NCBI GenBank assembly: GCA_022448085.1
Contig: JAKUTH010000027.1
Location: 1 to 33,630 of the forward strand
Direction: 5' to 3'
DNA length: 33,630 nucleotides
Source of the DNA: Pseudomonadales bacterium
GTDB lineage: Bacteria; Pseudomonadota; Gammaproteobacteria; Pseudomonadales; Azotimanducaceae
In this document: positions 1 to 33,630 of the stretch, piece after piece
Layout: the number at the start of each line of letters is the position of its first letter
Numbering within the stretch: the first letter of the stretch is position 1
The notes under the pieces: generated by a model
What the model was told of the DNA's origin: nothing
Databases searched by the model: none
What the model saw: the letters and a program-made list of their open reading frames with translations, nothing else
Position numbers and translations under genes: made by a program

Positions 1-1
1 G

Positions 2-973
2 GAGTTGGGAAAGAATCCCATCGCTTCGGAATGCCTTAATTGCAGCGCGCCAGATACGGGCAATATGGAAGTGCTCGAGCGCTATGCAAACGAGGAGCAG
101 AAGGAGAAGTGGCTTAAGCCTCTTCTTGACGGCGAAATCCGATCAGCGTACGGAATGACTGAACCTAATTTGGCGTCGTCTGACGCCAAGCAAATAGGTA
201 CCCGGGCGGTTCTCGAGGGCGACGAGTGGGTGATTAATGGAGAAAAGTTCTATATCTCCGGTGCGGGTGATAAACGATGTAAAATCATGATTTGCATGGT
301 GAAAAGTAGTCCGGACGCACCACCGCATCGTCAGCAATCACAAATCCTTGTACCGCTCGATACCCCTGGCGTGAATATTCTAGGTCCGATGACGGTGTTC
401 GGTCACGACGACGCGCCTCACGGTCACATGCATATCAAACTCGAAGACGTACGTGTACCGAAGGAAAATTGCTTGCTAGGCGAAGGGCGCGGGTTCGAGA
501 TATCGCAGGGCCGTCTTGGACCGGGGCGTATACACCACTGCATGCGGTCCATTGGCCAAGCCGAACGCGCGTTGGATTTGATGGTGCGTCGCGGAATGTC
601 ACGGGAAGCCTTCGGACGTCCCCTGATACAACTGGGCAAAAACTTAGAGTTGGTTTCGCGTGCGCGTATCGATATTGAAGCGATGCGTTTGATGGTTCTG
701 AAGTCGGCTAAGGCCATGGACGTGCTTGGGAATCGAGAAGCGCGTGTATGGGTACATATGATTAAGGCCATGATTCCGGAGCGCGTATGCAACATCATCG
801 ATCAGGCTATTCAAATTCACGGTGCGAGTGGCGTCTCGCAGTGGACGCCGTTAGCCGGTATGTACACGGGTCAGCGAACCCTGAGGATTGCGGATGGTCC
901 TGACGAAGTTCATCACCTCGTTGTAGGCCGTGCTGAAATTCGAAAGTACGACGAAAATTACGGTCGGCAATAG
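2..973 (+). CDS. Acyl-CoA dehydrogenase, ACAD10/11-like, 5'-truncated by the window edge
   Basis: FAD-dependent dehydrogenase that oxidises an acyl-CoA to the enoyl-CoA in a beta-oxidation-type pathway. About 323 residues of a family that is usually near 400 are visible, and the frame is open to the left edge, so the N-terminus lies outside; the TTG at position 5 is not a convincing start. Visible signatures are SAPDTGNME near the beginning, the FAD-contact motif YGMTEP, and a C-terminal ADGPDEVHH. In many acyl-CoA dehydrogenases the catalytic Glu sits in an EG(P/T) motif; here Asp stands in that place (ADGPDE), which is the pattern of the ACAD10/11 branch. The stop is 46 bases before the next gene on the same strand, so it may be co-transcribed with the serine hydrolase and dioxygenase. 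The substrate cannot be read from the sequence. Confidence 0.9.
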   Translation, partial: ELGKNPIASECLNCSAPDTGNMEVLERYANEEQKEKWLKPLLDGEIRSAYGMTEPNLASSDAKQIGTRAVLEGDEWVINGEKFYISGAGDKRCKIMICMVKSSPDAPPHRQQSQILVPLDTPGVNILGPMTVFGHDDAPHGHMHIKLEDVRVPKENCLLGEGRGFEISQGRLGPGRIHHCMRSIGQAERALDLMVRRGMSREAFGRPLIQLGKNLELVSRARIDIEAMRLMVLKSAKAMDVLGNREARVWVHMIKAMIPERVCNIIDQAIQIHGASGVSQWTPLAGMYTGQRTLRIADGPDEVHHLVVGRAEIRKYDENYGRQ

Positions 974-1019
974 CTTCTAGCTGGGCCCGCCGAAAGACAT
1001 TTTGGTGGAGGGAGGACTA

Positions 1020-2213
1020 ATGGAAACGGTCGATTCTGGCTACGATTTTTCCCATGTCCATGCGTCGCTGGACAAGTACGTCCAAGACGATTTGTTGGCG
1101 ATGGCGGCGTCGGTCGTCCTTGACGGCCAGGCGGTTGTGGACTTTCACATGGTCGGTCATCAAGATCGAGAAAAAGAACGCCTTATTCAGGCCGATTCGA
1201 TTTATCGCATTTATTCGAGTACCAAGTTAATCACCTCGTGCGCGGCGATGATGCTGTGGGAAGAGGGTCAATTTCAGTTGGACGACCCTTTGCGAGACTA
1301 TCTACCGGAGCTTGGTTCGCTTAGCGTGGTCATGGATGGGGCTAACGATGTTGGCTTGGTCGAGCCGGTTGCTGTTGAGCCAACTATCCGGCAGCTAATG
1401 TGTCATAACGCAGGTTTTTCCTACGGCTTATTTGCCGAAAGTGTGGTGGATCCCATCTACAACGCGGCCGGCGTTTCGGCTCCAACGGCGACCCTCGAAG
1501 ACATGGTCCGTAAACTGGGCGACATTCCACTCGCTTATCAGCCCGGACGACGATGGCAGTACAGCGTTTCTGTCGATGTTCTGGGGAGGCTCATTGAGAT
1601 ATTGTCGGGTCTGCGCTTCGGCGAGTTCTTATCGCAGCGCATATTCGAACCGCTGGGCATGATCGATACCGGTTTTCACGTGCCGACCGAGAAGCACGAT
1701 CGTTTTTGCGCCAACTACGCCCCCGTCAATATGTTGGACCCCATGAAGCCAGGGCTCAACGTGGTGCCGGACACGTTGTTGGGTGATTACCTGGAGCCTA
1801 AGGCGATGGAAAGTGGCGGCGGCGGTTTGGTTTCGACGATTGGCGATTACACCCGCTTTATCCAAATGATTGTGGGTGGCGGATTCGTCAATGACGCTCG
1901 CATACTCCAACCGACGACCTTGGAGATGATGAGGACTAATCAGCTTCCCGATGGTGTCGGTGTTCAGCTGCCCAATTGGTTCATGCCCGACACCGTATTT
2001 GGGCTTGGATTTGCCATCAAAACCGCGCCCAGGCCTGACGAGGGCGATGCGGCAATTGGCGAGTACCACTGGGGCGGGATGGCGGGAACGCATTCGTGGA
2101 TGTCTCCGGCATCAGGTATCTCAGGTATCGTTTTTACACAACGTTTACCGGGCTTTTGGCATCCCTTTAGCCATGACTTTAAACGTCTGGTCTATCAAGC
2201 GACCACGATGTAA
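1020..2213 (+). CDS. Serine hydrolase of the beta-lactamase/EstB (class C) fold
   Basis: Probable serine esterase or beta-lactamase-like hydrolase of 397 residues, the usual size for this family. The nucleophile motif SxxK is S66-S-T-K69 (in a YSSTK context), followed by a YSV motif (in WQYSVSVD) that fits the YxN/YxS position. A C-terminal HWGGMAGT takes the place of the KTG-like box, typical of EstB-type esterases rather than true AmpC. No signal peptide is seen, which suggests a cytoplasmic esterase and not a resistance enzyme. I chose the ATG at 1020 because GGAGGGAGGA (1007-1016) sits just in front of it; an in-frame alternative at 1002 lacks this. The dioxygenase starts 9 bases after the stop, so the two are probably translated together. 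The ester or lactone substrate is unknown. Confidence 0.88.
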   Translation: METVDSGYDFSHVHASLDKYVQDDLLAMAASVVLDGQAVVDFHMVGHQDREKERLIQADSIYRIYSSTKLITSCAAMMLWEEGQFQLDDPLRDYLPELGSLSVVMDGANDVGLVEPVAVEPTIRQLMCHNAGFSYGLFAESVVDPIYNAAGVSAPTATLEDMVRKLGDIPLAYQPGRRWQYSVSVDVLGRLIEILSGLRFGEFLSQRIFEPLGMIDTGFHVPTEKHDRFCANYAPVNMLDPMKPGLNVVPDTLLGDYLEPKAMESGGGGLVSTIGDYTRFIQMIVGGGFVNDARILQPTTLEMMRTNQLPDGVGVQLPNWFMPDTVFGLGFAIKTAPRPDEGDAAIGEYHWGGMAGTHSWMSPASGISGIVFTQRLPGFWHPFSHDFKRLVYQATTM

Positions 2214-2222
2214 GTTGAGTCG

Positions 2223-3056
2223 ATGAAGGTTACGCATCTTTCGGAGATCCTGGGGGCGGAAGTCGACTGCATCGATTGTCAGGATATTTCCGATCGCGAT
2301 TTTGCTACGTTGCAAAACTTGTTGTGGGATCGCGGCGTGCTGTCGATTCCGAATCAGGATTTGACCCCGGATGCACAGTTTGCATTTGCCCAGCGTTGGG
2401 GCGCGATCAACGTGAATCGATTCTTTACGCCGGTGGTGGAGAATCCCCGCGTAGCGGAGGTATTAAAAGAGCCCGATCAAGAATTGAACATTGGTGGTGG
2501 TTGGCATACGGACCATTCCTACGATGACATTCCGGCGATGTGTTCAATGCTTTATGCAATAGAAGTTCCTGATACGGGTGGCGATACGCTTTTTGCCAGT
2601 ATGTACGCGGCGTACGCCAACCTGTCTGATGGTTTCAAACAAGCGCTTTCGTCGATGTGTGCTGTGCATTCGAGTCGACATGTATTCGGCCACGAACCCA
2701 TGGAGGGCGATCGCCCTCGAAAGCGCCTGCACAACCCGGAATTGGCGGTCCAAGATGCGGTTCACCCCGTTGTCATTGAGCACCCGGGGTCTGGTCGGCC
2801 GTCGCTATACGTGAATCCTTCGTTTACGGTGCGTTTCGACGGTTGGTCAACGAGCGAGTCGGCGTCATTGCTTGCGTATCTGTACCGTTTCGGCGCACGA
2901 CCGGAACATACAATTCGGTATCGCTGGAAACCGGGCACGCTGGTTATCTGGGATAACCGTGCAACCTGGCACTACGCGCTAAACGACTACCACGGTCAGC
3001 GCCGGCTCATGCATCGAGTTACCGTGGAGGGTGTGCCTCTTCGGGCTATCAACTGA
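2223..3056 (+). CDS. TauD/TfdA family Fe(II)/2-oxoglutarate-dependent dioxygenase
   Basis: Non-haem iron oxygenase that couples 2-oxoglutarate decarboxylation to hydroxylation of a small substrate; family members act on taurine, 2,4-D, alkylsulfates and others. The 277-residue length is normal for the family. Metal ligands are visible as H95-T-D97 (WHTDHS) and distal H250 (WDNRATWH); R261 or R265 in the segment QRRLMHR is the expected 2-oxoglutarate carboxylate anchor. The gene starts 9 bases after the serine hydrolase stop. Its last 8 bases overlap the end of the convergent SDR gene. Lying behind an acyl-CoA dehydrogenase and an esterase-like hydrolase, it may help oxidise an organic acid or ester, but no tauABC-type sulfonate transport genes are nearby and a taurine role is not supported. 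Confidence 0.9.
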   Translation: MKVTHLSEILGAEVDCIDCQDISDRDFATLQNLLWDRGVLSIPNQDLTPDAQFAFAQRWGAINVNRFFTPVVENPRVAEVLKEPDQELNIGGGWHTDHSYDDIPAMCSMLYAIEVPDTGGDTLFASMYAAYANLSDGFKQALSSMCAVHSSRHVFGHEPMEGDRPRKRLHNPELAVQDAVHPVVIEHPGSGRPSLYVNPSFTVRFDGWSTSESASLLAYLYRFGARPEHTIRYRWKPGTLVIWDNRATWHYALNDYHGQRRLMHRVTVEGVPLRAIN

Positions 3057-3933
3057 GCCGAACGCCAAAATATTCTTCGTAGCGACGGTTGTAGTCTTCA
3101 TCGCTCAGATCCGCTCCCATTTCGATCCACTTTTCGTCATCGATAGCTCGACGCCCGTTAAACATGCCCTCGGCATCCTCACCCACGGGCCATCTTAATC
3201 GGTACTCGGGGCTGCTGATTGCGGCGAGGATCGTTTCGGCAACACGCTCGGGCTGAACGTTTGCCTCGAATCCGGCTTTAAACATCTTGCCGTTGCGTCG
3301 CATGATCGGCTGGTAGGGCGACTCCCGATCGTAGCGAGTTGCTGCGGTCGAGTTGTCAAAAATTTGAGTCATGATGACGCCGGGTTCGACGTTGACGACA
3401 CGTACGTTGAAACGGAACACTTCATGGGCGAGCGCTTCTCCGAGACATTCCAGTGCCCATTTGGTAGCCGAATATGGAATTTGATTGGGCATGGCGACCA
3501 ATCCCTCCATAGACGTGACGTTGACGATGGTACCCCGACACCGCTCACGCATTTCGGGCAAAACCGCCTGTATGCATCTCACGGCACCAAAATAGTTGGT
3601 TTCAAATATTGCGCGATGCTCGTCTTCAGGCGTTAATTCCAAAGGCGTTGCGCCGCCTATACCGGCGTTGTTGACTAACACGTTGACGGGTCCTGCTCGA
3701 CGAATCCGCGCGAATGCGGCGTCGGTGGAAACCGCTGACGTAACGTCCAGAGCGACGATGGTAACGTCGAGACCCTCCTGTTCCGATGCTGTTGCTAGCG
3801 CGTGAGCTTTGTTGGTGTCTCGCATGCCGGCAAACACCTTGTGGCCGTGTCGTGCGAGTTCAAGAGCGGTGGCGAACCCAATTCCGGTGCTCGTGCCGGT
3901 GACCACGGCGACGCTTGATTCGTCCGATTCCAT
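3049..3933 (-). CDS. Classical short-chain dehydrogenase/reductase (SDR)
   Basis: NAD(P)-dependent oxidoreductase of 294 residues with the full classical SDR signature: cofactor loop TGTSTGIG (12-19), NNAG (88-91), catalytic S141, Y154 and K158 (YSATK). The C-terminal roughly 50 residues, rich in acidic and aromatic positions, extend beyond the minimal 250-residue Rossmann core. I placed the start at 3933, where GGAAAG lies a few bases upstream on the minus strand; a longer reading to 3981 adds 16 residues with no family support and enters the AT-rich intergenic region. It is convergent with the dioxygenase and divergent from the DUF5916 gene. The substrate is not evident; steroid, retinol-like and 3-oxoacyl reductases share this pattern. 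Confidence 0.9.
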   Translation of the reverse strand: MESDESSVAVVTGTSTGIGFATALELARHGHKVFAGMRDTNKAHALATASEQEGLDVTIVALDVTSAVSTDAAFARIRRAGPVNVLVNNAGIGGATPLELTPEDEHRAIFETNYFGAVRCIQAVLPEMRERCRGTIVNVTSMEGLVAMPNQIPYSATKWALECLGEALAHEVFRFNVRVVNVEPGVIMTQIFDNSTAATRYDRESPYQPIMRRNGKMFKAGFEANVQPERVAETILAAISSPEYRLRWPVGEDAEGMFNGRRAIDDEKWIEMGADLSDEDYNRRYEEYFGVRLS

Positions 3934-4131
3934 AAGCTTTCCTTTTCGAAATATATGAGTACGTAAACATTTAAAAAACAATAAGATACAAAATTAATGT
4001 AAATATTTAATAACTTAAAGAAAATGCCTTCAATCGTTAGTTTAATGCAGGTCGTCCGATCGCGACGTGTTTCGGTGTAGGCGAGCAGAGACTGGTATAG
4101 TAGGCGGCTGCTCTCTCCATGGTCTTCCTGA
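3934..4131. promoter_or_regulatory. AT-rich divergent intergenic region
   Basis: This 198-base gap separates the leftward SDR from the rightward DUF5916 gene, so it should carry promoters for both. From about 3950 to 4025 it is strikingly AT-rich (runs such as TTTAAAAAACAATAAG), in contrast to the mixed-composition coding DNA on both sides. I see no clear operator repeat and no small gene in it. Confidence 0.5.
4093..4101 (+). promoter_or_regulatory. Candidate extended -10 promoter element for the DUF5916 gene
   Basis: TGG followed by TATAGT matches an extended -10 element (TGn plus five of six bases of TATAAT). It would start transcription near 4108, about 24 bases before the ATG at 4132. 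No good -35 hexamer sits at the usual distance; the best is TTTCGG/TTCGGT around 4070, with a long spacer. This is a pattern match only. Confidence 0.35.
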
Positions 4132-6954
4132 ATGTCTCGCGTCGTAGCCTATCTTTGCGTTTGGTTTGCTGCTCTGTCCGTCGTCTCAAGTGACGACGGC
4201 GGGGGCGTGGTCATCGGTAGTTTTGCGGATCCCCTGCGCGCAGCAGAACAACGTGAAGCCGTGGGCGTCGGTCTCGAGTCAACGGTTGTCGAGGTTTCTG
4301 TTGATGGCGAGCGATATTATCGCGTGGTTGTCTTTACGCCGGCGCCGCACGACTTCGCGAAAGAAGTGAGCGCTGGACGTTATGCCGGCGCTTGGTTTTG
4401 GGAGGGTGCAAGGGCCGCGTCGTTGGCACGTCCATTCAAAGGCCCCGTAACGGATGCACGAGCGCCAGCTTCTCAACATTCGGTGGATCGATTTGGGGTG
4501 GCCTCACTAAGACGAATCGCTGGCAACGCGGCTCAGGTTTCAATGGACGGCGACGACGCGGGATCCGAAGGCTCATCGATTGTTATGCGAGGGCCCGGCC
4601 GCCAGGATGCGCTGGCCGTTCCCAGATACGAGAACGCGGGTATCGAAATTGACGGCGTCTTGAACGAAGCAATTTGGAACGAAGTCACGCCGCACGACAA
4701 TATGGTTGTTATTAATCCTGATACATTGGAGCCGGCCAGGCATCCGACGGAAATGCGTTTTATTTACACCGATCAAGGGCTTTACATCGGTGTCATCAAT
4801 TATCAACCTGCCGAAACGTTGATCGCGCGCCTGTCGAGTCGTGATGTTCACATTAATCGAGACCAGTGGGGTATCGCTCTCGATACATCGGGCGAAGGTC
4901 TTTACGGGTACGTGTTTAACGTCGCGCTCGGCGGCACCTTGATCGATGGAAAAGTCGCGCCGGAACGATCGTTTGCGTTGGAATGGGACGGGCCCTGGGA
5001 AGCTGCAACGCAGGCGCGTTCAGATGGATGGAGCCTCGAAGTTTTCTTGCCGTGGTCGATGATGACGTTGCCGCGGGTCGATGGTCATCGCACGATGGGA
5101 TTTTGGGTTAATCGACAGGTGGCTTACGTTTCTGAGATGTGGGGTTGGCCAGCTTTGCCGTTTACAGGGGCGCGTTTTATGTCGGCGCTGAAACCGATGG
5201 CGTTGCCAGGCGTTACGCCGAAGAAGCAATTGGTCGCTTTTCCCTATGGATCGGGGAGCTACGATGGTGGGCCTGGCGTCGATGAGGCCGACGTGCGAGC
5301 CGGCGTCGATATCTTTTGGCGTCCAACGAGCGATCTCCAGTTAACGGCAGCGCTATACCCTGATTTTGGATCGGTGGAATCCGATGATGTGGTTGTTAAC
5401 TTGACGTCGAGGGAGACTTTTTTCCCCGAGAAGCGTTTATTTTTCCTCGAAGGCAATGAGAACTTCATCACGTCGCCGCGGTCCCAGACGATGAGGTCCA
5501 GCGGTGGTGGTTCCGGAGGGGCTCGAAAGACGGCGAGGAGTTTTACCGGCACGCCGACAACGCTTCTTAATACGCGCCGCATCGGTGGTGCGCCTCTCAT
5601 TGATATTCCAGAAGACATCACAGTCCCGGGTTATGAGCGATCTAAACCGACCCAGCTTTTGGGGGCGCTTAAATTGACGGGGCAAACGGGCGCGATGCGA
5701 TACGGTGTGTTAAGTGCGCTCGAAGATGATCCCGTGCTCTATGGGCAACGCGACGGCGTTCGAACTGGGGTCAAGGGCGACGGCCGTAATTTCAGTGTGG
5801 CGCGTTTGATGTACGAGAGTGTGGACGAAGGACGACGCTCCTTCGGTTATCTGGGAACCCTCGTCGACCACCCATTACGTAAAGCGACGACGCACGGAGT
5901 CGACGTTCACTTTATGAACGCCAGCGGCAAGTTAAACGTTGATACCCAGTTCCTGATGAGCGATATCGAAGGTTCGAAGGGATTTGGCGGGTGGACGGAT
6001 ATTGACTACACGCCACGACGCGGACTGATGCACATGTTTGGGCTTGAATACCTCGACAAAAAAATAGACATCAGCGATCTCGGCTTTCTAGAACGGTCGG
6101 ATAGCATCGGCGGCCGTTACACGTTGATGTACATGAAGTCCTCTGGGATGAAACGATTTCGATCCTGGCAAAGTATGTCGACGCTAACAAATTGGGTGAA
6201 CGGTGACGGCCGCAACATCAAGACGGGAATATTTTCGCGCAACAGTCTGACATTTAAGAATCTAAACGAAGTGCGCGGCCACCTCTATTATTTCCCGCGT
6301 CGATGGGAAGACCTTGAAAGCCGGGGAAATGGGTCGTTCCGTACTCACGATCGCGTGTTTTGGGAACTGGCTTTCGGTACGGACACGAGCCAAAAGTTTA
6401 GCTGGAGCGTCCAAGGCGGTGGCATGCAAGAGAGCTTATCCGGGCGGACGCAGTTTATGGGAGTCGGCATGACTTATAAGCCGACGGACCGCTTTTCATT
6501 GGATCTTGACGCCAACTACCGCCATCAGCGGGGTTGGTTGTTGCACCAAGGTGGTCGGCAAATGACGACGTTCGATGCTGGCAATTGGCAACCGCGTCTC
6601 GCGATGGATGTATTTCTTACCGCTCGTCAGCAGATCCGGCTGACTATGCAATGGGCAGGTATTGTTGCTGATGAGCAGGCGTTTTATCAGATCCCCATCG
6701 TCCCCGGAGCACTTATCGAAGTCGACAAAGATGTCGACGCGGCTATAGGTGATTTCACGATGAGTCGATTGACGGCTCAGCTTCGTTATCGTTGGGAGAT
6801 TGCGCCGCTATCCGATCTATTCGTCGTCTACACCCGGGGTAGTAATCTCGACAATCGGGTTGACGATGAATTTGGCAATCTGTTGACGGACGCGTTCTCG
6901 GATCCGGTGATCGATGTTTTAGTGGTTAAGTTGCGCTACCGATTCGGAAACTAG
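4132..6954 (+). CDS. Exported SPOR-like / CBM9-like / DUF5916 outer-membrane-type protein
   Basis: A 940-residue protein of unknown function. Residues 1-20 form a hydrophobic export signal (VVAYLCVWFAALSVVSS) without a proper lipobox. Residues 26-90 resemble a SPOR domain, the fold that binds denuded peptidoglycan glycan strands: IGSFADPLRAA at the start and YYRVVV near the middle. Residues about 164-360 look like a family 9 carbohydrate-binding-type domain (IEIDGVLNEAIW, then DQWGIALD). The remainder matches DUF5916, with the recognisable PDFGSVESDDVVVNLT and ETFFPEKRLFFLEGNENF, then alternating polar/hydrophobic strands typical of an outer-membrane beta-barrel, ending in VVKLRYRFGN. The gene stands alone between a divergent SDR and a convergent PPOX gene. 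A role in handling or sensing a glycan or peptide at the cell surface is inference. Confidence 0.85.
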   Translation: MSRVVAYLCVWFAALSVVSSDDGGGVVIGSFADPLRAAEQREAVGVGLESTVVEVSVDGERYYRVVVFTPAPHDFAKEVSAGRYAGAWFWEGARAASLARPFKGPVTDARAPASQHSVDRFGVASLRRIAGNAAQVSMDGDDAGSEGSSIVMRGPGRQDALAVPRYENAGIEIDGVLNEAIWNEVTPHDNMVVINPDTLEPARHPTEMRFIYTDQGLYIGVINYQPAETLIARLSSRDVHINRDQWGIALDTSGEGLYGYVFNVALGGTLIDGKVAPERSFALEWDGPWEAATQARSDGWSLEVFLPWSMMTLPRVDGHRTMGFWVNRQVAYVSEMWGWPALPFTGARFMSALKPMALPGVTPKKQLVAFPYGSGSYDGGPGVDEADVRAGVDIFWRPTSDLQLTAALYPDFGSVESDDVVVNLTSRETFFPEKRLFFLEGNENFITSPRSQTMRSSGGGSGGARKTARSFTGTPTTLLNTRRIGGAPLIDIPEDITVPGYERSKPTQLLGALKLTGQTGAMRYGVLSALEDDPVLYGQRDGVRTGVKGDGRNFSVARLMYESVDEGRRSFGYLGTLVDHPLRKATTHGVDVHFMNASGKLNVDTQFLMSDIEGSKGFGGWTDIDYTPRRGLMHMFGLEYLDKKIDISDLGFLERSDSIGGRYTLMYMKSSGMKRFRSWQSMSTLTNWVNGDGRNIKTGIFSRNSLTFKNLNEVRGHLYYFPRRWEDLESRGNGSFRTHDRVFWELAFGTDTSQKFSWSVQGGGMQESLSGRTQFMGVGMTYKPTDRFSLDLDANYRHQRGWLLHQGGRQMTTFDAGNWQPRLAMDVFLTARQQIRLTMQWAGIVADEQAFYQIPIVPGALIEVDKDVDAAIGDFTMSRLTAQLRYRWEIAPLSDLFVVYTRGSNLDNRVDDEFGNLLTDAFSDPVIDVLVVKLRYRFGN

Positions 6955-6982
6955 CCATTTATGAGGCGTCGTCTGGGCTCGG

Positions 6983-7384
6983 TTATTCGGCGCTGTTTGA
7001 CCACTTCTGGACGTTAACCACCTCGAGCCTGATCGATTCGATACCAATCTCGGTGTGGCCATAGCCCCTGTACTTTTCGGTGAACTTGTTTCGCGCAGCG
7101 GTGGGCAACGGAACGATCGACGCAATCGCGTCGACGCGGACCCACCAAAGCTGAGACCAGTCTTCTTCGTAGTGGTCAACTAGAAGGGCGACTTCAGGGT
7201 GCAGTTCTATATTACTCATGCGCTTTAATCTCCCCGGCTTCTTAAGCTTGCCGTCAATGGGGAGATAGATGTGGTTACCCTCGGAAACAAGGACCACGGG
7301 CACGAGGTGCGGCTGGAGTCCGTCGGTCGTCGCGAATCGTGCCACGTCCGCTGAATCGATTAGCTCAACCAACCAGGGTTCCAT
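6983..7384 (-). CDS. PPOX-class flavin/F420-dependent protein, Rv0121-like (TIGR03668 type)
   Basis: Small split-barrel FMN/F420-binding oxidoreductase of 133 residues. The segments FATTDGLQPHLVPV, DGKLKKPGRLKRMSNIE and LLVDHYEEDWSQLWWVR match the Rv0121 subgroup of the pyridoxamine-5'-phosphate-oxidase-like superfamily, whose mycobacterial members are assigned to cofactor F420. Whether this organism makes F420 cannot be told from the window, so FMN is a fair alternative. The ATG at 7384 lies one base after the epoxide hydrolase stop (7386-7388), so translation is almost certainly coupled and this is the last gene of a three-gene minus-strand set (dehalogenase-type SDR, epoxide hydrolase, PPOX). 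Its role beside epoxide chemistry is unknown; reduction of an unsaturated product is one possibility. Confidence 0.85.
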   Translation of the reverse strand: MEPWLVELIDSADVARFATTDGLQPHLVPVVLVSEGNHIYLPIDGKLKKPGRLKRMSNIELHPEVALLVDHYEEDWSQLWWVRVDAIASIVPLPTAARNKFTEKYRGYGHTEIGIESIRLEVVNVQKWSNSAE

Positions 7385-7385
7385 G

Positions 7386-8522
7386 TTATCTCATGGTACG
7401 AAAGCAGTTCCTGAGCTCGTCGACGAAGGTTAAAGGCTGCTCAAAGGCTGCGAAATGACCGCCTTTTTCCAGGATGTTGAAGTACCGCAAATCCTTGAAC
7501 CGATTTTCAACCCACCGTTTTGAGGCCGAAAAAATCTCTTTAGGGAAAATACTGCACCCCGATGGCACAGTGATATCGCCGGTTGAGCCACGATTGAAAC
7601 TCTCCCAGTAGAGTCGAGCCGACGACGCTCCCGACCCTGTGAGCCAGTAAAACATGACGTTGTCGAGTAATTCGTCTCGGGACAAAACGTTTTCCGGATG
7701 ACCGTCGCAGTCCGTCCACTGGTAAAACTTTTCAACGATCCATGCCGCTTGAGCCGCAGGTGAGTCGACTAGACCATAACCCAACGTTTGTGGTCTTGTG
7801 CTTTGTTGCTTCGAGTAACCGGAATCCCAATCCTGATAGAACTGCCTCGATTTGATTGCCTTTTCTTCCAGTGGCGTCAGATCTTTCATCTGATCCGCGC
7901 TGGGGGCAGCGATGGGCATGTTGGTGTGTATCCCGGCGCAATGTTCGGGATCCTGGACTCCGATTGATGCCGTGACCGCGGAACCCCAGTCGCCGCCTTG
8001 CGCGAAGTAATTTTGATATCCGAGTCGTCGCATCAGTTCCCCCCACGCCTCAGCAACTTTATCAACGCCCCAACCGGTGGTCGTCGGTTTCCCAGAAAAA
8101 CCATAGCCGGGCAACGCGGGTACGACCAAGTGGAACGCATCATCGGCGTCGCCACCGTGTGCCTCTGGGTCTGAGAGTGGCCCCAATACTTTCATAAATT
8201 CGATGATCGATCCGGGCCACCCATGCGTTAGAACGAGGGGCATGGCGTTCTCAACTGGGGACTTCAGGTGAAGAAAATGAATGTCGACGCCGTCAATTTT
8301 GGTCATATATTGAGGAATTTCGTTGAGTGCTTCCTCAGTAGTCCGCCAGTTGTATTCTGTTTGCCAATAGGCGCAAAGCTCTTGGACATACTGAAGGGGA
8401 ATGCCTTGGGTCCAATCGTCGACGGGTTCCGATTCCGGCCATCGCGTTCGGGCCAAACGGTCATTCAAGTCATTCAGGTCCGCGTCGTCGACATGGATCT
8501 GAAAAGTTCGTACGTCGTCCAT
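7386..8522 (-). CDS. Epoxide hydrolase, EHN-domain alpha/beta hydrolase
   Basis: Hydrolyses epoxides to vicinal diols through a covalent ester with an Asp nucleophile. The 378-residue protein begins with the EHN N-terminal domain (residues about 1-100, with RLARTRWP), then the alpha/beta fold with oxyanion motif HGWP (100-103), nucleophile D178 in GGDWG, and catalytic H356 in KGGHFAAFEQP. Asp rather than Ser in the nucleophile elbow, with the EHN domain, separates it from esterases. No membrane anchor is present, so it should be cytoplasmic. The start at 8522 has GAGGA nearby on the minus strand; a longer form to 8585 is possible but less likely. It lies 126 bases downstream of the halohydrin-dehalogenase-type gene and touches the PPOX gene, consistent with consecutive steps halohydrin to epoxide to diol. 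Confidence 0.93.
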   Translation of the reverse strand: MDDVRTFQIHVDDADLNDLNDRLARTRWPESEPVDDWTQGIPLQYVQELCAYWQTEYNWRTTEEALNEIPQYMTKIDGVDIHFLHLKSPVENAMPLVLTHGWPGSIIEFMKVLGPLSDPEAHGGDADDAFHLVVPALPGYGFSGKPTTTGWGVDKVAEAWGELMRRLGYQNYFAQGGDWGSAVTASIGVQDPEHCAGIHTNMPIAAPSADQMKDLTPLEEKAIKSRQFYQDWDSGYSKQQSTRPQTLGYGLVDSPAAQAAWIVEKFYQWTDCDGHPENVLSRDELLDNVMFYWLTGSGASSARLYWESFNRGSTGDITVPSGCSIFPKEIFSASKRWVENRFKDLRYFNILEKGGHFAAFEQPLTFVDELRNCFRTMR

Positions 8523-8648
8523 GGGGATTCCTCGGCTACTCGCTATGGCACGTATCAGTGGAAGTGACTCGGGCGCGTGTGTCAAGCGAAACTGGCCGGA
8601 TGCGGTGAGGCAAGCGATGGGACGTGGGCGTGTTCTACATGCGTGTGC

Positions 8649-9332
8649 CTATCGTTGTGCCCATCCACCGCTGAAGGGGAAAGCCTGTCCGCAGAAAAAG
8701 CCGCTCTCATCGCTCGCTAGAAATAACGCGAATAACGCGTCCTCCTCGGGCGTACCTAGTCGACCGGCAGGGACTTGTCGTTTCAAGGATTCGACAAATG
8801 ACGGTTTGTCCATCAATTCGGGTGGGTAGTAGTCAGGATTGGCAACGTAGTTTTGGGCAATAAGATTAATTTGAATATTGTGCGGCGCGACCTCGACACC
8901 GACGGATTGGACGTAGCCTACTTGCGCGGCCCGTGCAGCACTGTATGCGGCCACCGTTTTTAAGCCACGGAGTGCCGTTGCGCTGCCGTACACCACGATC
9001 TTTCCGTACCCTCGTTCTAACATCTGAGGCAATACCGCTTGCGTAAGCCAATGCAAAGGATGAACCATCATGTCGAACGGCGTTTTCCATTCCTCCTCGG
9101 TGAGAGCGGTAACGACGGTGCCGCTGTAATTAGGTGACGCCAGATTAGCGACGAGAATATCGATCTCGCCACTGGAGGCGACAAGGGCATCACAAGATTG
9201 TTTGTCGTTAAGGGGTTCGGTGCTTGCGATAATCGATGCCCCTTCGCGCTCGAACACTTCCACTGTGACGGGTCCCATGAAGTCGTTTGCTTGTGTTACC
9301 AGTACACGTTTTTCTGAGAGCCGGTTACTCAT
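8649..9332 (-). CDS. Halohydrin dehalogenase-type SDR (HheA-G superfamily)
   Basis: Predicted to convert a vicinal halohydrin to an epoxide with release of halide, and the reverse with anions such as azide, cyanide or nitrite. The 227-residue protein has an SDR fold but not the dehydrogenase signatures. The glycine-rich NAD loop is replaced by T13-x4-F18-x-G20 (TQANDFMG), the nucleophile-pocket motif of halohydrin dehalogenases. The catalytic set is S117-x12-Y130-x3-R134, with Arg instead of the SDR Lys (YSAAR). The halide-pocket stretch QNYV (160-163) aligns with PNYL (175-178) of HheC from Agrobacterium radiobacter at a constant offset of 15 from its S132/Y145/R149. The C-terminal RLGTPEED and SGGW are also family-like. 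The start at 9332 has GGGGGA six bases upstream. Its neighbour is an epoxide hydrolase, the expected next enzyme. The native halogenated substrate is unknown. Confidence 0.85.
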   Translation of the reverse strand: MSNRLSEKRVLVTQANDFMGPVTVEVFEREGASIIASTEPLNDKQSCDALVASSGEIDILVANLASPNYSGTVVTALTEEEWKTPFDMMVHPLHWLTQAVLPQMLERGYGKIVVYGSATALRGLKTVAAYSAARAAQVGYVQSVGVEVAPHNIQINLIAQNYVANPDYYPPELMDKPSFVESLKRQVPAGRLGTPEEDALFALFLASDESGFFCGQAFPFSGGWAQR

Positions 9333-9452
9333 TTAGAGTCCCCCTTTCGTTGAGTTGGAGTCTTCGTTGTCGCCTAAACCTGACGCTCGAATTGCCGGTG
9401 GATCTTATCCGCGTCGACGGGTGAATTCATGTAACCTCTTGCGCCTTGATCG

Positions 9453-9466
9453 CGGCGCTTGCGCCG
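9453..9466. repeat. Perfect GC-rich inverted repeat upstream of the crotonase/liv unit
   Basis: CGGCGC, TT, GCGCCG forms a perfect 14-base palindrome with a two-base centre, 30 bases before the crotonase ATG. As RNA it would fold as CGGCG closing a CUUG tetraloop, a known stable loop. It could be an operator or a leader hairpin; it has no T-run after it, so it is not a convincing terminator. Confidence 0.4.
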
Positions 9467-9496
9467 TCTTAGCGGGAATGAACGGGAATAAGAATC

Positions 9497-10405
9497 ATGA
9501 GCGAATTTGAAAGCATCATCTACGAGGTCGACAATGGGCGTGCGCGGATTACGTTAAATCGACCGGAAAAACTAAACGCGCTAACGCTAAAACTCCAATC
9601 GGAACTCAACGAAGCGCTGTGGGAAGCCGATAATGACAACGCTGTGCATTGCGCGATTATACGGGGTGCGGGACGGGCATTTTCAGCTGGCTACGACCTT
9701 AGTGGGGCAGATGGAAGCGTGCCTGTGTCGCGTGTGCAATCGAAGGAAAATAGTTATCGCGGCGGTCGTAGCGTTGACGACGATGCCTGGCAGATGGAAC
9801 GGGCTCAGCGATACCGAATGGCAATGTTCGACATGCATAAACCGGTTATTGCTCAGGTGCATGGGTATTGTCTTGCCGGGGGGACAGATGTTGCGTTACT
9901 CACGGATATGATCATTTGCGCGGACGACGCGTTGTTCGGGTTTCCACCGGCACGAGATCTTGGGGCGCTACCCAATAACATGTGGCTTTATAACGTGGGT
10001 CCGCAATGGGCGAAGCGGCTCATGCTGACCGGAGACATGATTAGTGGCGCTGAAGCGCAACAGATCGGGTTAGTTTTAAAAGCTGTCCCCAAGGAGCATC
10101 TCGAGAACGAGGTCGAACAATTGGCCGATCGGCTGTGCATGATTGACCGAGATTTACTCTCGGCAAACAAACGTATTATCAACCAAGGGCTCGAACTGAT
10201 GGGAGCTAGGACGCTTCAGCGGATGGCAGTGGAGAACGATGTGCGTGGCCACAATGCGGCGGCAGCCCTCGGATGGGGTGAACGGGTTCAGCGTCTTGGA
10301 CTTCGTGACGCGCTACGAGAGCGCGACGGTAAATTTGGTGATGGTCGGGTTCGCGTGAACGGTCCTGAAACAAGGGACGCGGACGGTTTTTTGATCGATG
10401 AATGA
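9497..10405 (+). CDS. Enoyl-CoA hydratase/isomerase (crotonase) family protein
   Basis: Crotonase-fold enzyme of 302 residues acting on an acyl-CoA, most simply hydrating an enoyl-CoA. The oxyanion-hole segments are RGAGRAFSAGYDLSG (about 55-70) and HGYCLAGGTDVALLTD (about 120-136), then FPPARDLGALPNN and the trimer-interface region LTGDMISGAEAQQIGLV. The usual catalytic Glu pair is not obvious at the expected places, so isomerase, hydrolase or dehalogenase activity cannot be excluded. A C-terminal extension of about 45 charged residues exceeds the 260-residue norm. It sits 45 bases upstream of livH on the same strand and is probably the first gene of the transporter unit, which suggests it processes the CoA thioester made from the imported acid. 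Confidence 0.88.
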   Translation: MSEFESIIYEVDNGRARITLNRPEKLNALTLKLQSELNEALWEADNDNAVHCAIIRGAGRAFSAGYDLSGADGSVPVSRVQSKENSYRGGRSVDDDAWQMERAQRYRMAMFDMHKPVIAQVHGYCLAGGTDVALLTDMIICADDALFGFPPARDLGALPNNMWLYNVGPQWAKRLMLTGDMISGAEAQQIGLVLKAVPKEHLENEVEQLADRLCMIDRDLLSANKRIINQGLELMGARTLQRMAVENDVRGHNAAAALGWGERVQRLGLRDALRERDGKFGDGRVRVNGPETRDADGFLIDE

Positions 10406-10450
10406 GTTTCGCCTCTTCGTGCCGTAGTTACACTAAACGCCTGGATCACC

Positions 10451-11329
10451 ATGGAACTCGTGCAACTGCTCATTAGCGGAATTTCGCAAGGCTGCGTGTA
10501 CGGTCTGATCGCGCTTGGCTTTGTTCTTATCTACAAGGCCACGGAGATGGTCAATTTTGCGCAAGGCGATCTCATGATGCTGGGTGCCTTCATTGCGTTC
10601 GGGTTCATCAATGTGTTGGGTTGGCCGTTCCTCTGGGGCTTTTTGGCGACACTTGCAGTCATGGGCGTCGTTGGTGTGACGCTGGAACGTTTATTGCTGC
10701 GACCGATGATTGGGGAGCCGCCCTTTGCGGTCTTAATGCTGACCATCGGACTTGGATTTATTTTACGTGCAGTGGCGGGCGCTATTTGGGGATACGAAGA
10801 TAAAACCTTATCGACCCCGTATGGGGGAGGGGTGGCACGTTGGGGGGAGATCTCCGTCGGGTACGAGAACATTGCGGTGGTGTTGGGCACTCTGGCGTTA
10901 TGCGTTCTGGTTTTCGTCTTTTTTCGAAAGACTAGGGTTGGGATCGCGATGCAAGCCGCGTCTCAAAATCAGCTGGCCGCATACTATGTTGGTATTCCGG
11001 TGAAGTGGATCTTTGCCCTGGTTTGGGCGATGTCCGCAATGATTTCGGCGACCGCGGGGATACTTGTCGCACCGTTGTCGCTTATTAATCCAATCATGGG
11101 ATTCGTCGGTATCAAGGCCTTTGCGGCGGCGATTGTGGGTGGGTTCGGTAGCTTACCCGGCGCTTTTCTAGCGGGACTGATGATTGGGATTGTCGAGCAG
11201 TTTGCTAAACATGGCTTACCTTCCGGGCTAGAAGGTTTTTCTGAGACGACGGCATACGTGATTTTGTTGATCATGCTGTTCATCCGTCCCGAAGGCATCT
11301 TCGCGACGATGCAGCGAAAGAAAGTCTAA
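10451..11329 (+). CDS. livH: Branched-chain amino acid-type ABC transporter permease, LivH family
   Basis: Inner-membrane permease of 292 residues with about eight hydrophobic segments. Typical family stretches are SGISQGCVYGLIALGFVLIY at the N-terminus, VNFAQGDLMMLGAF, and the C-terminal AAAIVGGFGSLPGAFLAGL with the coupling motif EAA-like loop that contacts the ATPases. It pairs with LivM to form the channel. Its stop TAA overlaps the LivM ATG by one base (TAATG at 11327-11331), so the two are translationally coupled. The ligand is set by the binding protein at the end of the operon and need not be an amino acid; linkage to an acyl-CoA synthetase argues for an organic acid. The gene symbol is used for family membership only. 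Confidence 0.93.
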   Translation: MELVQLLISGISQGCVYGLIALGFVLIYKATEMVNFAQGDLMMLGAFIAFGFINVLGWPFLWGFLATLAVMGVVGVTLERLLLRPMIGEPPFAVLMLTIGLGFILRAVAGAIWGYEDKTLSTPYGGGVARWGEISVGYENIAVVLGTLALCVLVFVFFRKTRVGIAMQAASQNQLAAYYVGIPVKWIFALVWAMSAMISATAGILVAPLSLINPIMGFVGIKAFAAAIVGGFGSLPGAFLAGLMIGIVEQFAKHGLPSGLEGFSETTAYVILLIMLFIRPEGIFATMQRKKV

Positions 11330-12405
11330 TGCGATTTGTTCTCAAAACACGGTACGCGCAGGACGTCGACTTTTTTAAGCACAACGGCCAACGTTTTTGG
11401 TACGCGTTGTTGGGGTTATTCGTTTTCGTTGCGCCGTTCCTGTTGGATGATTTTTATACCGGTGAACTCTCGTTGGTTTTTATCTATGCGATTGCCGGCA
11501 TCGGTCTGATGTTGTTGGTCGGTTACACCGGGTTAGTGAGTTTGGGACATGCGGCCTTTTTGGCAATCGGTGCATACGCACACGCTTACTTTATGACGGA
11601 AGGCGCTCCTTTCATTGTTTCACTGATCGGTGCGACCGCGGTTTGCGTGGTCATTGGCGCGATTGTGGGGATTCCCTCGTTACGCATGACGGGCATCTAT
11701 TTAGCGGTCGCCACGTTAGCCTTCGCGCAGATCGTAGAAAAAGTGTTGGCGCACTGGGAATCTGTTACCGGGGGCCATCGGGGCATGGCGGTACCCGAAC
11801 CGGAGATATTTTCTTGGTCGCTCGGGACGCCTCGAGCGTTCTATTTTCTAGTGCTGTTGGTATTAATTGGAGCGTTGTTTGTTGCCCTCAATCTGCTCCG
11901 GTCGCCAACGGGGCGAGCCATGATTGCGATCCGAGATTCAGAGATTTCGGCTCAGGCCATGGGTATTCATTTGGCACGCGTTAAAACAACGTCGTTTGCT
12001 GTGTCAGCCGGGTTCACCGGACTTGCAGGGGGATTGCTCGCCCATAAGATCGGCTATTTAGCCCCCGATGCTTTTACGATATTGATCTCGATTCAACTTT
12101 TATTGATGGTGGTTGTTGGCGGTTTGGGATCCATGCACGGGGTTATATACGGCGCGGTCTTTATCGGCCTATTACCGCAGGGAATTGCTTTTTTGCGCGA
12201 ATCGCTTCCCGCCGGAATCGGACAAATACCCGGATTGGAACCTGGCATTTTTGGTTTGATCTTGGTCCTGTTTCTCGTCTACGAGCCGCTAGGAATCTTC
12301 GGCCGATGGATCAAAATTCGGCTCTTTTTTAGCGAATTCCCCTTGTATCGAAAATCGACTTATAAACGCCAAAAATCCTATTTGCGAACGGAACGAGTCC
12401 ATTGA
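11329..12405 (+). CDS. livM: Branched-chain amino acid-type ABC transporter permease, LivM family
   Basis: Second permease subunit, 358 residues, with about nine to ten membrane segments. Diagnostic stretches are LLVGYTGLVSLGHAAFLAIG, IPSLRMTGIYLAVATLAFAQ, GRAMIAIRDSEISAQAMGI and VVGGLGSMHGVIYGAVFIG, all standard for LivM. The first 40 residues (a hydrophilic start then a helix) and a basic C-terminal tail of about 40 residues (YRKSTYKRQKSY) are longer than in the E. coli type. It overlaps livH by one base upstream and livG by four bases downstream, the tight packing expected for subunits made in fixed ratio. Confidence 0.93.
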   Translation: MRFVLKTRYAQDVDFFKHNGQRFWYALLGLFVFVAPFLLDDFYTGELSLVFIYAIAGIGLMLLVGYTGLVSLGHAAFLAIGAYAHAYFMTEGAPFIVSLIGATAVCVVIGAIVGIPSLRMTGIYLAVATLAFAQIVEKVLAHWESVTGGHRGMAVPEPEIFSWSLGTPRAFYFLVLLVLIGALFVALNLLRSPTGRAMIAIRDSEISAQAMGIHLARVKTTSFAVSAGFTGLAGGLLAHKIGYLAPDAFTILISIQLLLMVVVGGLGSMHGVIYGAVFIGLLPQGIAFLRESLPAGIGQIPGLEPGIFGLILVLFLVYEPLGIFGRWIKIRLFFSEFPLYRKSTYKRQKSYLRTERVH

Positions 12406-13160
12406 CTTTGCTGGCAGCAGATAATGTTTCGATTAGCTTTGGTGGCGTGCACGCGGTTCGCGACGTTTCGTTTGAGGTGGCAGCGGGACAGGTTTACAGC
12501 ATTATTGGACCCAACGGTGCGGGGAAAACCACGCTCTTTAATTTAGTGAGTCGTCTCTACGACGTGGATGCCGGTTCGATTACCTTTAACGGAGAGGCCA
12601 TTACGCGGGTCCCGCCGCACCAGGTTGCAGAGCGCGGGATCGCGCGTACCTTTCAGAACACGGAACTTTTTGAACACGAGACCGTATTAAAGAATTTACT
12701 CATCGGGCATCATGTGCACCGGCAGACTGCGCTTTGGGAGGAGCTGCTGTTCCTACCTAAGGTGCGCGAGCAAGATCTCGTTTTCCGTCAACAAGTCGAG
12801 GACGTCATTGACTTGTTGGATCTGCAATCCTACCGCGATCAGATCATTGGGAATCTTCCGTTCGGTGCAAGGAAGATGGTTGAAATCGCACGAGCGCTTT
12901 GCCTCGGGCCACAGCTAATCCTCCTCGATGAACCATCGTCTGGTCTAAATCCGGAGGAAACGGAGGACCTGTCGTTCTGGATCGAGGATATAAACGAGGA
13001 ATTGGGCATTACGGTGGTGATGGTTGAGCACGATATGAATTTGGTGAATCAGGTATCTGATCGTGTGCTAGTGCTTGCGGACGGTGTTGTCATTGCGGTG
13101 GGGACACCAAGCGAGATTCAGGGTCATCCCGATGTGTTACGGGCGTACCTGGGGGATTAA
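12402..13160 (+). CDS. livG: ABC transporter ATP-binding protein, LivG family
   Basis: Nucleotide-binding subunit of 252 residues that powers the LivHM channel. Walker A is GPNGAGKTT, the signature region is LPFGARKMVEIARAL (the LivG form of the LSGGQ motif), Walker B is LILLDEPSSGLNPEE, and the switch His follows in VVMVEHDMNLV. The start is a TTG at 12402 overlapping the livM stop TGA (12403-12405); the N-terminal sequence from there (TLLAADNVSISFGG) is exactly what the family begins with, so I prefer this to a later start. The following livF begins one base after its stop. Confidence 0.93.
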   Translation: MTLLAADNVSISFGGVHAVRDVSFEVAAGQVYSIIGPNGAGKTTLFNLVSRLYDVDAGSITFNGEAITRVPPHQVAERGIARTFQNTELFEHETVLKNLLIGHHVHRQTALWEELLFLPKVREQDLVFRQQVEDVIDLLDLQSYRDQIIGNLPFGARKMVEIARALCLGPQLILLDEPSSGLNPEETEDLSFWIEDINEELGITVVMVEHDMNLVNQVSDRVLVLADGVVIAVGTPSEIQGHPDVLRAYLGD

Positions 13161-13161
13161 T

Positions 13162-13932
13162 GTGGCGTTGCTAACCTTACGGAATATTGAGACTTATTAC
13201 GGACCGATTATGGCGATCCGTGGGATTTCCTTGGACGTAGAGTCAGGGACTATTGTGACGATTCTTGGTGCCAACGGTGCAGGTAAAACCACGGTACTTA
13301 AAACCATCAGTGGTGCGATGGATCCGCAGAAGGGAAGCGTTGTATTTGCAGACGAAAACATAACTGCATGGGACCCGGGCAAGGTTGCGCGACTCGGCGT
13401 CGGGCACGTGCCGGAAGGACGCGAGGTGTTTCCCTTTTTGTCGGTTGAAGAAAATTTACGCATGGGGGCATTTACCAGACGCGATGGAGCAAGCCGCGTT
13501 CAGCGCGACCTCGAACTGGTCTACGATTATTTTCCTACGCTTGCTGACAGCAAAGGCCTTGCCGCCGGCTATTTGTCTGGTGGCCAGCAGCAAATGCTCG
13601 CGATTGGGCGCGCGCTCATGTTACGCCCGCGACTTATGTTGTTGGATGAACCGTCGCTTGGACTGGCACCGATGTTGGTTAAGGAGATTGCCGATATTGT
13701 GGTACGCCTGAACAAAGAGCAGGGGGTTACCATGCTCTTGGTGGAACAGAATGCTCGGGTGGCTCTAGCAATTTCGGATTACGGCTATGTCATGGAGGTT
13801 GGACGTATCGTGATGGAGGACACTTGCGAACGATTAGCCGCGGCGACCGATATTCAAGAATTCTATTTGGGTATGAAGGACCAGGGCGTGCGCGGGCGCC
13901 GGCGTTGGAAGCAACGAAAAACTTGGCGATGA
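13162..13932 (+). CDS. livF: ABC transporter ATP-binding protein, LivF family
   Basis: Second ATPase subunit, 256 residues. Walker A GANGAGKTT, signature LSGGQQQ, Walker B LMLLDEPSLGLAP and VEQNARVAL are all of LivF type. I chose the GTG at 13162, which follows the livG stop by one base and has GGGGGA about seven bases upstream; starting at 13075 would add 29 residues overlapping livG without family support. The C-terminus carries a basic tail of about 20 residues (RGRRRWKQRKTWR) beyond the usual length. Its stop overlaps the next gene's start as ATGA (13929-13932), so the acyl-CoA synthetase is translationally tied to the transporter. Confidence 0.93.
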   Translation: MALLTLRNIETYYGPIMAIRGISLDVESGTIVTILGANGAGKTTVLKTISGAMDPQKGSVVFADENITAWDPGKVARLGVGHVPEGREVFPFLSVEENLRMGAFTRRDGASRVQRDLELVYDYFPTLADSKGLAAGYLSGGQQQMLAIGRALMLRPRLMLLDEPSLGLAPMLVKEIADIVVRLNKEQGVTMLLVEQNARVALAISDYGYVMEVGRIVMEDTCERLAAATDIQEFYLGMKDQGVRGRRRWKQRKTWR

Positions 13933-15758
13933 CTAACGCCTCGACCGCGATCGACGATTGTACGACGGTTCCACAGTTGTTCTGGAAGCGCGTGACTGAG
14001 TACGCGACGAAAACAGCGATTCGCGAAAAAGATTTTGGGATTTGGAACGAGTACAGCTGGGGCGATTACGGGGACATCGCGCGATTGGTGGGTCTAGGGT
14101 TGCTGTCCCTAGGTCTCCGGCGTGGCGATGTGTGTTCGATCGCGTCGGAAGTCAACAAAGAATGGATGTTTGCGGATCTAGGCATCATTTGTGCAGGTGG
14201 TGTGACCAATGGCGTGTATCCCACGGATGCACCAAATCAGGTGGAATATCTCGTCACCGATAGCTCCACGCGGTTCTATTTTGCAGAAGATGAAGAACAG
14301 TTAGACAAGGTTCTCGAGGTCCGTGACAGAACGCCGTCGCTCGAAAAGGTGTTCATTTTTGATATGGAAGGTCTTCGGCAGTTGGACGACCCGATGTGTC
14401 TGTCGTTCGAGCAACTGCTTGAGTTGGGTCGTGAATATGCACGAGCGAACTCGGACCGATGGTGCGCTGAAATCGAGGCCGCAAAACCGGATGATTTGAT
14501 GGTCCTTACGTATACGTCGGGTACAACCGGGCCGCCCAAGGGCGCCATGATTACCCAGCAGAACATGATGTTCATGATGCAATGTTTGCAAAGTTGTTAC
14601 GGCATCCACGAGGACGACGAACAGCTCGGTTTTTTGCCGCTAGCCCATGTTGCTGGTCGGATGTTCTATACGTTTTCACTGATTGAGTCGCGCGCGGTGA
14701 TTAACCTTGTTGAGAGTCCAGAGACGGTGGTTCGAGATCTACAAGAGGTCGAACCAACGATTCATTTTGCTGTCCCGAGGGTTTGGGAAAAGCAGTTTTC
14801 AACCGTAGCAATTAAGCTCAAGGAGGCCACGCGGCTCGGCCGAGTCGCATACGACGCTGGTCTCAAGGTTGGGCAAAAGCGCGCGGCGTATTTGAAAACC
14901 TCGGCACGCGTACCTCTTTATCTGAAATGCGCGTTTTTCGTGTTCGATCACCTCGTTTTTCGTAATATCCGACGTGCGCTCGGTATCGATAAATGTCGGT
15001 GGCTTTCCACCGCAGCGGCTCCGATCGCTCCGGATTTAATTGATTGGTACTGGTCGATTGGTAAGCCGATGTACGAGGTCTACGGTCAAACGGAATGCAC
15101 CGGCATCGCGACTGCCAATCTGCTTGACGATTTTCGGATCGGGAGCGTTGGCAAGGCCATCGAGGGCGTCGAAGTTGTACTTTCCGAGGAGGATGAAATC
15201 CTCATCCGAAGTCCTGGTGTCATCAAGGGATATTGGAACCAAGCAGAAAAAACGGCCGATACGATTCGACAAGGGTGGCTTCACACCGGTGATGTTGGCC
15301 GAATCGATGACGATGGCTTTATCTACATAATTGACCGGATGAAAGACATTATTATTACGGCCGGGGGTAAGAACATCACGCCGAGCGAGATTGAGAACCA
15401 GCTAAAGTTCTCGCCATACGTTACCGACGCTGTGGTGGTCGGGGACAAACGTCCGTATTTGACGTGCCTGGTCATGATTGATGATGAAAATGTGACGAAG
15501 TATGCGCAAGATAACGACGTGCCGTTCACCAACTACACGAGCCTTTGCCATACTCAAGAAGTCCAGGACCTCGTGCATGGCGAGATCGAAAAGGTGAATG
15601 TCAAATTTGCACGCGTTGAAACCATCAAAAAGTTTCGGCTCATTGATCAGTTACTGGACGCGGAAGACGACGAGCTGACGCCGACGCAAAAGCTGAAGCG
15701 AAAAGTTGTCAATGAAAAGTATGCAGACCTGATCGATGGCATGTACCAAGGGGGTTGA
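13929..15758 (+). CDS. AMP-forming acyl-CoA synthetase, long-chain FadD15-like
   Basis: Activates a carboxylic acid to its CoA thioester using ATP. The 609-residue protein carries the P-loop-like motif YTSGTTGPPKG (near 195-205), VYGQTECTG (the A5 region), GWLHTGDVG with DDDGFIYIIDRMKDII (A7/A8), and the C-terminal TPTQKLKRK with the catalytic Lys. The family resemblance is to FadD15-type long-chain ligases, although the genes around it suggest a more specialised acid such as a branched, aromatic or sterol side-chain acid; the substrate is not determined. The ATG at 13929 overlaps the livF stop, and the binding protein starts two bases after its own stop. A synthetase embedded between the ATPases and the binding protein points to uptake coupled with immediate activation. 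Confidence 0.93.
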   Translation: MTNASTAIDDCTTVPQLFWKRVTEYATKTAIREKDFGIWNEYSWGDYGDIARLVGLGLLSLGLRRGDVCSIASEVNKEWMFADLGIICAGGVTNGVYPTDAPNQVEYLVTDSSTRFYFAEDEEQLDKVLEVRDRTPSLEKVFIFDMEGLRQLDDPMCLSFEQLLELGREYARANSDRWCAEIEAAKPDDLMVLTYTSGTTGPPKGAMITQQNMMFMMQCLQSCYGIHEDDEQLGFLPLAHVAGRMFYTFSLIESRAVINLVESPETVVRDLQEVEPTIHFAVPRVWEKQFSTVAIKLKEATRLGRVAYDAGLKVGQKRAAYLKTSARVPLYLKCAFFVFDHLVFRNIRRALGIDKCRWLSTAAAPIAPDLIDWYWSIGKPMYEVYGQTECTGIATANLLDDFRIGSVGKAIEGVEVVLSEEDEILIRSPGVIKGYWNQAEKTADTIRQGWLHTGDVGRIDDDGFIYIIDRMKDIIITAGGKNITPSEIENQLKFSPYVTDAVVVGDKRPYLTCLVMIDDENVTKYAQDNDVPFTNYTSLCHTQEVQDLVHGEIEKVNVKFARVETIKKFRLIDQLLDAEDDELTPTQKLKRKVVNEKYADLIDGMYQGG

Positions 15759-15760
15759 AG

Positions 15761-16957
15761 ATGAGTAGATTGTCGTTGCCAATTTCATGCGTAGCGTTTG
15801 CGTTGCTGGCGGGTTGTGGCGAGACAGATTCATCGGGTCAAGAGGGTTCCGTTCGCGTCGACGGCGTGACGGATAGCGAGATTGTGATTGGGGCGCATAC
15901 GGATCTAACCGGTCCGATCGCGATATGGGGTACTGGCATCGCGAATGGCGCGCGCATGCGTTTCGGTGAGGCAAACGATGCGGGAGGCGTGCATGGTCGT
16001 CAGATTCGATACATCCTCGAGGATGCACAGTACCAGGTCCCGCGGGCGGTATCCGCGGCGAACAAGCTCATTAAGAAAGATAAGATTCTTGCGATGGTGA
16101 TGGCAATCGGCACGCCGACCAATAACGCTGTCATGGTTCAACAATTCAAAGACGGGGTGCCGAATTTGTTCCCGGTGACGGGTGCAAGATCGATGGTGGA
16201 GCCGTTTCAGAAACTTATGTTCTCTCAGATGGGCGTGTACTACGAGGAGATGCGTGCCGCCGTGCGATACTTCATTGAAGAGAAGGGCGCGACGACACCG
16301 TGTGTCGTCTACCAGGATACCGATTACGGGCAGGAGGTTCTTGACGGTGTTGAAGATCAAGCCGCGGAAATGGGTATCACGATTGCGGCACGATCGGCGC
16401 ATCAACCGACAGAGAGTGAATTCACAGCGGCTATTATTCGTATGCGAGCAGCGGGTTGTGACTTGGTCCTGATGGGTACAGTGCATCGAGATACGATTTT
16501 AGTCTTGGAAGCCGCACGTAAAGCGGACTGGTCGGATGTAGCTTGGGTCGGCAATGAAGCGGCCTACGGCCAGGTAATCGCCGATCAAGAAAGCGGGTCG
16601 GGCGAAGGCTACTACGCCTTCGTGCCCCTCGCGCTTCGCTACGCTGACGAAGAGTTGTCGCCTGAACTACGCGATTGGTTCAATCGGTATTGGGAACGTT
16701 ACGGCGAGTACCCGGGGCTTCCTGCCATGATTGGGTATCGCGGTGCCGACCTCACCGTGCACGCATTTGAAATTGCGGGTCGCGAATTGAATCGAGACAG
16801 TCTCATCGCCGCAGTTGAATCGATCGATGATTACCAGGATTTGTTCGGCTACCAGTTGCAGTACGGGCCTGATGACCACAAAGGCGTCGGTTCCTCCGTA
16901 CTATCGCAAATACAAAACGGTCGCTGGGTCACGGTTGGTAAGTCGATTTCGTATTGA
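15761..16957 (+). CDS. ABC transporter substrate-binding lipoprotein, LivK/Peripla_BP_6 family
   Basis: Extracytoplasmic solute receptor of 398 residues for the LivHMGF transporter. The N-terminus is a lipoprotein signal with lipobox LAGC, giving a lipidated C19, so the mature protein is membrane-anchored. The mature part begins with VTDSEIVIGAHTDLTGPIA, the standard Leu/Ile/Val-binding-type opening, with PTNNAVMVQQF and CVVYQDTDYGQEV further on. I placed the start at 15761, behind GGGGG (15750-15754); a TTG two codons earlier is possible. In E. coli the binding protein gene precedes the permeases; here it is last, behind the acyl-CoA synthetase. The binding-pocket residues cannot be assigned to a ligand by eye. 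Confidence 0.92.
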   Translation: MSRLSLPISCVAFALLAGCGETDSSGQEGSVRVDGVTDSEIVIGAHTDLTGPIAIWGTGIANGARMRFGEANDAGGVHGRQIRYILEDAQYQVPRAVSAANKLIKKDKILAMVMAIGTPTNNAVMVQQFKDGVPNLFPVTGARSMVEPFQKLMFSQMGVYYEEMRAAVRYFIEEKGATTPCVVYQDTDYGQEVLDGVEDQAAEMGITIAARSAHQPTESEFTAAIIRMRAAGCDLVLMGTVHRDTILVLEAARKADWSDVAWVGNEAAYGQVIADQESGSGEGYYAFVPLALRYADEELSPELRDWFNRYWERYGEYPGLPAMIGYRGADLTVHAFEIAGRELNRDSLIAAVESIDDYQDLFGYQLQYGPDDHKGVGSSVLSQIQNGRWVTVGKSISY

Positions 16958-16982
16958 GATCGATTCGGTCTTCTGGCTGCGC

Positions 16983-17819
16983 TTAGAGAAAGCGAGTGTA
17001 CCCATCGAGGCGCTTTGATACCGCGTCACTATCCTCCGGGGGTAGCCATAGGACGATGCGTGCGACACCCATACTTTTGAATCGATCGATTAATTCGGCG
17101 TCGGGTCTCGGTGCGAATACGTTGACGCTAATCGACTCGGGATCTCGGTCGGCTTCTTCGGCGAGTTCATTTAGCCGTGCAATACCACGGACAACGGTCT
17201 CAGGATTCCGAGCGCGGGGTAGCCAGCCGTCACAATGTTTAATGACACGCCGTAGGGTGTGATCTGATTCGCCACCCAAAACAATAGGCGGGTGAGGTCG
17301 TTGTAGGGGCTTCGGCCAAGACCAGATAGAGTCGAAGTGGATATGTTCGCCGTGAAATGCCGCTTCTTCATTGGCCCAGATGATTTTGATCGCGTCGATT
17401 TGTTCTTCAAGTTTTTGGAAGCGCGTTGACCACTCAACACCGTGATGTTCCGCTTCTTCCCGATTCCAGCCTCCACCGACCCCGACGATGGCACGACCGT
17501 TGGAGAGGAGGTCGAGTGTGGCCACGGTTTTTGCGGTGGTGATCGTATCGCGTTCGATCAACAACGATATGCCGGTAGCGAGGCGAATGCGTTTGGTCGC
17601 GGTTGCCACTGCCGCGAGCGCAACAAAGGGATCGAGCGTGTGGGCGTATTCCTCCGGGAGTTCGGCGCCGCCGGCGTAGGGAGTTTTCCGACTGACCGGT
17701 ATGTGGGTATGTTCGGGCAACCAGAGTGATTCGAATCCACGTTGTTCCGCGTCTCGAGCGACGTCAACGACGTTGTGGCCGTATTCCGTCGCGAAATAGA
17801 AAATCCCAATGTCCGTCAC
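16983..17819 (-). CDS. LLM-class oxidoreductase, Rv2161c-like (TIGR03619 type)
   Basis: Luciferase-like TIM-barrel oxidoreductase of 278 residues that uses reduced flavin or F420. Family stretches are DAEQRGFESLWLPEHTHIP, the GISLLIERDTITTAKTVATLD block, GVGGGWNREEAEHHGV and PPIVLGGESDHTLRRV, which together match the TIGR03619 group described as F420-dependent in mycobacteria. Cofactor choice in this organism is open. It ends 25 bases from the convergent binding-protein gene and starts 95 bases from the divergent P450, with which it might share control. The substrate is unknown. Confidence 0.88.
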   Translation of the reverse strand: MTDIGIFYFATEYGHNVVDVARDAEQRGFESLWLPEHTHIPVSRKTPYAGGAELPEEYAHTLDPFVALAAVATATKRIRLATGISLLIERDTITTAKTVATLDLLSNGRAIVGVGGGWNREEAEHHGVEWSTRFQKLEEQIDAIKIIWANEEAAFHGEHIHFDSIWSWPKPLQRPHPPIVLGGESDHTLRRVIKHCDGWLPRARNPETVVRGIARLNELAEEADRDPESISVNVFAPRPDAELIDRFKSMGVARIVLWLPPEDSDAVSKRLDGYTRFL

Positions 17820-17914
17820 GGTTGCCTCTGTCGTAGTTTTTCCACGAGACTACCAGAGCTCAATAAGGCATGGTGTTCGCAACGATTGCCCTCTTTAAGT
17901 TATAGCCAGCCGTG

Positions 17915-19105
17915 ATGCCGCATCCGCCGATGCCTGTTTCGTTTTTGGATCCTGAATTTCAGGCGAATCCATTTGCCGCGTACCGATGGCTCCGACGCCA
18001 CGCGCCGATCTATTGGGATGCGAACGCGCCTACTTGGGACGATGAAAGAGGGATATGGGGCGTGACGAGCTACGAGCATATCCGCACTGTGTCGTTGGAT
18101 CAGGTGACATTCACATCGACGCAAGGTTCACGCGTTGATGCCCCTCCGGTCCCATCGATGATCAATCGTGATGAACCGGAACACCTATTGCGTCGCGGCG
18201 TAGTTCGAAAACGCTTTACTCCCCAGTCGGTGCGAGCATTCGAACCTTTCATTCGCAAAGCGGTTCGAACGCTCATATCGAATGCCGGTGCGGGTTTTGA
18301 TTTCGTAGAAAAGATCGCGAAACCGCTCCCCATGATGGTTATTGGACACTTGTTTGACGTCCCAGAAACCGATCACGAGAAACTCCTTGATTGGTCGGAT
18401 TTGATCGCGACAGGCATGTCCAATCAACCCGCCAGTTTCGAGGAGCGGGTACGCGAGGCGGTTAATCAGTTTGATGCGTACATCTCTGAATGCTACAGAC
18501 GTCGCCTCCGAACACCCGGCAACGATCTGCTATCGGCGCTGGTCGTGGCACGGGAGTCGGGAGTGCTCATGGAACACAAAGATTTTCTCCACGAAGCGTT
18601 GTTGCTTTTGGTGGGAGGGGATGAAACTACGCGGCACGTCGCGAGCGGGGGGCTCGACGCGTTGCTCGCGGATCCCGATAGCATGGTTCGTTTGCGTCAG
18701 GACCTCGGATTGCTGGATTCCGCAATCGAAGAAATGTTGCGCTGGGTATGTCCCGTAAAAAATATTAAGCGTACCGTCACGCGTGACGTGACCTTGGGCG
18801 AGCGCTTTGTTCGCGCCGGGGATAAAGTGTTACTTCTCTACGAATCCGGTAATCGAGACGAGTCCATTTTCCGTGATCCGGATTTCTTCGATATTGAGCG
18901 GTCTCCTAATCATCACCTCTCGTTTGGTGGTTTCGGTCGACACTACTGTATTGGAGCGAACCTAGCGCGATTGGAGTTACGCCTCCTATTCGAAGAATTA
19001 TTGAGGGCAAGCGTGGCGATCGAACGCGGAAGCGACTCGCCGCGGATGCGTCGTGGTACGTTTGTCCTCGGACTGGAATCGCTGCCTATACGTGTGACCC
19101 GTTGA
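17915..19105 (+). CDS. Cytochrome P450, bacterial class
   Basis: Soluble haem monooxygenase of about 396 residues, the usual size for bacterial P450s. The I-helix oxygen-activating motif is GGDETT (in LLLVGGDETTRHV), the K-helix ExxR is EEMLR, and the haem loop is FGGFGRHYCIGANLARLE with axial ligand C345. No ferredoxin or ferredoxin reductase gene is nearby, so its electron donor must come from elsewhere. Start choice is between a GTG at 17912 and the adjoining ATG at 17915; neither has a good ribosome site. It is divergent from the LLM gene and convergent with the enolase-superfamily gene. Substrate is unknown; the surrounding acyl-CoA genes would fit hydroxylation of a hydrophobic acid or terpenoid/steroid. 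Confidence 0.94.
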   Translation: MPHPPMPVSFLDPEFQANPFAAYRWLRRHAPIYWDANAPTWDDERGIWGVTSYEHIRTVSLDQVTFTSTQGSRVDAPPVPSMINRDEPEHLLRRGVVRKRFTPQSVRAFEPFIRKAVRTLISNAGAGFDFVEKIAKPLPMMVIGHLFDVPETDHEKLLDWSDLIATGMSNQPASFEERVREAVNQFDAYISECYRRRLRTPGNDLLSALVVARESGVLMEHKDFLHEALLLLVGGDETTRHVASGGLDALLADPDSMVRLRQDLGLLDSAIEEMLRWVCPVKNIKRTVTRDVTLGERFVRAGDKVLLLYESGNRDESIFRDPDFFDIERSPNHHLSFGGFGRHYCIGANLARLELRLLFEELLRASVAIERGSDSPRMRRGTFVLGLESLPIRVTR

Positions 19106-19109
19106 TTTC

Positions 19110-19134
19110 AACGGCCGCTCATATAAAGGCCGTT
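19110..19134. terminator. Candidate bidirectional hairpin between convergent genes
   Basis: AACGGCC (19110-19116) and GGCCGTT (19128-19134) pair perfectly around an 11-base AT-rich loop, four bases after the P450 stop and running into the stop of the opposing gene. The position suits a shared terminator, but no clear T-run follows on either side, so intrinsic termination is uncertain. Confidence 0.35.
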
Positions 19135-20299
19135 ACAGCGGAGGATATTCTTCCAATACCGATTCGTTGGGTTCGGTACCCCAACCAGGACGATCGGGGA
19201 CCTTGACGTAACCTTCCTCGATACTCGGTGCATGTGTGAAGATTTCGGCGTCACCGATGAAACGATCGATATCGGTTTCCATGATCTTTAGGTTCGGTAC
19301 CGCGGCGCAGAAATGGACATTCATCATTGTGGCTAAATGGCCATAGTAGTTGTGGGGCGCGATGTTGACCTGATAAGCGTCTGCCGCGGCTGCGATTTTG
19401 AGCGATTGCCAAATGCCAATCCAAACGGCGTCGATGATGGCGATATCCAAGGCCTCCTGTTGAAAATAAGGAAGGAATTCCACCAACCCAGTGAGTGATT
19501 CACAGCCGCTAATAGTGAAGGGGCTTTGTTGGCGGATCGTCGCCAACGCACCGGCGTGCGGTGTATCAATCTCAATCCAAAATAGATCGTGATCACGTAA
19601 GGCCCGCAACAGTGTCAGGTAGCCTTCGGTTCGGGCATTGAAATTGAGATCCAACAAGATATCCATCTCGGCACCAGAACCTTCCCTAAAAGCATAAAGA
19701 TAGTCTTGTAACCCATTAATAATATTACGTTTTGGTGTCCTTTCTGGCTCGTTCGGGCCGCCAAAACCGGGGGACCACCCGACCATGCCGTTCGGTGTTT
19801 CTCGGAAAATATTCGTTTTCAACGCAGTGAATCCCCGCTCGGCGACCTCTGCACCGAGCGCGCGAACATCGTCCAAGGTCGCCACGGCGGGTGGGTATAT
19901 TTCAGGCCGGGAAATACGCCAGGTACCGCAATGGGACCAATACACCCGAACCCGATCACGTATTTTTCCACCCAGCAACTCGTGGCATGGAATCCCCAGT
20001 TCTTTTGCCTTAGCGTCGAGAACGGCGTTTTCGATGGCACCGATAGCTCGTGGCAACACGCCGACCAATGATTGGCGGGCTGCGGCCGTCAGACGGGCAT
20101 AGATGGCCTCGTGGTTTCTGACGTCGTGACCGACGATGAGGTGGCCGAGTTGTTCGATGGCGGTAGTGACCCCCACCGGTCGAAAGCCGTCGTCGTATTC
20201 GCTCCAGCCAACGATGCCGTCGACGGTTTCGATGCGGACGAAGTGGTAATTGCGCCAGCCAGCATTGCAATGACGGGTTTCAACGGTTTCGATTTTCAT
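19133..20299 (-). CDS. Mandelate racemase/muconate lactonizing enzyme-type enolase-superfamily protein
   Basis: 388-residue enolase-superfamily enzyme that would abstract a proton alpha to a carboxylate bound to Mg. Metal ligands are visible as D217 (in LLDLN219), E243 (FWIEID) and E267 (GCESL). A His-Asp dyad of the mandelate-racemase subgroup is likely formed by H316 (APHNY) and D290 (IIDAVW). The KxK motif of the opposite side is K161-T-N163, so the second Lys is replaced by Asn, as in some acid-sugar dehydratases such as the galactonate dehydratase type. Racemase chemistry using both faces is therefore unlikely; dehydration of a hydroxy acid is more plausible. The start at 20299 excludes 41 non-homologous upstream residues. 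It is divergent from the acyl-CoA carboxylase. Confidence 0.85.
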   Translation of the reverse strand: MKIETVETRHCNAGWRNYHFVRIETVDGIVGWSEYDDGFRPVGVTTAIEQLGHLIVGHDVRNHEAIYARLTAAARQSLVGVLPRAIGAIENAVLDAKAKELGIPCHELLGGKIRDRVRVYWSHCGTWRISRPEIYPPAVATLDDVRALGAEVAERGFTALKTNIFRETPNGMVGWSPGFGGPNEPERTPKRNIINGLQDYLYAFREGSGAEMDILLDLNFNARTEGYLTLLRALRDHDLFWIEIDTPHAGALATIRQQSPFTISGCESLTGLVEFLPYFQQEALDIAIIDAVWIGIWQSLKIAAAADAYQVNIAPHNYYGHLATMMNVHFCAAVPNLKIMETDIDRFIGDAEIFTHAPSIEEGYVKVPDRPGWGTEPNESVLEEYPPL

Positions 20300-20447
20300 G
20301 TTGAGTCGGCTGCCTCGGATCGTTTTAGCTGAGAAGACACGGGAGAGTAAACGAAGATGCTGCGAAATGGGGTTTGATCCAATGAGAGTTATAGGATCGT
20401 AGCGTTGATACGGATCCAGCACATCGGATTCTGCGTTCTTCGTTCCT

Positions 20448-20456
20448 TGCTAGAAT
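20448..20456 (+). promoter_or_regulatory. Candidate extended -10 promoter element for the acyl-CoA carboxylase
   Basis: TGC directly followed by TAGAAT forms an extended -10 (TGn plus five of six bases of TATAAT) in the 187-base gap between the divergent enolase-superfamily and carboxylase genes. It predicts a start near 20463 and a leader of about 24 bases. The -35 region is poor. Nothing else with clear structure is seen in this gap. Confidence 0.35.
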
Positions 20457-20486
20457 CGCCAGTTCTTTGGGTGAAGTAGAACCGAC

Positions 20487-23400
20487 ATGCCGATACAACG
20501 ACTGTTGATCGCTAATCGTGGTGAAATTGCGATACGTATAGCTCGAGCGGCCGCTGATTTGGGGATATATACGGTGGCGGCATTTTCCGAGGACGATGAG
20601 CAAAGTCTGCACACTCGAGTCGCCGACGAATCCTCGGGCCTCTCCGGGATTGGTGCAGGTGCCTATTTGGATGCTGAAGCCATCCTGGATATGGCCGAAG
20701 CGAATGGGTGTGATTCGATCCATCCGGGATACGGTTTTCTGTCGGAGCGAGCCGATTTTGCCGCCGCCTGCGCTGAACGTGGCATCACGTTCGTTGGGCC
20801 GAGCGAATACCATCTGTCGCTGTTCGGCGATAAAGCCCGCGCGCGCGCTGCAGCGGTCGCCGCCGACGTCCCGGTGTTACGGGGTCATGACGAGGCCGTA
20901 TCGTTAGAACGGGCAGCCGATTTTTTTGGAACGCTCGGCTCTGACGGCGTGATGATGATCAAAGCGATCGCCGGTGGTGGTGGTCGGGGAACGCGGACGG
21001 TTCGTTCGATCGATGAACTGGAGGATGCGTACAAGCGGTGTCAATCCGAAGCTCAAACAGCCTTTGGGTTGGCTGACGTGTACGTCGAAGAATTCGTGAA
21101 GCAAGCGCGTCATGTCGAAGTACAGATTCTGGGTGATCTTCACGGGGGTGTTGCCCATCTCGGCGAGCGAGAATGCAGCGTTCAACGGCGTAATCAGAAG
21201 GTAGTGGAGATAGCTCCGGCACCTGGGTTGCCCGATTCGCTACGAACGCAATTGATCGATGCCGCCGTGAGATTCGCGTCTAAAGAGGGTTACACGAATC
21301 TCGGGACGTTTGAGTTCTTGATCGATACATCGGGTCAAGGTCACGACTTGCCGTTTGTGTTCATCGAGGCTAACGCCAGATTACAGGTCGAACATACCGT
21401 GACCGAAGAGGTCACCGGCGTTGATTTAGTCCAGACGCAAATACGGCTTGCAGACGGCGATTCGCTCGCCGACCTGGGGCTCGATGAACCGCAGGTAGCG
21501 ATCCCTCGTGGCTATGCCATTCAGGCGCGTGTCAACATGGAAACCATCGCGGCGGATGGATCGGTGCTACCCAATGCCGGGACACTCAGCATATACGAAG
21601 CCCCGAATGGACCGGGTGTTCGAACCGATGGTTTTGGTTACGCCGGCTACAAGACGAGTACTTCGTTTGACTCGTTGCTAGCAAAAGTCATCGTGCATTC
21701 CGGCAGCACCGAATTCTCGTCTGCGATTGTGCGCATGCGTCGAGCCCTCTCCGAATTCCGCATTAGCGGTGTCGAGACCAATATTCCGTTCTTGTTGAAC
21801 GTTCTCGCCCATGAGGACTTTGCGGAAAGTCGGATCATTACCCGTTGGGTTGATAATAACCTTGCGGAACTTGCTGCAGAACAGGTGAAATCGCGGGCTC
21901 GTTTCGTTGAGTCCGATGCCTCCGTTGATGGTCATGAGGTGGGTGGTTTCGCTGGTGCACGCGTGGATACCAGCGATCCGCTCGCACTTTTTGATCACGA
22001 TGCCAAAGTCAAATCCAAAGGGCCAGGTGGAGTCGTCGTGGACGACGAGGTGGTTGTCACGGGTCCCGATGGCTCGGTTGGAATGAGTTCACCCATCCAA
22101 GGGACAATTGTTTCGATTGACGTGGGTCAAGACGATCAGGTCCGTGCCGGGCAACAAGTGGCTGTGGTTGAAGCCATGAAAATGGAACATGTGATTCGCT
22201 CTGGTATTGATGGAATCGTCCGTGAGATCACCATGTCAGCTGGCGACGTCGTGCGTGACGGATACCCGATTGTATTTATTGAAGAGGCCGAAGTTGACGT
22301 CGACCACGTTATCGAAAACGAGCAATTGGATCCCGATTACATTCGGCCGGATCTGGCGGAAAACTATCGCCGCCACGCATTTACCTTGGACGAAAACCGA
22401 CCCGACGCTGTGGCGAAACGATACGGGCGTGGTTACCGAATGCCGCGAGAGAATATCGCCCAACTGATGGATGACGGCTCATTCAAAGAGTACTGGCCTC
22501 TTATCGTGGCCCGTCAGCACAAACGCTTTGATATGGAAACCTTGCGGAAAAACACACCAGCCGACGGCCTTATCGCAGGCATCGGTACGATTAATGCCGA
22601 TCTATTTGATGATGTCGATGCGCGCGCCATGCTTGTGCATTACGACTACACCGTGTTGGCGGGAACGCAAGGTGGTCGCAACCATTACAAGCAAGATCGA
22701 ATGTTTGAGTTAGCGAGTCGATTCAGGATTCCTCTGATCCTTTTTGGCGAGGGGGGTGGTGGCCGACCTGGAGATGACGGGACCGGACCGGGCGTCGCGT
22801 TCGATACTCACACGTTCACGCAATTTTCGAAGCTCTCTGGACTCGTGCCGATGATTGCGGTGATTAACGGACGCACTTTTGCTGGTAACACGGCCTTGGT
22901 TGCGTGTTGTGACGTCATCATTGCGACCGAACGAACAACCGTGGCGATGGGTGGTCCGGCAATGATTGAAGGTGGTGGACTCGGAATCTACACACCCGAG
23001 GAAGTCGGGCCGATGTCGTTTCAGGTCCCCAATGGTGTGGTTGACATCCTCGCTAAAGACGAGGAAGACGCAGTCGAAGTTGCTAAGAAATACCTTTCTT
23101 ATTTCCAAGGTCGTACCAAGGAATGGGATGCCCATGACCAGCGCCCGTTGCGCCATGCGATTCCCGAGAACAGACTGCGCTTGTACGACATGCGGGAAAT
23201 TATCCACACCATCGCGGATAAAGATTCCGTGCTAGAAATCCGTGAAAAGTTTGGGATTGGTGTCATTACTGCGTTCATACGGGTGGAAGGGCAGCCCATG
23301 GGAGTCATAGCGAACAATCCCCACCACCTGGCCGGGGCCATTGATTCTGACGGGGCGGATAAGGGCGCCAGATTCATCCAGTTGTGCGACGCGTTTGACA

Positions 23401-23897
23401 TCCCAGTTCTCTCGCTGATGGATTGCCCTGGCATGATGGTGGGCCCGGATGTCGAGGCTACGGCGTTGGTTCGCCATTGCGTTCGAATGTTCAATGCCGG
23501 AGCGAATCTGACGACACCGCTTTTTGGCGTGGTCGTCCGCAAAGCGTACGGCTTAGGCGTACAAGCGATGTGTGGTGCAAGTGCGTTGGTTGGATTTTTT
23601 ACTGTGGCATGGCCGACTGCAGAATTTGCCGGCATGAATATTGAAGGGTCGGTCAAGCTCGGTTATCGCAAAGAACTTGCCGCCATTGAAGATGCAGAAG
23701 AACGCCGCCTGGAGTTCGAGCGTCGTGTGGCAGGTGCGTATGAAGGCGCGAAGGCCGTTAACGCAGGGACAGGGGGTGGATTGGACGACGTGATTGATCC
23801 GAGCGAGACGCGTGATTGGATTGCGAGCAGTTTGAAGCGATTACCACCAGTGCCTCCACGAACTGAGAAGAAGTACCCATACATCGACACGTGGTAA
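20487..23897 (+). CDS. Single-chain biotin-dependent acyl-CoA carboxylase (BC-BCCP-CT fusion)
   Basis: A 1136-residue enzyme that should carry out the whole carboxylation of an acyl-CoA. The biotin carboxylase domain covers residues about 1-450: LLIANRGEIAIRI at the start, ATP-grasp glycine loop AGGGGRG near 163, HVEVQILGD, and EANARLQVEH near 295. The biotinyl domain carries EAMKM with biotinylated K565. The carboxyltransferase spans about 640-1136, with HYDYTVLAGTQGG, an oxyanion region GGPAMIEGGG near 820, and DCPGMMVGPDVE. This order and size match the single-polypeptide long-chain acyl-CoA carboxylases known from mycobacteria and some proteobacteria, not the two-subunit propionyl-CoA or four-part acetyl-CoA enzymes. 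The acyl chain used is not certain. The gene appears monocistronic. Confidence 0.93.
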   Translation: MPIQRLLIANRGEIAIRIARAAADLGIYTVAAFSEDDEQSLHTRVADESSGLSGIGAGAYLDAEAILDMAEANGCDSIHPGYGFLSERADFAAACAERGITFVGPSEYHLSLFGDKARARAAAVAADVPVLRGHDEAVSLERAADFFGTLGSDGVMMIKAIAGGGGRGTRTVRSIDELEDAYKRCQSEAQTAFGLADVYVEEFVKQARHVEVQILGDLHGGVAHLGERECSVQRRNQKVVEIAPAPGLPDSLRTQLIDAAVRFASKEGYTNLGTFEFLIDTSGQGHDLPFVFIEANARLQVEHTVTEEVTGVDLVQTQIRLADGDSLADLGLDEPQVAIPRGYAIQARVNMETIAADGSVLPNAGTLSIYEAPNGPGVRTDGFGYAGYKTSTSFDSLLAKVIVHSGSTEFSSAIVRMRRALSEFRISGVETNIPFLLNVLAHEDFAESRIITRWVDNNLAELAAEQVKSRARFVESDASVDGHEVGGFAGARVDTSDPLALFDHDAKVKSKGPGGVVVDDEVVVTGPDGSVGMSSPIQGTIVSIDVGQDDQVRAGQQVAVVEAMKMEHVIRSGIDGIVREITMSAGDVVRDGYPIVFIEEAEVDVDHVIENEQLDPDYIRPDLAENYRRHAFTLDENRPDAVAKRYGRGYRMPRENIAQLMDDGSFKEYWPLIVARQHKRFDMETLRKNTPADGLIAGIGTINADLFDDVDARAMLVHYDYTVLAGTQGGRNHYKQDRMFELASRFRIPLILFGEGGGGRPGDDGTGPGVAFDTHTFTQFSKLSGLVPMIAVINGRTFAGNTALVACCDVIIATERTTVAMGGPAMIEGGGLGIYTPEEVGPMSFQVPNGVVDILAKDEEDAVEVAKKYLSYFQGRTKEWDAHDQRPLRHAIPENRLRLYDMREIIHTIADKDSVLEIREKFGIGVITAFIRVEGQPMGVIANNPHHLAGAIDSDGADKGARFIQLCDAFDIPVLSLMDCPGMMVGPDVEATALVRHCVRMFNAGANLTTPLFGVVVRKAYGLGVQAMCGASALVGFFTVAWPTAEFAGMNIEGSVKLGYRKELAAIEDAEERRLEFERRVAGAYEGAKAVNAGTGGGLDDVIDPSETRDWIASSLKRLPPVPPRTEKKYPYIDTW

Positions 23898-23914
23898 TTG
23901 TTGGAGTAGCTAAA

Positions 23915-24988
23915 TCAGTTCCACGATTTAAGCTCCGGAAGCACCGTTTCCGCATATAAGCGCATGCTGGCTTCTGCGTCTTCGTACGCAATGCCGCCAT
24001 AGCGGAAGCAGGCGGCCTCTTCGAAGGGGCCTATGACGTCGAAGCGTTCCCGGTACTTCTCCAGCATTTGGTCGGGTGTGCCGTACGCGTTTGCAGCGAG
24101 GAAGCCGTCAACATACTTGTCGAAACCGATCTCACGCAATTTTGCGGCTTGCTTGCCGTATGCCTGGTACCCCTCCATGTTGTCGAGGTGGTCGCCCATC
24201 AATTCATAATGCTCTAAAAGACTCTGGAGATACGTGGCCATGCACTGCTCTGCAACATCCCGTGCGTGGTCCGGATCGCTGTGGCAAAAGGTAAAGTCGG
24301 CGGTCATGGTTGGCGGTGCAGTTTTTCCTTGATGATGCTCGTAGCGCTCGCGGTACCGTTCGATGCCAGGGAGGCGACGTTCCCAATGAGCCTCGGAAAA
24401 CATAATCATACGACCGCCAACCCGTGCGCATGCTTCGATTGAATCCGTTGAATTCGCGACGGCATAGATTCGATCGTCAAACGAACGTTCCGGTCGTGGT
24501 CGAATTTCGGTTCGAGGTTGAGGATAGAAGGGTCCTTGCCCTTCGATATAACCGGTTTTGAGTGCATTCACGATCATCATGGAAGATTCGTCGAAGCGCT
24601 CGCGCGAAGTATCCATGTCGATGCCGACGAAAGGCGCAAATTCACGACGAGAGAGTCCGCGACCCATTCCGAAACGGACCCGACCTCCGGACACAGTATC
24701 GAGCAGGGCAACTTTCTCTGCTACACGAAGGGGTTCATTCCAGGGCAGGATGACCGCGGCAGTACCGAGTTTGATATCGGTTGTCCTTCCGGCGACGAAC
24801 GCAAGTAGTTCGAGATTGTCTGGGCAGAAGGAATAGTCGAAGAAGTGGTGCTCGGTTGGCCAGACCGCGTCGAATCCTAGTTGTTCGGCCAGTTCGGCGA
24901 GGCGAAGTTCTTGCTGATAGACCGTGCCGTCGGTGAGGTTTGTGTCCCAGCCATACGAAGAAAAAATGAGCTGCAGACCTACGTCCAT
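23915..24988 (-). CDS. LLM-class flavin-dependent oxidoreductase (bacterial luciferase-like)
   Basis: A 357-residue luciferase-like monooxygenase, distinct in subgroup from the one at 16983-17819. It begins VGLQLIFSSYG, has LGFDAVWPTEHHFFDY (the alkanal-monooxygenase-like EHH motif), KLGTAAVILPWNEPLRVAEKVALLD and RVRFGMGRGLSRREF, standard for flavin-dependent members acting on long-chain or carbonyl substrates. The start at 24988 has GGGGGG a few bases upstream. The frame stays open further to 25543, but that part is basic, low in family-like sequence and lies antisense to the transporter gene, so I leave it out. It converges on the carboxylase with an 17-base gap. Reductase partner and substrate are unknown. 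Confidence 0.88.
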   Translation of the reverse strand: MDVGLQLIFSSYGWDTNLTDGTVYQQELRLAELAEQLGFDAVWPTEHHFFDYSFCPDNLELLAFVAGRTTDIKLGTAAVILPWNEPLRVAEKVALLDTVSGGRVRFGMGRGLSRREFAPFVGIDMDTSRERFDESSMMIVNALKTGYIEGQGPFYPQPRTEIRPRPERSFDDRIYAVANSTDSIEACARVGGRMIMFSEAHWERRLPGIERYRERYEHHQGKTAPPTMTADFTFCHSDPDHARDVAEQCMATYLQSLLEHYELMGDHLDNMEGYQAYGKQAAKLREIGFDKYVDGFLAANAYGTPDQMLEKYRERFDVIGPFEEAACFRYGGIAYEDAEASMRLYAETVLPELKSWN

Positions 24989-25129
24989 GAGACCCCCCGT
25001 TTCTGTTCGATACCGATGTAAACGAATGGATGCGGTGCCGAGCCTACCAGAGAGCAGTTGCGTATTGGCACCGGTCTTGAATTTGCGCACACTGGCGTGA
25101 CGTCGACGACATTCGAGGGAGACGACGAC

Positions 25130-26479
25130 TTGCTTTCGAAAAGACAACAGTTCGATTACGCCGTTGGCGATATGGGCATCAATCTCTATTTCATGTCTGC
25201 GATGACGTATTTGTTGTTTTTCTACACCGACGTGTATGGGCTTTCCGCGGAAATCGCAGCCGGCGTTTTTCTGGTTGCGCGCATTGTCGATGCGATTACC
25301 GACCCCATCATGGGATTTATAGCGGATCGTACGCGGACTCGCTGGGGCAAGTTTCGGCCGTATGTGTTGTTCGGTCCGGTCCCATTGGCTGTTATTGCGG
25401 TGGCGACATTCACTGTGCCGGGTTTTGACGAGGTAGGACAAATCATTTGGGCGTACGTGACGTATACGCTCTTTGGCATCATCTACACTGTGGTGACGAT
25501 TCCGTACGCTGCCCTTAGTGCCGTAATAAGCAACGACTATCAAGAACGCTCAGGCTTTACCTCGGTCCGGATGATGTTTGCGCTTGCGGGCGGGGCGATC
25601 GTTAGTGTCGGCACGTTGCCCCTGGTCGACGCTTTCGGCGGTGAGGCGATCGGGTTTCAATGGACCATGATTGTGTTTGGCGTGATGGCGACACTGCTCT
25701 TGTGGCTGACGTTTCGCGGTACCGAGGAGGGTACGTTTCCGGAAGCTACCACCAGTAAAGTCAGTTTCCGCGACAGTGTTCGGGTCGTTATGGCGAACGT
25801 GCCGTTATGGATCACCATCGCACTTTTTTGCTTAGGGATGCTCGCGTTCACTTTTCGTTTCAGTACCGCACCTTTTTACTTTAAGTACAGCATGGGACGC
25901 GAAGATCTTATTCCGTTGTACATGTTGGTCACGCTTGCCGTGATGTTCCCGGGTCTGTTGGCTGTACCTTGGCTTTCCCGAACGTATGGAAAAGCAGGAG
26001 CGGTACGCGTTGGGGCTGTGATCGCAATGGTTGGTGCGGTCGGGTTTTATTACACGCCTGTGACCGATGTGTGGCTGGTGTTTGTTTGGGGGTCCATATT
26101 GGCTATTGGCGGTTCGCCTATCATGGTCCTCGGCTGGGCGATGCTCGCCGACACGGTCGAACACGGAGAAGTGCAGACAGGAATTCGAGCGGAGGGTGTG
26201 GTCTTCTCGACAGCTAGTTTTTTTCAGAAGATGGCCAAAGCCATTGCGGGGTCGGGTATCGCAGCGATGTTAGCTTGGTTCGGTTTTGTCGCCAATCAAC
26301 AGCAGTCGCAAGAAACTGTGGCAGGGTTACTCTTTATGATCGCCGTATGTCCATTGGTATTTAATGCGCTGCTGTTTCTCGTTTCCTTAGCGCATCGCTT
26401 GGACGGGAGGCGTCATGCAGAAATCGTTCGCGATCTATCTGAACGCGCTATTGTGGTCCGGGTCGATCACTCAAGCTGA
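25130..26479 (+). CDS. MFS transporter of the GPH (glycoside-pentoside-hexuronide:cation) symporter type
   Basis: Inner-membrane secondary transporter of about 449 residues with roughly 12 hydrophobic segments. The N-terminal FDYAVGDMGINLYFM, DAITDPIMGFIADRTRTRWGKFRPY and PYAALSAVISNDYQERSGFTSVRM are the conserved GPH blocks (the second is the loop 2-3 motif). I favour a TTG start at 25130, which has GAGGGAG 7-8 bases upstream and gives the normal family N-terminus; an upstream TTG at 25058 would add 24 residues that look unrelated. GPH members carry sugars and uronic acids, but many marine homologues sit beside non-sugar catabolic genes, so the ligand is open. Its last 9 bases overlap the convergent GST gene. 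Confidence 0.88.
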   Translation: MLSKRQQFDYAVGDMGINLYFMSAMTYLLFFYTDVYGLSAEIAAGVFLVARIVDAITDPIMGFIADRTRTRWGKFRPYVLFGPVPLAVIAVATFTVPGFDEVGQIIWAYVTYTLFGIIYTVVTIPYAALSAVISNDYQERSGFTSVRMMFALAGGAIVSVGTLPLVDAFGGEAIGFQWTMIVFGVMATLLLWLTFRGTEEGTFPEATTSKVSFRDSVRVVMANVPLWITIALFCLGMLAFTFRFSTAPFYFKYSMGREDLIPLYMLVTLAVMFPGLLAVPWLSRTYGKAGAVRVGAVIAMVGAVGFYYTPVTDVWLVFVWGSILAIGGSPIMVLGWAMLADTVEHGEVQTGIRAEGVVFSTASFFQKMAKAIAGSGIAAMLAWFGFVANQQQSQETVAGLLFMIAVCPLVFNALLFLVSLAHRLDGRRHAEIVRDLSERAIVVRVDHSS

Positions 26480-27094
26480 TACGGCAACTTGATATCCATC
26501 ACGCGACGTCAAACGTTCAAAGTAGCCACGCGCGTTGGGATGATCGTTTTCCAACACCTTAAAGCGGTCGGCGAGCATTAACGTATAGCCCATCATGATG
26601 TCGGCTGCAGAAAACGTGTCGCCGACAAGAAACTCGGTTTTGCCAACCGTGTCGTTCACCGCGTCAAGACAACTGAGAGCTCGAGCGCGCGCATCCTCAA
26701 CGACGGCTGGGATCCGCTCGGCTTCCGGTTTCATTACGGTGTGGTGTGCGATGTCGCCGAGTGGACGAGCAAACGTAGCCTCCGCAAACCAACACCACTG
26801 TAAGTACATCGCGCTTTCTGAGGTTCCGGGTGTTGGCGTTAGTCGACCATTGCCGTAGCGATCAAGTACGTATTGAAGCATTGCCCCGGACTCAAACATT
26901 GTGAAGTCTTGGTCGTCCATCGCTGGAACTTTCCCGGTCGGGGATTTAGCGCGCCACTCCGGCGACTGCCGAAACGTCTGAGAAAAATCGATACTCTCTA
27001 TTTCGTACGGGACCTGAAGTTCTTCGCAGAGCCATATGACGCGCACCGAGCGCGTTCCTTGGACGTGGTAGATCTTCACGTTTGCTACCTGCAT
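26471..27094 (-). CDS. Glutathione S-transferase family protein
   Basis: Two-domain cytosolic GST of 207 residues. The thioredoxin-like N-domain runs to about residue 80, with YHVQGTRSVRVIWLCEEL at the active-site helix, the cis-Pro segment GKVPAM and the gamma-glutamyl-binding FESGAMLQYV. The all-helical C-domain has FLVGDTFSAADIMMGYTL, the folding-box Asp. R or S in TRSVRV is the likely glutathione-activating residue. Beside epoxide and halohydrin chemistry a detoxifying conjugation role is reasonable but not shown. An in-frame GTG precedes the ATG at 27094 and could be used instead. The 3' end overlaps the transporter gene by 9 bases; 99 bases separate it from the divergent acyl-CoA dehydrogenase. 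Confidence 0.9.
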   Translation of the reverse strand: MQVANVKIYHVQGTRSVRVIWLCEELQVPYEIESIDFSQTFRQSPEWRAKSPTGKVPAMDDQDFTMFESGAMLQYVLDRYGNGRLTPTPGTSESAMYLQWCWFAEATFARPLGDIAHHTVMKPEAERIPAVVEDARARALSCLDAVNDTVGKTEFLVGDTFSAADIMMGYTLMLADRFKVLENDHPNARGYFERLTSRDGYQVAVSA

Positions 27095-27193
27095 CACTTA
27101 AAGGCGGTCAGTGTAATCGAAGTCCAGGCGTCCGTCGTATCACGCGGTCCACCTGCCTGGCCTTTTAAAGTTGGCTAAGGCACGCTCACTGGG

Positions 27194-28429
27194 TTGAAAG
27201 ATTTGAGGAATGGGCGTTTGGGTATCGCGATTGAAGAAGAGAATCATTATGGCTTCCGGTTATCCGATGAGCTGACCCTTCTCAGGGATCAGGTTCGGCG
27301 ATTCATGCGCGAAGAAGTCAAACCGATCGAAGATACCCTGCCTCACGATGCTATTGGTTGCGGTAGAGAAGATCGCGTTCGTCTTCGAGCGATGGCGGAG
27401 GAGATGGGGCTCACGCGTCTTACGGTGCCTGAGGAATATGGTGGAAATCCGGTTAGCGCGATGGCAAGAGTGGTGATTGCGGAAGAGTCTTCGAAGTGCC
27501 GTCTCGGTGGTTATGCCCCCGCGCTGGGTGCTTTCGGCGGTGGCCCGCCTAACATTATTTGGGGAGGAACACCTGACCAAATTGAACGCTATGGAATTCC
27601 ATGCGTCGAGGGGAAGATGCGTGCTTTTGTCGCCATTACGGAACCGACCGGGGGATCGGATCCCCGCAACAACATTTCGACGCGGGCCGAAAAAGATGGT
27701 GATGAGTGGGTTCTTAACGGGCGCAAGATGTGGATCACAGGTGCGGAGGGTGCGGATTTCGGCATTCTATTTGCACGCACGCGTGAAGGTACCGCGGAAG
27801 CGCCACCTGAAATCACAGCATTTATTGTAGAGCCGACATTTTCTGGAATATATTTTAATGAAATCAAAGTTATACGAGCGTTATCACCTTACGAAATCGT
27901 CCTCGAGAATTGCCGTGTTCCCGTTGAGAATGTCCTCGGGTCCGTCGGTCAAGGTTTTGGTGTGGCACAGAGTTGGTTGGTGGACGCGCGCATACCTTAT
28001 GCCGCGGGATGTATTGGGATGGCGCAAGAGGCACTCGACATGGCATGTGGCTGGGTCAAACAACGTCCCACAAGGGACGGCATGTTGGCCGACAAACAAG
28101 CAATTCAGTGGATGATTGCGGATTCAGAAGTCGAGTTGAGAGCTGCTCGTATGCTTGTGTACGACGCCGCGTCCAAGGTAGATGCCGGTCAGTCGGGCAA
28201 GGTGGACGCCTCGATTTGTAAACTCTACGGGACCGAAACGGCAGGACGCGTGGTCGACCGGGCCATCCAAATGTTTGGGGGCATGGGCGTTTCCCAAGAG
28301 ATGCCGCTCGAACGGTGGTATCGAGAACTTCGCGTCAAGCGTATTGGTGAAGGACCCTCCGAAGTGCATCGCATGGTGATCGCGCGCGATAAATTGAGGA
28401 ACACTAGCGGGGGAGTGTATTTTAGTTAG
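27194..28429 (+). CDS. Acyl-CoA dehydrogenase
   Basis: FAD-dependent acyl-CoA dehydrogenase, 411 residues, full-length for the family. The N-terminal helical domain has LLRDQVRRFMREEVKP, the middle domain the FAD motif AITEPTGGSDP and WVLNGRKMWITGAEGA, and the C-terminal domain MFGGMGVSQEMPLERWYRELRV followed by RIGEGPSEVHR, where the Glu of GEGP is in the catalytic-base position. This differs from the Asp seen in the first dehydrogenase of the window. There is no in-frame ATG at the right place: TTG at 27194 is one option and TTG at 27218, with GAGGAA six bases upstream, is another. It stands alone, divergent from the GST and overlapping the convergent CoA-binding gene by four bases. Substrate not determined. 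Confidence 0.92.
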   Translation: MKDLRNGRLGIAIEEENHYGFRLSDELTLLRDQVRRFMREEVKPIEDTLPHDAIGCGREDRVRLRAMAEEMGLTRLTVPEEYGGNPVSAMARVVIAEESSKCRLGGYAPALGAFGGGPPNIIWGGTPDQIERYGIPCVEGKMRAFVAITEPTGGSDPRNNISTRAEKDGDEWVLNGRKMWITGAEGADFGILFARTREGTAEAPPEITAFIVEPTFSGIYFNEIKVIRALSPYEIVLENCRVPVENVLGSVGQGFGVAQSWLVDARIPYAAGCIGMAQEALDMACGWVKQRPTRDGMLADKQAIQWMIADSEVELRAARMLVYDAASKVDAGQSGKVDASICKLYGTETAGRVVDRAIQMFGGMGVSQEMPLERWYRELRVKRIGEGPSEVHRMVIARDKLRNTSGGVYFS

Positions 28430-28908
28430 CGCTTGATACGCCGACGGGCCGTGACGACCTCGGTATTAAGCCCCAACCAGTGCATACGCCCCATATAACG
28501 TGCGTGTTCAATTTTGAGGCAACGGTCCATCACGACGTCGAGGCCGGCGTCGGCGGCGATGGCGGCTCCTTCGTCACTGATGACTCCAAACTGAAGCCAT
28601 AATGCTTTGGCACCAATGGCTACGGCTTCTCTAGCTATGGCAGGTACGGCGGAGGGATCTCGAAAAACGTTGACGACGTCGACTGCATCGCCGACGGCGG
28701 TCAATGAGTTAAAACATGGCTCGCCGAGGACTTCTTCTTCTCGGGGATTAACCGGGATGATTCGATAGCCATGTCTTTGCGCGTAATAGCCCACAAAGTG
28801 ACTTGCACGTAATGCGTTGGCCGACAAACCGACGACGGCGATGGAACGACCGGTGCGCAATACACGCTGTATTGTGGCTGGGTCCTGATACTTAATCGTT
28901 TTAGGCAA
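28426..28908 (-). CDS. CoA-binding domain protein, YccU-like
   Basis: Rossmann-type CoA-binding protein (CoA_binding_2 family) of 160 residues. The motif SIAVVGLSANALRASHFVG opens the nucleotide fold, IIPVNPREEEVLGEPCF and VVNVFRDPSAVP follow, and KALWLQFGVISDEG and DRCLKIEHAR close it, all as in E. coli YccU. The molecular role of the family is not settled; it resembles the CoA-binding part of succinyl-CoA synthetase alpha without the catalytic His region. It follows the sulfhydrylase gene with an 8-base overlap (28901-28908), so the two are probably one transcription unit, and it overlaps the convergent acyl-CoA dehydrogenase by four bases. Confidence 0.9.
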   Translation of the reverse strand: MPKTIKYQDPATIQRVLRTGRSIAVVGLSANALRASHFVGYYAQRHGYRIIPVNPREEEVLGEPCFNSLTAVGDAVDVVNVFRDPSAVPAIAREAVAIGAKALWLQFGVISDEGAAIAADAGLDVVMDRCLKIEHARYMGRMHWLGLNTEVVTARRRIKR

Positions 28909-30184
28909 AGGCCTGCTCCAAATCCCATTGAAGGTCGTCGATATCCTCGATCCCGATCGAAAGGCGAATGGTCCCAGGCGCGATACCGGCTGCTTGCAGT
29001 TCGTCGTTGTTGAGTTGTCGGTGGGTGGTACTGGCGGGGTGGATGATCAGACTTTTTGCGTCCCCGACGTTGGCGAGGTGTGAGAACAGCTGCACGTTGC
29101 GGATGAAATTCTGACCCGCGCCGCGACCGCCCGCGAGCTCAAAGCAGAAAACGGCGCCAGCGCCTTTAGGAAGATACTTCTCTAACAAGGCGGCGTTTTC
29201 TCTGTAGTGCAGCGCGGGATGGCTGACACTGATTACGTCGGATCGAGCGTCCAACCAAGTTGCTACGCCGAGAGCGTTTGATACGTGTCGATCCATCCGG
29301 AGTGGCAACGTTTCTATGCCTTGCAGGAAAAGGAACGCGTTGAAAGGACTCATGCATCCGCCTAAATCACGCAGTGTCTCGGAGCGTAGTTTCATGAGAA
29401 AGCCATACATCCCAAATGTTTCGTGGAAAGCGAGCCCGTGATACGCATCGGATGGTTCGGCAATGACGGCAAACTTGCCATTGGACCAATCGAAATCTCC
29501 GGAATCGATCACCACCCCGCCGATGCTAGTTCCGTGTCCGCCAAGGAACTTGGTAGCCGAGTGAATAACGATATCAGCCCCCCACTCGATGGGCCGGCAC
29601 AGGTACGGCGTGGCAAAAGTGTTATCCATAACCAACGGTATCGAGTGATTGTGGGCGACCTCGGCAATTCGCTCAATGTCCATGACGTTACCGCCAGGAT
29701 TGCCGATCGTTTCGCCGAAGAATAGACGCGTCTGTTCAGTTGTAGCTCTATCCCATTCATCCGGATCGTCCGGATCGACGAACGTTAGCTCGACCGACAA
29801 TTTCTTCAACAAATGCTTGAGTTGAGTAATCGATCCGCCGTAGAGCGCTCGTGACGCAACGACATGGTCACCCGGAGAAAGTAACGTAAAGAACGTGGCG
29901 GATTGTGCGGCGAGTCCGCTGGCGAAGGCAACGCCACCAACGCCACCTTCGAGGTTCGCAATCCGTTCTTCGAAAGCGGCGACCGTCGGGTTCATGATCC
30001 GCGAATAGGTATTGCCGTATTCCTGCAAGTTAAAGTACGCGGCCGCGGATTCGGGATCTTCGAAAACGTAGCTACTTGTTTGAAAGATGGGGACAGCACG
30101 AGCACCGGTTTCAGGTTCCGGTCGAGCTCCGGCATGCAACGCTCGTGTCCGAAAACCAAATTGCCGGTCCGGTAAATCTGTCAT
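28901..30184 (-). CDS. metY: O-acetylhomoserine sulfhydrylase (aminocarboxypropyltransferase), PLP-dependent
   Basis: Makes homocysteine directly from O-acetylhomoserine and sulfide in methionine synthesis. Length 427 residues is typical of MetY and longer than MetB/MetZ. The PLP lysine is K212 in SATKFLGGHG; LHAGARPEPETGARAVPI at the start, YSRIMNPTVAAFEERIA for the partner-subunit phosphate contact, and SLIIHPASTTHRQL with the C-terminal substrate-binding Arg in IRLSIGIEDI are standard for the Cys/Met-metabolism PLP family. The ATG at 30184 fits the family start. It heads a two-gene unit with the YccU-like protein and is divergent from the selenoprotein gene by 79 bases. OAH versus OSH use cannot be told by eye. 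Confidence 0.93.
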   Translation of the reverse strand: MTDLPDRQFGFRTRALHAGARPEPETGARAVPIFQTSSYVFEDPESAAAYFNLQEYGNTYSRIMNPTVAAFEERIANLEGGVGGVAFASGLAAQSATFFTLLSPGDHVVASRALYGGSITQLKHLLKKLSVELTFVDPDDPDEWDRATTEQTRLFFGETIGNPGGNVMDIERIAEVAHNHSIPLVMDNTFATPYLCRPIEWGADIVIHSATKFLGGHGTSIGGVVIDSGDFDWSNGKFAVIAEPSDAYHGLAFHETFGMYGFLMKLRSETLRDLGGCMSPFNAFLFLQGIETLPLRMDRHVSNALGVATWLDARSDVISVSHPALHYRENAALLEKYLPKGAGAVFCFELAGGRGAGQNFIRNVQLFSHLANVGDAKSLIIHPASTTHRQLNNDELQAAGIAPGTIRLSIGIEDIDDLQWDLEQAFA

Positions 30185-30263
30185 GCCGGCAACATGACGT
30201 TCCTACAGGGCTGTGTCAATTCAACCAGGATGGCCGGAATTGGGCGGGTGCTATGATTAAGCG

Positions 30264-31184
30264 ATGCGGCAACCACCCATCGATTACATCGAGCGCACGC
30301 GTGAGCAGTATGCGGCGCTTGGATATCCGCCTTATCAATGGGTGCGGAATCAAGAGCCTCTTGCTCTGTCGATTCCGATAAAGCCGATGCACGAGTGGCG
30401 TGTCGGACTGATCGCTTCCGGCGGTATCTACGTTGCGGGGCAGGTCGCCTTTCATTTTCGCGATGACATTAGCTATCGCGAAATTTCTTGTGATACGCCA
30501 ACGGATCGGATTAGAACGACGCACTTCGCGTACGACCTGACCGATTCGCGCCGCGACCCCAACGTCGTTTTTCCAATGGACACGCTCCGTGGTCTGGTAC
30601 GAGACGGTACCGTCGGTGAGCTTTCACACTGCGCGTATACCTTTATGGGCGGAATTTACTCGGCCCGAAAAGTCCGTGACGTGCTGGCACCAGCGATCGT
30701 GACCAGGCTGCTGCGAGATGAAGTTGACGTCGCTTTGATGGTTCCGGTCTGACCCGTTTGCCACCAGTCCGTCGGACTGATCGCCCGTGAAGCAGAAAGC
30801 CGAGGCATTCCGTCGGTGAGCCTCTCTAGTGCCTGGTCAATTAGTCGGTCAGTGAACCCTCCTCGGATGGTTTACCTCGACTTTCCGCTCGGTCATACCG
30901 CGGGGCGTGCCCACGACGTTCAATCTCAAAAGGCGGTCGTCATGGCGGCGCTCAGATTGCTAGAAGAGGCGAGGGATCCGGGGAGTGCCACAACGCTCTC
31001 CCAGCGATGGTCTAACGACGATGCGTGGAAGGATGCTGTCATGCGACCTAGGATCAAAGCGGATCGGGATGGGGAGTTTGACGACGACCGTATGGAACGC
31101 TTTGCTACGCCTCAATACCAGGAATCGGAAGACGCTGATCTCGTGACTGGGGATTGTTCGACGTGTGTTTGGTTAGAAGAGTAG
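30264..31184 (+). CDS. GrdB/PrdB-like selenoprotein (glycine/sarcosine/betaine/proline reductase selenoprotein B family), Sec at UGA
   Basis: One 306-residue protein interrupted by an in-frame TGA at 30750-30752 that I read as selenocysteine 163. Reading on in the same frame there is no further stop until TAG at 31182-31184, and the sequence is continuous in character: VPV-U163-P-V-C166-HQSVGLIAREAE, then GIPSVSLSSAWSISR and MVYLDFPLGHTAGRAHD. The UxxC motif followed by QSVGL and the N-terminal half (YREISCDTP, HFAYDLTDSRRDPN, YTFMGGIYSARKVRD) match the selenoprotein-B family of Stickland reductases, which has PrdB-like members in marine bacteria. The UGA is followed by C, a weak termination context, and a hairpin lies 12 bases on. 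A C-terminal CSTC may be a resolving redox pair. Partner GrdA/GrdC-like subunits are absent here, so the reaction in this organism is unknown. Automated annotation would break it at 30752. Confidence 0.85.
30765..30779 (+). promoter_or_regulatory. Candidate bacterial SECIS hairpin
   Basis: CAGTCC (30765-30770) and GGACTG (30774-30779) pair perfectly around GTC, starting 12 bases after the in-frame TGA. In E. coli fdhF the essential upper stem-loop that binds SelB lies about 11 bases after UGA and shows GU in the loop, so place and form agree. The hairpin lies inside coding sequence, as bacterial SECIS elements do. Confidence 0.65.
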
Positions 31185-31254
31185 ATCAGATAGGTCCATT
31201 GAGTTTATCGGATCAAATGGCGCAGACTGCTGTTTTTGACACTGCGGATATTGT

Positions 31255-32775
31255 ATGACGGTCGTTCGTCAGAAAGACCTGATTGCCAGCGTTGCCGACG
31301 CTCTGCAGTACATCAGTTACTACCACCCGCCAGATTTCGTTCGTGCGATGACTGAAGCCTACGAACGGGAAGAGTCGCCGGCCGCTAAAGCGGCGCTAAC
31401 CCAGGTGTTGGTGAACTCCCGAATGTGTGCTCTCGGGCATCGCCCCATCTGCCAAGATACTGGCATCGTGATCGTGTTTCTTGAGGTTGGCATGGATGTC
31501 CAATGGGATGCGGAGCTGTCCGTTGAAGAAATGATCAACGAAGGCGTACGGCAAGCCTATATGGATGCTTCAAATCCACTGCGCGCATCGGTACTTGGGG
31601 ATCCAGAAGGCGACCGGGCCAACACCCTCGATAATACGCCGGCCGTGGTACATACCCGGATTGTTCGAGGAGCCGAGCTCAGAGTTGAAATTGCAGCAAA
31701 AGGCGGCGGTAGCGAGGCAAAAGCGAAGTTCACAATGTTGAATCCGTCAGACTCGGTGGCCGACTGGATTCTTGACGTCGTCCCAACGATGGGTGCTGGA
31801 TGGTGCCCGCCTGGAATCCTTGGCGTCGGGATTGGCGGGACTCCTGAAAAGGCGATGCTGCTGGCGAAAGAGGCGATGATGGAGCCGATCGACATCCACG
31901 AACTGAAAGAGCGTGGCGCACAAAATAGAGCCGAAGAGCTTCGTCTTGAGCTGTACGATCGGGTCAATGCGCTCGGTATCGGGGCCCAGGGACTCGGTGG
32001 TCTGACAACGGTGCTCGACGTCAAGGTGAAGGACTACCCGACGCACGCGGCCAATAAACCGGTTGCCGTCATCCCGAACTGCACCGCCACCCGTCACGTC
32101 CAATTTGTGCTCGATGGGTCTGGTCCAGCAGTCCTTGAACCTCCGGACCTTAACGATTGGCCAGACATTGCCTTCGAGATGGGACCGGACGTAAAACGCG
32201 TCAACGTCGATTCAATGACAGCTGAAGATGTTGTTGACTGGAAAGCCGGCGACACCATACTTCTAAGTGGAAAACTATTGACGGGTAGGGATGCCGCGCA
32301 TCAACGTCTCATGGAGTTGTTGCAGAAAGGAGAATCGCTACCGGTCGATTTTCGTAATCGGTTCATTTATTACGTGGGCCCGGTCGATCCCGTGGGAGCC
32401 GAAGTGGTCGGTCCGGCGGGTCCGACCACGGCAACGCGTATGGATAAATTTGTTGGTGAGATGCTCGACAAGACGGGACTTCTTGGAATGATCGGTAAAG
32501 CGGAGCGTGGTGACGTAGCCATTGAAGCGATTAGAGACTTTGGTGCTGTCTCACTGGTCGCGGTCGGGGGCGCCGCGTACCTCGTTTCCAAAGCCATTGT
32601 GAGTGCGCGCCTCCTTGCGTTCGAGGACTTGGGTATGGAAGCGATCTACGAATTTGAAGTTAAAGATATGCCTGTGACCGTAGCGGTTGACCCTAGCGGC
32701 GAATCGGTACACAAGACAGGACCTTCCCATTGGCGAGCGGAATTGGCGGGTCGTATCCCAACCGTCGAAGGTTAG
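31255..32775 (+). CDS. Class I fumarate hydratase (Fe-S, single-chain FumA/B type)
   Basis: Interconverts fumarate and malate in the citric acid cycle using an oxygen-sensitive [4Fe-4S] cluster. The 506-residue single chain carries both the alpha and beta parts of class I fumarase. Cluster ligands are C66 (GHRPICQDTG), C184 (WCPPGILGVGIGG) and C276 (IPNCTATRH), the three expected cysteines. The C-terminal half has GRDAAHQRL and YYVGPVDP, with GPTTATRMDKF, the substrate-binding region of the beta part. The ATG at 31255 lies 70 bases after the selenoprotein stop; whether they share a transcript is unclear. The stop overlaps that of the convergent synthetase by three to four bases. Confidence 0.94.
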   Translation: MTVVRQKDLIASVADALQYISYYHPPDFVRAMTEAYEREESPAAKAALTQVLVNSRMCALGHRPICQDTGIVIVFLEVGMDVQWDAELSVEEMINEGVRQAYMDASNPLRASVLGDPEGDRANTLDNTPAVVHTRIVRGAELRVEIAAKGGGSEAKAKFTMLNPSDSVADWILDVVPTMGAGWCPPGILGVGIGGTPEKAMLLAKEAMMEPIDIHELKERGAQNRAEELRLELYDRVNALGIGAQGLGGLTTVLDVKVKDYPTHAANKPVAVIPNCTATRHVQFVLDGSGPAVLEPPDLNDWPDIAFEMGPDVKRVNVDSMTAEDVVDWKAGDTILLSGKLLTGRDAAHQRLMELLQKGESLPVDFRNRFIYYVGPVDPVGAEVVGPAGPTTATRMDKFVGEMLDKTGLLGMIGKAERGDVAIEAIRDFGAVSLVAVGGAAYLVSKAIVSARLLAFEDLGMEAIYEFEVKDMPVTVAVDPSGESVHKTGPSHWRAELAGRIPTVEG

Positions 32776-33630
32776 GACTGGAGTTCTTCGAGCGACTCGA
32801 AATAGTGCAATGTATCTGGATTTGCTAACGCGCTTGAGTTTTTTACAGGACGTCCATGGACAACCTCCCGCACGGCAATTTCTGCGATTTTTCCGGATAG
32901 GGTCCTAGGGATATCAGGTACAGCCACGATCCGGGTGGGGACATGACGAGGCGACGTGTTTTCCCGAACCTTTGTACGAATGATGGCGGCGGTCTCTTGC
33001 GTGAAGGGTCTACCGTCTTGCATCACGACGAACAGAACTACCCTAGTATCTCCGTCCCATTCTTGGCCGATGCATAGTGCTTCTTTGACGGTATCGATCG
33101 ATTCGACCTGGCGGTAGATTTCCGCCGTTCCGATTCGAACGCCCCCGGGATTAAGCACCGCGTCGCTCCGACCATGGATAACGAAACCTCCTGTGACCGA
33201 TTTTTTTTCAGCGAAATCACCGTGGGCCCAGGTTTGGGGATAGCGATCGAAATAGGCGCGTCGTAGCAAAACGTCACCAGGATCGTTCCAAAATTCGATG
33301 GGGGTGCTCGGAAAAGGACGAGTACAAACCAACTCGCCTTTGGTATCGACGATTGAAGAGGCATCGTCGCCGAACACGTCAACGGCCATTCCTAATCCAG
33401 GCGCTTGAATCTCGCCTTCGTAAACGCCGCCCCAGGGATTCCCGAGCACGAAACAAGATATTAAGTCGGTACCCCCCGAAATGGAGGCAAGCCAAACGTC
33501 TGACTTGAAGCTCGTGTATACGTATCGAAAAGATTCATGTGTTAGGGGCGATCCGGTGGAGAAGATGGCACGAAGGGAACTGAGGTCATGGCTAGATTTA
33601 GGTTCGACGCCCGCTTTTTCGATACTGGCG
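32772..33630 (-). CDS. aacS: Acetoacetyl-CoA synthetase, N-terminal part outside the window
   Basis: AMP-forming ligase that activates acetoacetate to acetoacetyl-CoA, salvaging ketone bodies or poly-hydroxybutyrate breakdown products. About 285 C-terminal residues of a family near 650 are present and the frame stays open to the right edge, so an internal GTG at 33449 is not the start. Visible are DLSSLRAIFSTGSPL, the SISGGTDLISCF motif (the acetoacetate ligase form of the A5 region), the hinge-region HGRSDAVLNPGGVRIGTAEIY and the C-terminal TLSGKIAEIAVREVVHG with the catalytic Lys in SGK. These features separate it from acetyl-CoA synthetase. It converges on fumarase with overlapping stops. 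Confidence 0.92.
   Translation of the reverse strand, partial: ASIEKAGVEPKSSHDLSSLRAIFSTGSPLTHESFRYVYTSFKSDVWLASISGGTDLISCFVLGNPWGGVYEGEIQAPGLGMAVDVFGDDASSIVDTKGELVCTRPFPSTPIEFWNDPGDVLLRRAYFDRYPQTWAHGDFAEKKSVTGGFVIHGRSDAVLNPGGVRIGTAEIYRQVESIDTVKEALCIGQEWDGDTRVVLFVVMQDGRPFTQETAAIIRTKVRENTSPRHVPTRIVAVPDIPRTLSGKIAEIAVREVVHGRPVKNSSALANPDTLHYFESLEELQS

Follow-up and report, generated by a model that had tools for sequence, protein, structure and literature searches.

PrdB-type proteins rank with the most frequently counted selenoproteins of surface seawater, as far as the accessible text of the marine surveys goes, yet they are named for an anaerobic enzyme whose partner subunit seems to be missing from the host studied here, which is probably a marine bacterium. 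The stretch of its DNA that we analyzed (33.6 kb; hereafter, the window) carries one such gene with a TGA inside the reading frame, and the locus raises two questions: is this codon read as selenocysteine (Sec), and what would the protein do on its own? The only interruption of the frame at 30264-31184 is the TGA at 30750-30752, and the residues at the joint read VPV-U-PVC-HQSVGL. The original prediction of one frame split by a single TGA, with a UxxC motif at the joint, was exact in its coordinates (30264, 30750-30752, and 31184) and puts Sec at residue 163. Because an in-frame stop lies two codons 5' of the ATG at 30264, this is the earliest possible ATG. When the window was searched for TGA codons flanked on both sides by 60 or more open codons, 22 sites were returned, two of which have Cys at +3; the family libraries were run only on the frame of 30750-30752 (Table 1). 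The other TGA with Cys at +3 (window position 19617, minus strand, UHCC) is inside a long ORF (19133-20422) and is probably due to chance.

Table 1. Positions of the selenoprotein gene, its sites, its divergent neighbor (all in the window), and the paralogues in the host genome.
Feature	Position	Strand	Remarks
PrdB/GrdB-like selenoprotein gene	30264..31184	+	306 aa, Sec163 (translation with TGA=U), ATG 30264, TAG 31182-31184
TGA read as selenocysteine (Sec163, U-P-V-C motif)	30750..30752	+	TGA in 48/68 homologues; sel genes in genome
Cys166, UxxC partner of Sec163	30759..30761	+	Invariant in 17-row alignment A2
SECIS-like apical stem-loop	30764..30780	+	Columns 15-31 from T of TGA; family covariation
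C-terminal CxxC (Cys298-Ser-Thr-Cys301)	31155..31166	+	Five residues before C-terminus
O-acetylhomoserine sulfhydrylase, divergent neighbor	28901..30184	-	TIGR01326, 599.3 bits; relation to selenoprotein uncertain
Host paralogues L061, L062, L063	C116:48663-49430, C59:27660-28262, C64:4568-5179		One in-frame TGA each

To compare the site among relatives, a peptide-pattern scan was run over one genome per species (84,980 species). It recovered six relatives with 35–96% identity, five with TGA (L009-L013) and one with Cys (L014). Four of these (L009-L012) are near relatives (88–96% identity) that have the TGA in the same position, and the relatives sharing the TGA range from 53–96% identity. An order-wide search found a homologue in 27 of 390 genomes. 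Over 68 homologue rows, the site is Sec in 48 and Cys in 20, bearing out the expectation of Sec/Cys pairs at residue 163. The dN/dS ratio is as low after the TGA (0.165 vs L009, 0.18 vs L010, and 0.077 vs L011) as before it (0.103, 0.205, and 0.073, respectively), indicating that the second half is translated in the same frame; dS was saturated in the comparisons with four more distant relatives.

A stem-loop downstream of the TGA shows covariation across the family. The family model pairs columns 15-20 with columns 26-31. In the window, CAGTCC (columns 16-21) pairs with GGACTG (columns 25-30) around a GTC loop, one pair further in than in the model, and the outermost pair (15/31) does not form. 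In the 252 cells from 42 distinct sequences, pairing reaches 95.2%, compared to 67.4% in shuffles, and two-sided changes were counted in 69 cells, compared to 19.0 in shuffles (0 of 500 shuffles reach 69). All six model pairs show two-sided changes in these 42 distinct rows, and the window forms five of the six. Because this region is coding, pairing by itself could mislead, and a slid-partner control was run beside the shuffles, in which pairing dropped to 8.7–40.9%. The loop has G-T at columns 22-23 in 37 of 40 distinct rows. Stem pairing seems to couple the amino acids at +6 and +8, which in 46 rows are S/G (14), T/S (14), T/C (7), or one of five other combinations (11). At least five of the six pairs are kept in 47 of 48 Sec rows versus 3 of 20 Cys rows (4 of 20 when L133 is read by hand). 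Single-sequence folding of the window stem-loop was not significant (z -0.79). As predicted from these sequence features, SelB would bring Sec-tRNA to the UGA at 30750-30752, directed by the stem-loop just 3' of it. The Cys form L133, from a genome with no selA match (G935), has five of six stem pairs and a GTG loop in the hand reading, and its stem may be what remains of a Sec insertion signal that has been lost.

The host genome (G000; 2.66 Mb, 137 contigs, 94.6% complete) contains the complete set of selA, selB, selD, and tRNA-Sec genes for which the original prediction had proposed a search. The tRNA-Sec gene (selC, 69.2 bits), selB, and selA lie together within 3.4 kb on contig C73, selD is on contig C51, and all four exceed their curated cut-offs. 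The selD match (L019, G000:C51:15946-16848) is part of a 731-residue open frame, a length that would allow fusion to a further domain. Among the 390 genomes of the order, selA is present in 25 of the 27 with the gene and in 31 of the 363 without it (Fisher p 9e-22, relatedness ignored); outside the host's family, the counts are 9 of 11 and 29 of 361 (p 2e-8). In one set of four TGA-form genomes searched for selA, three were positive. Genome G302 has a TGA form but lacks a selA match despite a completeness rating of 99%, and G167 has no selA and a homologue that is a fragment without the Sec/Cys site. Conversely, selA is absent in 11 of 13 searched genomes with Cys forms, a count that leaves out G1003, G1071, G1088, G919, G1001, G921, and the genome of L014; a Cys form occurs together with selA in G652, which also has a TGA-bearing relative, and despite selA in G351. 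A superfamily member is found near selA in three other genomes, i.e., G021 (about 0.15–0.2 kb, divergent), G652 (1.3 kb), and G479 (13 kb), which supports a tie to selenium, not any substrate. At the G021 locus (L059 4933-11160), the homologue and selA-selB point away from each other, their open frames 146 bases apart, and after the homologue come a CoA-binding gene and an O-acetylhomoserine sulfhydrylase gene, the same kinds of genes that flank the window gene; in our reading, the 644-aa frame beyond selA there is selB.

Based on these results, the TGA at 30750-30752 is almost certainly a Sec codon at which selenocysteine is incorporated. A genuine stop or a sequencing error, with two separate ORFs or a pseudogene as the result, is scarcely credible. 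A 122-aa ORF does open at GTG 30816, but the bridge between the TGA and this GTG is conserved, which argues against two genes. The same TGA is kept in other assemblies, which makes the sequencing error at 30750-30752 considered in the original prediction very unlikely, and it is shared by most homologues. The low dN/dS on both sides and the covariation of the downstream stem-loop also speak against this reading, and pseudogene, assembly error, and two separate genes were rejected.

The best NCBIfam model for the protein is PrdB (TIGR04483: 140.7 bits, equivalog cut-off 300), which aligns residues 40-246 to model positions 25-231 and includes Sec163, which by offset corresponds to roughly position 148 of the 238 in the profile. 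The gathering cut-off of PF07355 (GRDB) is exceeded (41.9 bits vs 22; residues 30-160), the best stretch ending before the Sec, and the score for TIGR01918, the glycine/betaine/sarcosine selenoprotein B subfamily, is 55.1 bits, under the cut-off of 65.45. Because PF07355 is passed and both TIGR04483 and TIGR01918 are failed, the protein is a superfamily member outside both curated subfamilies; we place it in the PrdB/GrdB superfamily with high confidence, and it is not PrdB proper. The kinship proposed from the sequence is hence upheld by the profile matches, though under both curated subfamily cut-offs. The window protein shares with Clostridium sticklandii PrdB (Sec152 of 242 aa; PMC3091704) a homologous domain whose UxxC motif holds Sec at the matching place. 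Like GrdB, it scores over the PF07355 cut-off, whereas in G226 and G356 true GrdB has its UGTC motif at residue 358-365 of the frame and the genomes include a GrdE gene, neither of which applies to the window protein.

Proteins of this kind are already known from seawater, as the original prediction had stated. In the Sargasso Sea survey of 2005, PrdB ranked third in abundance among the known selenoprotein families, with 42 genes (Sec) (PMC1088965), and the GOS survey of 2008 counted 235 Sec and 110 Cys forms (PMC2398784). The marine 'Proline reductase PrdB' of these surveys resembles the window protein in its UxxC motif, seawater origin, many Sec forms, and bacterial SECIS; the accessible text of both papers gives family counts, with no breakdown for a CxxC-tailed subfamily.

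A tree was built from 68 homologues, leaving out L012 (run of N, frame lost), L055 (same place as L013), and L064 (contig end). Its main divisions are true GrdB, a pair of groups made up of longer relatives, a large clade in which Sec and Cys forms are mixed, and the clade containing the window gene, where every row has Sec (15 of 15, support 89/86). Within this all-Sec clade, the window gene belongs to a 10-row subclade (support 96/95). The Sec/Cys label changes six times on the tree, at least four times on well-supported branches. When searched from ten residues past the site to the frame end, a CxxC is present in 10 of 10 subclade rows versus 0 of 58 others, located 133–141 residues after Sec and 4–11 residues from the C-terminus. 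This all-Sec, 10-member subfamily with a C-terminal CxxC is apparently new: we found no description of a CxxC tail or a stand-alone PrdB-like subfamily in the accessible literature, subscription papers being mostly beyond reach. Given that Sec and Cys versions exist naturally and that the tail is confined to one clade, the question of what PrdB-type proteins do is directly testable. The host genome encodes four TGA-bearing members (the window gene and those on C116, C59, and C64), and two of the paralogues L061-L063 have open frames of about 390–400 residues and fall in separate clades. Neither these paralogues nor the C-terminal CxxC and the covarying stem-loop had featured in the original prediction. 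In two further homologues, L060 (G220:C19) and L083 (G279:C2), the matches cross a TAA besides the TGA, and their C-terminal ends may be truncated.

Beyond the redox motif, the residues D98, P104, S133, D155, R175, E178, R201, W249, and W255 are invariant in alignment A2. Neither the protein nor the A2 profile had a sequence match in the PDB. In a structure model built from six sequences (pLDDT 68.4, pTM 0.74), Sec163 is positioned between a strand (156-160) and a helix (164-179); the last 48 residues are below pLDDT 50, and the model is therefore neither for nor against docking of the tail on Sec163. A Foldseek search with this model gave no match at E 0.001 or better. Using VIA-align, matches with Z up to 8.3 were obtained, mostly to LacI-type and other Rossmann-like domains, which we read as a common arrangement in the predicted fold, not as kinship. 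No PrdB or GrdB chain was among the structure matches listed, which excludes nothing.

Around the gene, the start codons of the selenoprotein gene and the divergent O-acetylhomoserine sulfhydrylase gene are separated by 79 bases; the latter is followed by a CoA-binding gene, and a fumarase gene lies downstream of the selenoprotein gene. The window also encodes a TauD-type dioxygenase, a P450, a luciferase-like monooxygenase, an epoxide hydrolase, an acyl-CoA dehydrogenase, an enoyl-CoA hydratase, and a branched-chain-type transport permease, a gene content from which we infer aerobic catabolism. The surroundings of oxygenase and beta-oxidation genes described earlier were thus found again (TauD-type, P450, luciferase-like, acyl-CoA dehydrogenase, and enoyl-CoA hydratase genes).

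To determine if partner subunits are encoded elsewhere, we searched whole genomes. The GrdE-type partner (PF09338) had no match in G000, G039, G350, G315, G351, or G255, and as a positive control the same model was found in G226 and G356, both of which have true GrdB (UGTC motif). The PrdA model (TIGR04480) matched nothing in G000 or five relatives (G039 and G350 among these), a search with a partial control in that no genome was over the cut-off and weak matches fell at or near the GrdE genes of G226 and G356. None of GrdA, GrdC, and GrdD was present among the 13 window genes scanned. The earlier statement that no partner is in view therefore extends genome-wide in G000 for the GrdE and PrdA models, with a missed partner possible at the 94.6% completeness of this genome. 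The window gene likely does something other than Stickland fermentation, and the novelty of its product apparently lies in the tail and the missing partner. It is very unlikely that the protein serves as a genuine subunit of a proline, glycine, sarcosine, or betaine reductase with its partner encoded elsewhere. Such a role would agree with PrdB being the best NCBIfam match and with the naming of PrdB-like genes as proline reductase in the accessible text of the 2005 and 2008 marine surveys, but the scores are short of both cut-offs (140.7 vs 300 bits for PrdB; 55.1 vs 65.45 for selenoprotein B), and PF09338 and TIGR04480 are empty in G000, G039, and G350, whereas GrdE is present in G226 and G356. 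True D-proline reductase was rejected, the protein being under the PrdB cut-off and the host genome having no PrdA match.

The characterized systems provide the elements of a proposed working. In the scheme proposed for D-proline reductase, the substrate is held by the PrdA pyruvoyl group and attacked by the PrdB selenolate, the selenoether is then cleaved by a PrdB cysteine, and reduction of the selenide-sulfide falls to the PrdC terminal redox group (PMC3091704). Clostridial PrdB is encoded in an operon with PrdA (pyruvoyl) and PrdC, whereas the window protein has no PrdA match and an added CxxC tail. By analogy, the tail resembles the redox pair near the C-terminus of PrdC, the electron-transfer selenoprotein of D-proline reductase (Sec392 of 428; PMC3091704), for which a role in reducing the PrdB selenide-sulfide is proposed; PrdC, however, is a protein of its own that has NADH, FMN, and iron-sulfur sites, and the window CxxC belongs to the PrdB-like polypeptide. 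According to published descriptions, enzymes of the GrdB and PrdB types bind amine substrates through a carbonyl group (PMC10838667, PMC3091704), so that without a pyruvoyl-type partner amine substrates are less likely and another chemistry is needed. In FarB from Cloacibacillus, which takes part in monofluoroacetate degradation, Sec is proposed to attack the carbon-fluorine bond (PMC10838667). FarB is a GrdB relative, like the window protein, and suggests that the superfamily can change substrate, even though it is proposed to work with FarE and in an anaerobe, unlike the window protein (PMC10838667).

Taken as a whole, the window gene probably encodes a selenoprotein from a branch of the PrdB/GrdB superfamily for which the host genome showed no pyruvoyl-type partner, a stand-alone selenol reductase whose Sec163-Cys166 pair may be recycled by the CxxC tail. 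The Sec163 selenolate would attack an electrophilic small-molecule substrate, Cys166 would resolve the product to a selenenyl-sulfide with Sec163, and the C-terminal CxxC would reduce this bond and be recycled itself by thioredoxin or glutathione. A tail within one chain would in this way do the job proposed for the PrdC terminal redox group toward PrdB. The relay step, with the CxxC in place of an external reductant, is drawn from this analogy and is put forward tentatively, as somewhat short of probable. As substrates, peroxides or electrophilic carbon compounds, the latter as proposed for FarB (PMC10838667), are both open candidates. The main rival is a selenoprotein that reduces peroxides or disulfides, acting as a peroxidase or thiol oxidoreductase, and performs no reductive cleavage of organic substrates, a serious possibility if not a probable one. 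It would fit the oxygen-using genes of the window (TauD-type dioxygenase, P450, and luciferase-like monooxygenase), the CxxC tail, which could serve as a resolving pair, and the missing partner. In our reading, the invariant set extending far beyond the redox motif suggests instead a specific substrate pocket; in addition, no peroxide-defence gene was seen among the neighbors scanned, which are a part of all neighbors, and the model matches, with middling Z, are mostly LacI-type or Rossmann-like, not thioredoxin folds. The selenol reductase reading in its most specific form, a one-chain selenoreductase for oxic seawater that is related to the pyruvoyl-dependent PrdB/GrdB enzymes, dispenses with their partner, and has the CxxC tail as its own electron donor, we regard as rather unlikely; if true, chemistry of anaerobic fermenters would run inside aerobic marine bacteria.

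Gene neighbors were clustered over 49 loci (window included) and 22 added loci, with loci of 3.3 to 18.4 kb beside the longer window, and were named by HMM scans of representatives only. No gene cluster adjoins all members of the window subclade (49 loci clustered), and thus no pathway link backs any substrate. O-acetylhomoserine sulfhydrylase and CoA-binding genes adjoin the homologue in the closest relatives of the window and in L059, sodium:solute symporter genes (under PutP cut-offs) adjoin L052 and L072, and an Lrp/AsnC-type regulator gene is upstream of L013; no pathway emerged from these neighbors or from the CoA-transferases. A family III CoA-transferase gene is located directly downstream of Cys forms from one genus of the phylum with large genomes (eight loci: L129-L131, L135-L138, and L140), which were grouped by clustering and named by the HMM match of the L131 gene. 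Such a CoA-transferase gene also adjoins L014, a betaproteobacterial Cys form, and the host paralogue L061.
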